Assembly (NCBI RefSeq): GCF_003610195.1
Contig: NZ_RAPO01000002.1
Location: 248,001 to 312,000 of the forward strand
Direction of reading: 5' to 3'
From: Halopiger aswanensis
Lineage (GTDB): Archaea; Halobacteriota; Halobacteria; Halobacteriales; Natrialbaceae
Length of the DNA: 64,000 bases
A program made the position numbers and the translations under genes. How positions within the stretch are numbered: the stretch's first letter is position 1; each line of letters starts with the position of its first letter. Below the pieces are notes generated by a model. It did no database searches and was not told the origin of the DNA. It saw only the letters and a list, made by a program, of their open reading frames with translations. Shown in pieces: positions 1-64,000 of this stretch.

Positions 1-291
1 TTCGCGGGCATCCCCGAGGAGATGCAGGCGATGTTCCGCGAGGTCGAAGCCGAGTTCCGCGGCGACGCGACCGCGCGAACGATCTACACGCCGGCGCCGG
101 AGGGATCGCTCCACGGCGTCCTCGAGCGCGCCGGCGACGAGTTCGACGTAACCGTCGGTAGCTACCCGCGCGGCGAGTCGCGGCCGGGCCGGATCCGCGT
201 TACGGGGACCGACGAGTCGACGGTCGACGCGGCGATCGAGTGGCTGCGCGAGCGCGTCGAGACGACGGCGCCGCCGTCGGAGTCGGACTAG
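1..291 (+). CDS. CinA-family molybdopterin-binding-like protein (C-terminal part)
   Basis: The reading frame is open from the first base, so the gene begins before the window. About 96 residues are visible. They begin with FAGIPEEMQAMF, which matches the conserved (P)GxPxEMxxMF segment near the end of the MoeA/MogA-like domain of COG1058 (CinA N-terminal) proteins. A small alpha/beta tail of the kind that follows this domain comes next (GSLHGVLERAG, then VTVGSYPR). The family is linked to competence/damage-induced proteins and nicotinamide-nucleotide metabolism, but the archaeal role is unclear. The internal ATG at 22 is unlikely to be the start because it falls inside the conserved motif. 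Confidence 0.75.
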   Translation, partial: FAGIPEEMQAMFREVEAEFRGDATARTIYTPAPEGSLHGVLERAGDEFDVTVGSYPRGESRPGRIRVTGTDESTVDAAIEWLRERVETTAPPSESD

Positions 292-423
292 TCCGCTCGC
301 CGTCCGACAGTGAATTCGGTCGCGAGCACGACGAGAGGGGCGATCGAGAGGCACTTCCAGCGCGGCTCGAGAGCGGGATCGGATATTCGGTAGCTACTTG
401 GGTCGACCGTCCAACCGACGTGT

Positions 424-1134
424 ATGGGCGGACGTGGGCCGAAACGCGAACTCGCGGAGAAGATAGCCGGGGAGATCACGCTGAGCGACGATCCCGGCGC
501 CACGTTGCGCAAGTGGCGAACCGATTTCGACGTCTCGCAGACAGACCTCGCCGAAGAGTTGGGGGTCTCCTCGTCGGTCATTTCGGACTACGAGAGCGGC
601 CGCCGGGAGAGTCCGGGTATCGGCGTCGTCGGACGGCTCGTCGAGGGACTGCTCGCGATCGACGAACGGCGCGGCGGCGACCGCATTCGCCAGTACGGCC
701 GCGTCCTCTCGGCCGGGTTCGACAGCGACGTCGTCCTCGACCTGCGCGAGTACGCGACCTCGATTCCCCTCGCGACGCTCTACGACGATATCGACGCCAC
801 TGAAATCGCAACCGGCGACACCGACCGCGTCAGCGGCCACACGGTCATCGACAGCATCGAGGCGATCACCCGCCTCTCGAGCGAGGAATTCTTCCGACTG
901 TACGGCCAGAGTACGAACCGCGTCCTGGTGTTTACGGGCGTCACTCGCGGCGAATCGCCGCTGGTCGCCCTACGGGTCGTCAATCCGACGCCCAACGCGG
1001 TCGTCCTCCACGGCCTCGACGAGGAGGATCTGTGGCCCCACGCGGCCGATCTCGCCCGGATCGACGGCTACTCGCTGGCAGTATCGAACGCGCCGCTCGA
1101 CGACCTGCTCGATCGGCTCGTCTCGCTCGAGTAA
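424..1134 (+). CDS. HTH (Xre/Cro-type) transcriptional regulator, COG1709-like
   Basis: The protein has 236 residues. Residues about 29-70 form a Cro/C1-type helix-turn-helix (SQTDLAEELGVSSSVISDYESGRR), and a basic start (GGRGPKRELAEKI) precedes it. The remaining 160 residues look like an alpha/beta ligand or dimerisation domain. This layout matches COG1709, a family of archaeal predicted regulators with an N-terminal HTH. It would act as a soluble DNA-binding regulator, but its targets cannot be inferred because it stands alone between a CinA-type gene and a tiny membrane protein. The ATG at 424 follows an AT-rich stretch near 380 that could hold the promoter. Confidence 0.85.
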   Translation: MGGRGPKRELAEKIAGEITLSDDPGATLRKWRTDFDVSQTDLAEELGVSSSVISDYESGRRESPGIGVVGRLVEGLLAIDERRGGDRIRQYGRVLSAGFDSDVVLDLREYATSIPLATLYDDIDATEIATGDTDRVSGHTVIDSIEAITRLSSEEFFRLYGQSTNRVLVFTGVTRGESPLVALRVVNPTPNAVVLHGLDEEDLWPHAADLARIDGYSLAVSNAPLDDLLDRLVSLE

Positions 1135-1195
1135 TTGCGAGCGACGGACGGCGACCGGGCCGGTTCGTTGCGCCCTCGCCACTCCCTCGACCACT

Positions 1196-1351
1196 ATGGA
1201 TCGCACAGAACGCAGGACAGTCGTACTGCTCGTCGGCGATCTCGGCACGCTCGCAGCGACGGCCGCGATCGACGAGCCCGCCGTCTGGCTCGCATGGGCG
1301 GCCGCAACGGCAGTTGTCGCTGGGGCTGCACTGATCGTATTCAATCGGTAG
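1196..1351 (+). CDS. Small two-helix membrane protein, unrecognised
   Basis: This is a short 51-residue frame starting MDRTERRTVVLLVGDL. A basic N-terminus is followed by two hydrophobic stretches, roughly residues 8-24 and 30-49 (AVWLAWAAATAVVAGAALIVF), and the protein ends in NR. It sits 61 bases after the HTH regulator and converges with the GIDE-like gene. I do not recognise a family. Positive N-terminal residues and alternating hydrophobic segments support a real small inner-membrane protein. Confidence 0.5.
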   Translation: MDRTERRTVVLLVGDLGTLAATAAIDEPAVWLAWAAATAVVAGAALIVFNR

Positions 1352-1416
1352 CCGTCGGTAGTTGGTTGTTCTCGAGTCGAAGGACGCGGAGCCGACGTTG
1401 CGTTTCGAGGCGACGG

Positions 1417-2493
1417 TTAGTATCCTGCAAGCAGCCAGAGGAGTCCGAACCCGCTGCCGATCGAAGCGAGTGCCGCGAGCGCACAGCCGAAGAGGGTCAC
1501 GAGATAGTGGCGATCGATCCCGTCCGCACGGACAGGGGAGATGATGAACTCGCTCGAGGACTCACCGGCAGTTATCAGCGGCACGTTGCTGTTGTCGCCG
1601 CTCTCGCCTGCCACCGCTCGGTCCTCGGGTGCGACCGCGACACCGAGCACGGAGACGGTTGCCCCCGGCTCGAGCACCGCCTCGTGGTACACTCGATCCT
1701 GATCGCGTCGCTCGTCACCGTCGTCGACCGCCTCGCGGAGCCGCGTCGCGATCGGCTCCGGTGGCCGTTCATCGGTGGCTACGGGTTGAGACGCGGTCCG
1801 CTCGAGGCGCAGTTCGGCCCCGCCCGGATCGACGAGCACGCGGCCAGTGTCGTCCCGGAGCCAGAACGGCCGGCGGCGGTCCGCGACGCGTTCGGTCCCG
1901 TCGACCAGCGACGAGAGCAGCCCCGTCGTCGCTGCGCCGGCACCCGCGTCGGTCTCGAGCGAGTCCTCGAACGCGACCTGAGTCTGGGACAGCTGGTAAC
2001 AGACCGCGTCACTACCCGAGAGCGGCGCCTCGAGCGGGTCGTCTGCCGGTACGATCTCACCCGTTATCCGGACGCGGCTCGAGTCGACTGTCTCGGCGTC
2101 GACCGGGTCGGTTAGCCGGAACGCGAGATACGAGCGGACGTTAGTGATGACCCCGCCGAGGAAGTAGAAGCCGCTGCCGACCAGCAATCCGCCGGCCGCG
2201 ACGGGGATGAGCACGGTTCGCGACCGTCCGAAGGGGTTGTTCGCTCCGAACGGGTAGCCGCCCAGCGTGAAGGGGAGCCAGACGACCACCACCGCGAGGA
2301 ACATCAACGCGCCGTAGAGCCGGTTGCTCATGTGGATCCGCTGATCGACCCACGCGACACCCGTCTGGGCCTCGTCGTTCCAGACGGCCAGTCCGACGAC
2401 GAGCAGCCAGAGATGGAGGAGCAAGAGCAAGACGAGCACGTCGATGCCGGTGATCGTCGCAGCAGGGAGCGGCGTCAGCGAGGCGGTCGACAT
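1417..2493 (-). CDS. GIDE/MULAN-like multi-pass membrane protein
   Basis: The protein has 358 residues. Hydrophobic helices lie at about 17-37, 60-78, 92-115 and 330-356. Between the last two is a soluble domain (about 120-300) with GEIVPADDPLEAPLSG at 145-160, then CYQ, then WLRDDTGRVLVDP at 211-223. These match the GIDE domain, the membrane-proximal part of E3 ligase MULAN-type proteins: G-x-V-P then SPLSG, and later D-DTGR-vlVdP-gA. No RING finger is present, so ligase activity should not be assumed. The gene lies downstream of gcvH on the same strand with a 127-base gap. Prokaryotic GIDE-only proteins have no established function. Confidence 0.65.
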   Translation of the reverse strand: MSTASLTPLPAATITGIDVLVLLLLLHLWLLVVGLAVWNDEAQTGVAWVDQRIHMSNRLYGALMFLAVVVVWLPFTLGGYPFGANNPFGRSRTVLIPVAAGGLLVGSGFYFLGGVITNVRSYLAFRLTDPVDAETVDSSRVRITGEIVPADDPLEAPLSGSDAVCYQLSQTQVAFEDSLETDAGAGAATTGLLSSLVDGTERVADRRRPFWLRDDTGRVLVDPGGAELRLERTASQPVATDERPPEPIATRLREAVDDGDERRDQDRVYHEAVLEPGATVSVLGVAVAPEDRAVAGESGDNSNVPLITAGESSSEFIISPVRADGIDRHYLVTLFGCALAALASIGSGFGLLWLLAGY

Positions 2494-2620
2494 GGAAGCA
2501 TGCCACCTTCTCCTGTTCTCTACCTAACAGTTTCGGCAGGAGAGAACGCGCGGCAGTCGCTACGCCGTCTCGGACGAGCGCTGTCGAACTGAGAAGCAGC
2601 GGTATCGAACGGCGCCGCGA

Positions 2621-3004
2621 TCAGGCGATCTGGTCCTCGTACTCGTCGGCCGAGAGCAGTTCCTCGAGTTCGGCCGTATCGTCCGGCTCGATCTCGAGCA
2701 TCCAGCCCTCGCCGAAGGGATCCTCGTTGACGAGTTCGGGCGCGTCGAACAGGTCCTCGTGGACCGAGACGACCTCGCCGCTGACGGGCGCGTAGAGGTC
2801 GGAGACGGCTTTGATCGATTCGATGACGCCGAACTCCGCCTCCTGTTCGACCTCGTCGCCCTCGTCGGGGAGTTCGACGAAGACCACGTCGCCGAGTTCG
2901 TCCTGCGCGAAGTCGGAGATACCGACGCGGACGACGCCGTCAGTCTCGAGTGCCCACTCGTGCGATTCCAGATACCGTCGATCGTCGGGAACGTCGAAGC
3001 TCAT
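2621..3004 (-). CDS. gcvH: Glycine cleavage system H protein
   Basis: The 127-residue protein is full length for H protein. It carries the lipoylation motif [17 protein letters not shown], with the modified lysine at residue 65, after [19 protein letters not shown]. The lipoyl arm shuttles the aminomethyl group from glycine between the P, T and L proteins in the cytosol. The gene follows gcvT by 15 bases on the same strand, so the two are almost certainly cotranscribed. The P-protein genes lie 20 kb away at 23.6-26.5 kb. Confidence 0.97.
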
Positions 3005-3019
3005 GTGTTGTGTGCTGTG

Positions 3020-4144
3020 TTACTGCGTGTCGATAAATGGCGTCTGCTCGACTCGTGCCTTTTTCGACTGGCCGCGGACGACGACCTGCAGCGTCGTGCC
3101 CGGGTCAGCGTACTCGACCGGGACGTAGCCGAGGCCGATCGCCTGCTCTAAGGTCGGACTCATCGTGCCGCTGGTGACCGTGCCGATGACCCGACTCTCC
3201 GGATTCGTGATGTCGTAGCCGTGCCGTGGAACGCCGCGGTCGATCAACTGGAAGCCGACGAGTTGCTCCTCGACGCCCTCCGCCTCGATCTCGGCGAGGG
3301 CGTCGCGGCCGACGAACTCCGTCTCGAGGTCGACCGTGAAGCCGATGCCGGCCTCGTAGGGCGTCCGCGGGTTGTCTTCGGGGTTGAAATCCTGGCCGGC
3401 GAGTAGGAGGCCGGCCTCGATACGGAGCGTGTCTCGCGCGCCGAGCCCGCAGGGCTGACAGTCGAAGGCCGACCAGATGCGCTCGGCCTCGGTCCACGGG
3501 ACGAGCAGTTCGAAGCCGTCCTCGCCGGTGTAGCCCGTGCGGGCGGTCCAGCACTCGACGCCGTCGATCGTCGACTCCGTCGCCTCGAACCGCGAGAGGT
3601 CCGTCACCGAGCCGTCGATGGCGTCAGCTGTGTCGGCGGTATCGACGACGTCGTCCACCAGGGTAGCCGCGTTCGGCCCCTGCACGGCGAACATCGCGTA
3701 CTCGTCCGTTCGGTTGTCGACGGTCGCCTCGAGGTCCCATTCGTTACGGTAGCTGATCCAGCGTTCGTGGGTCGACTCGTCGGTGCCGGCGTTCGGGATG
3801 AAGAGGTACGTCGCCTCCCCGCCCTCGTCCGGCAGCCGGTAGATCACCGTATCGTCGATGATGGTGCCGTCCTCGTCGGTGATCGCGGCGTACTGGGCGT
3901 CGCCGACGCTGAGGCGGCTCACGTCGTTGGTCGTGAGCCGCTGCATCAGTTCCGTCGCGTCCGGGCCGGTGACGTGAATCTGGCCCATGTGCGAGACGTC
4001 GAAGATGCCGACATCCTCGCGGACGGCCGCGTGTTCCGTTCGGATCGAGTCGAACTCGACCGGCATGTCCCAGCCGCCAAACTCCGTAAACTTCGCTCCG
4101 CGCTCGTCGTGGATCCCACGTAACGGCGGCGTCTGAAGCGGCAT
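3020..4144 (-). CDS. gcvT: Glycine cleavage system T protein (aminomethyltransferase)
   Basis: The product transfers a one-carbon unit from H-protein-bound aminomethyl to tetrahydrofolate and releases ammonia. It has 374 residues, normal for the family. It contains FTEFGGWDMPVEF near the start, IFDVSHMGQI, the region GYTGEDGFELLVP and GLGARDTLRIEAGLLL, all typical of GcvT. The open frame extends upstream to 4237, but the homologous start is MPLQTPPLRGIHDERG at 4144. The frame upstream of that is not protein-like. It is the first gene of a gcvT-gcvH unit. Confidence 0.96.
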   Translation of the reverse strand: MPLQTPPLRGIHDERGAKFTEFGGWDMPVEFDSIRTEHAAVREDVGIFDVSHMGQIHVTGPDATELMQRLTTNDVSRLSVGDAQYAAITDEDGTIIDDTVIYRLPDEGGEATYLFIPNAGTDESTHERWISYRNEWDLEATVDNRTDEYAMFAVQGPNAATLVDDVVDTADTADAIDGSVTDLSRFEATESTIDGVECWTARTGYTGEDGFELLVPWTEAERIWSAFDCQPCGLGARDTLRIEAGLLLAGQDFNPEDNPRTPYEAGIGFTVDLETEFVGRDALAEIEAEGVEEQLVGFQLIDRGVPRHGYDITNPESRVIGTVTSGTMSPTLEQAIGLGYVPVEYADPGTTLQVVVRGQSKKARVEQTPFIDTQ

Positions 4145-4235
4145 AGTCGGGTGGACACTCCGCTGGTAGTAATGTCTTTTTGTCAGCGCGATTCGGTCGA
4201 CGCCACAATGGACCCCCGTACCGCTCGAGCGGGTC

Positions 4236-4241
4236 AAAAAA
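4236..4241 (-). terminator. Possible U-tract terminator after the subtilase gene
   Basis: A run of six A on the + strand gives U6 in the minus-strand transcript, 38 bases past the stop of the protease gene. Archaeal terminators are often simple U-tracts. A 12-base palindrome (CCGCTCGAGCGG, 4221-4232) lies beyond the tract, so a hairpin-then-U arrangement is not present. Confidence 0.3.
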
Positions 4242-4278
4242 GGAACAAATTGGGGCCGGGTGTCGCGTACCGAACCGT

Positions 4279-6339
4279 CTACAGACCGAGTTCTTCGATC
4301 GACAGCGTGTAGTCGCTGTTACCCGAGACGGCGTGCACCTGCAGCCCGAACTGCTCGTCGCCTTCGAGCGAGACCGTGATCGGCTCACCGTCGCCGGACG
4401 TACTCTCGTCGTAATCCCACCGCGAGGGGCGGCGGCCGTCGAGAGTTACGTAGAGGTTGAACGAGGCCTTGTCGGGCACCTCGAGCTCGAGCGTCGCCGA
4501 GCAGGGGTTCTCGGTGTGCAGCGAGTACGTGTACCGGTCGCTCTCGCCCCACCAGCCGCTGCCGTCGAGGGTGCCGTCGGCGCTGGCGGTGATGGTTTCG
4601 TCGCCGCAGGTCGGTTCGTCCGTTTCACCGTCGTCTTCGTTCTCGTCCTCGTCAGGTCCGCCGCCCGTCTCCCTGATAACCTCCTCGACCGACTTCTCCT
4701 CGCCCTCGAGTTCGACCCACATCACGTCGGGCTGGTCGATATCGATCGAGGTGACGGCGCCGTCGACGCGGAAGGCGTCGCCGTAGCCGCCGCCGGTGAG
4801 GCCGCTGACTCGGTAGGTTCCGTCGGACTCGGTGATCGTGTCGTTGCCGTTGCCGCCGATGCTCCGGCCCGATGGGGAGTCGTAGGGCGCGTCGGTGATC
4901 TCGACGGGGCCGTCGGCGGTGAACTCGTACTCCGCGAGGGAGGCGTCGGGTTCGGTGACGAACGCGAGGAGGTGCCCCTCGCTCTCGTCGCCGTCGGAGT
5001 CGTCGGAGTCGTCGGTATCGTCGTTCTGCTCGTCCTCCTGAGGCTCGTCGCCGGTACCCTGCTCGCCGTCGTAACCGTCCGGGACGGTGTTGACCGCGGC
5101 GGCAGCGTTGACTCTGCCGGCACCCTGTGCGTACGACGAGAGCCCGACGTCGACGGCGGTGTCTTTCAGATGCTGGCGGAGTTCGCTACCCGAGAGATCG
5201 GGGTAGGCCGACAGCACGAGGCCGGCGACGCCGGAGACCACCGGTGCGGCCATCGAGGTGCCCGACATGCGCCCGTAGCTGTTCCAGGGAACGGCCGAGA
5301 GGACCCGCGTCCCGGGGGCGGTGATGTCCACTCGAGAGCCGGTGTTCGAGAACGACGCCAGCGAGTCGTTGCTGGTGACCGCGGTGACGGCCATCACGTC
5401 GTCGTAGGCCGCCGGGTAGGCGACGCTGTTGGCGCCCGAGTTGCCGGTCGCACCGACGAGCAGGACGCCGTTGTTGGCCGCGTAGTCGCAGGCCGACCGG
5501 AGCGTGTAGTAGCCGCTGGTCGCACCCAGCGAGAGGTTGATGATGTCCGCGCCGGCGTCGACCGACCACTGGATCGCGTCGGCGATATCGGAGAGCGCCC
5601 CCTGTCCGCTCCGGTCGAGGGCGCGAGCCGACAGCAGCGAACAGTTGCTGATCCCCGCGTGGCCGGTCCCGTCGTCCGTCCCGCCGGCGGCGATGCCGCC
5701 GACGTGAGTGCCGTGTTGCTCGTCGCCGGCGACCGGGTACGGATCGCTGCCGTAGCCGGTGAACACGTTCCCGTGGTTCGGAACGCTGTCGTCCATGTTG
5801 TCCGCCAGCGCCGGGTGGTCGTACTGGATCCCTTGGTCGACGATGGAGATCGTGACGTCCCCGTCGCCGTAGGTCGTCTCCCAGGCCTCGCTGCAGCCGA
5901 TCTGGCTGGGCGCGTGCTGGGAGCCGTAGTAGGGGTCGTTCGGCGTGACGAACGACTCCATCGTCGCGTTCGGTTCCGCGTACTCGACGTACTCGTTGGC
6001 CGTGATCGCTTCGATGAACGTCTCGCGGGCGAAATCCGGCGCCTCCGACGGGAAGGAAACGACTGCGTAGTTGATGACCTCGTTCGTGTGTTCGACCCTC
6101 GCGTCGCCGGGCACCGCTGCGAGCGCTTCCCGCTCGATGTCCGACGCCGACGGCGAGATGCCGACGATGAGTTCGTCCTCTTTCGGTCCGGGTTCGCGGC
6201 CGTTCTCGTCGTCGGCGCTGACGACGCCGCTCGAGGCGAGCAGGCCGCCGATCGAGAGCGACCCGGCACCGGTGAGGATCGTTCGGCGATTGTATTCGCG
6301 GTCGGAGTCGGTCCCGTCCCGCGGATCGTTCGGTTGCAT
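4279..6339 (-). CDS. Secreted subtilisin-like serine protease (halolysin type) with C-terminal extension
   Basis: The 686-residue protein begins with a Tat signal: NRRTILTGAGS at 17-27, then a hydrophobic stretch ending SADDENG. An I9-type propeptide covers about 55-130. The S8 catalytic domain (about 135-415) shows Asp168 (SIVDQGIQYDHP), His209 (QHGTHVGG), oxyanion Asn300 (GATGNSG) and Ser362 (SGTSMAAP). A very acidic linker (about 424-456) leads to a beta-rich domain. The last about 90 residues resemble a bacterial pre-peptidase C-terminal (PPC) domain (CGDETITASADG, then GLQVHAVSGNSDYTLSI). Halolysins are extracellular proteases activated after Tat export, and their C-terminal extensions help stability or substrate binding. 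The long AT-rich upstream region suggests a regulated promoter. Confidence 0.93.
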   Translation of the reverse strand: MQPNDPRDGTDSDREYNRRTILTGAGSLSIGGLLASSGVVSADDENGREPGPKEDELIVGISPSASDIEREALAAVPGDARVEHTNEVINYAVVSFPSEAPDFARETFIEAITANEYVEYAEPNATMESFVTPNDPYYGSQHAPSQIGCSEAWETTYGDGDVTISIVDQGIQYDHPALADNMDDSVPNHGNVFTGYGSDPYPVAGDEQHGTHVGGIAAGGTDDGTGHAGISNCSLLSARALDRSGQGALSDIADAIQWSVDAGADIINLSLGATSGYYTLRSACDYAANNGVLLVGATGNSGANSVAYPAAYDDVMAVTAVTSNDSLASFSNTGSRVDITAPGTRVLSAVPWNSYGRMSGTSMAAPVVSGVAGLVLSAYPDLSGSELRQHLKDTAVDVGLSSYAQGAGRVNAAAAVNTVPDGYDGEQGTGDEPQEDEQNDDTDDSDDSDGDESEGHLLAFVTEPDASLAEYEFTADGPVEITDAPYDSPSGRSIGGNGNDTITESDGTYRVSGLTGGGYGDAFRVDGAVTSIDIDQPDVMWVELEGEEKSVEEVIRETGGGPDEDENEDDGETDEPTCGDETITASADGTLDGSGWWGESDRYTYSLHTENPCSATLELEVPDKASFNLYVTLDGRRPSRWDYDESTSGDGEPITVSLEGDEQFGLQVHAVSGNSDYTLSIEELGL

Positions 6340-6643
6340 GGAACGACAGTCATCAAAACCTGAAATTAGTAAAACTTTATCGAACTTGAAACTATTTATT
6401 TAACATTCTAAGCCGGAATTTATGTCAGAAGGGAATGGGATGCGCATATAAAGAGAGAACAATTGAATTCGCCCGGTTAGATACCCCGCCGATCGGGAAA
6501 GAAACGCGGCGATAGTTTCCGCCACTCGACGGGGTGCTCGAGTCGAGCGAACCGGAAGCAAATAGCGCGATGCGCGCCGACGCGACCCCGCCACGTCGTC
6601 GTGTTTCGTCACACCTATCTCGCGCGCGCAGGAAGTGGGTGGC
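6340..6643. other. AT-rich divergent intergenic region
   Basis: This 304-base region separates the subtilase (minus) from the NYN gene (plus). It is far richer in A+T than its surroundings, especially 6355-6480. CATATAAAG at 6444-6452 could serve as a TATA element; read on the minus strand it would give a leader of about 80 bases for the protease. No gene-like frame is convincing here. Confidence 0.5.
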
Positions 6644-7108
6644 ATGTTCGACAGCGTTCGCGCCCGTCTCGGTCTCGCCCCCGACGGATCGTCGGAACCG
6701 ACCGTCGGGCTGTTCGTCGACGGGCCGAACGTCTTCCGCGACGAGTTCGACGTCGACCTGAACGACCTTCGGGACGCCGCCCGCGACCTCGGCCGCGTCG
6801 GCGTCATCCGCCTCTACCTCGACGAACACGCGACCCCCGGACTCATTCAGGCCGCCGAGGCGCGGGGCTTCGAAGTGATCGTCACCAGCGGCGACGTCGA
6901 CGTCAAACTCGCCGTCGACGCGACCGCGCTGGGCAGCGCCGGCACGATCGACCGCCTCGCGATCGCCTCCCGAGACACGGACTTCAAACCCGTCCTCGAG
7001 CACGCGGGGACCGTCGGCATCGAAACGATCGCGATCGCGCCGGGCTCGTACGGGCGATCGGACGCGCTACAGAACGCGGCCGACGAGGCGATCACGATCG
7101 ACGAGTGA
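6644..7108 (+). CDS. NYN domain (PIN-like) putative ribonuclease
   Basis: The protein has 154 residues from the ATG at 6644; a GTG nine bases upstream is a less likely start. It shows the NYN/LabA (COG1432, former DUF88) pattern: VGLFVDGPNVF with the first metal-binding Asp, then TSGDVDVKLAVDAT, then ASRDTDFKPVLEHA. These acidic residues form the PIN-like active site. Family members are predicted or proven RNases acting on RNA in the cytosol. It is a single gene between the protease and an alpha/beta hydrolase, so its substrate is not indicated by context. Confidence 0.85.
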   Translation: MFDSVRARLGLAPDGSSEPTVGLFVDGPNVFRDEFDVDLNDLRDAARDLGRVGVIRLYLDEHATPGLIQAAEARGFEVIVTSGDVDVKLAVDATALGSAGTIDRLAIASRDTDFKPVLEHAGTVGIETIAIAPGSYGRSDALQNAADEAITIDE

Positions 7109-7186
7109 TAGCCTCGGGGTCGGGGCTCGCGGCCCGCCGCGTTCGGTTCGCACCCGAGCGCCACTCCGTGTGAACCGAGTCGAGTC

Positions 7187-7192
7187 TTTATA
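7187..7192 (+). promoter_or_regulatory. TATA-like box of the alpha/beta hydrolase gene
   Basis: TTTATA is centred 27 bases before the ATG at 7217, the spacing expected for a leaderless haloarchaeal transcript. Confidence 0.6.
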
Positions 7193-7216
7193 CGCGCACC
7201 TGTCGTTCGACTAGCT

Positions 7217-7996
7217 ATGGAGACGGTCTCTCATCACGGCCGCACCACCGCCTACGAGGTCTCGGACCGCGGTGGCGACGGCCCGACGATCTGCTGCATC
7301 CACGGCAGCGGGGGGTCCCGCCACGTCTGGAAGAGCCAGCACCGCCTCGCGGATCGCACGCCCGTCGTCGCGCTCGATCTCAGCGGCCACGGAGATTCGG
7401 ACGACATCGACGCCTCGCCGGGCTACGCGACGCTCTCGGCCTACGCCGACGACGTGATCGCCGTCGCCGAGGCGACCGACGCAACCGTCCTCGTCGGTAA
7501 CTCGCTCGGCGGCGCCGTCGTTCTGCACATCCTGCTCGAGCGCGCGGGCGAGTTCGACCCGGACGCGGTCGTCCTGACGGGCGCCGGCGCGCGACTCGGC
7601 GTCCTCGAGGACCTCCTGCAGTGGCTCGAGCACGACTTCGAGCGAGCGGTCGAGTTCCTCCACGGCGACGACCGATTCTTCCACGATCCGGAGCCGGAAC
7701 TCCGGGAGCGATCGATGGAGCGGTTCCACGAGTGCGGGCAGGCGGTGACGAACCGGGACTTCCAGACCTGCCACACGTTCGACGTGCGCGATCGATTGGA
7801 CGAGATCGACGTGCCGACGCTGGCGGTCTACGGCGAGTACGACCAGTTGACCCCGCCGTGGTTCCACGAGTTCCTCGCGGACGAGATCGGGGACAGCTAC
7901 CTCGTCGGGATCGAGGACGCCGCCCACCTGGCGATGCTCGAGCGGCCCGCGGCGTTCAACGACGCCGTGCTCGAGTTCGTCGAGGAGAGGACGTGA
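7217..7996 (+). CDS. Alpha/beta-fold hydrolase
   Basis: The 259-residue protein is a standard single-domain alpha/beta hydrolase. CIHGSGGSRHVWK at 27-39 forms the oxyanion loop, GNSLGG gives the nucleophile Ser96 (G-x-S-x-G), and YGEYDQLTP supplies Asp209. The catalytic His is probably His237 (EDAAHLAMLERP). The substrate is unknown; family members include esterases, lipases and C-C hydrolases. It is transcribed alone, with a TATA-like box giving a leaderless message. Confidence 0.88.
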   Translation: METVSHHGRTTAYEVSDRGGDGPTICCIHGSGGSRHVWKSQHRLADRTPVVALDLSGHGDSDDIDASPGYATLSAYADDVIAVAEATDATVLVGNSLGGAVVLHILLERAGEFDPDAVVLTGAGARLGVLEDLLQWLEHDFERAVEFLHGDDRFFHDPEPELRERSMERFHECGQAVTNRDFQTCHTFDVRDRLDEIDVPTLAVYGEYDQLTPPWFHEFLADEIGDSYLVGIEDAAHLAMLERPAAFNDAVLEFVEERT

Positions 7997-8039
7997 GCGC
8001 GGTGGATCGAAGCCGCGAGCGGCGGATCACGACAAAGGA

Positions 8040-8045
8040 TTTATA
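8040..8045 (+). promoter_or_regulatory. TATA-like box of the small membrane protein at 8068
   Basis: TTTATA lies about 26 bases before the ATG at 8068, consistent with a leaderless start. Confidence 0.55.
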
Positions 8046-8067
8046 GAAGCGACCGGAACCGTCGCGT

Positions 8068-8289
8068 ATGTTCCCCGCTGACGGCGTCCACGGCTTCGGC
8101 GGCGTGCAGGTCGCCTTCTACGCCTACGTCGCGCTGACGTGTGCGCTTACGGGCGGGCTGTGGCTGCTCGGCCTACCGACGGAGCTAACGGTGGTCGCGT
8201 TCGTCCCGATCGGCGGCCTCCTCCTGATTCCGTTCTGGCCGCTGTTCACGGCCCAGCATCCGGAACACGACGACGAGGCGCCACAGTAG
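8068..8289 (+). CDS. Small two-helix membrane protein, unrecognised
   Basis: The 73-residue protein has two predicted membrane helices, about 13-35 (AFYAYVALTCALTGGLWLLG) and 39-60 (LTVVAFVPIGGLLLIPFWPLF). It ends in a short acidic tail (HPEHDDEAPQ). A well-placed TATA box supports the start. I do not recognise a family; similar short two-helix proteins are common in haloarchaea. Confidence 0.65.
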   Translation: MFPADGVHGFGGVQVAFYAYVALTCALTGGLWLLGLPTELTVVAFVPIGGLLLIPFWPLFTAQHPEHDDEAPQ

Positions 8290-8565
8290 TGCAATCTCGT
8301 ATTCGGGGGTTAGAACCGAGTCCTTCTGTCGGTGAGGATAGCTGCGAATCTACCGCTGGCCCGTCCATCAGCTTTCGGTGATATTGACGGTGCCGTGCTG
8401 AACAGACAGTGCGAATGCACCACCCTCCGTCGATCGAGTATCGCGGAATCACGATCGTTCAGTAGGGAACCGTCGCGAGCGATAGTCGTCCGTTTTCTAT
8501 TGAAATGACGAACAGTACGGTTTTGTCCCCATCTTCGTTATGTCTCCAGACCATCTAGCAGTAGC
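8290..8565. other. Lower-G+C intergenic region before an HTH-10 gene
   Basis: This 276-base stretch has no convincing gene. It holds CCGTGCTGAAC (8393-8403), which recurs in the same orientation at 9784-9794 on the far side of the next two genes. The segment around 8340-8420 reminds me of short dispersed non-coding sequences in other haloarchaea, but that is memory, not evidence. The promoter of the 8566 gene should lie in 8510-8545. Confidence 0.4.
8393..8403 (+). repeat. Left copy of 11-base direct repeat flanking a two-gene islet
   Basis: CCGTGCTGAAC occurs here and identically at 9784-9794. The two copies bracket the HTH-10 and DUF7344-like genes at 8566-9668. Flanking bases do not match, so the repeat is exactly 11 bases. 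Confidence 0.5.
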
Positions 8566-9219
8566 ATGCTAATTGCGACCTTCCGACTCGAACTCGAGGC
8601 AGTCGCACTCGAACAGGCGTTTGATGCGGTCCCGGAGATGACGGTCGAAGCCGAACGCATCGCCGCACACAGCACCCAATGGACGATGCCGTGTCTCTGG
8701 ATCGCTGCCGATGACTTCGACGCCGTCGATACTGCTCTCGAAAACGACCCCTCGGTAGACGAAATCGTTGGCGGCGACGAATTCGGCGAGGAGAAGTACT
8801 ATCATATCGACTGGAACGAGGAGACGTACGAACGGATCTCCGCATACATTGATAAAGAGGGATCACTCCTCCAGGCGGACGCGACCGACGACGGGTGGGA
8901 GTTAGAGATACGATTCGTCGGCCGTGATCAGTTCGACGAATTCCGGACGATGTTGCACGAACGAGGGTACGCCTTCGAACTGCTGAACCTCTACCAACCG
9001 GGTGCCCCGCGGCAGACGGAGGGTGAGGTGACATCCGCTCAACGAAATGCCCTCGTTACCGCCGCTGAGCTGGGCTACTACAAGGTTCCTCGTGAGATCT
9101 CCACGAGAGAACTCGCAGACGAACTCGATATCTCTCACCAGACCGTCTCAGAACTTCTCCATAGAGGAACGGAAAACCTCATCACGTCTCATCTCACGAC
9201 GACTGCCGCCGACGCGTAG
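8566..9219 (+). CDS. HTH-10 family (bacterio-opsin activator-like) regulator
   Basis: The 217-residue protein has two parts. Residues 1-150 form the small-molecule/GAF-like module seen before this HTH. Residues 155-205 form the HTH_10 domain, with TSAQRNALVTAAELGYYKVP, then ISTRELADELDISHQTVSELL. It is one of four such regulators in the window. Its third-position base use is visibly less G+C-biased than its neighbours. The DUF7344-like gene follows 101 bases downstream with its own TATA-like box. Family members regulate varied genes, the best known being Bat for bacterio-opsin; the target here is unknown. Confidence 0.88.
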   Translation: MLIATFRLELEAVALEQAFDAVPEMTVEAERIAAHSTQWTMPCLWIAADDFDAVDTALENDPSVDEIVGGDEFGEEKYYHIDWNEETYERISAYIDKEGSLLQADATDDGWELEIRFVGRDQFDEFRTMLHERGYAFELLNLYQPGAPRQTEGEVTSAQRNALVTAAELGYYKVPREISTRELADELDISHQTVSELLHRGTENLITSHLTTTAADA

Positions 9220-9261
9220 TCACTTCTCGTCGACGTTGATCGTTTCCCCCTCATAAAACGA

Positions 9262-9269
9262 CTTAAAAG
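9262..9269 (+). promoter_or_regulatory. TATA-like box before the DUF7344-like gene at 9321
   Basis: CTTAAAAG would place transcription start near 9292, leaving a leader of about 28 bases before the GTG at 9321. A six-codon frame (9304-9324, MAYCET) lies in that leader and its TGA overlaps the GTG start. Confidence 0.5.
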
Positions 9270-9320
9270 CCTGACACGGCGGGTCGAAACTCCATACAAG
9301 ACCATGGCGTATTGTGAAAC

Positions 9321-9668
9321 GTGAGTAACGTACCGTCCGAATCGAGCAAGAACGGAAGTGACACGGTTGACACGGCCTTAGAGGCGCTCTCTCATGTTCA
9401 CCGTTTTCAGCTTTTACAGTCCCTCTGTGAAGAGGACCCGCAGGAAGCCGTAATCGCTTCCGTCACCGATAGCGTAGAGCGCGGTAGAGACGTGAAATCG
9501 GTACAAATTGAACTGTACCATCTTCACCTCCCAAAACTCGAAGAGGCGGGGTTCATCGAGTGGGAGCGAGAGCACGACCAGGTGAGCAAAGGGCCTAATT
9601 TCGATACAATCGAGAAGTTACTCGAACGGCTGAGCGAAGGCAGGAACCGCGAACTCCTCTTTAACTAG
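9321..9668 (+). CDS. DUF7344-like winged-helix protein
   Basis: The 115-residue protein starts at a GTG. The core runs from about residue 18 to 100: ALEALSHVHRFQLLQSL, then IELYHLHLPKLEEAGFIEW. The signature L-x-H-x-HLPxLxxxGxI is shared with the genes at 22248 and 32532 and fits the haloarchaeal DUF7344 group, which looks like an ArsR-type winged helix. DNA binding is inferred from that fold. No ATG is in frame nearby, and an upstream mini-frame stops exactly over this GTG, so translational coupling is possible. It pairs with the HTH-10 gene just before it. Confidence 0.75.
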   Translation: MSNVPSESSKNGSDTVDTALEALSHVHRFQLLQSLCEEDPQEAVIASVTDSVERGRDVKSVQIELYHLHLPKLEEAGFIEWEREHDQVSKGPNFDTIEKLLERLSEGRNRELLFN

Positions 9669-9971
9669 CGCCGTGTCTGGGATTCGATCCACCGTTATTT
9701 ATATTAACTGAACATTCCACGATCGATCCGTCCATCTACCGAGCAACTGATTCATCAACGTCGACGCGAACCAAACGGAATCACCGTGCTGAACCCAGCG
9801 TCTGTATTCGGAACACGGATCTTGTCAGATACGATATCTACTGCTTCCCATTGCGTTACAGTTACCTTGTGTCCCTGTACTGACCGCGGATTTGCGATCG
9901 GTTTTGGCCGAGAAAATCGTGCTACTGGCTGAACGCTGTCCCTGGAATCCGGCGGTCCGAAACTGAGACGG
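9669..9971. other. Gene-free, lower-G+C region after the islet
   Basis: This 303-base stretch has no convincing frame. It contains a strong TATA-like sequence (TTATTTATATTAA, near 9703-9715) on the plus strand with no plus-strand gene for 1.2 kb, and the right copy of the 11-base repeat (9784-9794). The repeat is followed by an imperfect inverted match (TTCGGAACACGG, 9809-9820). panB ends at its right border. Confidence 0.45.
9784..9794 (+). repeat. Right copy of 11-base direct repeat flanking a two-gene islet
   Basis: This copy is identical and in the same orientation as 8393-8403. The two are 1391 bases apart. Confidence 0.5.
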
Positions 9972-10784
9972 CTAGTAGATATCCTCGAGATCGGCCTCCT
10001 CGTGGCTGTGTTCTTCGGCCGGGAACGCGCCGGACTCGACCGCCGAGACGTAGTCCTCGACGGCCGATTTCATCTCTTCGCGAACCGAACCGAACTGCTT
10101 CGCAAAGGAGGGCGACCACTCGCTCAGGCCGACCGCGTCGTCGACGACGAGCACCTGCCCGTCGCAGTCCGGGCCGGCGCCGATCCCGATCGTCGGGACG
10201 TCGATCGCCTCGGTCACGGCGGCCGCGAGGTTCGACGGGACGTGCTCTAAGACCAGCGAGAACGCGCCGGCGTCCTCGTGGGCCTCGGCGAGTTCGATGA
10301 TTCGTTCGGCCGCTTCCTCGTTGGTTCCCTGGCGGGGGTAGCCGCCGTACTGGTTGACGTGCTGGGGCGTGAGCCCGAGGTGAGCCATCACGGGGATGCC
10401 GAGTTGGACCATCTTCTCGGTCAGGTCGACGGTATGCGGGCCGCTCTCGAGTTTGACGGCGTGGGCGCCCTCCTCCTTGAGCATCCGGCCGGCGTTTTCG
10501 ATGCTGTCGCTCTCGTCGACGCCGACGGAGAGGAAGGGCATGTCGGCGACGACCAGCGCGTCTTCGGTCGCCCTCGAGACTGCGCCGACGTGGCGGGCCA
10601 TGTCGTCGACGGTGACCGGCAGCGTCGTGTCGTACCCCAGCGACGCGTTGCCGACACTGTCGCCGACGAGGATGACGTCGACGTCCGCGTCATCGACGAT
10701 TTCTGCCGTCGGCGCGTCGTAGGCCGTCAGCATCGTGATCGGTTCTTCGCCCGTCTTCGCCGTGAGATCCCGTACCGTGGGCAT
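9972..10784 (-). CDS. panB: 3-methyl-2-oxobutanoate hydroxymethyltransferase
   Basis: The enzyme transfers a hydroxymethyl group from methylene-tetrahydrofolate to alpha-ketoisovalerate, giving ketopantoate for coenzyme A synthesis. The 270-residue sequence has the family signatures MLTAYDAPTAEIVDDADVD, LVGDSVGNASLGY, GLTPQHVNQYGGY and IGIGAGPDCDGQVLV. The start at 10784 (MPTVRDL) is the standard one. It is a monocistronic gene; other pantothenate genes are not in the window. Confidence 0.96.
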   Translation of the reverse strand: MPTVRDLTAKTGEEPITMLTAYDAPTAEIVDDADVDVILVGDSVGNASLGYDTTLPVTVDDMARHVGAVSRATEDALVVADMPFLSVGVDESDSIENAGRMLKEEGAHAVKLESGPHTVDLTEKMVQLGIPVMAHLGLTPQHVNQYGGYPRQGTNEEAAERIIELAEAHEDAGAFSLVLEHVPSNLAAAVTEAIDVPTIGIGAGPDCDGQVLVVDDAVGLSEWSPSFAKQFGSVREEMKSAVEDYVSAVESGAFPAEEHSHEEADLEDIY

Positions 10785-10984
10785 ACGCTGCAGTTCGGGT
10801 CCGGCGAGTAAACAGCATCGTTCTGCGTCGCGAACGACTCGCGTCGCCCGAGGCTATCACGGGTCGACCGGGGCGACCGCAGGCGGTGCCTCGAGGCCCC
10901 GCCCCGGTTACGATCGTCATCCGGGATTTCTGCCCGCGAAATTCGGAGCCAGCTATTTTGCCCTCTTCGTTAGATGTGTACACA

Positions 10985-11392
10985 ATGACATATGCTAAAT
11001 CCGAGACCGCGCCCCCACCCGTCCGCCGGTCCCGCTGGTGGTACGTCGCCGCACTGGTGCCGCCGTTTCACGCCCTCGCAGGTGTCGTCTTCCTAACGAT
11101 CGTCGCTGCCGCCCTCGAGATCGTCGGCGTTCCGTTCGTCCGCTCGGAATCTACGCTCGTGCTCGCGGCCGCGGGTATCACCGTTCCGACCACCGTGCTG
11201 ACGTTCCTCCTGCCGATCGCGTTGTACCGAGACATCGGCGCCCTCGAAACGGCGGGTGTGCTCGAAGGCTGGGACCCCGACCGCCACCGGTACGCGATCG
11301 CCGCGGCCGGCGGCCTCTTTGTTCCGGGCGTCAGTGCCGCCGTCTCAGCGTACTACCTCTACCGCCGTCACGTCCATGTCGGGACGCCGTAG
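10985..11392 (+). CDS. Three-helix membrane protein, unrecognised
   Basis: The 135-residue protein starts at ATG 10985 (MTYAKSETAPPP); a longer frame from 10886 is not supported by composition. Hydrophobic helices are at about 18-46, 51-77 and 101-122, ending YYLYRRHVHVGTP. Its stop is 12 bases before the ATG of the ABC-2 permease, and the intervening GGTGA can act as that gene's ribosome binding site. The two therefore look like an operon. I do not recognise the family. Confidence 0.65.
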   Translation: MTYAKSETAPPPVRRSRWWYVAALVPPFHALAGVVFLTIVAAALEIVGVPFVRSESTLVLAAAGITVPTTVLTFLLPIALYRDIGALETAGVLEGWDPDRHRYAIAAAGGLFVPGVSAAVSAYYLYRRHVHVGTP

Positions 11393-11404
11393 GTGACTCG
11401 CAAT

Positions 11405-12277
11405 ATGCTCGAGACGACCGACGACGACCGACCGCGGGGCGCGATCGTCATCGCGAAAAAGGAGTTCCGAGACGCCGTGCGATCTCGGGCGCTCCTCGCG
11501 CTGACGGCGCTGTTCGCTCTCTTCGCAGCGGGCGGCGTCGCGCTGTTGTCGCTGCTTCCGGCGCCCGCCGACGCGGATTTCGGCGGCGAGTTCGGCGTCG
11601 TCTTCGGGCTACTCTCCCCGGCGAGCCTGTTCGTGCCGATCATCGGCCTGCTGGTCGGCTACCGCGCTATCGCCGGCGAGCGCGAGGACGGGAGCATCTA
11701 TCTGTTGCTCGGGCTCGGCCACGACCGTCGGAGCGTTTTCGTCGGCAAACTCTTCGGGCGGAACGCGGTCGTCGCTACCGCGATTCTCGCCGGGTCCGCG
11801 GTCGGCGGCGGCGTAGCGGCCGCGATCACCGACGGGATCACACCTGCGCCGTTCATCGCGTTCACCGCGACGACGATCCTGCTCGGTGTCGTTTTCGTCA
11901 ACATTGCGATCGGACTGTCCGCGACGACCGCCTCGACGACGTACGCCGCGTGGGGCGGGTTCGGCGTCTTCGTTCTCTTTCAGTTTGTCTGGGGCGTCCT
12001 CGCGTTCGGATTGGTGTTCCTCGAGACCGGCTCCTTCCCGGAACCGCCGCTACCGGCGTGGTACCCGTACATCGCGCAGTTGAATCCGCAAAACGCGTAC
12101 CGGACCCTCGCGACGGCGCCGTTCGAGGCGAACGAGTTGCTCGGAACGATCGCCGGTGCGCCGGGTACGACGTCGACGGTCGCCCTCGAGCCGTGGTTCG
12201 CGGGCGTCGTCCTGCTGTGGTGGGGAACGGTGCCGCTGCTGATCGGCTACTATCGATTTCGGCGCGCCGATCTCTGA
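11405..12277 (+). CDS. ABC-2 type transporter permease
   Basis: The 290-residue protein has about six membrane helices and the layout of COG1277 permeases: cytoplasmic start IAKKEFRDAVRSRALLALTALFALF, a large external loop, then the conserved GEREDGSIYLLLGLGHDRRSVFVGKLFGR. The ATG at 11405 is preceded by GGTGA at 11392-11396, a suitable Shine-Dalgarno; a GTG at 11393 is an alternative. No ATPase gene is adjacent, which is unusual because these permeases normally sit beside their ATP-binding subunit. The substrate is unknown; other members export lipids, drugs or copper-related factors. Confidence 0.85.
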   Translation: MLETTDDDRPRGAIVIAKKEFRDAVRSRALLALTALFALFAAGGVALLSLLPAPADADFGGEFGVVFGLLSPASLFVPIIGLLVGYRAIAGEREDGSIYLLLGLGHDRRSVFVGKLFGRNAVVATAILAGSAVGGGVAAAITDGITPAPFIAFTATTILLGVVFVNIAIGLSATTASTTYAAWGGFGVFVLFQFVWGVLAFGLVFLETGSFPEPPLPAWYPYIAQLNPQNAYRTLATAPFEANELLGTIAGAPGTTSTVALEPWFAGVVLLWWGTVPLLIGYYRFRRADL

Positions 12278-12323
12278 AGGGACTGCCGGCCGCCGCTCCC
12301 GACCGAACGCGTAACCCGCGAGG

Positions 12324-12329
12324 CTTAAG
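12324..12329 (+). promoter_or_regulatory. TATA-like box before the 12354 gene
   Basis: CTTAAG lies about 27 bases before the GTG at 12354, favouring that GTG over the one at 12345. Confidence 0.5.
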
Positions 12330-12353
12330 AGGGCGCGGTATGGAGTGTCTGCC

Positions 12354-12587
12354 GTGCCGGAACCCGTCGAAACGACCAATCCAGAGGGCGTCGATTACGG
12401 GTGGGTGATGCAGGTCACGTTCGTCGCCACGATCCTCGTCGGCGCGCCGATCGTCGCCGTCCTCTCCCTACAGGCCGACCTACCGACCTGGAACGCCCGC
12501 GCCGAGTTCGCGATCCGCGTCGGGGCGCTCATCTGGACGGTCACTGCGCTCGCCGTGTTCGCGTACGCGAAGCGGTATCAGGAGTAA
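12354..12587 (+). CDS. Small haloarchaeal membrane protein (DUF5822-like)
   Basis: The 77-residue protein begins PEPVETTNPEGVDYGWVMQ after a GTG; a second GTG nine bases upstream is possible. Two membrane helices are at about 15-36 (VMQVTFVATILVGAPIVAVLS) and 51-71 (VGALIWTVTALAVFAYA), with KRYQE at the end. The conserved-looking VDYGWVMQ segment suggests the haloarchaeal DUF5822 family, named from memory. The function is unknown. Confidence 0.65.
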   Translation: MPEPVETTNPEGVDYGWVMQVTFVATILVGAPIVAVLSLQADLPTWNARAEFAIRVGALIWTVTALAVFAYAKRYQE

Positions 12588-12619
12588 GCGTCGCAGTCGC
12601 TCGGAACGGAAGACCGCGG

Positions 12620-13165
12620 TTAGACGCCCGACGGCCCCGACCCGACGTACTCGAAGGCTGTGCCCGCGCGCTCGGCCGTCAGTTCGTCCCGCCGCGAGTC
12701 GCCGACGAACACCGCGTTTTCGGGCTCGACGCCCAGTTCCCGAACCGCCTCGAGCAGCGGCGCCGGATCCGGCTTCTGCGTCGCGACGGTGTCCCGACCG
12801 ACGACGACGTCGACCGCGTCGGCCAGTCCGTGTTTCTCGAGCGCGATTCGACACGCCGCCTCGCAGTTGAGCGAGCAGACGCCGACCGGGACCGTTTGCT
12901 CGAGGAGTTCGTCGGCGTGGGCCAGCCGCGGGGCGGCACGAGCCCCGTCGCGCTCGCGGTCGGCGAGCGTCGACTCGACCTCCGCCCGCAGGCCGGCGTC
13001 GTCGGCCCCCTCGAGCATGTCCCACAGCTCCGTGCTCGGCGGTTCGACGCCGGCGGTGTCGTACACCTCGCGGACCGCACGCGCGGCGTCGGTCCAGTCG
13101 ACCTCGAGGTCGACGAGCGTCCCGTCTAGATCGTAGACGACGGCCTCGTACTCGGTCTCAGTCAC
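12620..13165 (-). CDS. HAD-superfamily hydrolase (phosphoglycolate phosphatase-like)
   Basis: The 181-residue protein has all HAD motifs: YDLDGTLVDL with nucleophile Asp12 and acid Asp14, VCSLN as motif II, the lysine of TQKPDPAPLLEAV as motif III, and VFVGDSRRDELTAERAG as motif IV. The helical cap between motif I and II places it with subfamily I phosphatases such as phosphoglycolate phosphatase or beta-phosphoglucomutase. The substrate is not determinable. It is convergent with the membrane protein at 12354. Confidence 0.88.
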   Translation of the reverse strand: MTETEYEAVVYDLDGTLVDLEVDWTDAARAVREVYDTAGVEPPSTELWDMLEGADDAGLRAEVESTLADRERDGARAAPRLAHADELLEQTVPVGVCSLNCEAACRIALEKHGLADAVDVVVGRDTVATQKPDPAPLLEAVRELGVEPENAVFVGDSRRDELTAERAGTAFEYVGSGPSGV

Positions 13166-13388
13166 GATCGGTGATACGAGCGGCGGTCGAATAGTGACTT
13201 CGGTTCGGCTGGGAGTGACACCCGTCGGGAACGGAGCGCGGGTAGGCGGATGCGGATGCAGGTAGGTGCGAATTCAGGATGAGACCGGAAACGGAAAACG
13301 AGTCCGTCAGTTCCCCTCGAGTCCGATTCGAACCGTCGGTCGACCGTGCAGCGCGGGCGGCCGGCTCCCGCCTACGACGAGTGGTCGC

Positions 13389-14066
13389 CTATTCGGTCAC
13401 CATCTCGCTCGCCGCCTCGTCCAGCTGCTCGCTCGCGAGCACGCGGTTGGCCCGGCGCAGCCGCTCGGAGAGCGCCTGGTGGGAGATGTCGAGTTCGTTC
13501 GCCAGTTCCTCGAGCGAGATCTCGCGGGGGACGTCGTAGTACCCCTGGCGGTAGGCCTCGGCGATGGCCTCCTTCTGGGGCTCGGTCAGCGCCGCGGTCG
13601 TCTCGAGGTCATCGTCGGCGCCGGCTTCGACCATCCGCTTGACGTCGACGCGGACGCCCTGGTCCTCGATATCCGAGACGGCGTCCGAGAGCCCCTCGCG
13701 GTGGGGGAAGAGCACGCGAAGCGTCCAGTGGTTGTCCGTGACCTGCGCACCCAGTACCGTGCCGTCGTGGGCGTAGATCGCGCGACAGATCGAGCTGACG
13801 TCCTCGCTGTACTCGAGCCGGTAGAACAACTCTCCGTCGTCGGTATCCTCGAGGAGCTGCTGGTGTTCGACGACGGTCGAGTCCGCACGCAGCGTCTCGT
13901 CGAGTTCGTCCGAGCCGACGTTGGAGAACCAGACCAGCGGCGTCGTTCGGCCCGGCCCCTCGGCGACGACGCTCTCGACGCGGACCTCCATCGACGGGAG
14001 CTGCTGGAACGTCTCCGCGAGGGCGAACTCGTCGGTCGAGACCGAGAGCTCGGCGATCGTCGTCAT
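13389..14066 (-). CDS. HTH-10 family (bacterio-opsin activator-like) regulator
   Basis: The 225-residue protein starts MTTIAELSV at 14066. A GGTGA Shine-Dalgarno lies a few bases upstream, and a slightly longer frame is not needed. Residues about 1-155 form the GAF-like/BAT module. The HTH_10 domain follows (TEPQKEAIAEAYRQGYYDVP, then LEELANELDISHQALSERLRRA). It is more G+C-rich than the copy at 8566 and has no DUF7344-like partner. Its nearest relative in the window is the gene at 54306, with the same HQALSERLRRA recognition helix. Confidence 0.9.
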   Translation of the reverse strand: MTTIAELSVSTDEFALAETFQQLPSMEVRVESVVAEGPGRTTPLVWFSNVGSDELDETLRADSTVVEHQQLLEDTDDGELFYRLEYSEDVSSICRAIYAHDGTVLGAQVTDNHWTLRVLFPHREGLSDAVSDIEDQGVRVDVKRMVEAGADDDLETTAALTEPQKEAIAEAYRQGYYDVPREISLEELANELDISHQALSERLRRANRVLASEQLDEAASEMVTE

Positions 14067-14298
14067 CGGCGACTCACCTCGCACAATGGGCTCGAGTCCG
14101 GTTGGTATCCGACGCTGCTATCGTGCTCGCTGTGGGACTCGAATCGGATCATAGTCATAGTATCGGTGGACGGATGCCTGGGGGTACTCGAGCCACGCGT
14201 CGTGGTGTCCCCGCAGGAATCGTGACGGGAAAACAAACGGCGCCGATACCGTTGATGAACAGGCCTTGGTTTTCCAGCGCTTTAAGAGAGCACGTCAC

Positions 14299-14335
14299 GT
14301 TTCCCGACGGTCACGGCTCCGCACCCGTCGGAAAC
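14299..14335. repeat. Imperfect hairpin between a HAD gene and an HTH-10 gene
   Basis: GTTTCCCGACGG (14299-14310) pairs with CCGTCGGAAAC (14325-14335) with one bulged C. It lies just past the stop of the HAD gene on the minus strand, so it may be its transcript end. No U-tract follows closely. Confidence 0.45.
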
Positions 14336-14347
14336 GGCCGTTTCAGA

Positions 14348-15631
14348 CTATCGACTATCGCCGAGGCGAGCCAGCCGGTTCAGCGCGTAGACGGTCCGGA
14401 GCACGTCGACGCTCTTCCCGCGATCGAAGACGAGTTCGTCCGTCTCGAGGACGTGTTCTAACGTATCCCGCGAGGCGTGTTCCGGAGCGGCCGCGATGCC
14501 GGCGTCGTTTTCCTCGACCCACTCCATGACCCGCAGGTCGCTCTTGGAGTCGCCCATCACCAGCGCGAAGGGGTCGTCGATCCCGAGCACGTCGAACGCG
14601 CGCTCGACGCCGACGACCTTGTTCAACTCGAGACTGCCGATTTCTGCCGCGTCGGCCTCGTAGTAGGCGACGTCGATCCGCTCTAGGGTGTCCGCGAGCC
14701 GGGCCGGTACCTCGTCGGCCTCCCGGTCGGGATAGACGCCCTCGCTCTCGAGGACGGCTCTGATCTCGGGGTCCTGGTCGGCGTAGAACGCGCGGGTCCA
14801 GTCGACGACGGTCTCGTCGCTGATCTCGGTCTCGCCGTCGCCGTTGCCGTTCAACTCGAGCGCCGAGCCGACCGCGTCGGCGAGCAGATCGACGAGGTAG
14901 ACCAGCGCCTCGTCGATGACCGCGCGGGCGTCCGCGGAGCCGGTCTCGTAGTTGGGCTTCATCGTGATGTTGAACTCGTTGCCCTGCAGGTGACAGCCCC
15001 GGCGGAGTTCCTCGGGCGCTTCGGGGAGCACCCGCGAGCGCACGTCGTCGAAGACCGCCCGGATCTCCTCGTCTAGGTCCTCGTAGAGCAACTGCTTGGT
15101 GTCGGCGCCGTGGCCCGGCGTGAACACGCCCGTCCCGGCCTCGTAGACGATCGAGAGGTTCCCCGAGTGGACGATTTCGCTGCCCAGCCCCTGGATCGCG
15201 AATCCCTTGACGTTCTCCAGGGTCTGGCCCGTACAGATGACGATCGGGACGCCCGCTTCGTGGAACTCCGTCAGCACGTGCAGCGTCTCGCGGGGAATCT
15301 CGTTGTCCGTCCCGCCGGCCGAGCGCAGCGTCTCGTCGACGTCTAACACGAGCACGTTCACCGCGCGGCCGTACTTGGCCTCGAGGTCCAAGGCGGTGAA
15401 GGCCTGATCGCGGTCCGCCCACGAGGCGACCTCAGCGAACGTCTCGCCGGCCGCGAAGTCCGCCCGGATCTCGTTTTTGCGGGCCTCGAGTTCCTCGGTC
15501 GCCTCCTGCCAGTGCTCGAGGGCGACCCTCGAGTCGACCGCCGGGAAGACGTCGACGAACTCCTGATACTCGCGCAAGGTCGCCGTATCGTACTCGTCGT
15601 AGAGTCGGTAGACGAGATCGTACCGTTCCAT
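14348..15631 (-). CDS. Large HAD-superfamily hydrolase, Cof/SPP-like
   Basis: The 427-residue protein carries HAD motif I (VLVLDVDETLRS, about residue 92), motif II (VICTGQTLENVKG), a substrate-cap region (GCHLQGNEFNITMKP), and motif IV (VMGDSKSDLRVMEWVEE). About 85 helical residues precede the HAD core. The pattern fits type-IIB (Cof or sucrose-phosphate phosphatase-like) enzymes. The frame remains open to 16189, across the divergent gfcR gene, but MERYDLVYRLYDEYD at 15631 is the convincing start. The substrate is unknown. Confidence 0.82.
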   Translation of the reverse strand: MERYDLVYRLYDEYDTATLREYQEFVDVFPAVDSRVALEHWQEATEELEARKNEIRADFAAGETFAEVASWADRDQAFTALDLEAKYGRAVNVLVLDVDETLRSAGGTDNEIPRETLHVLTEFHEAGVPIVICTGQTLENVKGFAIQGLGSEIVHSGNLSIVYEAGTGVFTPGHGADTKQLLYEDLDEEIRAVFDDVRSRVLPEAPEELRRGCHLQGNEFNITMKPNYETGSADARAVIDEALVYLVDLLADAVGSALELNGNGDGETEISDETVVDWTRAFYADQDPEIRAVLESEGVYPDREADEVPARLADTLERIDVAYYEADAAEIGSLELNKVVGVERAFDVLGIDDPFALVMGDSKSDLRVMEWVEENDAGIAAAPEHASRDTLEHVLETDELVFDRGKSVDVLRTVYALNRLARLGDSR

Positions 15632-15789
15632 GCTAGCTACAGTCACCGGCAGGGAGATAATCGTTGCCTCTGAGGGCGGTCGACGGCGGGTCCCGTTGGG
15701 CGGCGCCGCGCCCGCACCGCCCCCGCGGCACCGCGACCGCACCGGCCGCCGCGCGCCACCGCTCGCTGCTCGAGCGACGACGATACGAC

Positions 15790-15797
15790 TATAAAAA
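15790..15797 (+). promoter_or_regulatory. TATA box of gfcR
   Basis: TATAAAAA is centred about 26 bases before the ATG at 15819, so the transcript should be leaderless or nearly so. Confidence 0.65.
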
Positions 15798-15818
15798 CGG
15801 CGGCCGAATCGGCTGCAT

Positions 15819-16469
15819 ATGAAAAACGTTGACGACCTCATCGAGAGCGCGGCGGAGCTCGCCGACCGCGGTCTCTCGAAGGGCGAGATCGCCGACGAAC
15901 TGAACGTCTCGCGCGAGACGGCCAGTTGGCTCGTCGAGCGCAGCGGGACGACGACCAAGCCGACCAGCCGAGAATCCGCCGAACCGGCGGCCGCGGGCGG
16001 CCCGCAGGACATCCACGTCGACTGGTCTGCAGTCGGCCGGGACAGCAAACGGATGGAACACATCTCCGCCGCGATGGCCGACCTGCTGGCCAAGCACGGC
16101 GAGGACGTCGACCTGACGATCGGCATCGAGAAGGCCGGCGGCCCCATCGCGACGCTGATCGCGCGCGAACTCGGGACCGACCTCGGCACCTACACCCCGG
16201 CGAAACACCAGTGGGAGGAAGGCGACATCGAGGATCTGGGCGGGACCTTCTCCCGAAACTTCGCCGGGATCCGCGACCGCGAGTGCTACATCGTCGACGA
16301 CACCATCACCAGCGGCACGACGATGCGAGAGACGATCGAAGCGATCCGCGCCGAAGGCGGCGAGCCGCTGGCCTGCGTCGTCCTCGCGGACAAGCAGGGG
16401 ATCGAAGAACTCGACGGCGTCCCGGTCTACTCGCTGTTGCAGGTCATCAGCGTCGGCCAGGACGAATAA
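15819..16469 (+). CDS. gfcR: PRTase-like transcriptional regulator GfcR
   Basis: The 216-residue protein joins an N-terminal HTH (residues about 14-42, RGLSKGEIADELNVSRETASWLVE) to a phosphoribosyltransferase domain with the PRPP loop IVDDTITSGTTM. This matches GfcR, described in Haloferax volcanii as an orotate-PRTase-like activator of glucose-degradation genes. By analogy it would activate semiphosphorylative Entner-Doudoroff enzymes. The PRTase domain probably senses metabolites rather than making UMP. Its neighbours give no further clue. Confidence 0.93.
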   Translation: MKNVDDLIESAAELADRGLSKGEIADELNVSRETASWLVERSGTTTKPTSRESAEPAAAGGPQDIHVDWSAVGRDSKRMEHISAAMADLLAKHGEDVDLTIGIEKAGGPIATLIARELGTDLGTYTPAKHQWEEGDIEDLGGTFSRNFAGIRDRECYIVDDTITSGTTMRETIEAIRAEGGEPLACVVLADKQGIEELDGVPVYSLLQVISVGQDE

Positions 16470-16475
16470 CGCCCA

Positions 16476-16706
16476 GTGCTGGCGGGGCCAGTCTGGAACC
16501 CGCTTAGCCGTTCGTCCCGTTTCGTCGCCGTCCGTTCTCGAGCGAGGCGATGGCAGGGACCGCCCTTTTCGCCCGTACCAGTTCACACGCCGAGACGATA
16601 CCCCGCGGTCACGGCAGCGGACGCGACACCACCGCTCTCGCTCGGCGCCACCTTCGGTGTCGTAGGGCTGGCGGGCTGTACCGACGGCGGTCCGGAGGAC
16701 GAATAG
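16476..16706 (+). pseudogene. Possible remnant of a Tat lipoprotein N-terminus
   Basis: The last third of this frame reads like an export signal: TPRRYPAVTAAD, a hydrophobic run, then the lipobox-like VVGLAGC, followed by TDGGPEDE and a stop. Haloarchaeal lipoproteins commonly begin RR...LAGC-TD, so this may be the signal peptide of a lost gene (from about 16581). The upstream part of the frame has no protein character. The remaining gap to tfb (16707-16856) holds inverted repeats only. Confidence 0.35.
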
Positions 16707-16711
16707 AGCGG

Positions 16712-16765
16712 GGAGGGCCCTACCGGCGACGCGGTCCCGAAGTTTCCGAAGTAGTAGGGCCCTCC
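16712..16765. repeat. 12-base perfect inverted repeat with 30-base spacer
   Basis: GGAGGGCCCTAC (16712-16723) is matched by GTAGGGCCCTCC (16754-16765). A second inverted pair, AACCGGT and ACCGGTT, follows (16773-16779 and 16789-16795). They lie between the lipoprotein-like remnant and the 3' end of tfb. They could be transcript ends, or terminal repeats of a decayed small element. Confidence 0.6.
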
Positions 16766-16856
16766 GTCCTGTAACCGGTTGCGCGAGACCGGTTGCTCCC
16801 GGTCCGGGGACGCGATAAAAAGAATCGACGGTGAGTGCGTCGGTGAGCGGACGGCG

Positions 16857-17819
16857 TTAGCCGTGGATGCCCATCGCTTCGATCTGTTCCTGGTACCGGT
16901 TCCGGATCGTCACTTCGGTCACCTGCGCGACGTCGGCGACTTCACGCTGGGTCTTCTTCTCGTTACAGAGCAGCGACGCGGCGTAGATCGCGGCGGCGGC
17001 GTATCCGGTCGGCGACTTGCCCGAGAGCAGCCCTTCCTCGGCCGTCTTCTCGATGATCTCGTTGGCCTTGGTCTGGACTTCCTCGGACAGTTCGAGTTCG
17101 GAACAGAAGCGCGGGACGTATTTCTTCGGGTCGACGGGTCGCATCTCGAGGCCGAGTTCCTGCGAGATGTATCGATACGTGCGACCGATCTCTTTGCGTT
17201 CGACGCGTGAGACTTCCGAAATTTCCTCTAAGCTGCGCGGGATGCCTTCCTTCCGACAGGCGGCGTAGAGCGCGGAGGTCGCGACGCCCTCGATCGATCG
17301 ACCCCGAATGAGGTCTTCCTTGAGCGCGCGACGATAGATGACCGACGCGACCTCGCGGACCGAACGCGGGACGCCGAGCGCCGAGGCCATCCGGTCGATC
17401 TCGCTTAACGCGAACTGCAGGTTGCGCTCGCCGGCGTCTTTCGTTCGGATGCGTTCCTGCCACTTGCGCAGCCGGTGCATCTGGCTGCGCTTCTTCGAGG
17501 AAATCGAGCGGCCGTAGGCGTCTTTGTCCTTCCAGTCGATCGTCGTCGTCAGCCCCTTGTCGTGCATCGTCTGTGTGGTCGGGGCACCGACGCGGGACTT
17601 CTCCTGTCGCTCCTGGTGGTTGAACGCCCGCCACTCAGGGCCCGGGTCGATCTTTTCTTCCTCCACGACGAGCCCACAGTCTTCACAGATGAGCTCACCC
17701 CGGTCGGAGTCCTTGACGAGATTATCCGATTCACACTCGGGACAGGCGCGTACCCCCTCCTGATCCTCGGTCTCGTCCGTCTCACGCGTTCGCTCCCGCT
17801 GGCGGGTGGACCGTGTCAT
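16857..17819 (-). CDS. tfb: Transcription initiation factor IIB (TFB)
   Basis: TFB bridges TBP on the TATA box and RNA polymerase and chooses the start site. The 320-residue protein has the N-terminal zinc ribbon with Cys26, Cys29, Cys45 and Cys48, and a B-reader/linker region ([20 protein letters not shown], then [13 protein letters not shown]). Two cyclin folds follow (about 115-215 and 216-310) with [17 protein letters not shown] and [18 protein letters not shown]-terminal HTH ends in [14 protein letters not shown]. Haloarchaea encode several TFBs with different promoter preferences; which paralog this is cannot be told here. Confidence 0.97.
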
Positions 17820-17846
17820 CGCACTTTTATAGTAGTAGCACCATTG

Positions 17847-17854
17847 TATATAAA
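17847..17854 (-). promoter_or_regulatory. TATA box of tfb
   Basis: On the minus strand the sequence is TTTATATA, about 30 bases before the ATG at 17819. The surrounding 50 bases are strikingly AT-rich, as expected for a strong promoter. Confidence 0.65.
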
Positions 17855-17981
17855 CTCTTGGGAACCGTTTCAGCCGGTAAGGGGAAAATCGCCGAAATCG
17901 AACGGTAGGGGCTCTCGGGAGGGATATTTACCATCTGGAACCGGAAAGACTTTATCCGGAACCGGCGGATCACTGGGACGA

Positions 17982-18575
17982 ATGCCGGTCATCGAATGCG
18001 ACGTCGACGCCGCTCGAGACCGACTCGAGGCGGCCGGGGTGACGGTCGAACCGGGCAACACGGATCACGAGCGCTGGCGGGCGAGCCGCGGGTCGGCGAC
18101 GGCGGTCGCCTACGACGACAAGGTCGTCGTCCAGGGTGGCAATCCACAGGAGATCGAGGCGATTCTTCGCGAGGCGGGCGGTCGCGCGCACGTCTACTTC
18201 GACGGCGGGAGCCGCGGCAACCCCGGCCCCGCGGCGATCGGCTGGGTGATCGTCACCGGCGACGGCATCGTCGCCGAGGCGGGCGAACGAATCGGCCGCG
18301 CCACGAACAATCAGGCCGAGTACGAGGCCCTGATCGCGGCCCTCGAGGCGGCCCGCGACTACGGGTTCGACGAGGTGCACATTCGGGGCGACTCCGAACT
18401 CATCGTCAAGCAGGTCCGGGGCGAGTACGACACCAACAACCCCGAACTCCGCGAGAAGCGGGTGACCGTCCACGAACTGCTCTCGGCGTTCGACGAGTGG
18501 ACCTTAGAGCACGTCCCCCGCGAGGTCAACGACCGCGCGGACGGACTCGCGAACGAGGCGCTCGATCAGGGGTAA
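17982..18575 (+). CDS. rnhA: Ribonuclease HI
   Basis: The enzyme cuts the RNA strand of RNA-DNA hybrids. The 197-residue protein has a 67-residue N-terminal extension followed by the RNase H fold. Catalytic residues are visible: Asp74 (YFDGGSRGNPGP), Glu113 (NNQAEYEALIAAL), Asp137 (IRGDSELIVKQV) and Asp187 (NDRADGLANEAL). N-terminal extensions are known in halobacterial RNase HI. The frame is open far upstream, but MPVIECDVDAARD at 17982 starts the homologous part. The gene is divergent from tfb. Confidence 0.94.
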   Translation: MPVIECDVDAARDRLEAAGVTVEPGNTDHERWRASRGSATAVAYDDKVVVQGGNPQEIEAILREAGGRAHVYFDGGSRGNPGPAAIGWVIVTGDGIVAEAGERIGRATNNQAEYEALIAALEAARDYGFDEVHIRGDSELIVKQVRGEYDTNNPELREKRVTVHELLSAFDEWTLEHVPREVNDRADGLANEALDQG

Positions 18576-18701
18576 GGTCGTGTCTCGTGGCACGAACCTT
18601 CTAATGCGGGACTCGAGTATCGCTGGGATTCCCGCCGGCGCTCGCGGTCGACGCGCCGGCACTCGTCCGGATTTTTGTACCTCGCGTCCGAAATCGGCCA
18701 T

Positions 18702-19109
18702 ATGACTGCCGAGGATCGGTTCAAGCTGTTCGGCGTGTACCTCTCGCGGCCGGTCTACGAGGCCCTCGACGACTACGTCTACGAGGAAGCCGGCGTCGTC
18801 GATCTCAGTGACTACTTCGACGAGACTGCGTCATCGGTTCCGACGGGCGATCCGGGCGCCGAGGCGACCGACGAACTCGTCTCGGATCTGGTGGCGGAGT
18901 TTGCGACACTGTACGACGCGGCCGACTTCGAGGCTGCGACGGCCGTCGACCCGAACGGGTTCGTCCTCACGCATCTCGCCGCGAAACCGACCCGGGTCGC
19001 GGCCCTCCGCGAACGCTTCGAAGCGGCGACGACGATTCAGGAGACGGACCTCCGAACCGCCCACACCGCCATCCTGGCTGCGTTTCTGTCGGTCGACCCG
19101 CTCGAGTAG
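18702..19109 (+). CDS. Conserved-looking hypothetical protein
   Basis: The 135-residue protein starts MTAEDRFKLFGVYLSRPVYEALDDYVYEE. It is predicted mostly helical, acidic and soluble, with no membrane segment or signal. The upstream codons of the open frame (from 18675) are probably not translated. I do not recognise a family. It lies alone between rnhA and a small Cys-rich protein. Confidence 0.65.
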   Translation: MTAEDRFKLFGVYLSRPVYEALDDYVYEEAGVVDLSDYFDETASSVPTGDPGAEATDELVSDLVAEFATLYDAADFEAATAVDPNGFVLTHLAAKPTRVAALRERFEAATTIQETDLRTAHTAILAAFLSVDPLE

Positions 19110-19271
19110 TGAGCCGGCGGCTCGTGATCCGACCGGACAGAGTGGTCGCCTCGAGGCCACGCTCGTCACTGTAATTCGACACGTTCCGCAGCTCGGCCCT
19201 GCTACTGTCGATCGGGTCATTCCATCCGTCCAAAAATAGCTTCGCGGCGGGGCTGCCAAACGTCGCGCCGC

Positions 19272-19412
19272 CTACGCCTTCTGTAGGTCCCGAATGGTCA
19301 CCCAGTGGTCGCCGTATTCGGCTTCGTGCTCGCTCGCGTACCGGTTGGCTTCGGCCCAGTCCGAACACTCGCGGTCGAACTCGCAGCTGTCACAGCGGAG
19401 CTGGTACGCCAT
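19272..19412 (-). CDS. Small Cys-rich (zinc-finger-like) protein
   Basis: The 46-residue protein reads MAYQLRCDSCEFDRECSDW and ends HWVTIRDLQKA. CxxCxxxxxC plus later His residues suggest a bound metal. A CTTAAG box 27 bases upstream of the ATG at 19412 supports this start over the longer open frame from 19634. Similar tiny zinc proteins are frequent in haloarchaea; the function is unknown. Confidence 0.7.
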   Translation of the reverse strand: MAYQLRCDSCEFDRECSDWAEANRYASEHEAEYGDHWVTIRDLQKA

Positions 19413-19436
19413 GCACTGTGAGACCACGCGAACGTG

Positions 19437-19442
19437 CTTAAG
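19437..19442 (-). promoter_or_regulatory. TATA-like box of the small Cys-rich protein
   Basis: CTTAAG is centred about 28 bases before the start codon at 19412. Confidence 0.55.
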
Positions 19443-19607
19443 CGTTGAGTTGGCGGTTACAGCGGTGGCTGTGAATTCGTGCGAATCGCCTGCCAGACCG
19501 CTGTTGCGGGCCGATTCTGGCGGTCGATCGCAGTCGAATTCGGTCCGCCGATCGGTCTCGGACTCGAGGGGGTTCGAGAGAATTAACTCAGTTCCGTATT
19601 CTAGTAC

Positions 19608-19615
19608 CTTTACAT
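19608..19615 (+). promoter_or_regulatory. TATA-like box of the 36-residue protein at 19640
   Basis: CTTTACAT is centred about 28 bases before the ATG at 19640, giving a leaderless message. Confidence 0.45.
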
Positions 19616-19639
19616 GGGTGGCCGTTACAGACACTGGTG

Positions 19640-19750
19640 ATGCCCGAAGTCACGATCTCCGACAACCTGTACTCGAAACTCGAAGAGCAGTGCGACGATG
19701 CTATCGAAGACGCCGTGTGGGAGCTGCTGTACCAGTCGCGCCGCGAGTAA
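19640..19750 (+). CDS. Very small haloarchaeal protein, RHH-like
   Basis: The 36-residue product starts MPEVTISDNLYSKLEEQC and ends VWELLYQSRRE. The first strand (VTISDNLYSKLEE) is like the beta-strand and first helix of ribbon-helix-helix antitoxin-type proteins. The conserved-looking tail AVWELLY-x-RRE recurs in short haloarchaeal proteins I have seen (DUF7557-like, from memory). The correctly spaced TATA-like box supports expression. No toxin partner is adjacent. Confidence 0.6.
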   Translation: MPEVTISDNLYSKLEEQCDDAIEDAVWELLYQSRRE

Positions 19751-19848
19751 TCGATCGCTTGTTCTGCCCGCTGATCTCGTCTTGCGTTCACTTTCGGTAG
19801 CGTCGTGTCAGTAGCCAATGGCGGGCCAGACCGTTTCGACCGACTACC

Positions 19849-20655
19849 TTACGGTGCGTCGTACTGCACGCTCTCGATCGAATCGTAGTGGTGCCGGGTC
19901 GAACGGCAGCCGAGTTCACGCTCGAGGGACGCATCCGGCTCCGTTCGGAGTTCGACGGTTCGACCGTCGACGGTGGTGATCTCGACGCGCTTCTCCCGCT
20001 CGGTAGCGAACTCGATGCCCTCGTACTCGGTCTCGAGCCGAACCCCGTACTCGGCGAGCGCGAGTCCGCCCACCGTGGCGAGTACTAGCAGCCCCGCAAG
20101 AGGTCCGGTGGCGGCGAGCAACCACAGGAACGACACCGCCGCGAGCAGGCCGCCGCCGAGTCCACCCAGCACCAGCCGGTCTCGGTCGGATCCCAGATCG
20201 AAATCGAAACCGCGATCGCGCTCGAGTCGGCCGAGCGCCTCGCGGACGCGCACGTAGCGCCGACGAGCGAGTTCAGCTGCGCTGCCCCCGGCGACGGTTG
20301 CGACCGCGAGCCCGACCGTGGCCATGCCCTCCGCCGCGGGCAGTCGAAGCACGGTCAGGACGAGTGCGATGACGGCGATGACCGCGAGGATGGCGCCGAC
20401 CCCCGCGACGAGTCGGTCGTCGACGCCGCGAAAGGTGGGACTCGAGTGCAGGTGGCTCCGGATCGAGGTGATATACTCCTGTTTCACGTCGAGGAACTCG
20501 CCGTCCGCGGAACGGCCGAGCAGTCGCCGGTCCGTAACCCCGATCGTGACCTCCGCCCGCCCGGTTTCCTCGATCAGGGTCCCCTCGTAGACGGCGTTCA
20601 GCGATTCGGTACGGGTGAGATGGGCTCTGAGTGACCGTTCCGGCGGCGTCATCAC
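19849..20655 (-). CDS. Membrane protein with PH-like N- and C-terminal segments
   Basis: The 268-residue protein has a soluble start (about 12-75) with VYEGTLIEETGRAEVTIGVTDRRLL, similar to bacterial PH domains (VTxxRlL). Four hydrophobic helices follow, in two pairs (about 82-104, 110-128, 162-182, 184-202). A C-terminal beta-rich part (KRVEITTVDGRTVELR) follows. It probably sits in the membrane with both ends in the cytosol. The family and function are not recognised. Confidence 0.65.
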   Translation of the reverse strand: MMTPPERSLRAHLTRTESLNAVYEGTLIEETGRAEVTIGVTDRRLLGRSADGEFLDVKQEYITSIRSHLHSSPTFRGVDDRLVAGVGAILAVIAVIALVLTVLRLPAAEGMATVGLAVATVAGGSAAELARRRYVRVREALGRLERDRGFDFDLGSDRDRLVLGGLGGGLLAAVSFLWLLAATGPLAGLLVLATVGGLALAEYGVRLETEYEGIEFATEREKRVEITTVDGRTVELRTEPDASLERELGCRSTRHHYDSIESVQYDAP

Positions 20656-20823
20656 CTCGAGAGACGTCCTCTTGGCCCAATGTAAAGAGCCGCATTACCG
20701 TCGGTTTCGCGGTGTCTCACTTCGGCTGTGCCTGTCGTTATCTCGACTGCCTGGCTTCGAGTTGACCGTAAGGGAGGCGTATTCGGCGGGCTCGAGTAGT
20801 GTTCTTTGTAACGAGTAAGGGTA

Positions 20824-20889
20824 GGGCGGATTTGAACCACGGTCGTTTCGCTCACGCCGTTCGCTTCACTCCCTGATTCAAATCCTCCC
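20824..20889. repeat. Degenerate tRNA 3'-end copies beside tRNA-Val
   Basis: GGGCGGATTTGAACC at 20824-20838 is identical to 15 bases of the T-arm and acceptor side of tRNA-Val (20943-20957) in the same orientation. An inverted near-copy, GATTCAAATCCTCCC, is at 20875-20889. The sequence between does not fold as a tRNA. Such partial 3' ends are typical scars of tRNA-targeted integration, but no integrase is nearby. Confidence 0.6.
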
Positions 20890-20935
20890 AACATCACGAC
20901 GCTGCCGCTCGCGAATTTGCTCGCGGCAGAAGTAG

Positions 20936-21010
20936 TGGGTTGGGGCGGATTTGAACCGCCGGCTTCCTCCGTGTGAAGGAGGTATCATAACCGGACTAGA
21001 TCACCAACCC
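20936..21010 (-). tRNA. tRNA-Val (CAC anticodon)
   Basis: A complete cloverleaf folds on the minus strand. The acceptor is GGGTTGG/CCAACCC with discriminator A. The anticodon arm is CCTCC-TTCACAC-GGAGG (anticodon CAC, reading GUG), and the T-arm is GGCGG-TTCAAAT-CCGCC. There is no intron and no encoded CCA. It is transcribed from a CTTAAG box overlapping the end of the next gene. Confidence 0.95.
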
Positions 21011-21036
21011 GCAGGCTGACGTATCGGTGCGTGCGA

Positions 21037-21042
21037 CTTAAG
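21037..21042 (-). promoter_or_regulatory. TATA-like box of tRNA-Val
   Basis: CTTAAG is 27-32 bases before the tRNA 5' end and includes the TAA stop codon of the gene at 21038-21328. Confidence 0.6.
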
Positions 21043-21328
21043 GCTTCCTTTCGTCGGTCGCCGACGCCTCACCGCGGTACGCCGTCACCCGCTCTCGAGC
21101 GCTCCCGATCGCCTCGCGAGCTTGGCCTTCGACTTTCCGCTCGAGGCCCGCGACTTCCTCGCGAACCGTCTCGAGGCGATCCGGCTCTGATTCGGGCTCG
21201 GACCCCGAACGGCCGAGGCGGTCACGAACTCGGTTGCTGACGGGAGCGAGAGTTTCGGCGATGCCGAGGCGGGCGTGTTCGGCGGCGCGAGTGAGGTAGT
21301 ACCGGCTGTCGTGGAAGTGTTTGTTCAT
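21038..21328 (-). CDS. Hypothetical helical protein
   Basis: The 96-residue protein starts MNKHFHDSRYYLTRAAEHARLGIAE and continues as a charged, probably coiled-coil segment (about 49-85, DRLETVREEVAGLERKVEGQAREAIGS). The N-terminal HDSRYYLxRAxEH pattern looks conserved in haloarchaea. No function is known. It is transcribed towards tRNA-Val, whose promoter overlaps its stop codon. Confidence 0.7.
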   Translation of the reverse strand: MNKHFHDSRYYLTRAAEHARLGIAETLAPVSNRVRDRLGRSGSEPESEPDRLETVREEVAGLERKVEGQAREAIGSARERVTAYRGEASATDERKP

Positions 21329-21511
21329 CGTCGTTCACCATAGAAAGGCGCAGCGGGGATATAGTCCTTTCGTAGGCAACAGAAAACGGCCGGCCGATTC
21401 GCGAGGAGTCGTTTCGTCATCTAAAACCGTGAGATGGCGACCGATCGAGCGCGATTGGAGGACCTAAGCGAACGTGTTAGGGCCGTTAGTAGCACTTGTG
21501 AACGAACATTC

Positions 21512-21525
21512 ACTTATGAATAAGT
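21512..21525. repeat. Palindrome over the start of an HTH-10 gene
   Basis: ACTTAT-GA-ATAAGT is a perfect 6+2+6 inverted repeat that includes the ATG at 21516. It could be an operator or a leader hairpin. Confidence 0.45.
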
Positions 21526-22184
21526 ACATTAACCGATTAGGGGTGTTGGTCGCCGAGTTCGTCGTCGAGGCGGCGGTCCTCCAGCAGACGTTAAGCGCGT
21601 TTCCCGATGTCAGTCTCACGCACGAGGCGCAGTATCTGACCGCTGACGGAACGGTACGGCTGTTCTTCCGGATGGCCGGTGTCGACCCCGCTGCGTTCGA
21701 ATCGACGCTCGAGGCCGATCCGACGGTGACTAACGCTCGTCGCATCGACCGTACCGACTCCGCGACCCTCTACCGCGTCGATTTCACCGCCGAGGGGCGG
21801 GCCAAATCGACGTTTCCTCGCTGGGCGATCGACGACGTCGTCCTCCTCGAGGCGACCGGCACGACCGATGGCTGGCGAATCCGTATGCGCGTTCCCGATC
21901 GGGAAACCCTACTCGAGTACCGGGAGGCGTACGGCACGCGGGGCTGTTCGTTCGCGCTGCAGTCGCTCTCCCTCGATCAATCCGACGGCGACGGCCTCGA
22001 GTTGTACCTGTCGCCGTCGCAGCGCGACGCCCTCGTGTCGGCCTACGAACTGGGCTACTTCGAGATACCGCGCCGGATTTCACAGGAAGAGCTCGGCGCC
22101 GAACTCGGCATTAGCGCGCAGTCGGTCTCGGAGCGACTGCGGCGCGCCGTCTCGTCGCTGGTCGAGTCGCTGCTCGGCAGGTAG
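21516..22184 (+). CDS. HTH-10 family (bacterio-opsin activator-like) regulator
   Basis: The 222-residue protein begins MNKYINRLGVLVAEFVVE; GTG at 21474 or 21543 are alternatives. Residues 10-165 make the GAF-like module, and the last 50 the HTH_10 domain (SPSQRDALVSAYELGYFEIP, then QEELGAELGISAQSVSERLRRA). It is followed 63 bases later by a DUF7344-like gene, repeating the arrangement at 8566-9668. Sequence identity between the two HTH-10 proteins is only moderate, so they are not a recent duplication. Confidence 0.88.
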   Translation: MNKYINRLGVLVAEFVVEAAVLQQTLSAFPDVSLTHEAQYLTADGTVRLFFRMAGVDPAAFESTLEADPTVTNARRIDRTDSATLYRVDFTAEGRAKSTFPRWAIDDVVLLEATGTTDGWRIRMRVPDRETLLEYREAYGTRGCSFALQSLSLDQSDGDGLELYLSPSQRDALVSAYELGYFEIPRRISQEELGAELGISAQSVSERLRRAVSSLVESLLGR

Positions 22185-22247
22185 CACTTCAAAGCCTGAG
22201 TTACAAGGTCGATTACTCACGGTGGTAGCTGCTGGAAATTAAACCGG

Positions 22248-22556
22248 ATGTCCCGATCAACGCACCACGATTTGCTGTTCGAAGCGCTCGCTGACGGCCA
22301 CCGTCGACGACTGTGCGCGTATCTCGCCGACCGAGACGGGACGGTCGAACTTGCCGACGTCTGCGCGACGCTGTGCGAACGGTCGCAGTGCTCTCGTCGG
22401 ACGCTCGAGATCGAACTCCACCACGTTCATCTGCCGTTGCTCGCTGACGCGGGTATCATCGACTACGCACGGGGGGCAGACCGCATCGAACCGGCTGGAA
22501 ACCTTCCGGTTGCGAAGACGATTCTCGAGACGACCGCGGAAGCGACCTGCACGTAG
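22248..22556 (+). CDS. DUF7344-like winged-helix protein
   Basis: The 102-residue protein contains LFEALADGHRRRLCAYLADRDG, then RTLEIELHHVHLPLLADAGIIDYAR, the L-x-H-x-HLPxLxxxGxI signature also found at 9321 and 32532. The fold is probably an ArsR-like winged helix. It has four cysteines in the central part (CATLCERSQC plus one more), unlike the other two copies, which could bind metal or respond to redox. It lies directly after an HTH-10 gene. Confidence 0.75.
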   Translation: MSRSTHHDLLFEALADGHRRRLCAYLADRDGTVELADVCATLCERSQCSRRTLEIELHHVHLPLLADAGIIDYARGADRIEPAGNLPVAKTILETTAEATCT

Positions 22557-22579
22557 GCGCCGCTCGCTACCGTCGCCAG

Positions 22580-23113
22580 TCAGTACTCGGGTGCCTCTTC
22601 CGGCTCCCCGTCGCGCTTGTTGACGACGCGAGCGAACGTGAATAGGCCGTCCGAGAGCCGGTTGAGGTACTGGACGGCTTGTTCGTTGATCTCCTCAGCC
22701 GTCGCGAGGTCGACGGCTCGACGTTCGGCCCGCCGACAGACCGTCCGGGCGTGGTGGAGCCGCGCGCCGGAGTCGCTACCGGTCGGGAGTACGAAGGATG
22801 TCAGCGGCTCGAGTTCCTCGTCGTACTCGTCGATCCAGTCCTCGATGGTCTCGACGTGATCGGCCCGGACGGCGGGGTCGTCCTCGTCCGGGTCGGGATT
22901 CGCGAAGTCGGCCTGGACGACGTGGAGGTGATTCTGGACGGTCTGGAGTCGCTCGTCGACGTCGTCGTGGCCGGTCGGCCGAATCGTCCCGATGAGCGCG
23001 TTGAGTTCGTCGACGGTGCCGTAGGCCTCGATGCGCGGGCTCGACTTCGACACGCGAGTCATGTTGCGCAGGTCCGTCTTCCCGTCGTCGCCGCGACCGG
23101 TGTAGATCGACAT
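22580..23113 (-). CDS. Cob(I)alamin adenosyltransferase, PduO type
   Basis: The enzyme attaches the 5'-deoxyadenosyl group of ATP to cob(I)alamin, producing adenosylcobalamin. The 177-residue sequence starts MSIYTGRGDDGKTDL, the ATP-binding motif of the PduO family. It continues with IEAYGTVDELNALIG and, near the end, RAERRAVDLATAEEINEQAVQYLNRLSD. Length and motifs are typical. It converges with the DUF7344-like gene. Confidence 0.95.
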   Translation of the reverse strand: MSIYTGRGDDGKTDLRNMTRVSKSSPRIEAYGTVDELNALIGTIRPTGHDDVDERLQTVQNHLHVVQADFANPDPDEDDPAVRADHVETIEDWIDEYDEELEPLTSFVLPTGSDSGARLHHARTVCRRAERRAVDLATAEEINEQAVQYLNRLSDGLFTFARVVNKRDGEPEEAPEY

Positions 23114-23245
23114 ATCCGACTCGACGGCCGTCGATCACTTAATCCCTGTCGGGAACGGGGCCGAGAATCGCTCGTCGCTCCGAATGCTCTCGCACTCGAG
23201 GGCGCAATCAGTACGTTAAACACACTCGGAACACAACCCCCGCGT

Positions 23246-23419
23246 ATGACGATGGAACTCGACCACGACTGTCCCAACTGCGGGGAGGAGAAGACGTTCT
23301 ACCGCGCCGCGAGTACGACCCTGCACCTCGGGGAGAAGATCAAGTGGCACTGCCCGGACTGCGACTACGGGTTCGTCAAGATCGACGGCGCCGTCGACTC
23401 GAGCGCCGCCGAAGCGTAA
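23246..23419 (+). CDS. Small zinc-ribbon protein
   Basis: The 57-residue protein has two CxxC knuckles, CPNC at 9-12 and CPDC at 36-39. They are separated by a segment with EKTFYRAASTTLHLGEKIKWH. This is a classic four-cysteine zinc ribbon found as a stand-alone small protein in haloarchaea. No function is assigned. It is probably cytosolic. Confidence 0.8.
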   Translation: MTMELDHDCPNCGEEKTFYRAASTTLHLGEKIKWHCPDCDYGFVKIDGAVDSSAAEA

Positions 23420-23575
23420 GCTCGACGATCAGCCGAACCCTGTTTCGTCCCTTCTCTTTACCCGTCCCAGTTCCGTCTCCCGCTCGAGTCGAGCGTCCGG
23501 AGAATCGGGCTGAGAGTACCGAACGTCCGGAGAGCTAACCGCGACGCGACGAGCCGAAACCCGACGATAACGGCG

Positions 23576-25107
23576 CTACGACTCGTCCTCCTCGAGCGCC
23601 TGCCACGACAGCCGCGGGTTCCGGGCTGCGCTGGTCTGGTCGATCCGGCGTGCCGTCGTCCGTTCGGGTGCGTTCGCGAGCGTCTCCGAATCCTCGGCCG
23701 CGACCGCGTTGAACGCCGCCGCCAACCGGTCCAACGTATCCTTACTCTCGACTTCGGTCGGTTCGGTCATCAGCGCCTCGGGGACGATCTCGGGCCACTT
23801 GGTCGTCGGCGGGTGGACGCCGTAGTCGAGCATCCGTTTGGCCACGTCGGCCGCGTCCTGGTCGCCCGCACTGGCGACGAACTCGTGGTGGAACGGTTCG
23901 TAGGGGACGTCGTACTCGAGTCGACTCGCGAGGTAGTTCGCGTTGAGTACGGCTTTGGCGCTGGCGTCCGCCAGCCCCTCATCGCCCAGCCGCGCGATGT
24001 AGGCGAAGGCCTTGACGAGCACGAGCCAGTTGCCGTGGAAGCCGTGGACCTTGCCGATCGTGTGCTCGGGCTCGAACAGTTCGTACGTGGGTTCCCCGGA
24101 TTTCGTCCGCTGGTCGCCTTCGCGAACTCGCGGAGCGGGCAGGAACGGCGCCAACTCGTCGACGACGCCGACCGGGCCCGCACCGGGCCCGCCGCCGCCG
24201 TGGGGCGTCGCGAACGTCTTGTGGACGTTGTAGTGCATCACGTCGAAGCCCATGTCGCCCGGTCGCGCCCGCCCCAGGAGGGCGTTCAGGTTCGCCCCGT
24301 CGTAGTAGAGTAAGCCGCCGACGTCGTGGACCATCTCGGCGATTTCGTCTATATCGCGCTCGAACAGCCCTAGCGTGTTCGGATTCGTCAGCATTAGCGC
24401 CGCCGTGTTCTCCGAGAGGGCCGACTCGAGGGCCTCGAGGTCGACCCGGCCGTCCTCGTCGCTGGGCAGGGAAACGACGTCGTAGCCGCCCAGCGCGGCG
24501 CTGGCGAAGTTGGTCCCGTGGGCGCTCTCGGGGATGATGACCTCGTCGCGGTGGCCCTCGCCGTTGTGCTCGTGGTAGGCCGCGGCGACGCGGATGCCGA
24601 CGAACTCGCCGGCCGCGCCGGCGGGCGGCTGGAGCGTGACGGCGTCCATGCCGCCGATCCGGCCGAGGTAGTCCTGCAGCCGGTACATGACCTCGAGGGT
24701 GCCCTGGACGGATCGTTCGGAGCGGTCGGGGTGGACCGACGCCGGCGGCAGGGCGGCCACGTCCTCGGTGAACTTGGGGTTGTACTTCATCGTACACGAG
24801 CCGAGCGGATAGGGGCCGCTGTCGATCCCGTAGATCATCTGGGAGAGCCGCGTGTAGTGGCGAGCCAGTTCGGGTTCCGAGAGTTCGGGTAACTCGAGCG
24901 AGTCGCGGGTGAGGTCGTCGGGGAGCGGCGAGTCGACGGATTCGGCGTCGTCAGGGGCGATTCCGTCGCCACCGTCGCCGATGTCGACTCGAGTCAGGTC
25001 TTTCTCCGACAGCAACGGCTCGTACTGGCCGTCCTCGACGTAGCGGGCTTGATCGTATCGAACTTGCGCGTCGTCGTCTTCCATCGAGTCGCGTCCGCTA
25101 TCGTCCG

Positions 25108-25111
<4 letters not shown>
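23576..25111 (-). CDS. gcvPB: Glycine dehydrogenase (decarboxylating) subunit 2
   Basis: P-protein decarboxylates glycine with PLP and passes the aminomethyl group to lipoyl-H protein. This 511-residue C-terminal-half subunit carries the PLP lysine in [19 protein letters not shown] and the preceding [17 protein letters not shown]. The tail [21 protein letters not shown] is typical. Its ATG overlaps the last bases of gcvPA (ATGA), so the two subunits are translationally coupled. A 60-residue acidic N-terminal stretch is a usual haloarchaeal feature. Confidence 0.96.
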
Positions 25112-26454
<1,343 letters not shown>

Positions 26455-26558
26455 GCGTATCACCGATCCGCTCGTTGTGCGCCTGTCGCGTGACAGCCGG
26501 TCCCGAACACGATATCCAGTGATAACGCCTTGGGGATAATGAACGCACGCTTTTTCGC

Positions 26559-26571
26559 GGGGGTGTCCCCC
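26559..26571. repeat. Small hairpin in the gcvPA upstream region
   Basis: GGGGG-TGT-CCCCC forms a perfect 5-base stem about 105 bases before the gcvPA start. A second one, AGGCA-GT-TGCCT, lies just beyond it near 26582-26593. Their role, if any, is unknown. Confidence 0.4.
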
Positions 26572-26642
26572 TGTCACAGGAAGGCAGTTGCCTGCAGTCG
26601 CCGCGCGAATCATTAGGCCGACCGGCCGTGTCCGGAGCCCGA

Positions 26643-27362
26643 ATGCCACCCGATCGCGACGATCCCGAGACGCCGCTCGACCGCGACGACCAGGAGGTCG
26701 GTGCGGACGCCGCGGCCGATTCCGACTCCCTGCTGAACATCCTCCCGCACTTCTACCGCGGCGAGGTCAGTCAGGCCAACAGCGCGCAGGATCGCATCGA
26801 CCGGACGACCGACTGGGCGATCGCCCTGCTGGCCGCCCTCCTCTCGCTCGTCTTCTCGAGTCCGGACATGCCGGCCTTTCTCCTGCTGATCGGCCTGTTC
26901 GTCCTCTGTATCTTCCTGTTCTACGAGGTCCGGCGCTACCGCTTCTACGACCACTGGCGGGCGCGAGTGCGGTTCGTTCAGGAAAACGTGTTCGCGAACG
27001 CCTTAGAGCCGGTCGGCGTCGAACACCCCTACTGGCGCGAGGAGTTGAGCGACGACCTCCGGAATCCGACGTTCAAGGTCTCGACTCGAGAGGCGCTCAC
27101 GCGTCGCATCAAGCGCGTCTACGGGCTGCTCTTCTCCGTCGTCGGCGTCGCCTGGATCTTCAAGATCTCCCTGTTCACGCCGGAACAGCAGTGGACGGAG
27201 GCGGCCGAACTGCCGGGCGTCCACGGCTACTACGTGGCCGCGGCCCTCGGCGCGTTCTACGTGGCCGTCGTCGTCCTCGCGCTCTGGCCGACGCCGCGGC
27301 GAGCGAAAGGAGAGATCTACGGCGAGGAGCCGGGGGATTGGAAGAACGATTCGGACGAGTAG
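26643..27362 (+). CDS. DUF2270 family membrane protein
   Basis: The 239-residue protein has an acidic N-terminus and then [31 protein letters not shown], the conserved DUF2270 start. Helices are at about 60-76, 79-98, 160-176 and 197-215. The middle contains [17 protein letters not shown]. The DUF2270 family is common in haloarchaea and some bacteria, with unknown function. The ATG at 26643 is preferred over a GTG 15 bases earlier. It diverges from gcvPA. Confidence 0.85.
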
Positions 27363-27377
27363 CTCTCGAGTCGCGCG

Positions 27378-28700
27378 TTACGGTTCCGACCGATCGTCAG
27401 TCTCCGTGTCAGCACCCGTTTCGCCGTCGGTTCGATCGTCCGCCGCAGTCTCGTCGCGCTCGTCGGCATCACTGCTGTCGTCACCGTCGTCAGCGCCGTC
27501 GACGTGCTCGTCGTTCGCACCCGCGTCGCTCGCATCGGTCTCCGGATCGAGGCCCGTACTGACACCGGCGTCGGACGTATCGACGGCCGGGTCGGCTGCC
27601 CGGTCCGGCCGCTCGGTCTCGAGCGTCCCGTCACCGGTCCGTTCGCGGGCGAACACGTCGAGCGTAATCTTCGCGCCGCCGAGCACGACGGGGCCGATGA
27701 ACAGGCCGACGCCGCCGAAGACGACGATGCCGCCGAAGATTCCGACGACGATGATCGCGGAGTTGAAGGCGCTCGTCCGCCCGATCAGTGCCGGTCGCAG
27801 GTACGTGTCCGAGGCGCTGACCAGCGAGCCGTACGCGACGAGGGCGGCGGCGGGGACGAACTCCCCCACCGCGATCAGGTAGACGGAGACGGGGACCCAG
27901 ACGCCGAACGCGCCGACCAGCGGCAGCAGGGCGAGGACGAACGTTGCGACCGTCAGGAAGACGACGGCGGGGACGTCGAGGATCGCCAGCCCGATCCCCA
28001 TCATCACCGCCTGAATACCCGCGACGGCGACGTTACCGACGACGGAGGCCCACATGAGCTGGTCGATCTCCACCTGCAGTTCGTCCAGAATGTCGTCTTC
28101 GATCGGCAGAACGCGGTGGAACCACCCGACGAGTGCATCCCCGTCACGGAGCAGGGCAAAGAGGACGAACACGGTCACGGTTAACCCGATCAGCAGGCCG
28201 GGTACGCCGCTGACGAGTTCGATGCCGCTGGTGGCGAGTCCCTGCAGCCCCGTCTCGATCGGTTCCTGGTAGGCCTGATACATCTCGGTGAGATCGACCG
28301 CGTATCCGTTGGACTCGAGGCGGGATTCGATCGCCCCGACGTTGAGATCGCCACCTTCGACGGCGTCCAAAATGTTAAGCGCCTCACGAAGCGCGACCGC
28401 GAGGACGTACGACAGCGGTAAGATGATCGTGAGGATCGCGACGGCGACGAGGACGAGCGCCGCGGTCATCGACCGGACGTAGGCCTCGAGTCGCCGCTGG
28501 GCGGGCATGAGAATGTACGCGAGCACGACCCCGAGCAACACGTACTGGAGGTAGGGGAGGACGACGAGCAGGCCGAGGAGCGCACTCACGACGGCGAGGA
28601 CGGTCAGTCCGGTTCGATCGGTGAACCACGAGTCGGATCCGGCCGCCGTGGCAGCATCGGAGGGCGGGTCAGGATCGGGATCGGGGTCGGACGCAGCCAT
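27378..28700 (-). CDS. AI-2E family transporter (permease)
   Basis: The 440-residue protein has about eight membrane helices and the COG0628 pattern: LTVLAVVSALLGLLVVLPYLQYVLLGVVLAYIL, then a middle soluble loop, then LLPLVGAFGVWVPVSVYLIAVGE and VVGIFGGIVVFGGVGLFIGPVVLG near the end of the core. The last 90 residues are extremely acidic (DDGDDSSDADERDE type) and probably unstructured. Family members export diverse small molecules or drive sodium-proton exchange; the autoinducer role is not implied in archaea. The start at 28700 (MAASDPD) is chosen over a GTG at 28706. Confidence 0.87.
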   Translation of the reverse strand: MAASDPDPDPDPPSDAATAAGSDSWFTDRTGLTVLAVVSALLGLLVVLPYLQYVLLGVVLAYILMPAQRRLEAYVRSMTAALVLVAVAILTIILPLSYVLAVALREALNILDAVEGGDLNVGAIESRLESNGYAVDLTEMYQAYQEPIETGLQGLATSGIELVSGVPGLLIGLTVTVFVLFALLRDGDALVGWFHRVLPIEDDILDELQVEIDQLMWASVVGNVAVAGIQAVMMGIGLAILDVPAVVFLTVATFVLALLPLVGAFGVWVPVSVYLIAVGEFVPAAALVAYGSLVSASDTYLRPALIGRTSAFNSAIIVVGIFGGIVVFGGVGLFIGPVVLGGAKITLDVFARERTGDGTLETERPDRAADPAVDTSDAGVSTGLDPETDASDAGANDEHVDGADDGDDSSDADERDETAADDRTDGETGADTETDDRSEP

Positions 28701-28802
28701 ACCCACCGGTACGAAGCCACATGGTATTAGGCCACTGAAATATTTCGGATACTGAATGTCTGCTCGGCCCGGCGCAGAACCGAGCCACGGAACCGACCGG
28801 CG

Positions 28803-31334
28803 TCAGTCCTCGAGCAGCGACCGCGAGGAGTTGGTGACGACCAGCAGGCTGCTGGTGCCCATCGCGACGGCCGCGAACAGCGGGTTGAGCAGCCCGGTCA
28901 CTGCCAGCGGAATCGCGACGGCGTTGTAACAGAACGCCCAGCCGATGTTGCCCTTCACGCGGCGGTCGGTCGCGCGGGCGAGGTCGAAGACGGTGTCGAC
29001 CGACGAGAGGTCGTCGTCGACCAGCGCGACGTCGGCGGCGTCGGCGGCCATCGCGGTCCCGCCGCCGAGCGCGATGCCCAGGTCGGCGGCCGCCAGCGCC
29101 GGCGCGTCGTTGGTCCCGTCGCCGATCATCACCGTCCGGCCGGTTCCCTTGAGTCGCTCGACCGTTTCGGCCTTTCCCTCCGGTGGGACTCCAGCGAACA
29201 CCCGATCGACGGCCTCGTGATCGCGGAACCGATCCGCGGCCTTCGCGTCGTCGCCGGTCAGGACGACGACCTCGGCGCCGCCCTCCGAGATCGCCGTCAC
29301 CGTTTCGCCCCACTCCTCGCGGAGTTCGTCGCCGACGACGATGACGCCCTCGGCGGTCCCCTCGCGGCCGACGGCGACCGGCACGCGGCCGGTCTCGCGG
29401 TGGGCCTCGACCCGCTCGGCGACTGCGTCGGGAACCGCCCAGCCGCGATCCCGGAACAGGTCCGGGTGGCCGACGACGATCTCCTCGCCGTCGACGACGC
29501 CCGCGACGCCGTTGCGGTAGCTCTCGAAGGACTCGAGGCGGTCGTCGCCGGGTTCGTCCGGTTCGCCGTCCACGTCCGCATCGATCTCGGTCCCTGCCGG
29601 CTCGACCGCCCCGCCGTCCGCGACGGCGCCGGTTCCGGTCCCGCTCTCGGCATCGTCGTCGCTCGAGGCCCCGGTCCCGGCCACCGCCGTGATCGCCTGT
29701 CCGACGGGGTGTGCGGACCGGCCCTCGAGGATCGCCGCTTTCTCGAGCAGGTCGCCGTCGACGTCGGTATCCGCTTCGACGACGGTCATGTCGCCGGTCG
29801 TCAGCGTCCCCGTCTTGTCGAAGACGACGGTGTCGGCAGTGCGGATGCGCTCGAAGACGCTGTCGTCGAAGACGACGATCGAGCGCTCTAAGGCGTCGCG
29901 GATGCCGGCGGCGACGGCCAGCGGCGTCGCGAGCCCGAGCGCGCAGGGACAGGAGACGATCAGCACGGTTAGTCCGTCCAGCAGCGCGTCCTCGACCGGC
30001 GCGCCGAGGACGAGACGGGCGGCCGTCACGACGACTGCGAGCGCGAGCACGACCGGGACGAAGATCGTCGCCAGCTTGTCCGCGAGCTTCTGGATGCCGT
30101 GGGTGCCGCTCTGGAGGTCCCAGACGAGTTCGGTGATCCGATCGAGGCTGCTGGTCGCGTCCTCGCCGACCTCGATGGTGACCGCGCCGTCGGCGACCAT
30201 CGAACCGCCGACGACGGGGTCGCCGTCCGTTTTCGTTACGGGCAGCGATTCGCCGGTGACGACCGCCTCGTCGACCGCGGCCTCGCCGTCGACGACCGCG
30301 CCGTCGACGGGGATCCGCTCGCCGGCCCGGACCAGCACGCGGTCGCCCGCTGCGAGGTCCTCGAGCGCGACGTCCTCGTGACTTCCGTCCTCGCTAACGC
30401 GGCGCGCCGAGTCGACCTGAACGCTCGTCAGGTCCGAGAGCCGCTCGGTGGCCTCGCGCTTGATCGTCGACTCGTAGTAGTTGCCCACCGAGACGATGAC
30501 GATGATCGCGACGGTGACGTCGTAGTAGATGTGCTCGCCGCCGACGGCGATCGAGAGCGTGCTGTAGAGGTAGGCGCTGACGGCCGCGATGGCGACGAGC
30601 AGGTCCATGTTCGGCGACCGGGTCTTGGCGCTGACGTAGGCCCCCTGCAGGATCGGCTTGCCGGTGACCCCGAGGATGATCGTCGTCAGCGCGGCGATCA
30701 TCAGGTAGAAGGGCGTCGCGAGGTCGCTCGCCAGCGTCTCTCGGAAGAACTGCATCGTCCGCTCGTCGTAGAACCAGGCGCCGAAGTAGGTGGGGTAGAT
30801 GATGACGACGTACTGGAGCATCACCATCATCCCCATGAGGACGCCGACGCCGACGCGGGCCATCTCCCAGTTGTCCGCCTGCCGGCGGCTGAAGGCGTCG
30901 TCGCGGTCGTAGGCGCTGTAGCCGAGGCCGCTGATGGCGTCCGCGAGGTCTTCCTGGGTCGCCGTCTCCGGGTCGTGGTCGATCCGCACCGTATCCGTCA
31001 CGTAGCTCGCGCTCGCGCCGCTGACGCCCTCCGTCTCGGTCGCGACCGACTCGATGAAGGCCTCGCAGGTCGCGCAGTGCATCCCGTCGACCTCGAGGTA
31101 GGTGGCCTCGTGGCCGTCGGGAACCGCTCGGCCCGCGTCCGCGTCGTCGGCTTCGCCGTCACGTGCGCTGCGGACGTCTTCGGCGTCGATATCCTCGACG
31201 TCGCCGAGCGCGTCGTAGACGTCCCGACAGCCGACGCAGCAGAAGCGATTCCCTTCGTCGTCGGTGACGTCGCTCCCCTCGACGGGGAGGTTACAGAGCG
31301 TACACTGCCGTTCGTCGACCGTTGCGTCCGTCAT
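28803..31334 (-). CDS. Copper-translocating P-type ATPase (CopA/CcoI-like)
   Basis: The 843-residue pump has, in order: a Cys-rich metal domain (CTLCNLP at 11-17, FCCVGC at 31-36, like PF12156); an acidic linker; an HMA domain with GMHCATC (Cys88, Cys91); eight helices with CPC at 463-465; the TGES actuator (361-364); and phosphorylated Asp507 in DKTGTL. A 55-residue acidic insertion sits in the nucleotide-binding domain, before GDGTNDAPALAAADLG. The PF12156-HMA-ATPase layout is that of CcoI/FixI pumps that supply copper to cytochrome oxidase. The SafE-type gene 36 bases upstream on the same strand supports this. Confidence 0.92.
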   Translation of the reverse strand: MTDATVDERQCTLCNLPVEGSDVTDDEGNRFCCVGCRDVYDALGDVEDIDAEDVRSARDGEADDADAGRAVPDGHEATYLEVDGMHCATCEAFIESVATETEGVSGASASYVTDTVRIDHDPETATQEDLADAISGLGYSAYDRDDAFSRRQADNWEMARVGVGVLMGMMVMLQYVVIIYPTYFGAWFYDERTMQFFRETLASDLATPFYLMIAALTTIILGVTGKPILQGAYVSAKTRSPNMDLLVAIAAVSAYLYSTLSIAVGGEHIYYDVTVAIIVIVSVGNYYESTIKREATERLSDLTSVQVDSARRVSEDGSHEDVALEDLAAGDRVLVRAGERIPVDGAVVDGEAAVDEAVVTGESLPVTKTDGDPVVGGSMVADGAVTIEVGEDATSSLDRITELVWDLQSGTHGIQKLADKLATIFVPVVLALAVVVTAARLVLGAPVEDALLDGLTVLIVSCPCALGLATPLAVAAGIRDALERSIVVFDDSVFERIRTADTVVFDKTGTLTTGDMTVVEADTDVDGDLLEKAAILEGRSAHPVGQAITAVAGTGASSDDDAESGTGTGAVADGGAVEPAGTEIDADVDGEPDEPGDDRLESFESYRNGVAGVVDGEEIVVGHPDLFRDRGWAVPDAVAERVEAHRETGRVPVAVGREGTAEGVIVVGDELREEWGETVTAISEGGAEVVVLTGDDAKAADRFRDHEAVDRVFAGVPPEGKAETVERLKGTGRTVMIGDGTNDAPALAAADLGIALGGGTAMAADAADVALVDDDLSSVDTVFDLARATDRRVKGNIGWAFCYNAVAIPLAVTGLLNPLFAAVAMGTSSLLVVTNSSRSLLED

Positions 31335-31370
31335 CGTCCAGTTCCTCCGGTTCGTGCGTTCATAGTCCGA

Positions 31371-32207
31371 TCAGTGGTTGTGTCCGCCGCCCATGCCGGC
31401 GCCGGCGGTCTCGAGCCCGTCGTAGAACGGCAAGCTGGGGTGGGGAACGTGGATCCCGAGGCTCATCAGCCCGTGGGCCAGCAGCACGTAGCCCAGAACG
31501 ATGAAGGCGACCCCGAGCAGCCGATGGACCCGCCGGCGGTGTTCGACGTCGACGGCGTCGATGACCGTCCCGTAGGCGAAGACGGCCGGAATCGTCCCGA
31601 TCCCGAGCGCGGCCAGCGCGAGCGCGCCGCCGGCCGGCGACCCCGTCGCGAACGCGTACAGGAACGCCGGGTAGAGGATCGGACAGGGCAACAGGCCGTG
31701 CAGCGCGCCCAACCCGACGATCCCGGGGCCGTTCGCGAGCCGATCGACGTGGGCGGTGAGCCGCGAGACGACGCGCTCGAGGCCCGGAAGCTGGATGCCG
31801 CCGGTCGTGCGCCCGAGCAGGTAGTACACGCCGGTGGCGATGACGAACCCGCCGATGACGAGTCCGACGCCCCCGCGGACGGTCTCGAGGACGGGCGTTA
31901 ACGCGTCGGTCGTCACGAACAGGAGGCTTCCGAGCGCGCCGAACAGCGCGCCCAGCAGCGTGTAGCTGGCTGTCCGGCCGATGTTGAACAGTGCGTGCTG
32001 GCGCACCTCGTAGGTCGTGAGGTGGCTCTCGCGGCCGCTGCTGCGCGAGCGAGTCCCAGTCCGGCCGCCGTCGGTCGCGGCGCCGTCCATCCGACTCGCG
32101 TAGACCGTCACGAGCGGGCCGCACATCCCGATACAGTGCGCACCGCCCAGTAGCCCGATGACGAGAAACAGCAGGACGTCGACGCCGAGGAGTGTGAAGG
32201 GGTCCAT
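31371..32207 (-). CDS. SafE/TauE-like (COG2836) membrane protein
   Basis: The 278-residue protein has about six helices. The family signature GGAHCIGMCGPL is at about residue 21-32 and GLLPCPILYPAFLYA lies in the second half. The Cys and His residues can bind copper. COG2836 proteins (CcoS/CcoI neighbours, formerly urease-accessory-like) occur with FixI-type pumps in copper handling for respiratory oxidases. The frame remains open to 32441, but MDPFTLLGVDVLLF at 32207 is the real start. It probably forms an operon with the ATPase gene after it. Confidence 0.85.
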   Translation of the reverse strand: MDPFTLLGVDVLLFLVIGLLGGAHCIGMCGPLVTVYASRMDGAATDGGRTGTRSRSSGRESHLTTYEVRQHALFNIGRTASYTLLGALFGALGSLLFVTTDALTPVLETVRGGVGLVIGGFVIATGVYYLLGRTTGGIQLPGLERVVSRLTAHVDRLANGPGIVGLGALHGLLPCPILYPAFLYAFATGSPAGGALALAALGIGTIPAVFAYGTVIDAVDVEHRRRVHRLLGVAFIVLGYVLLAHGLMSLGIHVPHPSLPFYDGLETAGAGMGGGHNH

Positions 32208-32531
32208 GTGTGATCGTGGTCGTGGTCGTCGGATCGCGATCGCGTCCGAGTCCGATCGCAACCGACGTGGGTAGTCTCGAGTAGCCGGGCCGGCTAATTC
32301 GACGTTCGGGTTCGCGCCTCGAACGCTCGGCCGTAGTAGTCGCGCTAGTCGCCCGACGGGGTAATCGGTTTCGTCTCTCGAGGCGCGCGGCCGACGCCCC
32401 GACCGCGCTGGCGCGTCGAAAAATCGCACGACGGCGAACACGTTCGGGAAGACGGGCGGCGCAACGCGCTCGCGATACCGATAGGATTAGTCGGTGCCGT
32501 TTTTAGCCGTAGCCACTGTGGTCTACGCGTG
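32208..32531. other. Intergenic region between SafE-type gene and DUF7344-like gene
   Basis: This 324-base divergent spacer has no gene-like frame. The promoter of the DUF7344-like gene should lie around 32495-32515. I see no hairpins or repeats of note. Confidence 0.4.
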
Positions 32532-32891
32532 ATGGATCGGATGGAGGCATTTCGTATTCTCGCCAGCGCCGATCGACAGCTGGTGCTCCACGAGCTGGTC
32601 GAAGCGGAGGATCCGACCCGTATCGGGGCGATTTCTCGCCAGGTAGCTGCGCGCCGGCATCGAACCCCGCCCCAGCAAATCGACGAGGATAAGGTCGAAC
32701 GGGCGCGTATTCGATTGATTCACAGCCATCTGCCGCGGCTCCAAGAGCGAGGGATCATCGACGTCGATCGAGCCGAAAACGAGATCTCGCTGGCGGAGAG
32801 CGACGCGACGGCGCAACTGTTCGACGCCGCCGACGAGCTAGACAGTTGGCCGCCGGACGATCTCCTCGAGCATCCGGCGCGGCGTCGGTAA
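32532..32891 (+). CDS. DUF7344-like winged-helix protein
   Basis: The 119-residue protein starts MDRMEAFRILASADRQLVLHELVE; a GTG directly precedes the ATG. It includes RIRLIHSHLPRLQERGIIDVDR, the signature shared with 9321 and 22248. A longer, basic loop separates the first and second parts (RQVAARRHRTPPQQIDEDKVERA). It is not paired with an HTH-10 gene. Its stop lies one base from the stop of convergent HMG-CoA synthase. Confidence 0.75.
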   Translation: MDRMEAFRILASADRQLVLHELVEAEDPTRIGAISRQVAARRHRTPPQQIDEDKVERARIRLIHSHLPRLQERGIIDVDRAENEISLAESDATAQLFDAADELDSWPPDDLLEHPARRR

Positions 32892-32892
32892 C

Positions 32893-34230
32893 TTACTCGA
32901 CGTACCGGTACTTCCGCTCGCCCATCCGACCCCAGCCGTCGAAGACGAACTCCTCGCTCGGCGTCGTGAACTCCTCGACGTCGACGTCCATCTCGTGGTT
33001 GTGGGCGTCGTGGATCTCCTCGTAGTCCGCCCAATCCATGTCGTAGCGCTCGGCGAGTTGCTCGTCGACGTTCAGCGCGTCGATCTCTTCTTCCCAGCCG
33101 TCTTGAACGATCTCAGCGTGGATCTCGGCCTGCGCGCCGCTGCCGTAGGAGCCCACGAGCAGCCGTTCGCCGGCCATGTCGCGGCCGTCCTCGAGGGCTT
33201 CCTTGAGCGCGCTGACGCGGGCGATGTGGACCGAGCCGGTGTACCAGTTGCCGACCTCGCGAGAGATCGACAGCGTCGGGTCGATCGCCTCGGCGTACCA
33301 CTCCTGATAGCGATCGGTCTCCTTCAGCGAGTCCATGTAGTCCCGCAGGGCGTCGCGGTACTCGTCGTCGGTATCGAACGCCTCGGCGCGAGGCTGGCGG
33401 CCGATATCGTCGGCCAGTTCGTCCTCGACGGACGTGTTCCGGATGACGTGCCGGTACGCCAGCAGCGCGGCTTTCCGGACCATGCCGGGGAACGGCGTGT
33501 GGAACGGCGCGTACGCGAAGTCGTCGAGGTGGACGTCGCCGGCGACGCTCTCGTAGTCCTCCAAGGCCTCGCGCATGCGGGCGAGGTAGACCTGCACGGA
33601 GCGCTTGCCGTCGACGGAGGGGAACTGCTGGTTGGGCTTGAGGAAGTCCGTCTCGTCGGCCGAGCCGTACCCCTGCTCGGCCGAGAGTTCCACGAGGTCG
33701 GGGTCCTCGCTGATCAACATCGCGACGGCCCCGGCACCCTGCGTTGCCTCGCCGGCGTCCCCGCGGGCGTACAGCGCCGTGTCGGTCGCGATGACCAGCG
33801 CCGAGCGGCCGCGGTTGCGGCCCGCCCGGATCCAGTTGTACGCGTCGTCGAGACTCTGCGTACCCGCGATACAGGCGAACTTCCGCTCGCCCTTGTTCGC
33901 GTGGTGGAAATCGCCGTCGTAGACCTGCTCGAGGCAGCCTGCGACGTACGTCGAAACCGGCTTCGAGTTGTCGAACGAGCTCTCGGTCGCGACGTCGATA
34001 CGGCCGATATCGTCCGGCTCGAGGCCCTTGCGGTCCATCAGCCGGTGGGCGGCGTTGGCGCCCATCGTGACGATGTCCTCGTAGCTGTCGGGGAAGGAAC
34101 TGGCGTTGAGGCCCAGTCCCTTGGTGTACTTCTCGGGATCCTCGCCCTTCTGCGGGGCGAAGGTACCGGGAAGGTCGAGTTTGAGGTTCCCGGTCCAGAT
34201 CTCGATCGCGTCGATACCGACTGCAGTCAT
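32893..34230 (-). CDS. hmgB: Hydroxymethylglutaryl-CoA synthase
   Basis: The enzyme condenses acetyl-CoA and acetoacetyl-CoA to HMG-CoA, the step before HMG-CoA reductase in archaeal isoprenoid lipid synthesis. The 445-residue protein has the general-base Glu83 (ATESSFDNSKP) and catalytic Cys120 (KFACIAGTQSL). The later region FAYAPFHTPFPGMVRKAALLAYRHV contains the conserved His. It corresponds to the halobacterial HMGS type. It is a monocistronic gene. Confidence 0.94.
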   Translation of the reverse strand: MTAVGIDAIEIWTGNLKLDLPGTFAPQKGEDPEKYTKGLGLNASSFPDSYEDIVTMGANAAHRLMDRKGLEPDDIGRIDVATESSFDNSKPVSTYVAGCLEQVYDGDFHHANKGERKFACIAGTQSLDDAYNWIRAGRNRGRSALVIATDTALYARGDAGEATQGAGAVAMLISEDPDLVELSAEQGYGSADETDFLKPNQQFPSVDGKRSVQVYLARMREALEDYESVAGDVHLDDFAYAPFHTPFPGMVRKAALLAYRHVIRNTSVEDELADDIGRQPRAEAFDTDDEYRDALRDYMDSLKETDRYQEWYAEAIDPTLSISREVGNWYTGSVHIARVSALKEALEDGRDMAGERLLVGSYGSGAQAEIHAEIVQDGWEEEIDALNVDEQLAERYDMDWADYEEIHDAHNHEMDVDVEEFTTPSEEFVFDGWGRMGERKYRYVE

Positions 34231-34316
34231 ACCAACACAATATCGGAGGAGCTATATGGTATTGTCGTTCGTCATTTCGTCGATTGACGAAATCAATCGG
34301 GGCGAACAGCCGTCGA

Positions 34317-36608
34317 TTACGGATTCGGCTCGTACCAGCGATCGACGACTGCCCCATCGTCGCCGAAGACGAGGAGCGTGATCTCGTAGTCGTCGCCGCC
34401 GGTTCCGCCGCCCGGCCTGTGTTCGAACTCGCCGTCCGCAGCCGACTGTTCGTCGATTTCCGTCGCCCACGCGTTGTCGAGGTTACGGAATTCGACCCAG
34501 ACCGCCTCGAGGTTCGTCCCGTCGTCGACTCGGTAGTCGACGTCGTATCGGGATTGGCCGTTGTTTCCGGTATCCGTGATCGCGACGGACTCGAACTGCG
34601 GACTCGTCTCGGTCGCCAGATCGTCGTTCCCGCTGGGGTTGGTCCCGTCGGCCGTGTCCTCGATCGTCCGCCGGTCGACGACGACGCCGTCGGTATCGTA
34701 GACGCGGAGTTCGATCTCGAACGGGGCGTCGATCCGGTTCCCGGAGAACTCGACGCGACTGCGGGGGCTGGTCGCGGTTTCGGTCGTGATCGCGCCGCTG
34801 TCGCGGTTTCTGAACCGCACCTCGACTCGATCGAACGAGTCGCGGTTCGCGACGTCGTAGGAGACGAAGTACCGGGCGGAGTTGTCGTTGGGCTGGCTCC
34901 AGTCGTCGACGCGGCTCCCGGTTAACTGGGGCTCCGAGGGCGACGAGAGATCGTCGTTCCCGTCGGGGTTAGAGCCGTCGGCGGTGTCCGTCGTCGTCTT
35001 CCGGTCGATCACCTCACCGGCGTCGTCGTACGCCGTGATCGTGATCTCGTACGTGTCCCCCTCCGCGCCGCCCTCGCTGTACGTGACAGTCCCGCGCGGC
35101 TCAGTCCCCTCGCGAACCGCGGTCGTCCCGCTATCTCGGTTCGCGAATTCGACCTCGACGCGGTCGAACGTCGTCGAGTCCGCCGTCGTCACCTCGTATG
35201 AGACGTCGTACTGAACCGTGTTCCACGCGGTATCGTCCGTGATCGACCACGCGATTCCGTCGGAACCGCCGTCACCGCCACCGCCGCCGCCGGATTCCGA
35301 TCGCGACACCTCGAGCGCGAGCCGATCTCCAGTGCCGCCGCTCGCCGTATAGGCCGTGACCGTCGTCCCGTCGCTCGGGACGGCATCGGGGTCGAACTCG
35401 AGGATCGTTCGGTTCCGTCCGCTCGCGTTCGTTCGGCCGCGTTCGTCGAACGACGCGACGACGTCGTCGGGATCGGTGATCGCGTACGAGACCCCCGCCC
35501 GTTCGACGGGAGCACCCGTGACGTCGTCCGTCGCCCGCATCGTGAGCGATTCGCTCGTCGAACCCGGCCCGACCGTCACTGACCGGGTCGTCTCGTCCCA
35601 CTCGGTCAGGTACGCCGCTCGGTCGCTGCCGGTCCCGTCGCCGCCGTCCCCGCCGTCGGCCCGCCGGATATCGAACGTCGACCCGCTCGCGTCGTACTCG
35701 CCGACGCCGACTCGAGCGATCCGCAGCGACACCGTGTCCTCGCGGAACTCGATCGTCAGCGCGTCGGCGCCGCGATCGTAGCCGACGACGCGGACGCCCG
35801 TCTCGCCGACGTCGAATCCGGACCTGCTCCCGCTGGCCGACGCCGAGCCGAGCGTCTCGTTCCACCGCTCCGGGTGGTCGGTCGGAATCGAGACGGTAAT
35901 GTTCCCGCCGTCGGCCGCGAGTTCGATCGGGTCCGACGGCCCGCTGATCGTTTCGGCGTCGACCGTCACCGCTCCCGACGTCGACTCGGAGAGGTCGCCC
36001 TCGAGCAGCGCGACCGTCAGCGTATCGTTGGAAACGAGACGCTGCTCGACGCCCCGCAGCGGCACCGATCGCTCGCCGAAATCGTTGAACGCCAGCGAGT
36101 GCTCGAGTCTCGTCGTCGGCGCGTTCTCGTACTCGTTGTAGTCCGGTTCGTAGGCGATCGTCGTCGTGTTGTGGGTCGCGACGATCTCCGAGTCGTCGAC
36201 GGGTTCGCTGCTCCCGTCCCCTGTCGTCCGATAGTAATCCCCTTCCAGCGACGCGTTCGCGATGCTGAACGGCCGCTCACCCGTCGTCTCGAGCGTTCCC
36301 TGGGGATCGGACGGATTGACCGTCATCGTGCGGGTGGGATACTGCGCGCCCAGCGAGATCGACGTCGCGCGGAACCCGTCGGCCGAACCGACGTTTCGAA
36401 TCGCGTTCCGGAGCTCCTGTAGTTCGTTCTGGACCTGCTGGCTGTGGTCGAACTCGATCGCTTCGTTCTCCGCGGGGACGACGTTGAGCTGGTAGAGCGC
36501 GAGCGCCGAAAACAGAATCGCGAGCAGTAAGATCGCGCCGATCTGGACCGTCACAGCGCGGTCGTACCCGTACCCGTCCTCGCCTCCGATCCCGTCCCCA
36601 CGACGCAT
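34317..36608 (-). CDS. Large pilin-like surface protein with three C-terminal repeats
   Basis: The 763-residue acidic protein has one hydrophobic segment near the start (about 19-44, VQIGAILLLAILFSALALYQ) after a charged leader. This resembles haloarchaeal type-IV-pilin-like N-termini; HSQQVQNELQELRNAI follows. The middle (75-435) is beta-rich and Thr/Ser-rich. After a poly-Gly linker (440-448) come three beta-sandwich-like repeats of 90-100 residues (451-547, 560-659, 670-760). They share F-DRVEV-F-NRDSG and Y-E-I. Two nearly identical linkers, DTADG[ST]NP[DS]GNDDL, are at 541-553 and 651-663. It likely projects from the cell envelope. No archaellum or pilus assembly gene is nearby. Confidence 0.6.
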   Translation of the reverse strand: MRRGDGIGGEDGYGYDRAVTVQIGAILLLAILFSALALYQLNVVPAENEAIEFDHSQQVQNELQELRNAIRNVGSADGFRATSISLGAQYPTRTMTVNPSDPQGTLETTGERPFSIANASLEGDYYRTTGDGSSEPVDDSEIVATHNTTTIAYEPDYNEYENAPTTRLEHSLAFNDFGERSVPLRGVEQRLVSNDTLTVALLEGDLSESTSGAVTVDAETISGPSDPIELAADGGNITVSIPTDHPERWNETLGSASASGSRSGFDVGETGVRVVGYDRGADALTIEFREDTVSLRIARVGVGEYDASGSTFDIRRADGGDGGDGTGSDRAAYLTEWDETTRSVTVGPGSTSESLTMRATDDVTGAPVERAGVSYAITDPDDVVASFDERGRTNASGRNRTILEFDPDAVPSDGTTVTAYTASGGTGDRLALEVSRSESGGGGGGDGGSDGIAWSITDDTAWNTVQYDVSYEVTTADSTTFDRVEVEFANRDSGTTAVREGTEPRGTVTYSEGGAEGDTYEITITAYDDAGEVIDRKTTTDTADGSNPDGNDDLSSPSEPQLTGSRVDDWSQPNDNSARYFVSYDVANRDSFDRVEVRFRNRDSGAITTETATSPRSRVEFSGNRIDAPFEIELRVYDTDGVVVDRRTIEDTADGTNPSGNDDLATETSPQFESVAITDTGNNGQSRYDVDYRVDDGTNLEAVWVEFRNLDNAWATEIDEQSAADGEFEHRPGGGTGGDDYEITLLVFGDDGAVVDRWYEPNP

Positions 36609-36685
36609 TATCGAACACGATAGTCGTAACTACGTATACGCTTGTTGGCTCCAGAGTGAGAATATCGACCGCCGAACGCGCGGAA

Positions 36686-37267
36686 TTACTCGTCGTCCTC
36701 CTCGACGACCTCCGGATCGCTCATCGCGCTCTGGAGGCTGTCGAGGCCGTTGATCCACTCCGTTACTAGGCCGTACTCGAGGCCCTCGGCGACCTCCATG
36801 TCGAGCTCCTCGCCGTCGATGATGAGCGTCCCGGCCTGGGCGGCGTAGCCGAGCGCCGCATCGAGATCCTCTTCGGCTTCGGCGTCGGCCGCAGCCCCGA
36901 GGTAGTCGCCGACGCTGCCGTCTTCGGCCGGGCCGTTGGCGATGTACTCCTCGGCCGCGAAGAAGACGCAGACGAGACTGGTCTGGACGCCGTCGACGAG
37001 AATGAGTTTCTCCTCGTCCTCGATGTCGACCTCGCCGAGGACGATCTCGCGGACGTCCTCGATTTCGCCGAGCGCTTCCTCCTGCTCGAGGTCCCCGTCG
37101 TCGTAGGCGGAGACGATCTTGGCGACCGCGATCGCCGTGTCGTCCTGCAAATTCAGTAGCAACCGAGCCGACGACTCGTCTTCCGGATCGATGTCTTCGT
37201 CCTTGATGCGATCGATCCAGTTCTGCCAGCGTTCCTCCGAGTAGAACTCGGTCGGGGGATTGCTCAT
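36686..37267 (-). CDS. DUF2150 family protein
   Basis: The 193-residue soluble acidic protein begins MSNPPTEFYSEERWQNWIDRIKDEDIDPEDESSARLLLN. The rest is helical, with ETEA-type alpha repeats. This pattern matches DUF2150, a family found in methanogens and haloarchaea without assigned function. It is a single gene between the pilin-like protein and a TatD-type hydrolase. Confidence 0.85.
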   Translation of the reverse strand: MSNPPTEFYSEERWQNWIDRIKDEDIDPEDESSARLLLNLQDDTAIAVAKIVSAYDDGDLEQEEALGEIEDVREIVLGEVDIEDEEKLILVDGVQTSLVCVFFAAEEYIANGPAEDGSVGDYLGAAADAEAEEDLDAALGYAAQAGTLIIDGEELDMEVAEGLEYGLVTEWINGLDSLQSAMSDPEVVEEDDE

Positions 37268-37424
37268 ACAGACACCTACACCGGCCGCTTGAAATGCCTT
37301 TCTCTACACTCACCGCTCTCGGTGACTATCAGCAGTTCCGACGAGTAACGATTGCTTACCGGAATCCGTCCGTCCGGACTCGAGCGCGCCCCTACACCTC
37401 TCTTTCGGCGCTGGGGAAACGGCC

Positions 37425-38279
37425 CTACGATTCGCGCTCGAGCGTCGCTTCCGTGTCGATCCCGTAGACGAGTTCGGGCGTCTCGACGTGGGCGGTGCGG
37501 ACGGCCTCGTCGTACCCCTCCTCGAGCATCCAGCGGACCCGTCGCGGCACGGTCTTGGGTCCGAGCACGGCGCCCGGCCGGTCGGGATCGTCGACGTAGT
37601 CGGTCTCCATCAGGAACGGCTCGCCGCGCCGGGCGGCTCGCTCTAAGCGGTCCTTCTCGCTCATCACGCTCGGAATCGGGCCCTCGACGCGGCCGGCGGC
37701 GTAGTGTTTGACGACTTGGTGGCGCTCCATGCCGGCGTCTTCGGCCCACTCCGCGACGGTAGTCATCTCCTCGCTGGCCTCCGTATGGAGTTGGACGGCG
37801 CAGTCGAGGTCGCCGCCGAGTTCGAATGCGTGGCGCATGACCTCGTTGGATGCTTCCCAGACGGCGTCGGAGACGTCGTAGTGGGGCCGGCCCGACTTCA
37901 GCGCCAGCGCCTCGCCGTCGGCGACGTACGCCGCGGCGACGTCGAGGCCGGCCTGCATGAGATCCCGCGCTTCCTCGGGCTCGAAGCCGCGGTCGTCGAC
38001 GAGCCGCGAGATCAGGCCCGGATGGACGCCCAGCACGGGCCAGGCGCGGCCCTCGAGTTCCTGGGTAGCCTCCTCGACGATTTCGATCGTGCGCTCGAAG
38101 ACGGAGCGGAAGTCCTCGCCGGTCTCGGCCTCGACGCCGAGATGCCAGGAGGGTTTGTTGACCACGAGCAGGTGGGTCCCGCCCAGGCGCGCGAAGTCTT
38201 TGACGGCGTCGATGCCGCGGTGGTTGTCCGGATCGAGGTGGAGGTGATTGTCGAGTACCGGCGTCTCCTCGTCGAGCAT
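37425..38279 (-). CDS. TatD-related metal-dependent hydrolase
   Basis: The 284-residue protein belongs to the amidohydrolase fold and resembles COG1099. It starts LDNHLHLDPDNHRG with metal ligands His12 and His14, has PVLGVHPGL, then QLHTEASEEM and a C-terminal DYVDDPDRPGAVLGPKTVP where the last Asp ligand lies. Proteins of this type are predicted nucleases or phosphoesterases. The start at 38279 is preferred to the extended frame to 38399, which lacks homologous character. Confidence 0.83.
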   Translation of the reverse strand: MLDEETPVLDNHLHLDPDNHRGIDAVKDFARLGGTHLLVVNKPSWHLGVEAETGEDFRSVFERTIEIVEEATQELEGRAWPVLGVHPGLISRLVDDRGFEPEEARDLMQAGLDVAAAYVADGEALALKSGRPHYDVSDAVWEASNEVMRHAFELGGDLDCAVQLHTEASEEMTTVAEWAEDAGMERHQVVKHYAAGRVEGPIPSVMSEKDRLERAARRGEPFLMETDYVDDPDRPGAVLGPKTVPRRVRWMLEEGYDEAVRTAHVETPELVYGIDTEATLERES

Positions 38280-38448
38280 ACTCGTGTGTGCGCGATCGGT
38301 CGGGGAAAAGTCACCGACTTCTCGCGTCGCTCGGCGTTCGTCGTCGCCGCCGTCTGACCGTGCGCGCCGGCGACCGCCATCGATGTGAACCGCGAACAAC
38401 GGTCTTTTCGGCTATCCCCACCCCGTCCCGGGGTTGATCGCCGAAATA

Positions 38449-38456
38449 TTTATATA
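38449..38456 (+). promoter_or_regulatory. TATA box of the HSP20-like/cdc48 operon
   Basis: TTTATATA gives a transcription start near 38479 and a leader of about nine bases before the ATG at 38488. Confidence 0.7.
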
Positions 38457-38487
38457 GTATGGTGACTTACCTTGAGTTAGTTGAAGC

Positions 38488-38736
38488 ATGACTCTCGAGC
38501 AATTCACCCGGAATGAGGGGCAGGTGGCCCGCCGGTACGAGTACGACGACGGCGCGGTGTTGGTCGTCGACTTCGGGACCGGCGTGGCCGATGCCTCGGT
38601 CGATCTCGTCGACGGCACGGTCATCGTGATCGTCGACGATGAGCAATACGAGTTCGAGCTCCCCGAGGGTGCAAGCGACGCGCACACGTTTATCAAAAAC
38701 GGGGTTCTCACTGTCGAACTGGAGGGCGACCTATGA
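38488..38736 (+). CDS. Small HSP20-like (DUF7127) protein
   Basis: The 82-residue protein starts [22 protein letters not shown] and shows alternating strands ([30 protein letters not shown]), ending [15 protein letters not shown]. This last segment resembles the NGVLTVxL end of alpha-crystallin/HSP20 domains. It matches a haloarchaeal family annotated, as I recall, DUF7127. Its TGA overlaps the ATG of cdc48 (ATGA), so the two are translationally coupled. This suggests an adaptor or cochaperone for Cdc48. Confidence 0.75.
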
Positions 38737-40997
38737 AACTCACCGTCAAACCACTAAAACAGAAGGACGCAGGGCGCGGACTGGCCGCGATCGACCGCGT
38801 TTCCATGCGCGAGCTCGATCTCGAGAACGGCGACTACATCGTCATCGAGGGCTCGGGCGACGGACAGGCCGTCGCCCGCGTCTGGCCCGGCTACCCCGAG
38901 GACGAGGGCCGGGGGATCATCCGGATCGACGGCCGCCTGCGACAGGAGGCCGACGTCGGGATCGACGACAACGTCAGCGTCGAGCCCGCGGACGTCAGCC
39001 CCGCCAAGTCGGTCACCGTCGCGCTGCCGCAGAACCTGCGCATCCGCGGCGACATCGGCCCGCTCGTCCGCGACAAGCTGAGCGGACAGGCCGTCACGGA
39101 GGGACAGACGGTGCCGTTTTCCCTCTCGTTCGGCCCGATGGCCAGTTCCGGCCAGTCGGTGCCGCTGAAGATCGCGAGCACCTCGCCGTCCGGGACGGTC
39201 GTCATCACCGACTCGACGACCATCGACATCTCCGAGACGCCCGCCGAGCAGGTCAGCTCCGGCGCCGGTGGCGCCTCGCCCGAGGGCGTCCCCGACGTCA
39301 CCTACGAGGACATCGGCGGCCTGGACGACGAACTCGACCAGGTCCGCGAGATGATCGAGCTGCCGATGCGCCACCCCGAGCTGTTCCAGCAGCTGGGCAT
39401 CGAACCGCCGAAGGGCGTCCTCCTGCACGGCCCGCCGGGCACCGGGAAGACCCTGATGGCCAAGGCCGTCGCCAACGAGATCGACGCCCACTTCGAGACG
39501 ATCTCCGGCCCGGAGATCATGTCGAAGTACTACGGTGAGAGCGAGGAGCAGCTCCGCGAGGTCTTCGAAGAGGCCGAGGAGAACGCTCCCGCGATCATCT
39601 TCATCGACGAACTCGACTCCATCGCGGCCAAGCGCGAAGACGCCGGCGGCGACGTCGAGCGGCGCGTGGTCGCCCAACTCCTCTCGCTGATGGACGGCCT
39701 CGAGGAGCGCGGTCGCGTCACCGTCATCGCGGCGACCAACCGCATCGACGACATCGACCCCGCGCTCCGGCGCGGTGGCCGGTTCGACCGCGAGATCGAG
39801 ATCGGCGTCCCCGACAAGGAGGGCCGCAAGGAGATCCTGCAGGTCCACACCCGCGGGATGCCCCTGCAGGACGGGATCGACCTCGACCAGTACGCCGAGA
39901 GCACCCACGGCTTCGTCGGGGCCGACTTAGAGAGCCTCGCACGTGAGGGCGCGATGAACGCGCTCCGTCGCATCCGTCCCGACCTCGACCTGGAGGAGGA
40001 CGAGATCGACGCCGAGGTTCTCGAGACGCTGCAGGTCACCGAGGGGGACTTCAAGGAGGCGCTCAAGGGCATCCAGCCCTCGGCGATGCGCGAAGTATTC
40101 GTCGAGGTCCCCGACGTCACCTGGAACGACGTCGGCGGGCTCGAGGACACCAAGGATCGCCTCCGCGAGACGATCCAGTGGCCGCTGGACTACCCCGAGG
40201 TCTTCGAGCAGATGGACATGCAGGCCGCCAAGGGCGTCCTCATGTACGGCCCGCCGGGCACCGGGAAGACGCTGCTCGCGAAGGCCGTCGCCAACGAGGC
40301 CCAGTCGAACTTCATCTCGATCAAGGGCCCCGAACTGCTGAACAAGTACGTCGGCGAGTCCGAGAAGGGCGTCCGCGAGGTCTTCGAGAAGGCCCGCTCG
40401 AACGCCCCGACCGTGATCTTCTTCGACGAGATCGACTCGATCGCGGGCCAGCGCGGTCGCCAGCAGGGTGACTCCGGCGTCGGCGAACGCGTCGTCTCCC
40501 AGCTCCTGACCGAGCTCGACGGCCTCGAGGAACTCGAGGACGTCGTCGTGATCGCCACGACCAACCGGCCGGACCTGATCGATCAGGCCCTGCTCCGTCC
40601 CGGCCGACTGGACCGCCACGTCCACGTGCCGGTGCCCGACGAGGACGCTCGCAAGAAGATCTTCGAGGTCCACACCCGCGACAAGCCGCTGGCCGACTCC
40701 GTCGACCTCGAGTGGCTGGCTGCGGAAACCGAGGGCTACGTCGGCGCCGACATCGAAGCGGTCTGCCGCGAGGCCTCGATGGCCGCCAGCCGCGAGTTCA
40801 TCAACTCGGTCGACCCCGAGGAGATGGCCGACACGATCGGCAACGTCCGCATCAGCAAGGAGCACTTCGAGCACGCCCTCGGAGAGGTCAACGCGAGCGT
40901 GACCCCCGAAACTCGCGAGCAGTACGAGGAGATCGAAGAACAGTTCGACACGGCCGAACCCCAGCAGGAAGAGCAGCTCGGGCGCACCTTCCAGTAA
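38733..40997 (+). CDS. cdc48: Cdc48/VAT AAA+ ATPase
   Basis: This hexameric unfoldase pulls proteins for degradation by the proteasome or disassembly. The 754-residue protein has a double-psi barrel N-domain (1-180) and two AAA modules. Walker A is GPPGTGKT at 233-240 and 506-513; Walker B is IIFIDELDS (288-296) and VIFFDEIDS (561-569). Sensor regions ATNR occur in both. The layout matches VAT/Cdc48. Haloarchaea often have several paralogs. It is coupled to the upstream HSP20-like gene. Confidence 0.97.
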
Positions 40998-41091
40998 GGT
41001 CGCCCGTTTCGTCGTCCCGTTTTCGGCGCCGCTACCGAACGCGGCGTGCGGTCGGTAGGATCAGCGTCGCGTTCTTTTCACCGACAACCTC

Positions 41092-41460
41092 TTATTCGGT
41101 ATCCTCGTCACCGGACGACAGCGACGCCCCCTCGAGCGCCAGTTCCGAGGGTAACGCCGTCGACCCGGAATCGGACTGTGGCCGGTCAACGGTGATGGTA
41201 CCGGCCCCATCGATCGTTACGACGCAGCCTTCGTAGGGGAACTGAACCTGAAGCGACGGCTCGTCGGACGACTGCTGGATTCTTCCGAGCGCGTCGGGAT
41301 CGACGGCCTCGTAGAGCGGCGTCGAGAGTTCCGACGGCGAAATATCCCGAGTGGCCGCGACGTTTTCAACGATTCGCTGCACGAGTCGCTCGCTACTGGT
41401 CGAACTCGGAGAACGCCCCGACATCGAGTACGCGTACTGCTCGGATCCGTCTAAAAACAT
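41092..41460 (-). CDS. HalOD1 output-domain protein
   Basis: The 122-residue protein has a Ser-rich start, then LVQRIVENVAATRDISPSELSTPLYEAVDPDALGRI and FPYEGCVVTIDGAGTITVDR. This is the HalOD1 pattern (PF18545), a haloarchaeal domain predicted to be an output module of signalling proteins. Here it stands alone. It converges with cdc48. The actual function is unknown. Confidence 0.8.
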   Translation of the reverse strand: MFLDGSEQYAYSMSGRSPSSTSSERLVQRIVENVAATRDISPSELSTPLYEAVDPDALGRIQQSSDEPSLQVQFPYEGCVVTIDGAGTITVDRPQSDSGSTALPSELALEGASLSSGDEDTE

Positions 41461-41547
41461 CGAATTTCAAACAATAATCGGCGAATCCTCGGCGTCGCTC
41501 ACCATCGTTCGGCAGTGTCGACTATTTGCCGGATATGATGGGGGAAT

Positions 41548-42048
41548 TCAGGAATCAGTCGTATACTTCCGCCCGAAGTGATTGAACGGGCGATCCCGCT
41601 GTGCGGTGATGACCCCCGTTTTCGATATCTCGATCCCGATGTCGTTGAGTTCGTCGGCGACGCGTTCGGTCCGGTCCTGCGACTGGCTGACGAGTTCGAC
41701 GTGGACGTTGTCTTCGTCTACCATCAGCACCGTTACGGAGACGACGTTCTCGATCGCGCTCACCTGATCGACGACGTCCTCGCGGTCGGCGTCTTCGATC
41801 GTCCCGACGAGGAGCATCCGGTGCTCGAATCCTGCGGTTTCGTGGTCGATTATCGGCATGTACCCCTCGATAACGCCGCTCTCCTCGAGGTCCGCGATTC
41901 GGTTGGCGACGGTACTCGCCGCGAGGCCGACCCGGTCGCCGATCGCTTCGGTCGTAATATTCCGGGCGTCGTCCTGGAGGACGTGGAGAATCGCCATATC
42001 GGTGCGATCGAGATCGACGTCGGAGTCGGGGTCGGGTTCGAGAGCCAT
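41548..42048 (-). CDS. Lrp/AsnC family transcriptional regulator
   Basis: The 166-residue protein, from MALEPDPDSDVDLDRTDM, has an AsnC-type HTH (DRVGLAASTVANRIADLEESGVIEG). A RAM-like ligand-binding domain follows (EHRMLLVGTIEDADREDVVDQV, then VTVLMVDEDNVHVELVSQS). ATGs at 42087 and 42114 give longer versions; the shorter one matches the typical family start. Effector and targets are unknown. It lies beside the Bcp gene. Confidence 0.87.
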   Translation of the reverse strand: MALEPDPDSDVDLDRTDMAILHVLQDDARNITTEAIGDRVGLAASTVANRIADLEESGVIEGYMPIIDHETAGFEHRMLLVGTIEDADREDVVDQVSAIENVVSVTVLMVDEDNVHVELVSQSQDRTERVADELNDIGIEISKTGVITAQRDRPFNHFGRKYTTDS

Positions 42049-42208
42049 TACCGTCCGGTAGACCGTCGCTACGTATGGTTCTTTCATGTGTTCGTCGGTT
42101 GCGAGGTTACACACGACACCGGGGGTCGACGCGGTGGGATCGTTCCATCGGCCCTTGCTACTCGAGAAACAGCGACTCCGCGGATGGCGTTGAGCTATGC
42201 CCTGGAAA

Positions 42209-42700
42209 TCAGTCAGACGCCGTCTCGAGCGGCGTCTCCGCTAAACTCTCGAGTTTCGCCAGGACTTCCTCGGCGTGGCCGTCCGGCGACACGTCCTCGA
42301 AAACGGCTTCGATCTTGCCGTCTGGACCGACGACGTACGTGTTCCGGAAGACGCCGTCGAAGGTGTTGCCGAACATCTGTTTCTCGCCGTAGGAGTCGTA
42401 CAGCGTCGCCACCTCGCCCAGTTCGTCCGAGAGCAGGTCGAACGAGAGGTCGTAGTCGTCGGCGAACGTCTCGAGGTCGTCGACGGGATCGTCGCTGATG
42501 CCGACGACCGCCGTCTCGAGGCCGTCGAACTGCTCGAGGGCGTCGTCGAAGCCGCAGGCCTCGGTCGTACAGCCCTCGGTGTTCGCCCGCGGGTAGAAGT
42601 AGACGACGAGTCGCTGGCCCTCGAAATCGGACCGGCGGACGGTCTCGCCGTGTTGGTTGGATAATTCGAACTCGGGTGCCGCGTCGCCTACGTCGAGCAT
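42209..42700 (-). CDS. bcp: Peroxiredoxin, Bcp/PrxQ type
   Basis: The 163-residue thiol peroxidase reduces hydroperoxides in the cytosol. It has the PrxQ pattern TEGCTTEACGF with peroxidatic Cys44 and a nearby resolving Cys49. AAPEFELSNQHGE precedes and FRNTYVVGPDGKI follows. Atypical two-Cys chemistry is expected from the C-x4-C spacing. It is a single gene, next to the Lrp regulator. Confidence 0.95.
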   Translation of the reverse strand: MLDVGDAAPEFELSNQHGETVRRSDFEGQRLVVYFYPRANTEGCTTEACGFDDALEQFDGLETAVVGISDDPVDDLETFADDYDLSFDLLSDELGEVATLYDSYGEKQMFGNTFDGVFRNTYVVGPDGKIEAVFEDVSPDGHAEEVLAKLESLAETPLETASD

Positions 42701-42822
42701 ACCCCCGTCTTGGCGAGCGCTCGTGTATATTTTATGATTGGCAACGTATCTCGTGGTTCCGGTCGGTAGCTAGCGGTCTCGTCGAGCAGAGAGCGGCCCT
42801 GCGAACCGTAATCGAGAGACAC

Positions 42823-42872
42823 CGCTAGAGAACCGAGGGAAACACCTCGCTAGAAAATCGAGGGAAACGCCT
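42823..42872. repeat. 25-base tandem repeat at the 3' end of the GINS gene
   Basis: The two adjacent copies (42823-42847 and 42848-42872) differ at three positions. The second reaches the first base of the GINS stop triplet. On the minus strand they form the start of the 3' untranslated region, each with a TTTCCCTCG core. Confidence 0.7.
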
Positions 42873-43903
42873 CACTCGAGCCGTTCGGCCGCGTCCTGTT
42901 CGACGAGGGGATCGGCGTTTTGCTCGGGCAGGGTGACGATGTCGTCGGTCGAGAGCGTGTACTCGCGGTCGTCGATGCCGAGGATGGAGCCGACGTCGCG
43001 GGTGATGCGGACGGTCGTCCGGTCGACGTCGTCGTCGGGGGCCGACGAGCCGGTATCGCTGGCGCCGGAAGCGTCCGCGCCGTTCCCGTTCGTCGCCGAC
43101 CCAGCGGCCGAGTCGGACGGCTCGCTCGAGTCGGCAGGCGGTGATTGGTCGGGCGCTGGCTCGGACGCCGGTACCGGTGTGTCGTCCGGCGAGGGGCCTG
43201 CTCCCGATTCGCTCGGGTCGATCGACGACGGCTCGCCGCCCATGACGTCCGCCGGGGAGACGCCGCTCGAGTCGCTCGCGTCGTGCTCGCCGGATTCGAC
43301 GGCGTCCGGCGGTTCCTGTGGCGGCACCGGCGGCGCGTCGTCGTCCGATCCTGACGCCGGGTCGGCGACGCCGGGTTCGGGAGCAGCGCCGGGATCGGAG
43401 CCAGCACTGGGGTCGGCCGTCGGATCCGTGCGGCCGGGTTCGGCACCCGGCTCGCGACCGTGGCCGGCCGCGGGATCGGCGGCACCTGCAGCCGCGCCGC
43501 CCGGCTGCTCGGTTTCGACGCCCTCGAGGACGTCGAGGACGCGCGATTTGTTCGACTCGATGCGGTCGACGAGGTCGTCGAACAGATCGGCTTCTTCCGC
43601 CGTGAGGCCTTCGTCGTCGGCCGGCATCCCCGCCGCGGCGAGGCTGGCCTGCTTGACGAGTTTGCCCATCCGGCGCTCGTAGATCGCCTCGACGACGTCC
43701 TTCGCCGTCTCGATCTCGTCGGTAAGTCGGCCCACTTCGGGCGAGGAGAAGGGGTCCTCGGCTTGCTCGGCGACGCGGTCGCGCTCGTCCTCGAGATCGG
43801 CGATGTACTCGCCGACCTCCTGGTAGAACGAGGGGCGCAGGTTCTGGAGGCTGTCCTTCTGGCGCTCCTTGCTCTGGACCGAGCGTAGTTCGTCTAAGTT
43901 CAT
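42872..43903 (-). CDS. GINS complex subunit (GINS51/15-like) with long disordered linker
   Basis: The 343-residue protein has a helical A-domain (1-130: NLDELRSVQSKERQKDSLQNL, then DFYQEVGEYIADLEDERD-like sequence). A low-complexity Ser/Pro/Ala/Asp linker (about 135-290) follows, then a small B-domain (about 292-343: TVRITRDVGSILGIDDREYTLSTDDIVTLPE). Archaeal GINS51 binds MCM and Cdc45-like proteins in the replicative helicase. Its ATG overlaps the priS stop (4 bases), the pairing seen in many archaea. Confidence 0.85.
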   Translation of the reverse strand: MNLDELRSVQSKERQKDSLQNLRPSFYQEVGEYIADLEDERDRVAEQAEDPFSSPEVGRLTDEIETAKDVVEAIYERRMGKLVKQASLAAAGMPADDEGLTAEEADLFDDLVDRIESNKSRVLDVLEGVETEQPGGAAAGAADPAAGHGREPGAEPGRTDPTADPSAGSDPGAAPEPGVADPASGSDDDAPPVPPQEPPDAVESGEHDASDSSGVSPADVMGGEPSSIDPSESGAGPSPDDTPVPASEPAPDQSPPADSSEPSDSAAGSATNGNGADASGASDTGSSAPDDDVDRTTVRITRDVGSILGIDDREYTLSTDDIVTLPEQNADPLVEQDAAERLE

Positions 43904-45075
43904 TCTTTCTCCTTTTCTGCCCTGCCGCGAGCCATCAGGAAGACGGCAACGTACTCCGGAAGTGACTGGTTGCCGTCCGTGATTGTAAAGCTATCTCCTC
44001 CGAGCTGGACTTCGCCCCCGTCAGTAACGTTGACTGTGATCTCTTGTCCCTTGAAGGTCTCCGGGACGGCGTCGACCAGCGGCTCGAAGTCCGCGATCTC
44101 GTCGCGCTCGAGGCGGACGGTCTTGAGCCCGCTGCCGCCGTGGAGGCTCCCGGGCAGGCGAATGAGCCGGTTCGTGTCCGTGGTGACCGGTTCGTCGATC
44201 GGCGCGTTGTCCCGCTCGACCGCCGTCTCGGCGAACCGCTGGGCCAACTGCTCGACGGCGGTGTGGACGGTGACGTTGCCCGACTCGAGGCCCTCGCGGT
44301 TGTTCCGCGCGGCGTTCAGGGTAGCCTGGGCTTTGCCTTCGCCGATGCCGTCGAACTCCTGGAGGCGCTCGAGGGCCGCGTCCTCCTCCATCGCCAGCAG
44401 GTCGTCGACGAAGTCCATGAAGTGGGCGTGGATGCGCTTGCCCCAGCCGCCCTGAATCTGGAGCAGCCGACGTTCCGTCGGCGTCTTTCGACCGAGGCCG
44501 GCGACGGTTTCGGTTTCGATCAGTTCCTCGAAATCGAGTCCGATGCCGCGGACGTAGTCGACGATCTCGCGGCGGTGCTCGCGGTCGAGTTCCAGCACGT
44601 TCTCGTCGCGCACGTGGACGTGGTACCCGCGCCCGCCAGAGAAGACGATCTCCATATTCCGGAAGGCGAAATCGTTCTCGAGGAAAGCCAGCAGGCGAAG
44701 CAGCGCGTCCTTACATTTCGCGAGCATCTCCGCGTACGAATCCTCGCCCAGCGTCACGCTCGGGAGGTGGTCGGCGTCCAGGTCGAAGACGAGGTCGGCC
44801 GACTGCCAATCTTTCTCGTGCATCGACTTCGCGCCGGGGTCGCGAAACCGGCCCGCGGAGAAGTAGACGTGTTGCGGGCGCTTCCGGACGAGAAATTCGG
44901 AGAGGTCCCCTAACTCGAGCAGCGAACGGTGGCGGACCATCGTCGTGTCGGGTCCCTCGGTCCAGGGGATGTACCCCCACTCGCGTTCGTTGGCCGCGGG
45001 CGGCGGCGAAAGCTCCGTGCGACGGTAGTGGTCGCGGAATCGCCCCCGCAGGTAGGCCCTCGTTCGCTCCTCCAT
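43900..45075 (-). CDS. priS: DNA primase small (catalytic) subunit
   Basis: PriS makes the primers that start DNA synthesis. The 391-residue protein has the catalytic Asp pair (LVFDLDADHLPS, Asp98 and Asp100), SGGRGYHVHV with nucleotide-contacting residues, and DTNRLIRLPGSLHGGSGL with the third acidic site nearby. Length is typical. It is the upstream gene of priS-GINS; PriL is not in the window. Confidence 0.96.
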   Translation of the reverse strand: MEERTRAYLRGRFRDHYRRTELSPPPAANEREWGYIPWTEGPDTTMVRHRSLLELGDLSEFLVRKRPQHVYFSAGRFRDPGAKSMHEKDWQSADLVFDLDADHLPSVTLGEDSYAEMLAKCKDALLRLLAFLENDFAFRNMEIVFSGGRGYHVHVRDENVLELDREHRREIVDYVRGIGLDFEELIETETVAGLGRKTPTERRLLQIQGGWGKRIHAHFMDFVDDLLAMEEDAALERLQEFDGIGEGKAQATLNAARNNREGLESGNVTVHTAVEQLAQRFAETAVERDNAPIDEPVTTDTNRLIRLPGSLHGGSGLKTVRLERDEIADFEPLVDAVPETFKGQEITVNVTDGGEVQLGGDSFTITDGNQSLPEYVAVFLMARGRAEKEKE

Positions 45076-45254
45076 ACGACTCGAGTAGTCGTGGATCGGT
45101 CCGTATAATCCTGCCGAATGGTCGGCCCGACTCGCGCGGGTTCGAGGGGTGCGGTCGAGGGGTTTGGTCGAGATTCGTCTACCGGACGGGCGACGAGCCG
45201 ATCCGTCGGCCGGATCCTAACCCGAACTCCTGACAGCGAAGAAACGTACTATGG

Positions 45255-45260
45255 TTATAT
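45255..45260 (+). promoter_or_regulatory. TATA-like box of the LiaF-like gene
   Basis: TTATAT is about 28 bases before the ATG at 45286, giving a leaderless transcript. Confidence 0.5.
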
Positions 45261-45285
45261 CTCGTCTCATCACGTACACGACAGT

Positions 45286-45978
45286 ATGTCTACGACGATC
45301 TCCCCCCGCCGACTCACGACCAGTCAGTTCCTTTTCGGACTCGTCGTCGTCGTGGTCGGCGTACTGCTCCTGCTCGAGACGACCGGCATCGCGCCGGTGG
45401 GGAGCCTGCTGCTGTACGTTCCGTCGCTGTTCGTCGCCATCGGTGCCTGGGCGCTCGTCAGGAGCCGCCTTCGAAACATCGTCGGCCCGATCGTCCTGAT
45501 CTGTGTCGCGGGCGCGTGGCAGGTCGTCGCGCTCGGGTACGCGACCGTCGAGCAGGTCGTCGTCTTCTGGCCGGTGTTAGTGATCGCGTTCGGCGTGTCG
45601 ATTATCGCCGGCCAGTTCCGATCGCGCGTTCGCGCCACCGACGACGCCGTCACGTCCGCGTTTGCCGCGTTCGGCGGCGTCGAAAAGCGAAACACCTCTA
45701 GGGCGTTCGCCGAAGCCGACCTGACGGCCGTATTCGGCGGCACCGAACTCGATCTGCGCGACGCCGCTATCGAGAGCCGACCGGCTCGGATCAACGCCGT
45801 CGCCCTGTTCGGTGGGGTCGACATCATCGTCCCTCGAGAGTGGAACGTGCAACTAGATGTCTTGCCCGTACTGGGGGGCGCCTCCGACGACCGGCCGCGC
45901 CGAGAGGTCCACAACGAGGAGGTCGACCTCGTCGTGACCGGGTTCGCCGCGTTCGGCGGCGTTTCCATAACGGACTGA
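45286..45978 (+). CDS. LiaF-like membrane protein
   Basis: The 230-residue protein has four N-terminal helices (about 14-33, 37-56, 63-80, 84-107). A cytosolic beta-helix-like part follows: TSAFAAFGGVEKRN, then LTAVFGGTELDLRDA, then INAVALFGGVDIIVP. The repeated FGGxE/V motifs are those of the LiaF C-terminal domain, which modulates envelope-stress two-component systems in bacteria. In haloarchaea such proteins stand alone. Frames starting at 45118 are not supported. Confidence 0.85.
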   Translation: MSTTISPRRLTTSQFLFGLVVVVVGVLLLLETTGIAPVGSLLLYVPSLFVAIGAWALVRSRLRNIVGPIVLICVAGAWQVVALGYATVEQVVVFWPVLVIAFGVSIIAGQFRSRVRATDDAVTSAFAAFGGVEKRNTSRAFAEADLTAVFGGTELDLRDAAIESRPARINAVALFGGVDIIVPREWNVQLDVLPVLGGASDDRPRREVHNEEVDLVVTGFAAFGGVSITD

Positions 45979-46058
45979 ACGGCGGTCGAGCTATGGTCGC
46001 CACTGGACGTCACTGCACACCTGATCGCATGACAGCATTGGGACCGGTGTGAATCGTT

Positions 46059-46733
46059 TCAGCGGCTACTATACGAGTCCGCGCGGTCCGAACGGGTTCT
46101 GCGGTCGACAGTCACATATCGCTCACCTTCGAGAATCGCTTCGACGCGACCGTGCCAGTCGTCGGCGAACGCCTCCCGCTCGTCCTCGCTCGCGGTCCCG
46201 TCGATCAGTTTCGGCAGGTTGCTCGTCGCGGGGCCGCCCGATGGAATATCTTCGACGTGGTAGGTGACCCGCACCGTCTCGTCGGTATCGGTGCGTGTCA
46301 GTTCGACGACGACGCCGTCGGTTCCGATCGCACCGTATTCCAGCAGGTTGCGCCGACCGCCGTGGCCGTCGGCGAGGCCGCCGAAGCCGTCCTCGCCGGC
46401 CGCGCCCGTAATATACGAGAGCAGGCGCGCGGTGACGCCGTAGGCCGGATCATTCCGCGGGCCGCCGGCAAGTACCGCGATCTCGCCGCGGACGGGGAGT
46501 TCGTCGCCCGGATAGAGCGCCTCGAGGCCGTCCTTCGCGATGCGGTAGGCGCCCGCCGCGGTGGGACAGGAGTGGCCCGCGGCTTTCACCACGTCCCGGT
46601 AGCCGACGACGATCGGGTCGCCCGGCTCGAGGACGGCCAGCGCCTCGGCGGCGGGGTCGCGTAGTCGGATCGGTTCGACGTCGGAGTCGACGGTCCAGTT
46701 CGTTCGCTCGGTTTCGGTGGTGGATTCGCTCAT
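46059..46733 (-). CDS. FmdE-like protein in a metal-efflux operon
   Basis: The 224-residue protein has VVKAAGHSCPTAAGAYRIAK (His54, Cys56) and EIAVLAGGPRNDPAYGVTARLLSYITG, resembling the metal-binding GHxCP region of FmdE/COG2191 domains. A second HGGRR segment (about 124-128) could add ligands. It is the third gene after a CopZ-like protein and a P-type ATPase, five bases from the ATPase stop. It is therefore likely a metal-binding partner. The exact function is unknown. Confidence 0.65.
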   Translation of the reverse strand: MSESTTETERTNWTVDSDVEPIRLRDPAAEALAVLEPGDPIVVGYRDVVKAAGHSCPTAAGAYRIAKDGLEALYPGDELPVRGEIAVLAGGPRNDPAYGVTARLLSYITGAAGEDGFGGLADGHGGRRNLLEYGAIGTDGVVVELTRTDTDETVRVTYHVEDIPSGGPATSNLPKLIDGTASEDEREAFADDWHGRVEAILEGERYVTVDRRTRSDRADSYSSR

Positions 46734-46738
46734 AGTGG

Positions 46739-48637
46739 TTAGTATCGCAGTAGTCGCATGCCGTTCAGGATGACGAGCAACACGCTGCCGATGTGGACGA
46801 GCATGCCGCTCGCCATGTGGACGTAGCCCGCGAAGACGCCGGCCAGCAGCAGGACGACCGTCGCCACGGCGACGGTGACGTTCTCGGTGACGTTCCAGCG
46901 GGTCGCCTTGCTGAGGCCGACGGCGTAGGGGATACGTCCCAGGTCGTCGGCCATCAGCGCCACGTCCGCCGTCTCGATGGCGGTGTCGGTTCCGGCGGCG
47001 CCCATCGCGATCCCGACGTCGGCGGTCGCGAGCGACGGCGCGTCGTTGATGCCGTCGCCGACCATCGCGACGACGTGGCCCTCTTCCTGGAACGACTGGA
47101 TCGCTTCTTGCTTCTCCTCGGGCAGCAGCGCCGCGCGGTAGTCGTCGATCCCGACCGTCTCGGCGACCGCTCGAGCGGTTCGCTCGTTGTCGCCGGTCAG
47201 CATCACCGTACGGACGCCGGCCGCTTGCAGCGCGGCGACGACGTCGGCCGCGTCCTCGCGGAGTTCGTCTCGCAGCGAGACGACGCCGACGACCTCGTCC
47301 TCGAGGACGACGTAGACCGCCGTCTCGCCGTTCTCCTCGCGCTTGCGAGCGTAGTCTACAACCTGCTCGGAGAGGTCGATACCGCGTTCCTCGAGCAGCG
47401 CCCGGTTGCCGACGACGATCGCTCGTCCGTCGTGGCGGGCGACGACGCCCTTCCCGGGGACGACCTCGAACTCGTCGGGGTCGGGTATCCGTTGCTCGAG
47501 CGCGAGGCCGCCATCGGTTGCGTACGCTCCGTTCCGGTCGCCGTCGAGGTCCCGAGCGGCCTCGAGGATCGCGTCCGCGAGGTGGTGTTCGCTTCGCTTC
47601 TCGGCGATCGCGGCGTACCGTAGCACGTCCTCGCGTTCGGCGTCGAACCCTTCGACGTCCGCGACGGTCGTCTCGCCTTTCGTCAGCGTCCCGGTCTTGT
47701 CGAACGCGACGAGGTCGATCTCGCCGGCCGTCTCGAGGTGTTCGCCGCCCTTCATGAGCACGCCCGAGCGGGCCGCGTTGCCGATGGCGCTGACGATGCT
47801 GACCGGCGGCCCGATCACGAGCGCGCCGGGACAGCCGATCACCAGCAGCGTCAGGGCCATGACGGCGTCCCCGGTGACGGCGTAGGCGCCGGCCGCCAGC
47901 ACGACGATCGCGGGCGTGTAGTACTTCGCGAACCGCTCGATGATCGTCTCCGTCGGTGCTTTCGCCTCCTGGGCCTCCTCGACGCGGCGGATGATCCGCT
48001 CGAGGGTCGTGTCGGTGCCCGTCCCGGTCGCGACGACCTCGAGGGCGCCCTCCTGGTTGATCGTCCCGGCGTAGACCTCGTCGCCCGCGTCCTTGTGGAC
48101 GGGCGCGCTCTCGCCGGTGACGGGCGACTGGTCGATCGCGCTCTCGCCGCCCGTGACCTCGCCGTCGACGGGTACCTTCGCGCCGGGTTTAACGACGACC
48201 GTCTCGCCGGCCTCGACGTCACGTGCGGGGACCTCGACCTCTTCGCCGTCACGACGAACGATCGCCGTATCCGGCGTCATCTCGAGCAACTCCTCGAGGG
48301 CCGCGCGGGTCTTGCCCATCGTCCGCGCCTCGAGGTAGTTCCCCAGCGCGAACAGGAAGACGACGGCCGCGGCCTCCCAGTACTCGCCGATGTAGATCGC
48401 GCCGACCGCGGCCAGGGTGACGAGCGTGTTGATGCCCACCGTCCCGCTGCGCAGCGCGTAGTACGCTTTCTTCGCGACGTCGTAGCCGCCGACGACGGCT
48501 GCGAGGGTCATCAGCGACGCGCTCAGTCGCGGGACGTCGTGGAAGGTGCCGGCGGCCCACCCGGCCGCCAGCAGCAGGCCGCTGGCGGCGACGACGGCTG
48601 GCTGTCGGTGCTTCCGAAGGTGTCGTTTCACGCTCAC
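46739..48637 (-). CDS. Heavy-metal P-type ATPase with CPG transport motif
   Basis: The 632-residue pump has no N-terminal HMA domain. It shows TGES (174-177), the transmembrane motif CPG at 269-271 (VIGCPGALVIGPPV), phosphorylated Asp313 (AFDKTGTLTKGE), HP-type sequence (EHHLADAI) and GDGINDAPSLATADVG. Most P1B pumps have CPC or SPC. CPG also occurs in Zn/Cd-type relatives, so soft-metal export is likely, but the ion is uncertain. It is flanked by a separate HMA protein and the FmdE-like gene. Confidence 0.9.
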   Translation of the reverse strand: MSVKRHLRKHRQPAVVAASGLLLAAGWAAGTFHDVPRLSASLMTLAAVVGGYDVAKKAYYALRSGTVGINTLVTLAAVGAIYIGEYWEAAAVVFLFALGNYLEARTMGKTRAALEELLEMTPDTAIVRRDGEEVEVPARDVEAGETVVVKPGAKVPVDGEVTGGESAIDQSPVTGESAPVHKDAGDEVYAGTINQEGALEVVATGTGTDTTLERIIRRVEEAQEAKAPTETIIERFAKYYTPAIVVLAAGAYAVTGDAVMALTLLVIGCPGALVIGPPVSIVSAIGNAARSGVLMKGGEHLETAGEIDLVAFDKTGTLTKGETTVADVEGFDAEREDVLRYAAIAEKRSEHHLADAILEAARDLDGDRNGAYATDGGLALEQRIPDPDEFEVVPGKGVVARHDGRAIVVGNRALLEERGIDLSEQVVDYARKREENGETAVYVVLEDEVVGVVSLRDELREDAADVVAALQAAGVRTVMLTGDNERTARAVAETVGIDDYRAALLPEEKQEAIQSFQEEGHVVAMVGDGINDAPSLATADVGIAMGAAGTDTAIETADVALMADDLGRIPYAVGLSKATRWNVTENVTVAVATVVLLLAGVFAGYVHMASGMLVHIGSVLLVILNGMRLLRY

Positions 48638-48643
48638 GTTCGG

Positions 48644-48856
48644 TCACCGCGGCCGGGGCGTGTACCCCTGGTTCGTGATCGTCCGTTCGAACGTCTCCGG
48701 TTCGACCGCGGTCTCGTTGTACTCGATCTCGACGCGGCCCGTCGTGTAGTGGACCTCGACGCGTTCGACGCCGTCAGTCCTCGAGAGCGATCGTTCGACG
48801 TTGCTCGCACAGGTCGGGCAGTCGAAGTCGGTAACGCGGTATTCGATCTTGGTCAT
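48644..48856 (-). CDS. HMA-domain metallochaperone (CopZ-like)
   Basis: The 70-residue protein is a single HMA fold starting MTKIEYRVTDFDCPTCASNVERSL, with the metal ligands in CPTC (13-16 region). It precedes the P-type ATPase by six bases and likely delivers or senses the metal for it, replacing the N-terminal domain that the pump lacks. The start at 48856 is supported by a TATA box; the longer frame to 48904 is rejected. Confidence 0.88.
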   Translation of the reverse strand: MTKIEYRVTDFDCPTCASNVERSLSRTDGVERVEVHYTTGRVEIEYNETAVEPETFERTITNQGYTPRPR

Positions 48857-48890
48857 CGGTTCTCGAGTACGCCTACGGCCCGCCCACCCA

Positions 48891-48899
48891 AATATATAA
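48891..48899 (-). promoter_or_regulatory. TATA box of the metal-efflux operon
   Basis: On the minus strand TTATATATT is about 38 bases before the HMA gene's start. Confidence 0.55.
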
Positions 48900-48901
48900 C
48901 T

Positions 48902-48916
48902 CAAATGACTTGTTTG
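48902..48916. promoter_or_regulatory. Candidate operator of the metal-efflux operon
   Basis: CAAA-7 bases-TTTG is a small inverted repeat immediately upstream of the TATA box. A binding site for the divergent regulator at 49010 would be expected here. Confidence 0.3.
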
Positions 48917-48980
48917 TATTATGGAACGGGTGATAGAACCGGTGAAACGACTCGTCTAGACGGTCGCGCGGTCTGATCGA

Positions 48981-48987
48981 CTTATAC
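48981..48987 (+). promoter_or_regulatory. TATA-like box of the ArsR-type regulator
   Basis: CTTATAC is centred about 26 bases before the ATG at 49010. Confidence 0.5.
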
Positions 48988-49009
48988 GACACCGCCCCCA
49001 ACGGCCGCC

Positions 49010-49567
49010 ATGGCCGAATTCACGTCGAACGTGACGATCGAGGACGTCGCCGTCCGCGACACGAACGTCTCGAGCGCCGTCGACGAGCCGATCCGGGCGA
49101 TGATCCTCGACATGCTCGCGGAGGGCGAGCGGTCCGTCGCGGACCTCGACGAGGCGCTCGCCGAACGCGGCTACGACCGCACGCGCAACACGGTGCGCCA
49201 CCACGTCAACGAACTCCGGGACGCCGGCCTCGTCGAAATCGCGCGCATGGAGGAGCGAAACGGCGGGACGACGAAGTACTACCGGGCGAATACGATCGTG
49301 CTGTCGTACGCCGTTCCCGAGGGCCGTCGGGCGGCCGTCGACGAGATGGCGACGGCGCTCGCCCCGGAGGTGGCGGACCTCGTCGCGACGCTCGAGGGCG
49401 ACTACGGCGAGACGATCGACGAGATCGTCGACGAGATGGCGCCCTGCGAACACTGCCGGACCCAGAAGTACGAGACGTACCTCCTGTTGACGGTGCTTCG
49501 ACGCGCGTTCGTCGCGGGAGCGGTGCGGGGGGACGGTGACGTCGACCCCGAGGTATCCGGAGAGTAA
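49010..49567 (+). CDS. ArsR-like winged-helix regulator with CxxC
   Basis: The 185-residue protein has a winged-helix core (about 23-95: VDEPIRAMILDMLAEGERSVADLDEAL, then TRNTVRHHVNELRDAGLVEIARME). The helical tail contains CEHC (146-149), likely a metal or redox sensor. It diverges from the CopZ-like/P-type ATPase operon, whose promoter it probably controls. Haloarchaeal metal efflux genes often have such a neighbour. Confidence 0.85.
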   Translation: MAEFTSNVTIEDVAVRDTNVSSAVDEPIRAMILDMLAEGERSVADLDEALAERGYDRTRNTVRHHVNELRDAGLVEIARMEERNGGTTKYYRANTIVLSYAVPEGRRAAVDEMATALAPEVADLVATLEGDYGETIDEIVDEMAPCEHCRTQKYETYLLLTVLRRAFVAGAVRGDGDVDPEVSGE

Positions 49568-49597
49568 CTGTCGCTGCGGGTGCTCGAGAACAAGTCG

Positions 49598-50074
49598 CTA
49601 CCGACGAATCAGATCAGAAAGGCGGTCGGTGATTCCGACGTCGGCACCGAGTTTCAGGTAGTAGGCGTCGCCGCCGTCCTCGTAGTAGTCGTCGATGCGG
49701 CGTTTGATCTCGAACCCGAGGTGTTCGTAGAACTGGAGGGCGTTCTCGTTGCTGGTCCGCGCGTGGCAGGTGATCGTGTCGTGGTCCTCGGCGACGCGGG
49801 CGACGAGTCGCTTGCCGATCCCCTCGCCGCGGTAGGCCGGATCGACGGCCAGAAAGAGAATGTAGCCGTCGCGTCGAACGGCCGCGAAGCCGATGAGATC
49901 GCCGTCCTGCACGTAACAGTGAACCTTCGAGCGCCGATACGCGTCGGTAAAGAACTTGCGTCGCTGTTTGAGCACCCCCTCTTCGCGGTTGATCCGCTCT
50001 TTGAGCTCCCACGCTTCCTCGACGTAGTCGTCACTCCCCGGCGTGACGACCCGACTGTCGATGTTGACGCTCAC
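49598..50074 (-). CDS. GNAT family N-acetyltransferase (RimI-like)
   Basis: The 158-residue protein has the GNAT core: LFLAVDPAYRGEGIGKRLVARV with the acetyl-CoA loop, then ARTSNENALQFYEHLGFE. This order resembles RimI/protein N-terminal acetyltransferases. The substrate is unknown. It converges with the ArsR-type regulator. Confidence 0.87.
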   Translation of the reverse strand: MSVNIDSRVVTPGSDDYVEEAWELKERINREEGVLKQRRKFFTDAYRRSKVHCYVQDGDLIGFAAVRRDGYILFLAVDPAYRGEGIGKRLVARVAEDHDTITCHARTSNENALQFYEHLGFEIKRRIDDYYEDGGDAYYLKLGADVGITDRLSDLIRR

Positions 50075-50341
50075 TACCAGACGGTAACATCGTCGTCAAT
50101 ATAATTCCTCCGGCAGCGATCGCAACCGCCCACGTTCGTGGCTCTCCGTTCCGGTCGGCGCCGAATTCGTCGACCGCAGATTTCGGTGAGTCGGTCCGCA
50201 ACCGGAGTCCGTACGCGTGACACTCGCTAACGCAGGAAACAGCCGATCTGCCGATCGGAGCCGCAAACCCTCGAGGCGACGACCGCGTGTTCGAAACCGG
50301 AAACGACGGGCATACGGCATCGGCCGCCGAACCGCCGAGTA

Positions 50342-50812
50342 ATGGGCTACGAACTGCGCGATCACACGGCCGACGTCGCGGTCGCGGCGACCGGCGACTC
50401 GCTCGAGGGGGTCTTCGCGTCGGTTGCGGACGGGCTCGCGGCCGCGTCGTGCGACGAGATTCCGGCTGCGGACGCAGACGAATCCGGCGACCGATTTTCC
50501 GTGACCGTCGCCGCCGAGAGCCGCGAGGCGCTGCTGTTCGACTATCTGGACGAGGTGATCTACCTGCGCGACGTGCGCGCGGAACTCCCGGTCGACCACT
50601 GCGTCGAGGCGATCCGCGAACCCGGCGAGGCCGCGGACGACGATGGTAACGGCGATGAGCCGGATGACAATCGCTGGTCCCTCGAGGCCACCGCCCGCGG
50701 CGTTCCGCTCGCCGAGATCGACGCCCGCGAGGTGAAGGCCGTCACCTACTCCGAGATGGAACTCGAGCGCCGGGACGACGGCTGGGAAGCGTACGTGGTC
50801 TTCGACGTGTGA
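50342..50812 (+). CDS. Archease (RtcB cofactor)
   Basis: Archease speeds guanylylation and turnover of the RNA ligase RtcB. The 156-residue protein has the family pattern YELRDHTADVAVAATGDSLEGVFASVADGL with a conserved Asp, LLFDYLDEVIYL in the middle, and AVTYSEMELER near the end. An acidic insertion (about 95-115, EAADDDGNGDEPDDN) is a haloarchaeal feature. rtcB lies 1.7 kb downstream on the same strand. Confidence 0.94.
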   Translation: MGYELRDHTADVAVAATGDSLEGVFASVADGLAAASCDEIPAADADESGDRFSVTVAAESREALLFDYLDEVIYLRDVRAELPVDHCVEAIREPGEAADDDGNGDEPDDNRWSLEATARGVPLAEIDAREVKAVTYSEMELERRDDGWEAYVVFDV

Positions 50813-50863
50813 TGCGGTCGTGTCCGCCTGCGGCAACGCTACCTGCGCCGGCTTTCACAAATA

Positions 50864-50870
50864 CTTATAC
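50864..50870 (+). promoter_or_regulatory. TATA-like box of the 50895 membrane protein
   Basis: CTTATAC is centred about 28 bases before the GTG at 50895. Confidence 0.5.
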
Positions 50871-50894
50871 AAATAGCATGAGAAGAACGCGGAC

Positions 50895-51176
50895 GTGCCG
50901 CCCTCCGTTCCCTTCATCGACCGAGACACCGGGACCCTAGACACGACGGAAATCATACTCGAGGCGATCCCGATCGCCAAACTCGTCGGCGGAATCGTTG
51001 CGGTCGCGCTCGTCCCGTTCGCGATGGCGTTTCTGCTTCGCGGATCGGTGCTTCTCAGTGCGCTCCTCTCCGTCGTCGGGCAGTTCGTCCTCGCAGTCGG
51101 CTCCGGGGTCGTCCTCATCTACGTGATCGTTCGCGCGCTGCAACTCGCGAACGGACAGTACGCCGACGATCGGTAG
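50895..51176 (+). CDS. Small membrane protein, unrecognised
   Basis: The 93-residue protein starts at GTG (MPPSVPFIDRDTGTLDTTEI) and has two hydrophobic helices, about 25-48 (IPIAKLVGGIVAVALVPFAM) and 54-80 (LLSALLSVVGQFVLAVGSGVV). A matching TATA box supports the start. No family is recognised. It lies between archease and the DoxX-like gene. Confidence 0.6.
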   Translation: MPPSVPFIDRDTGTLDTTEIILEAIPIAKLVGGIVAVALVPFAMAFLLRGSVLLSALLSVVGQFVLAVGSGVVLIYVIVRALQLANGQYADDR

Positions 51177-51266
51177 CAGTCGTCGCCGTCCGTTCATTCC
51201 GGTCGCTCCCCGTACACAACACAGTGGGCCGTGGCTATTTGACGCCGATCCGCGTACCCTCGAGAC

Positions 51267-52400
51267 GTGACTCCGTCCGCACGCTTGCTGTCAACTGATC
51301 CCGGTCGAACGCTCTCGAGGGCGAGCCGGTGCGCGCTACTCGCAGTCTGTGTCGCGAGCGCAATAGCCGGTACCGCGAGCGCCCACGAGGAGTACGTCGT
51401 CGACGACGAGCACGCGGTCGGCGTCGGGGAGTTTCTGACCGAAAGCCTCACCGACCCGTTCGTCGTCGGACCGCTGCTGGGCGGCGCGCTCGCGGTCCTC
51501 GCGCTCGTCGGCGGCTACCTCGCCGTTCGACCGTTCCCGCGGGACGTCGCTGCGTTTCGGACCGCGATGGACGAGTACCGCGGGTACGTCCCCTGGCTGC
51601 TGCGAATCTCCTTCGGCATTCCGCTGATCGGGGCTGGCTTCAGCGGCTACTTCATCAGTCCGGCAGTCGAGATCGATCTCCGCCTGGTTCAGGTGGCGCT
51701 CGGCTTCCTGTTGCTGTTCGGACTGGCGACGCGGCTCGTCGCGCTGATCGGCCTCGTCGCGTATCTCGTCGGCCTGGTCCGCTGGCCGACGTTACTCCTC
51801 CAACTCGAGTTCGTCGGCGGCTTGGCCGCGATCGCGCTGGTCGGGAGCGGCAAGCCGAGCGCCGATCACGTCCTCCAGCGGGTCGCGGGCACGTCGGGGA
51901 CGGTCTACCGGCAGTTCGATCCGGTCCATCGGCGGGCGCAGGCGTTCCAGGAGTGGATCGGCGCGTACGAGCCCCTGCTACCGACGGTCACGCGGGTGGG
52001 ACTTGGCGCAACGTTCGTCGTCCTCGGCGTAGGCCAGAAGCTCCTCCGCCCAGGGATCGCCCTCGCGGTCGTCGAGCGGTACGACCTGACGGCGGTCCTC
52101 CCCGTCCCGCCGGAGCTGTGGGTGCTCGGCGCGGGACTGACCGAAGCCGCCCTCGGGGTGGCGCTCATCGTCGGCCTCTTTACCCGCGCGACCGCCGGAG
52201 TCGCGATCTTCATGTTCACGCTCACGCTGTTCGCGCTGCCCGACGATCCGGTTCTCGCCCACGTCGGGCTGTTCGGGATGGCGTCGGTTCTGCTCATCAC
52301 CGGCAGCGGGCCCTCCGCCGTCGACGAGTATCTCGCAACGCTCGCGGGCGACGCCGAGCGCGCGGACGCGGCGCGGAGCGAAGCCGTCGACGCGCCCTGA
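51267..52400 (+). CDS. Double DoxX-like membrane protein
   Basis: The 377-residue protein begins with a signal-like segment (about 20-40, ending ASAHEEYVVDD). Two DoxX-type four-helix blocks follow, at about 107-192 (LLRISFGIPLIGAGFSGYFI) and 238-347 (VTRVGLGATFVVLGVGQKLL). Single DoxX proteins have about 140 residues, so this one is about twice the usual size. DoxX proteins are thought to act with quinone oxidoreductases. It starts at GTG 51267. Confidence 0.75.
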   Translation: MTPSARLLSTDPGRTLSRASRCALLAVCVASAIAGTASAHEEYVVDDEHAVGVGEFLTESLTDPFVVGPLLGGALAVLALVGGYLAVRPFPRDVAAFRTAMDEYRGYVPWLLRISFGIPLIGAGFSGYFISPAVEIDLRLVQVALGFLLLFGLATRLVALIGLVAYLVGLVRWPTLLLQLEFVGGLAAIALVGSGKPSADHVLQRVAGTSGTVYRQFDPVHRRAQAFQEWIGAYEPLLPTVTRVGLGATFVVLGVGQKLLRPGIALAVVERYDLTAVLPVPPELWVLGAGLTEAALGVALIVGLFTRATAGVAIFMFTLTLFALPDDPVLAHVGLFGMASVLLITGSGPSAVDEYLATLAGDAERADAARSEAVDAP

Positions 52401-52499
52401 ACCGCCGTCGCGGCCTGACCCAGTCCGGCCCGTGCGAATCGGTCCCGACCCACCGCGGGAGACGAACCTTCTTTCACCGTCCGGAGCGGACGTGCACGT

Positions 52500-53966
52500 A
52501 TGAGCAACCCCACGTTCGACGCGGACGGCATCACGCTCGAGCAGGTGCGTGAGTACGTCTGGGAGATCCCCCAGGAAGGGGACATGCGCGCCCCCGCTCG
52601 CGTACTCGCGAGCGAAGCCCTTCTCGAGGAGATCAAGGAGGACAAGACCTTAGAGCAGATCAAGAACACGACCCACCTGCCGGGGATCACCAACTACGCG
52701 ATCTGCATGCCCGACGGCCACCAGGGCTACGGCTTCCCGGTCGGCGGCGTCGGGGCGCTCGACGCCGAGAACGGCTGCATCTCGCCGGGCGCGGTCGGTT
52801 ACGACATCAACTGCGGCGTCCGGATGATGCGGACGAACCTGACCTACGACGAGCTCCAGGGTCGCGAGGAGGAACTGGTCGACTCGCTGTTCGCGAACAT
52901 TCCCTCGGGCCTGGGCGGCGGCGGCATCGTCGAAGCCGGCGTCGACACCGTCGACGAGATTCTGGAGCGCGGGGTCGACTGGGCGCTGGAGAACGGCCAC
53001 GCCGTCGAGGAGGACCTGCTGCACTGCGAGGACGAAGGGATGCGCGAGGGCGCCGACGCCGACAAGGTCAGCCAGAAAGCCAAGGACCGCGGAAAGAACC
53101 AGATCGGCTCGCTGGGCTCGGGCAACCACTTCCTCGAGGTCCAGCGCGTGACCGACGTCTTCGACGACGATGTGGGGGACGCGTACGGCCTCGAGGAGGA
53201 CCAGATCGTCGTCCTGATCCACTGCGGTTCGCGCGGGCTGGGCCACCAGACCTGTAACGACTACCTGCGCAAGATCGAACAGCAACACCAGGGGCTGCTG
53301 AACCAGCTCCCGGACAAGGAACTCGCGGCCGCGCCCGCGGGCTCGCAGCTGGCCGAGGACTACTACGCGGCGATGAACGCGGCGATCAACTTCGCGTGGG
53401 TCAACCGTCAGCTGATCATGCACCGCACGCGGCAGGTGTTCGAGCGCGTCTTCGACCGCTCGTGGGAGGAGATGGACATGCACCTGCTGTACGACGTGGC
53501 CCACAACATCGCGAAGAAGGAGACCCACACCGTCGACGGGGAACAGCGCGAACTCTACGTCCACCGCAAGGGTGCGACCCGCGCCTTCCCCGCGGGCCAC
53601 CCCGAAGTCCCGAAGGCCTACCGCGACGTCGGCCAGCCGGTTATCATCCCCGGCAGCATGGGCGCGGGCAGCTACGTCCTCCGGGGCGGCGAGAACTCGA
53701 TGGACCTCACGTTCGGCTCGACCGCCCACGGCGCCGGCCGGCTGATGAGCCGTACGCAAGCGAAGAACGAGTTCTGGGGCGGCGACGTCCAGCAGCAACT
53801 CGAGGAGCAGGATCAGATCTACGTCAAGGCCCAGTCGGGCGCGACCGTCGCCGAGGAGGCGCCGGGCGTCTACAAGGACGTCGACGAGGTCGTCCGCGTC
53901 TCGGACGCGCTGGGAATCGGCGACAAGGTCGCGCGGACGTTCCCCGTCTGTAACATCAAGGGCTGA
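52500..53966 (+). CDS. rtcB: tRNA-splicing ligase RtcB
   Basis: RtcB joins RNA 2',3'-cyclic phosphate and 5'-OH ends using GTP and Mn2+, to heal tRNA halves after intron removal. The 488-residue protein has PDGHQGYGFPVGG, GAVGYDINCGVR with metal ligands Asp102 and Cys105, GSGNHFLEV, HCGSRGLGH, and the guanylylated His segment AHGAGRLMSR. No intein is present. Its partner archease is upstream. Confidence 0.97.
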   Translation: MSNPTFDADGITLEQVREYVWEIPQEGDMRAPARVLASEALLEEIKEDKTLEQIKNTTHLPGITNYAICMPDGHQGYGFPVGGVGALDAENGCISPGAVGYDINCGVRMMRTNLTYDELQGREEELVDSLFANIPSGLGGGGIVEAGVDTVDEILERGVDWALENGHAVEEDLLHCEDEGMREGADADKVSQKAKDRGKNQIGSLGSGNHFLEVQRVTDVFDDDVGDAYGLEEDQIVVLIHCGSRGLGHQTCNDYLRKIEQQHQGLLNQLPDKELAAAPAGSQLAEDYYAAMNAAINFAWVNRQLIMHRTRQVFERVFDRSWEEMDMHLLYDVAHNIAKKETHTVDGEQRELYVHRKGATRAFPAGHPEVPKAYRDVGQPVIIPGSMGAGSYVLRGGENSMDLTFGSTAHGAGRLMSRTQAKNEFWGGDVQQQLEEQDQIYVKAQSGATVAEEAPGVYKDVDEVVRVSDALGIGDKVARTFPVCNIKG

Positions 53967-53971
53967 ATCGA

Positions 53972-54196
53972 TTATTTCAGCCGGAACGGATTCTCGTCGC
54001 CCTCGTCCGTGCCGTCTTCGCCGTTGTCGTCGCTCTCGTACGGTTTCCGCGCCGTGATCGTCACGGTCGCCTCGGGGTCGTCCTCGTCGGCCCACGGGCT
54101 ATCGTAGGCCGAAATCTCGAGGTCGGTGACGTCCCAGCCTTCGCTCTCGACGAGTTCGACGAGTCGGCGCTGGTCCGCGAGCATGTCCTCGTCCAT
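53972..54196 (-). CDS. Small acidic hypothetical protein
   Basis: The 74-residue protein starts MDEDMLADQRRLVELVESEGWDVTDLEISAYDSPWADEDD and ends in an acidic tail. A strand-helix-strand layout is predicted. Its stop is six bases from the stop of convergent rtcB. I do not recognise the family. Confidence 0.65.
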   Translation of the reverse strand: MDEDMLADQRRLVELVESEGWDVTDLEISAYDSPWADEDDPEATVTITARKPYESDDNGEDGTDEGDENPFRLK

Positions 54197-54305
54197 GCCT
54201 TCCCGTTCGTCGGTAAGCGAGGTAGGTCTTCCGCCGGCGGACGACCAGCCGACGATCCGCCGCGTCGGCGGTGCCGATTGGGAGAGGGAGGGGGAAGGGA
54301 GGACG

Positions 54306-54974
54306 TCACGCCCCCTCGCGTTCCGGGCCGATGCTGACGACCTCCTCGACGAGCGTCCGGTGGGCGCGCCGGAGTCGCTCCGACAGCGCCTGGTGGGAGA
54401 CGCCGAGTTCGTTCGAGAGGTTCTCCATGTCCATCCCGCGGGGAATCTCGTAGTAGCCGCGCTCGAGGGCCGCGACCAGCGTCTCGTACTGGGCGTCGGT
54501 CAGATCGTACCGGTTGTGCCGATCCTCCTCGACGCGGTGGATCTTCTGGATGGAGAGCGACATCCCTTCGTCGGTCGCGAACTCGTAGACGTTCGACAGC
54601 GACTCGCGTTCGGGAAAGAGCACCCGAAACTGCCACTGCGTGCCCTCGACCCAGGCGTCGAGCACCGTCGCTTTCTCTTCGGTCAGCAGGTGGATCATCA
54701 CGGTTACGTCGTCGACCCAGTTCATCCGGTAGAGTCGCTCGTCGTCGAGGTCGGTCAGCAGTTCGAACGCCTCGACGCTCGGGTCGGCCTCGAGGCGCTC
54801 GTCGACGGCCGATAGCGTCGATTCGTCGCCGGAAAACCAGACGTAGGGCATGACGTGGTCCGGATCGTAGGCGACGACGCGCTCGATCTCGACGTCGACG
54901 TCGCCGCTCTCCTCGAGCGTGTGGCGCAGCGCGAACTCCGCGGCGGGAATGGCGATCTTGGCAATCGTACTCAT
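54306..54974 (-). CDS. HTH-10 family (bacterio-opsin activator-like) regulator
   Basis: The 222-residue protein starts MSTIAKIAIPAAEFAL at 54974. The GAF-like module is at about 1-155; the HTH_10 domain follows (TDAQYETLVAALERGYYEIP, then MENLSNELGVSHQALSERLRRA). It is the copy most like the one at 13389. A longer frame to 55082 lies in the promoter region and is not used. Its target is unknown; moaA is divergent from it. Confidence 0.9.
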   Translation of the reverse strand: MSTIAKIAIPAAEFALRHTLEESGDVDVEIERVVAYDPDHVMPYVWFSGDESTLSAVDERLEADPSVEAFELLTDLDDERLYRMNWVDDVTVMIHLLTEEKATVLDAWVEGTQWQFRVLFPERESLSNVYEFATDEGMSLSIQKIHRVEEDRHNRYDLTDAQYETLVAALERGYYEIPRGMDMENLSNELGVSHQALSERLRRAHRTLVEEVVSIGPEREGA

Positions 54975-55126
54975 GGGATTGTGAACCACGTCCTCCCTCA
55001 AGAGTGCTGTACCCGTCCGGATACTATTAGATGAATGAACAGTATACTGAAATAACTGGAAGAACGACCGCCCCGGCCGCAATACGAAACTGAAATCGGT
55101 TACGGAGGCCGGAAATACCCGGCGAG

Positions 55127-55132
55127 TTTAAG
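55127..55132 (+). promoter_or_regulatory. TATA-like box of moaA
   Basis: TTTAAG is centred about 28 bases before the ATG at 55157, giving a leaderless transcript. Confidence 0.6.
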
Positions 55133-55156
55133 CGGATCCGACTGCAATTGCGTCAC

Positions 55157-56191
55157 ATGCTCACCGACGAGTTCGGACGCGAGGTCACGGGCGTCCGCGT
55201 CTCCCTTACCGATCGGTGCAACTTCGACTGCGTCTACTGCCACAACGAGGGGCTGGGTGACACGCGGGGGCCGATGGATCCGCAGGACGACGAGATGGAC
55301 ACCGACGACGTCGTCCGGTTTCTCGAGGTCGCCGCCGAGTTCGACGTCGACGCCGTCAAGTTCACCGGGGGCGAGCCGATGCTCCGTCAGGATCTCGAGG
55401 AGATCATCGAACGCACGCCCGACCAGATGGAGGTGTCGCTGACGACCAACGGCACGTTCCTGCCGGGCCGCGCCGAGGCCTTGGTCGACGCCGGCTTAGA
55501 GCGGGTCAACGTCTCCCAGGACGCGCTCGATCCCGCCGATTTCGCCGAGATCACGAAAAGCGGCGCCTACGAGAAGGTGCTCGAGGGGGTCGACGCCGCG
55601 CTCGAGGCCGGGCTGGACCCGGTCAAGCTCAACATGGTCGTCTTCGAGCACACGGCGGGCTACGTGCCCGAGATGGTCGACCACGTCGCGAAACACGACG
55701 GGCTCCAGCTCCAGCTCATCGAGTACATGCCCGAACTGACGGGCAAGCCGGAGTGGAACATCGACATCGAGCGGGTCCACAACTGGCTCGCGGAACGAGC
55801 CGTCGACGTCGAACACCGGGAGATGCACGACCGGCGTCGATACTGGATCGCCGAGGGATCGGTCGACGACGAGGACGTCACCGACGTCGCGCTGGACGCC
55901 GCGGACCGATCGGAACTCGGCATGGTCGAAATCGTCGACCCCGTCGAGAACCCCACGTTCTGCGCGAACTGCCACCGCGTCCGCGTCACCCACGAGGGCT
56001 ACCTGAAGGGCTGTCTCAACCGCAACGACGACCTCAAGTCGATGGGCGAGATGTCCAAACCCGAGATTCGCGAGGCCTTCCGCGAGGTCGTCGCGAACCG
56101 CGTTCCCTACTACGGCGAGTACATGGTCAAAAACGACGACGGCGAGTGGGTGGTCAACGACGAGTACATCGAGGAGTACGCGCAGGCCTGA
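55157..56191 (+). CDS. moaA: GTP 3',8-cyclase (molybdenum cofactor biosynthesis)
   Basis: MoaA is a radical-SAM enzyme that starts molybdopterin synthesis from GTP. The 344-residue protein has the SAM-cluster motif CNFDCVYC (Cys21, Cys25, Cys28), [12 protein letters not shown] and the second cluster pattern [19 protein letters not shown]. Start [12 protein letters not shown] at 55157 is supported by a TATA box 28 bases upstream. MoaC is not nearby. Confidence 0.96.
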
Positions 56192-56234
56192 CCGCTCTTT
56201 CTCCGCCGTTTTCACCGCTCTTTCTCCGCTCGAA

Positions 56235-56894
56235 TCAGCGCCGCCGCGACCGACTCGAGCGACCCGAACGCCGCGATCCCGACCGGTCGCGGTCCGACCC
56301 GAGCCCGATCGTCACGAGCAACCCGGCGACCAGCAATAGAACGACGGCCGCGACCGGCTGGCTGCCCGCACCGGCGACGTACACCGCGTAGCCGATCGTC
56401 CCCGTCACCAGCCCGACCAGCAAACTCGAGACGATCGCAACGGCCTCGAGGCGGATCGTTCGCGCTTCTCGACCGAGTTGGTCGCCGACGTCGATCGCGG
56501 TGTGGGCGAAGTCCCACGCCAGCACGGTCGCGATCGTGCCGACGATCGTCACCGCGACGGGCGTCGCCTCGAGGCCGCCGGCGACGACGCCGAAGAAGAG
56601 CGCGACCGCGCCGACGTCGGCCGCCGTCCGGTGGCCGAGCACGAGCGCAGCGGCGAGGACGAGCGCCCCGACGGCACCGAACCCGAGACCGGCCGGCGAA
56701 CCGGCGCCGGCGAAGACGCCGACGAGCGCGGCCAGCCCGGCGGCGACGCTTGCGACGCGGGTCGGTTTGCGCGTGATGTCGATGTTGGCGCCGTCCCCGG
56801 CCTCGTCGTCGCCCTCGGTCCCAGTCTCGGCCCGTTCGCGCTCGCCCGCGCTGTCGTCACTCGCTGTCTCGGTCGCTGCTGTTGCACTATTCAT
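56235..56894 (-). CDS. Membrane protein of the DUF58 cluster (DUF7519-like)
   Basis: The 219-residue protein has a 40-residue acidic N-terminus and two hydrophobic blocks, about 48-110 and 115-200, with around six helices, ending in a basic [13 protein letters not shown] tail. It follows the DUF58 gene with a 4-base overlap. Its position in haloarchaeal DUF58/DUF4129 clusters suggests the DUF7519 family, named from memory. Confidence 0.75.
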   Translation of the reverse strand: MNSATAATETASDDSAGERERAETGTEGDDEAGDGANIDITRKPTRVASVAAGLAALVGVFAGAGSPAGLGFGAVGALVLAAALVLGHRTAADVGAVALFFGVVAGGLEATPVAVTIVGTIATVLAWDFAHTAIDVGDQLGREARTIRLEAVAIVSSLLVGLVTGTIGYAVYVAGAGSQPVAAVVLLLVAGLLVTIGLGSDRDRSGSRRSGRSSRSRRR

Positions 56895-58885
56895 GCGCGA
56901 CCACCTGCGCGCGCGTAGCGCGCGAACACGTCGTCGATCGTCTCGTCGGCCGGCCAGTCGATCACCGGAATCCCGATCCGCTGGAGGTCGAACTGCCGGA
57001 TCCGGCGGGCGACGGCCGAGAGCTGCTGGCCCGCCGTCCGGTCGGCCGTCGGATCCGGACTCACGACCGTCACGGGGTGGCCCCGCGACTCGAGTCGCCG
57101 CGCGATCGTGACGGCGCCGGTGTCACACAGCGGCGTCAGCAGGACGATCTGGGTTTCCGCGGAGAGTCGGCGCCGGATCGTCCGGAGTTGGGGCAGCCAG
57201 CGGCTCTCCGAGCGCGGCGGCGTCGAATCGAACTGCGGATGCGTCGCGAGCAGGTCCTGGAAGTGAATCTCGTGGTGGCGACCCGACGCCGGCGCGAGCC
57301 AGCAGGGGTCGCCGTCGGTCGGCGCGCCCGCTTCGAACTCCCTGCCGATCGGCCCGAGCGCCGCGAGCCCGACAGTGTCGCCGTCGGCTAGCAGCGAGGC
57401 CGCGATCCGCCCCGCGGCGGCGACCGAGCGGTCGACGGCGTGAGTGCCGTCGGGGTCGGGCGCGAGGAACGCCGCTTTCCGCGCATCGATCAGGACGACC
57501 ACGCGGGCCGCCCGCTCCTCGTGGAACTCGAGGGTCGCGAGTTCGCCCGTCTTCGCGCGACGGTTCCAGTCGACTCGCGAGAGCGGATCGCCCGCACGAT
57601 ACTCCCGCACCGAGTGGAACGTCGTCCCGGCGCCGCCCTCGTCGGTCGTCAGGCGCCCGGCGAACGACGCCGCGGTGGCCCGCAGCGGCACCGGCGCCTC
57701 GATCGGCCGCAGCACCGGTTCGCACACCACCGTCGTCTCGCTGCCGACGAGGAACTCCCGTTCTCGCGACCGCGAGAGGTCGCGCACGATCGCGAGCGCG
57801 GGATCGAACTCGTGGGTGCCCCGGCGGACGGCGACCGTGTACTCGAGGGAGACCGATTCGTGGGGTCGCAACGCGGTGCCGAGGCGGTTCGAGCCGTCGA
57901 CGACGGCCAGGCCGGGCGGGACGCCGTCGACGAGGCGGAGATCCGGGACGAACCGCCCGCTCTCGTTCGTGATCGTGACGACGACGTCGATCTCGTCGCC
58001 CGGTTCGGGGTCGTCGTCGCTCAGTTCGCGCGCGATGGCGAGCTCCAGTTCCGGGGGTTCGAACGCACGGGAGAATCCCGCGTAGCCGACGCCGACGACC
58101 CCGGCGAGCACGACGCCGGGCGATTCCGCGAGCGCGCCGATTCCGACGGCGAAGAGCGCGACGACGCCGATCCCCGTCCAGTAGTTCGTCGGCCGCTGTG
58201 TGGTCGATTCGACGCCCGAGATCGATCTGGCGCTCGTCCGCGAGTCCCCGCTGGTGCGATCGATTCGCTCGTCCGCGTAGGCGGGCAGCGACCTCGAGTC
58301 GTCGTCGGTGTCCGCGTCCTCGGTAGTGTATCCGATCGCGGCGATGGCGGCGACGGCGTGACGGACGCCCGCCTGGAACGACGTATCGCGCCCGGGGTTC
58401 AACAGCCGCGGGAGCCAGTCGCCGAGCGACGCGGACGTGTCCTTTTTCTCCGAGAGGAACGCGGCCGCCGTCGCGTCGTCCGTCCAGGAGCCGTCGTCGA
58501 TCCGGTCGGCCGCTTCCTCTGCCGAGTATCCGCCGAATCGGGTCAGCGCGGCGATCGCTGCGAGGCGCAGCCCACTGGCGATCCGTCGGCTGCCGGTGGA
58601 GTACTCGCCGGCCATCGTTCGGAACTCGCCGATCGCGTCGGAGACCGTCGCGCCGGGTGCGGGAACCGGCGTTCGCTGTTCCGGCGTCGGCGTGTCGGCC
58701 TGCCGTCGTACGCCGCGCCGGCGGAACACGGCGACGATGCCGATCCCCGTCGCGAGGAGGCCGACGACCAGGACGACCCAGCCGTCCAGCGGGACGGCGA
58801 CGACGCCGGCACTGATGGCGATCGCGCCGACGAACGCCAGCACGCCGAAGACGAGCGCGAGCCGGCGGCCGGTGATTGCTGTCAT
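56891..58885 (-). CDS. DUF58 domain protein
   Basis: The 664-residue protein has two helices near the start (about 9-46) and two at about 218-252. The DUF58/vWA-like core follows, with the diagnostic YRAGDPLSRVDWNRRAKTGE near residue 430. Bacterial DUF58 proteins work with MoxR-type AAA ATPases and DUF4129/vWA proteins in complex maturation. No MoxR gene is visible in this cluster, though it could lie elsewhere. Its ATG overlaps the end of the DUF4129 gene. Confidence 0.88.
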   Translation of the reverse strand: MTAITGRRLALVFGVLAFVGAIAISAGVVAVPLDGWVVLVVGLLATGIGIVAVFRRRGVRRQADTPTPEQRTPVPAPGATVSDAIGEFRTMAGEYSTGSRRIASGLRLAAIAALTRFGGYSAEEAADRIDDGSWTDDATAAAFLSEKKDTSASLGDWLPRLLNPGRDTSFQAGVRHAVAAIAAIGYTTEDADTDDDSRSLPAYADERIDRTSGDSRTSARSISGVESTTQRPTNYWTGIGVVALFAVGIGALAESPGVVLAGVVGVGYAGFSRAFEPPELELAIARELSDDDPEPGDEIDVVVTITNESGRFVPDLRLVDGVPPGLAVVDGSNRLGTALRPHESVSLEYTVAVRRGTHEFDPALAIVRDLSRSREREFLVGSETTVVCEPVLRPIEAPVPLRATAASFAGRLTTDEGGAGTTFHSVREYRAGDPLSRVDWNRRAKTGELATLEFHEERAARVVVLIDARKAAFLAPDPDGTHAVDRSVAAAGRIAASLLADGDTVGLAALGPIGREFEAGAPTDGDPCWLAPASGRHHEIHFQDLLATHPQFDSTPPRSESRWLPQLRTIRRRLSAETQIVLLTPLCDTGAVTIARRLESRGHPVTVVSPDPTADRTAGQQLSAVARRIRQFDLQRIGIPVIDWPADETIDDVFARYARAGGRA

Positions 58886-59862
58886 CGGCCACCACCTCCG
58901 CTCTCGTCTGTCTCCGTTCCCGAGTCGCTGCTCGTTCCGCCGTCCGTTCGTTCGTCTCCAGATGCGTACTCGTCTTCGATCCGGCGCAACACGTCGACCG
59001 CGCGCGTTTCCATCTCGGGCGTCGTCTCGGCGTCGCCGTACCGCACGTCCTCGAACAGGCGCGTGAGTTCGTCGACGTACTCGCGGTCGATTCCCGCCTC
59101 GACCGCAGCCGTAGCGAACTCCCGCGGAGTGCTCGAATCCGGCCGGTCGACCTCGAGGAGGTCGGTCATCTCCTTCCAGGCGCGGTAGATCTCGTTGTCG
59201 ACGTCGGTCGCTGCGCCGTCGATTCGATCGGCAGCGCGACCGGCCGCGCTCCCGACGGCCGCGGCATCGGTTCCGGACTCGTCGGGCTCGTTCTCGACGA
59301 CGGGTGGCGCGTCCGATTCCGAGTTTCCGCCGCGTCGGCTCACGAGGAGCCCGCCGACGAAGATCGCGGTGATGACCGAGAGGACGAACAACAGCGGGCC
59401 GGTCGAGAAGGAGTCGGTCTCGCCCTCGCCGGAGCCGAAATCACCCCCGCCGCTCGAGTTGTTCACCGTCGCCGGCTCCTCGACCGGTTGGGAATCGAGT
59501 TCGGGCGAGAACCCCTGGAACAGAACCGCAAACAGGAGGGCGCCGACGAGGCAAACGGCCAGCACGACGGCGATCATCTTGACGGCGTCCCGACGGTACG
59601 CGAGCAGGTACCAGACGAGTGCGACTGCGATGATAATTAGTACCGCGTACAGGAGATACTCGAGAAACACCGGCGGATCGCCGCCGACGACGGGTTGGGT
59701 GGGCGACGGCTGTTGCCCGGGACCGCCGCCCTCTCCCGGACCGACGCCACCCTCGGCACCGCCGGTCTCGAGCGGATTCTCGATGGTCGCGGCCGCGAGC
59801 GCGATCGCAGCGATCGCGCTGACCGCGGCGAGGAGTCGAACGAGACGTGTATCTCTTGACAC
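58882..59862 (-). CDS. DUF4129 domain membrane protein
   Basis: The 326-residue protein has an N-terminal helix (about 8-25), three more at about 70-90, 94-115 and 155-177, and a cytosolic C-terminus. The DUF4129 motif reads RPDSSTPREFATAAVEAG, then TRLFEDVRYGD. Glycine- and proline-rich external segments surround residue 35-60. It is the first gene of the DUF4129-DUF58-DUF7519-like operon, with 4-base overlaps. Function is likely in cell envelope or complex assembly. Confidence 0.83.
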   Translation of the reverse strand: MSRDTRLVRLLAAVSAIAAIALAAATIENPLETGGAEGGVGPGEGGGPGQQPSPTQPVVGGDPPVFLEYLLYAVLIIIAVALVWYLLAYRRDAVKMIAVVLAVCLVGALLFAVLFQGFSPELDSQPVEEPATVNNSSGGGDFGSGEGETDSFSTGPLLFVLSVITAIFVGGLLVSRRGGNSESDAPPVVENEPDESGTDAAAVGSAAGRAADRIDGAATDVDNEIYRAWKEMTDLLEVDRPDSSTPREFATAAVEAGIDREYVDELTRLFEDVRYGDAETTPEMETRAVDVLRRIEDEYASGDERTDGGTSSDSGTETDESGGGGR

Positions 59863-60172
59863 GTGTTGACACCACGTTATGCCGCTTCACTAATAAGTTG
59901 CAATCCTCGAGTAATCGGTGCCGGCTCGTCGGTGGCGATCTGCATCGGTGGAGCGTCGCGTCGGTTCGTTCGGCACGCAGCACTCTGGGTTCGGTCGCTC
60001 GCGCCTCAGCGCTCGAGCCCTCGGATCGCGTGAGGGGGCGCAGATCGTGTGGTACCGTCGGCCACCCGTTACTATCATTCGTTGCGCTTAAGTACCAGAC
60101 GGGGGTACGTTCGAGTGCGATACGTGTAGGGGAGCGATCCCCGAGTCCGGGAGGGCGATGATTGCACACGGT
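59863..60172. other. Intergenic region before the tRNA-Ser/ribosomal protein operon
   Basis: The 310-base divergent spacer has no convincing frame. CTTAAG at 60087-60092 is a likely TATA box for the plus-strand genes. The promoter of the DUF4129 operon should be near 59890-59900 (ACTAATAAG on the plus strand). No repeats are obvious. Confidence 0.45.
60087..60092 (+). promoter_or_regulatory. TATA-like box upstream of tRNA-Ser and ribosomal operon
   Basis: CTTAAG would start transcription near 60117, about 56 bases before tRNA-Ser. Cotranscription of the tRNA with the ribosomal genes is possible. Confidence 0.5.
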
Positions 60173-60255
60173 GTCGTGGTAGCCAAGCGGCCCAAGGCGC
60201 ATGGTTGCTAACCATGTGGCGTCAAGCCTCCGGGGTTCGAATCCCCGCCACGACG
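60173..60255 (+). tRNA. tRNA-Ser (GCT anticodon)
   Basis: A class-II tRNA folds here. The acceptor is GTCGTGG/CCACGAC with discriminator G. The anticodon arm is CATGG-TTGCTAA-CCATG (anticodon GCT, reading AGC/AGU), and a long variable arm and T-arm CGGGG-TTCGAAT-CCCCG follow. No intron is present. It immediately precedes uS13, as in other haloarchaea. Confidence 0.95.
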
Positions 60256-60327
60256 TCGGACTTACCGGACTGACGTTTTCCGTCAGTCGTTTGCACCGCA
60301 CGCAGACCAGACACACATACCCAACAT

Positions 60328-60849
60328 ATGAGCGCGGAAGAACCCCAAGAACAAGAAGAGGACGAAGACCTTCAGTACTTCGTCCGTATCGGTCAGACCG
60401 ACCTTGACGGGACGAAGTCCGTCGAGCGCTCGCTGACGGAGATGAACGGGATCGGTCACCGGACCGCCCGGATCATCGCCCAGGAGGCGGGCGTGGACCG
60501 AACGGCGACGTTCGGTCGACTCGACGACGACGTCATCGACGAGGTCGTCGAACTCGTAGAGAACTACGCCGACGAAGTTCCCGACTGGCTCAACAACCGT
60601 CCGGAGGACTTCTACACCGGCGAAACGACCCACGAGATCGGCAACGATCTCCAGCTGACCCGCCAGCACGACATCAACCGGATGAAGATGATTGACTCCT
60701 ACAAGGGCGTTCGCCACAAGCGCGGCCAGAAGGTCCGCGGCCAGCGAACGAAGTCCACCGGTCGTACGGAGGGCACCATCGGGGTCAACGTCGAAGAGAT
60801 CCGCGAAGAACAGGCCGAAGAAGGCGGCGACGAGGAGGGTGGTGAATAA
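60328..60849 (+). CDS. rpsM: Small ribosomal subunit protein uS13
   Basis: uS13 sits in the 30S head and contacts tRNA and 50S. The 173-residue protein has an acidic start, then [66 protein letters not shown]-type sequence (motifs [12 protein letters not shown] and [12 protein letters not shown]), and an acidic tail. Its stop overlaps the uS4 start by one base (TAATG). It is the first protein gene of the operon. Confidence 0.97.
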
Positions 60850-61370
60850 TGCCGCTCGGAACGAAGACCAAGCAGTACGAGACTCCGAATCACCCCTACC
60901 AGGGTGAGCGCATCGCCAACGAACACTCCCTTATCGACCGCTACGGCCTCAAGAACAAGGAAGAGCTCTGGCGCGCACAGTCCGAGCTTCGCTCCTACCG
61001 CCGCGAGGCCCGCGACCTGCTCGGCCAGGCCCAGGGCGACGAAACCGTCCAACGGCGCTCCGAGGAGTTCCTCGGTCGACTCAAGCGCGTCGGCATCCTC
61101 GACGAAGCCGACGAGCTCGGCGCCGTCCTGTCGCTCGAGGTCGAAGACATCCTCGAGCGCCGACTCCAGACGGTCGTCTACCGGAAGGGGCTGGCGAACA
61201 CGACCCAGCAGGCCCGCCAGTTCATCACGCACGGCCACATCGTGGTCGACGGGCAGCGCCACCGGGTTCCGTCCTACGTCGTCGACGTCGACGAGGAGGA
61301 CCTCGTCGAGTTCGACGAGACGAGCCCGCTTGCGGACGAACTCCACCCCGAACGAGCGGAGGGTCAGTAA
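60849..61370 (+). CDS. rpsD: Small ribosomal subunit protein uS4
   Basis: uS4 is a primary 16S-binding protein. The 173-residue archaeal-type sequence contains [26 protein letters not shown] near the start (in part), [14 protein letters not shown], and the S4 RNA-binding domain ([21 protein letters not shown], then [20 protein letters not shown]). It overlaps uS13 by one base and is followed by uS11 three bases later. Confidence 0.97.
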
Positions 61371-61373
61371 ACC

Positions 61374-61763
61374 ATGAGTCAGGACGACGAAAAGTGGGGC
61401 ATCGCCCACGTGCACGCATCGTTTAACAACACGATCATGACCGTGACGGACCTCACGGGCGCGGAAACGATCGCCAAGTCCTCCGGCGGGACGGCGGTCA
61501 AGCAGAACCGCGACGAGGCGTCGCCGTACGCGGCCATGCAGATGGCCGAGTCCGTCGCCGAGGAGGTCAAGGCTGCGGGCATCACCGGACTCCACGTGCG
61601 AGTCCGTGGCCCCGGCGGCAACCTCCAGAAGTCCCCCGGTCCCGGCGCGCAGGCGACGATCCGCGCGCTCGCCCGCTCGGGCATCGAGATCGGACGCATC
61701 GAGGACGTCACGCCGATCCCGCACGACGGATCGCGCGCACCCAAAGGCAAGGGCGGCTACTAG
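61374..61763 (+). CDS. rpsK: Small ribosomal subunit protein uS11
   Basis: uS11 lies on the 30S platform and helps shape the mRNA exit. The 129-residue protein has [41 protein letters not shown] and [17 protein letters not shown], all canonical. An SD-like GGAGGG lies at the 3' end of uS4. The gene is part of the uS13-uS4-uS11-Rpo3 operon. Confidence 0.97.
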
Positions 61764-61766
61764 ACC

Positions 61767-62516
61767 ATGAGCGAAGAGTACGACGTCGAGTTCGTCGAAC
61801 GCGACGACCGCGAGGCGCGGTTCCTCGTCCGCGGCGTGACGCCTGCGTTCGCCAACGGCATCCGCCGCGCGATGCTTGCCGACGTGCCGACGATGGCGAT
61901 CGATACCGTTCGCTTCGTCGAGAACTCGTCGGTGATGTTCGACGAGCAACTCGCCTTGCGTCTCGGGCTCGTCCCGCTGACGACCCCGCCGGAAGACGAG
62001 TTCGGCGAGGACGCCACCGTCACACTCTCGATCGACGTCGAAGGGCCCGCAACCGCCTACTCCGGCGATCTCGAGTCCAGCGACGACCTCGTCCAGCCCG
62101 CGGACGAGAACGTGCCGATCATCGAACTCAAGGACGGCCAGCGGCTCGAGGCCGAGGCCGACGCCGTACTCGATCGCGGGAAGGACCACGCCAAGCATCA
62201 GGGCGGCGTCGCGGTCGGCTACCGGCACCTCCAGCGGGTCGTCGTCGAAGACGACCTGCCGGAGTTCGAGGAGCCCGAGGCCCAGATCGTCCGCGGCGTC
62301 GTCGAGGACGACGGCGAACTCGTTCCCACGAGCGAGTTCGACCACGACCTCTCGAACCGCTACCCTGACAAGCAGGTGTCGGTCGAGGACGTGCCCAACG
62401 CCTTCGTCTTCCACGTGGAGACGGACGGCTCCTTTACCGTCGAAGAGCTCGTGACTCGAGCCGCCGAGACGCTCGAATCGCGCGCAACCGAACTCGAAGA
62501 CGCAGTACAGCTTTAG
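61767..62516 (+). CDS. rpoD: RNA polymerase subunit Rpo3 (D)
   Basis: Rpo3 pairs with Rpo11 to nucleate RNA polymerase assembly, like bacterial alpha. The 249-residue protein has [26 protein letters not shown] near residue 22-47 and [12 protein letters not shown] at about 62-73. The sequence contains no cysteine at all, so the Fe-S cluster domain seen in some archaeal D subunits is absent here, as expected for halophiles. It follows uS11 by three bases. Confidence 0.96.
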
Positions 62517-62676
62517 ATAGATATGACCCGACGCCCCCGACCCACCGTGTCTGCGTGTCTGCACGAGGACGGCAGTGTCCGTTCCGGCGCCGTGAGCCGC
62601 GAGGCCGGGACGGCAGCCTCCTCGCTCGATGGAATCGAAAGGGGTTTGAAGGGGCGACGGGTACACGGAAGTGCGA

Positions 62677-62761
62677 GCAGGGATAGCCAAGTCAGGCCAA
62701 CGGCGCAGCGTTCAGGGCGCTGTCTCGTAGGAGTCCGCAGGTTCAAATCCTGCTCCCTGCA
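62677..62761 (+). tRNA. tRNA-Leu (CAG anticodon)
   Basis: A class-II tRNA folds with acceptor GCAGGGA/TCCCTGC and discriminator A. The anticodon arm is CAGCG-TTCAGGG-CGCTG (anticodon CAG, reading CUG), followed by a long variable arm and T-arm GCAGG-TTCAAAT-CCTGC. It lies between Rpo3 and eL18. GTTTGAAG at 62644-62651 is a weak candidate TATA box. Confidence 0.95.
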
Positions 62762-62898
62762 TCAACCTCACTTCCGTTTCTCTCACATCGGTACCACGCG
62801 ACCGACGAGCAGTGTGACCGTCCAGGATCGACGTCGATCCCACGGCCGCAGTGCTCGCGTCGTCGGTCGCCGGTATTGCAGTCACAATCACTACAGTC

Positions 62899-62927
62899 GC
62901 GGTTGCCGCATGACGCGTCGCAACCGC
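62899..62927 (+). repeat. Perfect 8-base hairpin before eL18
   Basis: GCGGTTGC (62899-62906) pairs with GCAACCGC (62920-62927) around a 13-base loop. It ends 12 bases before the eL18 Shine-Dalgarno (GGAGG, 62940-62944). It could control translation or act as a processing site after tRNA-Leu. Confidence 0.5.
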
Positions 62928-62950
62928 TCGCAGTTATTTGGAGGATACCA

Positions 62951-63304
62951 ATGAGTAGCAAAACGAATCCGAGGCTCAATGATCTCATCGCCGAGCTGAA
63001 GTCGACGTCCCGCGAGACGGACGCCGACGTCTGGCGAGACATCGCGGATCGACTCGAGAAGCCCCGGCGTACCCACGCTGAGGTTAACCTGGGCCGCATC
63101 GAGCGATACGCACGCGAAGAAGAGACCGTCGTCGTTCCCGGCAAGGTGCTGGGTTCGGGCGCACTGCAGAAGTCGGTCACCGTCGCAGCCGTCGACTTCA
63201 GTTCGTCGGCCGAGACGAAGATCGATCAGGTCGGCGAGACCGTACAGCTCGAGCAACTGCTCGAAGAGAACCCCGAAGGATCCGACGTGCGGGTGATCGC
63301 ATGA
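62951..63304 (+). CDS. Large ribosomal subunit protein eL18
   Basis: eL18 is an archaeal/eukaryotic 50S protein. The 117-residue protein starts [55 protein letters not shown] and [16 protein letters not shown] are typical. Its ATG follows a GGAGG site at 62940-62944. It overlaps uL13 by four bases. Confidence 0.95.
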
Positions 63305-63750
63305 GTGTAAACATTTCCGACTTCGACGCCGACGTCGTCGTCGACGCCCGAGACTGCATTCTCGGTCGCGTCGCCAGCGAGGTCGCCCAGCGCGCGCTCG
63401 ACGGCGAGCGCGTCGCGGTGGTCAACGCCGAGGACGCGGTCATCACCGGCGACAAGGAAGACATCTTCCAGACCTACCGCAAGCGACTCCAGCTCGGCTC
63501 CGACAGCGGTCCCTACTACCCGAAGCGACCGGACACGATCTTCAAGCGGTCCATCCGGGGCATGCTGCCGTACAAGAAGCCGCGCGGTCGCGAGGCGTTC
63601 GAAAACGTCCGCGTCTACGTCGGCAACCCCTACGAAGACGAGCAGGACGCCCAGATCCTCGAGGGGACGTCGCTGGATCGACTTTCGAACATCCGCTTCG
63701 TCCACCTGGGCGAAGTCGCAGACCAACTGGGTGCTAACGTCACATGGTAA
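63301..63750 (+). CDS. rplM: Large ribosomal subunit protein uL13
   Basis: uL13 is an early 50S assembly protein. The 149-residue sequence has [39 protein letters not shown] and [20 protein letters not shown], all conserved. It overlaps eL18 (ATGA) and uS9 (seven bases), indicating translational coupling. Confidence 0.97.
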
Positions 63751-64000
63751 CCAACACGAGTGGCAAGAAAAAGACGGCCGTCGCTCGCGCCACCGTGCGC
63801 GACGGAGAGGGTCGCGTGCGAATCAACTCCAAGCCGGTCGAGCTGGTCGAGCCGGAAATGTCCCGGCTCAAGATGCTCGAGCCGTTCCGCATCGCGGGAG
63901 AGGACCTGCGAAGCGAGATGGACATCGACGTCCGCGTCGAGGGTGGCGGTATCAGCGGGCAGGCAGACGCCGTCCGCACCGCGATCGCACGCGGCATCGT
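63744..64000 (+). CDS. rpsI: Small ribosomal subunit protein uS9 (5' part)
   Basis: The frame from ATG 63744 is open to the window end and encodes about 85 residues: [23 protein letters not shown]-type start (motif [12 protein letters not shown]), then [20 protein letters not shown], then [20 protein letters not shown]. These match uS9. It begins seven bases before the uL13 stop, the usual archaeal order uL13-uS9. The C-terminal tail that reaches P-site tRNA lies outside the window. Confidence 0.96.

Follow-up and report, generated by a model that had tools for sequence, protein, structure and literature searches.

The two genes at 21516-22556 of the 64,000-nucleotide stretch of Halopiger aswanensis DNA that was analysed (the window) form a conserved and diverged pair whose co-inheritance is supported by gene order and trees of relatives. 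The reading that we slightly favour is that they constitute one co-inherited regulatory module, in which a Bat-like regulator would be accompanied by a dedicated and exchangeable small partner. It draws on the pairing itself, its orientation bias, the correlated trees, a conserved element that many pairs carry at a nearly constant distance, and loci in which a receiver-domain gene has replaced the partner while the element stays. From these sequence observations we infer the role of the element as promoter and operator, the identity of its binder, a contact between the two proteins and a signal input through the partner.

Two diverged gene pairs in the window

The frame 21516-22181 matched the Pfam families BAT (PF15915; 49.1 bits, cut-off 25.8) and HTH_10 (PF04967; 62 bits, cut-off 23.1), which places its product, with both domains above cut-off, among the Bat-like HTH_10 regulators. 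In a Pfam scan of the 222-aa frame at E<=1, only BAT, HTH_10 and weaker HTH families were returned and neither PAS nor GAF was found, as in the short regulators of the NarO/DmsR type. The second gene (22248..22556, forward strand) encodes a protein of 102 aa whose coding part, 22248-22553, belongs to the Pfam family DUF7344 (PF24035; 46.6 bits, cut-off 27.8). The two genes are separated by 63 bases (22185-22247), and the order of an HTH-10 gene followed by a DUF7344-like gene, as given by the sequence-only reading, is thus borne out.

The same reading had described an identical gene order at 8566-9668, and the same Pfam families were indeed recovered there: a second BAT and HTH_10 regulator at 8566..9219 and, with a GTG start, its DUF7344 partner at 9321..9668, both on the forward strand. 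The regulators of the two pairs share 34% identity and the small proteins 31%, and the two regulators fall in separate clades of the regulator tree; for these reasons a fresh duplication was rejected, in agreement with the earlier view of two related and diverged sites. The 8566 pair is patchy: G001, a genome of the same genus, yielded nothing for its regulator at E<=1e-40, and G069, a genome of another genus, has a version with 84% identity, a distribution that may reflect horizontal transfer or loss. The window also contains a third DUF7344 domain (32556-32801, forward strand) with no adjoining HTH_10 gene, and two more BAT-HTH_10 regulators (13431-14036 and 54339-54932, both on the reverse strand) with no DUF7344 neighbour.

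Start codon and upstream region of the regulator gene

The regulator start had been placed at ATG 21516. This assignment is now the less likely one and GTG 21543 is probably the start, giving a gene of 21543..22184 on the forward strand, because the 93%-identical relative G001 has no ATG where 21516 aligns, carries TAG and TAA in frame ahead of the GTG and reads CTTATAAATTAG, a TATA box, at the position of the ATG. Four other relatives (L023, L024, L026 and L028) likewise show a TATA box (TTTATAA or TTTTATAA) at the aligned place, together with a GTG or ATG aligned with GTG 21543. In the window, the alignment of relatives delimits a TATA-like box at 21513..21524 (forward strand) that includes the ATG formerly taken as the start.

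Between this box and the GTG start, at 21528..21541 on the forward strand, lies the near-palindrome ATTAACCGATTAGG (consensus in relatives CCTAAYYRRTTAGG). Its TAA-N4-TT core is the same in 8/8 aligned sequences, window included, although it is non-coding; the full consensus is present in degenerate form across the 8 sequences, and only G108 has the exact palindrome pattern. The pattern CTAANNNNTTAGGNG was rejected as a genome-wide operator, since its single match in 8 genomes lies ahead of the G108 regulator. The palindrome may resemble the bop upstream activator sequence; a literature search for that sequence gave no match, and no claim is drawn from the likeness. Upstream of the TATA box, an inverted repeat GTGAACGAACATTCAC (21498..21513, forward strand) is kept in G001 as GTGAATGGGCATTCAC and is absent from the other six aligned relatives. 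The predicted structure of the regulator had a pLDDT of 77, with the HTH part below 60, and yielded no useful fold match.

Frequency and orientation of the pairing

The 4.87 Mb haloarchaeal source genome (G000) contains 56 HTH_10 and 49 DUF7344 domain matches. Among the latter, 42 DUF7344 genes in 40 stretches were examined, a weak 29-bit match at L163 being excluded, and 8/42 adjoin an HTH_10 gene, 5 in tandem behind the regulator and 3 divergently. The pair described earlier as a second instance is one of several in this genome. Two of the divergent cases are near-copies, so that a cautious independent count is 7. Chance would give about 0.2 adjoining genes under a model of distances (for at least 8, P 1e-10; for at least 7, P 4e-9) and about 1 in a neighbour model that assumes 4800 genes (P 9e-6 for at least 8, 7e-5 for at least 7).

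Over all loci examined, 50 distinct pairs were collected, 38 in tandem with the regulator first and 12 divergent; the loci were mostly picked by similarity to the window genes, and these numbers are thus counts of what was examined and not frequencies. Neither the DUF7344-first order (<=1200 bases) nor the convergent order (<=500) occurred among the 50 pairs. L060, interrupted by a contig end, was counted neither as paired nor as unpaired. A long HTH_10 gene (629 aa frame) lying divergently from a DUF7344 gene is present in nearly identical copies at L176, on contig C5 of G000, and at L177, on contig C4.

In the source genome, 34/42 of the examined DUF7344 genes have no HTH_10 neighbour within the set distances. 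This number is compatible with a simple cascade in which the HTH_10 regulator would do no more than control DUF7344, which would itself act alone on other genes, the adjacency arising from local action of the regulator. The divergent layout of the clade B pairs and the presence of an element ahead of the partner gene, both described below, would fit such a local control as well. We nevertheless rate the cascade as rather unlikely: the correlation of protein distances within clades, given in the next section, and the replacement of DUF7344 by, or its fusion to, a receiver domain agree better with a signalling partner than with an arbitrary target.

Co-inheritance of regulator and partner

In a regulator tree of 175 rows, the 21516 gene belongs to clade A, the 8566 gene to clade D and ten of the divergent pairs to clade B. 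The paired regulators cluster on this tree (11 changes against 43.8 in shuffles, 0/500 being as low), a value to which near-copies contribute. The small gene had been expected beside orthologs of the regulator; this is the case for 15 of the 18 regulators of clade A whose flanking sequence was readable and holds much less widely in the wider clade D, where 16/30 regulator rows are paired with DUF7344 and 14/30 have no DUF7344 neighbour. The remaining 3/18 clade A regulators (genus code g3, including Natronococcus pandeyae) are followed by a receiver-domain gene instead.

Matching phylogenies had also been anticipated, and this expectation was met in part. The distances in the two trees correlate over 49 pairs (r=0.575, 0/5000 permutations; truncated locus L110 left out), and they do so within clades A (0.83), B (0.82) and D (0.58), each with 0/5000 permutations, although shared species history within clades also raises such correlations; for the 4 pairs of clade C the correlation was not significant (824/5000). 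The DUF7344 tree, built on 104 columns, does not exactly mirror the regulator clades: on it, 8 changes are needed for clade D, 4 for A, 3 for C and 2 for E, whereas B and F are each undivided. Partners may have been exchanged between regulators, or 104 columns may resolve too little.

The pair of the window lies ahead of a cobalamin adenosyltransferase gene, as it does at L051 (Halopiger djelfimassiliensis), L052 (Halobiforma nitratireducens) and L053 (Halopiger goleimassiliensis). The A2 pairs of L054 (Natronolimnohabitans innermongolicus) and L057 (Haloterrigena salina) are found beside purD and an aminotransferase gene, so that the clade A pair occurs in two gene neighbourhoods and stays together in different places. 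A link to the adjoining cobalamin adenosyltransferase was accordingly discarded, as it is confined to the close relatives L051-L053. At L028/L053 (Halopiger goleimassiliensis), ACG stands where the DUF7344 gene of relatives has its ATG start; it may be a defective gene or have its start at another codon.

An element in the gap

Just past the regulator stop codon, at 22186..22208 on the forward strand and 62 bases ahead of the partner start, lies the element ACTTCAAAGCCTGAGTTACAAGG, which combines a TATA-like box and a half-dyad. Some form of CACTTAAAAGCCTGA...AAGG is common to 8 clade A1 relatives, behind the regulator stop codon, and in L025 and L026 the element overlaps that codon. The other pair of the window carries it as ACTTAAAAGCCTGACACGGCGGG (9261..9283, forward strand), 60 bases ahead of the partner start at 9321.

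Since clade A1 loci served to define the element, independent evidence for it comes only from the test across clades. A weight matrix built on clade A1 only (7 sites, L002 being omitted as a near-copy) was scored on the remaining 30 tandem gaps. A fit was obtained in 4/4 A2 gaps (p<=0.004), with L031, L032 and L034 being near-copies, in 7/16 gaps of clade D, namely those of L131-L136 and of L148 (p<=0.006), and in L056 (p 0.009); the fit was weak for L043, L047 and L185 (p 0.009-0.018) and doubtful for L035 (p 0.054), and no fit was seen in the other 9/16 clade D gaps nor in L036, L038, L110, L180 and L193. The element is thus present in two distant clades, both window pairs included, and not in every pair. 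Among regulators without a partner, 7/127 had a matrix p<0.02, about 2.5 being expected, and 4 of these 7 are the clade A receiver-gene loci L030, L033, L037 and L055, from 3 genomes (L030 and L055 are one place of Natronococcus pandeyae taken from two collections; L033 and L037 have the same genus code g3).

In 8 genomes picked because they bear the pair, the 13-mer CTTNAARGCCTGA was found at 5 sites, and 5/5 fall in regulator-partner gaps, two of them in the window (9262 and 22187); its reversed control gave 8 matches. A stricter pattern, worded so that it could not match the clade D variant, yielded 5 matches in 125 genomes, 4 in clade A gaps and 1 elsewhere (G026). With start codons picked by hand, the distance from element to partner start is 60-64 bases in 18/19 loci, 3 with a receiver-domain gene among them; at L148 it is 44 bases, measured from the first ATG. 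We read the element as a TATA box and a half-dyad that spans the start region; it would act as promoter and operator. A single motif for both the regulator and the partner promoters was not supported (Fisher combined p 0.086, 24 gaps).

Many ArsR-type proteins bind their own promoter element as autorepressors. The ArsR-like winged helix of DUF7344, and the dyad-like element that covers the likely promoter of its gene, would fit a protein that represses its own gene from the gap element and also controls the regulator. We consider this improbable, since at L030/L055, L033 and L037 the element persists ahead of a receiver-domain gene, again 60 bases on, and no DUF7344 was found within the flank (6 kb in L055, 1.5 kb in the others); a DUF7344 protein encoded elsewhere in those genomes could still bind there. 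Because the element persists where DUF7344 was not found, the HTH_10 regulator appears to be a likelier binder than DUF7344.

In the clade B divergent pairs (L020, L040, L042, L044-L046, L048-L050 and L183), the shared intergenic region contains TATTCACG in 9/10 cases and, in L049, TACTCACG; a TTTAT box comes after it.

Other genes in the partner slot

The receiver identity of the gene found behind the element at L030/L055, L033 and L037 was indicated by a profile match in all four loci and confirmed with PF00072 for L055 and L037. A fusion is seen at L142, where the DUF7344 partner protein also carries a receiver domain. Among clade D relatives with no DUF7344, the slot contains a HalOD1 protein at L139 and L145 and a small zinc-ribbon-like ORF at 8 loci (L151-L155, L157, L159 and L160); in 3 of these 8 ORFs scanned against Pfam, no family exceeded its cut-off. 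Over 174 distinct regulators, the slot was classed as DUF7344 in tandem in 36, divergent DUF7344 (within 900 bases) in 10, receiver in 3, HalOD1 in 3 and zinc ribbon in 8, where the two window pairs stand under one label, 2 of the HalOD1 and 4 of the zinc-ribbon sequences found had served to build the respective profiles, and the DUF7344 match classed as 'before' at L045 is an antisense shadow. The partners of L148 and L193 contain two DUF7344 domains each, and that of L148 continues into a TrmB-like stretch (24.4 bits, cut-off 22.2).

In the module that we favour, the first gene would encode a short Bat-like transcription regulator, with a BAT sensing-type domain and HTH_10 and no PAS or GAF, and the second a small ArsR-fold winged-helix protein (DUF7344) serving as a partner dedicated to this regulator. 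The half-dyad overlapping the gap promoter would be bound by the regulator, or with lower likelihood by the partner, and the amount of partner would be set in this way; the partner would in turn alter what the regulator does, either through direct contact or at promoters common to both. The slot would be exchangeable between DUF7344, receiver domains, a DUF7344-receiver fusion, HalOD1 and zinc-ribbon-like proteins, which suggests that the partner brings the signal. A broader proposal, which we advance tentatively and with somewhat less than even confidence, is that of a haloarchaeal plug-in system: a short DNA-binding core of the Bat-like type and, behind it, a slot under a conserved promoter that the core controls, into which signal modules such as DUF7344, a phosphorylatable receiver domain, HalOD1 or a zinc ribbon would have been swapped, DUF7344 being a signal-bearing partner of Bat-like regulators.

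Fold and cysteines of the DUF7344 partner

The AlphaFold2 model of the partner is an ArsR-like winged helix (pLDDT 85, pTM 0.74). Its nearest folds are CadC and Halobacterium salinarum RosR (each Z 11.6), followed by SmtB (Z 10.8), HlyU (10.4) and SqrR (9.8), with CzrA and BigR also among the near folds; the best Foldseek E-value was 0.002. Sequence similarity to ArsR-fold sensors was limited to E 0.019-1, and the ArsR/SmtB metalloregulator profile NF033788 scored 18.3 against a cut-off of 55.

Four cysteines, said earlier to distinguish this copy, had been taken as the sign of a metal- or redox-sensing protein. They correspond to C39, C43, C48 and C101, and the protein has one more cysteine, C23. 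In the model, Cys23 lies in helix 2, Cys39 and Cys43 in helix 3, Cys48 just after helix 3 and Cys101 at the end of helix 5. In a 58-row DUF7344 alignment (12 rows of clade A, 9 of clade B and 37 others), C39 is present in 2/12, 0/9 and 1/37 rows, respectively, C43 in 2/12, 0/9 and 0/37, C48 in 2/12, 1/9 and 0/37, and C101 in 2/12, 0/9 and 1/37. All four occur together in 2/12, 0/9 and 0/37 rows, namely this genome and a relative of the same genus; the extra cysteines, as a set, are thus a genus trait seen in two genomes. Their reading as the mark of a metal or redox sensor was not supported, and a four-cysteine metal site was rejected as a conserved feature. By contrast, C23 is kept in 11/12 clade A, 8/9 clade B and 3/37 other rows, and it is the candidate thiol of the partner on the basis of the alignment.

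In SqrR, BigR and HlyU, the cysteine pair sits in helices 2 and 5. This pair is described as conserved among these thiol sensors in the accessible part of PMC10509353, and the DUF7344 alignment does not reproduce it, C101 being the only late cysteine. C23 lies in the same helix as the cysteine of YgaV and HlyU and one residue ahead of it, in weak alignments (4.3 and 10.8 bits). A lone-cysteine switch is possible in a winged helix: in Haloferax volcanii, the single-winged-helix protein OxsR has one essential cysteine, C24, located at the modelled dimer interface and acting as a thiol switch (PMC9426492, available portions).

A metal/redox sensor pair, in which the extra DUF7344 cysteines would bind metal or form a disulfide, could be argued from C39 and C43 standing one turn apart in helix 3 of the model with C48 close by, from the presence of CadC, SmtB, HlyU and SqrR among the nearest folds, and from the conservation of C23 in clades A and B together with the OxsR precedent. 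We assign it a small probability, in view of the genus-specific set of four cysteines and of the one-residue offset of C23 in the weak YgaV and HlyU alignments.

Relation to known systems

The nearest known arrangement is that of Bat/Brz and the zinc-finger-flanked Bat homologues of H. salinarum, in which, as here, an HTH_10-type regulator has a small protein gene nearby; the parts of the sources available describe small zinc-finger genes near the Bat homologues boa4 and boa2 (PMC2253796) and propose that Bat and Brz cooperate at the protein level (PMC2253796, PMC3184054). The 8 relatives with a zinc-ribbon-like ORF in the partner slot extend this likeness. The differences are that DUF7344 is a winged helix, with no CPxCx or CxxCG pattern of the Bat-Brz zinc fingers in its 102 aa, and that Bat has PAS and GAF domains whereas the 21516 regulator has neither. 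In the latter respect it resembles NarO of Haloferax volcanii and DmsR of H. salinarum, short Bat-like regulators that lack PAS and GAF and have genes of denitrification and of DMSO respiration as their targets; the accessible text of PMC11218638 does not speak of a DUF7344 partner for them.

Stand-alone receiver regulators and HalOD1 proteins of haloarchaea are represented here by the genes that fill the partner slot behind related regulators. The available sections of a paper on these proteins report that two-component signalling proceeds mostly via protein-protein contact, that receiver and HTH genes share neighbourhoods and that receiver proteins with DNA-binding domains are rare, and do not mention DUF7344 or a partner slot (PMC5847659). 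The receiver replacement could be a possible route for phosphorelay signals to DNA in archaea. As regards the ArsR-fold sensors CadC, SmtB, HlyU and SqrR, and RosR, the DUF7344 model shares their fold (Z 9.8-11.6) and differs from the sensors in lacking the cysteine pair and a metalloregulator score above cut-off.

A literature search covering few subscription journals found no paper naming DUF7344 and no description of an HTH_10-DUF7344 pair. DUF7344 is a large family, matched by 49 domains in the source genome alone, whose function is given as unknown in Pfam; gene order, trees and a module-specific element now tie it to Bat-like regulators and so point to a testable role. At L161, L162, L164, L011 and L013, the DUF7344 proteins extend into hydrophobic stretches that resemble membrane helices by eye.
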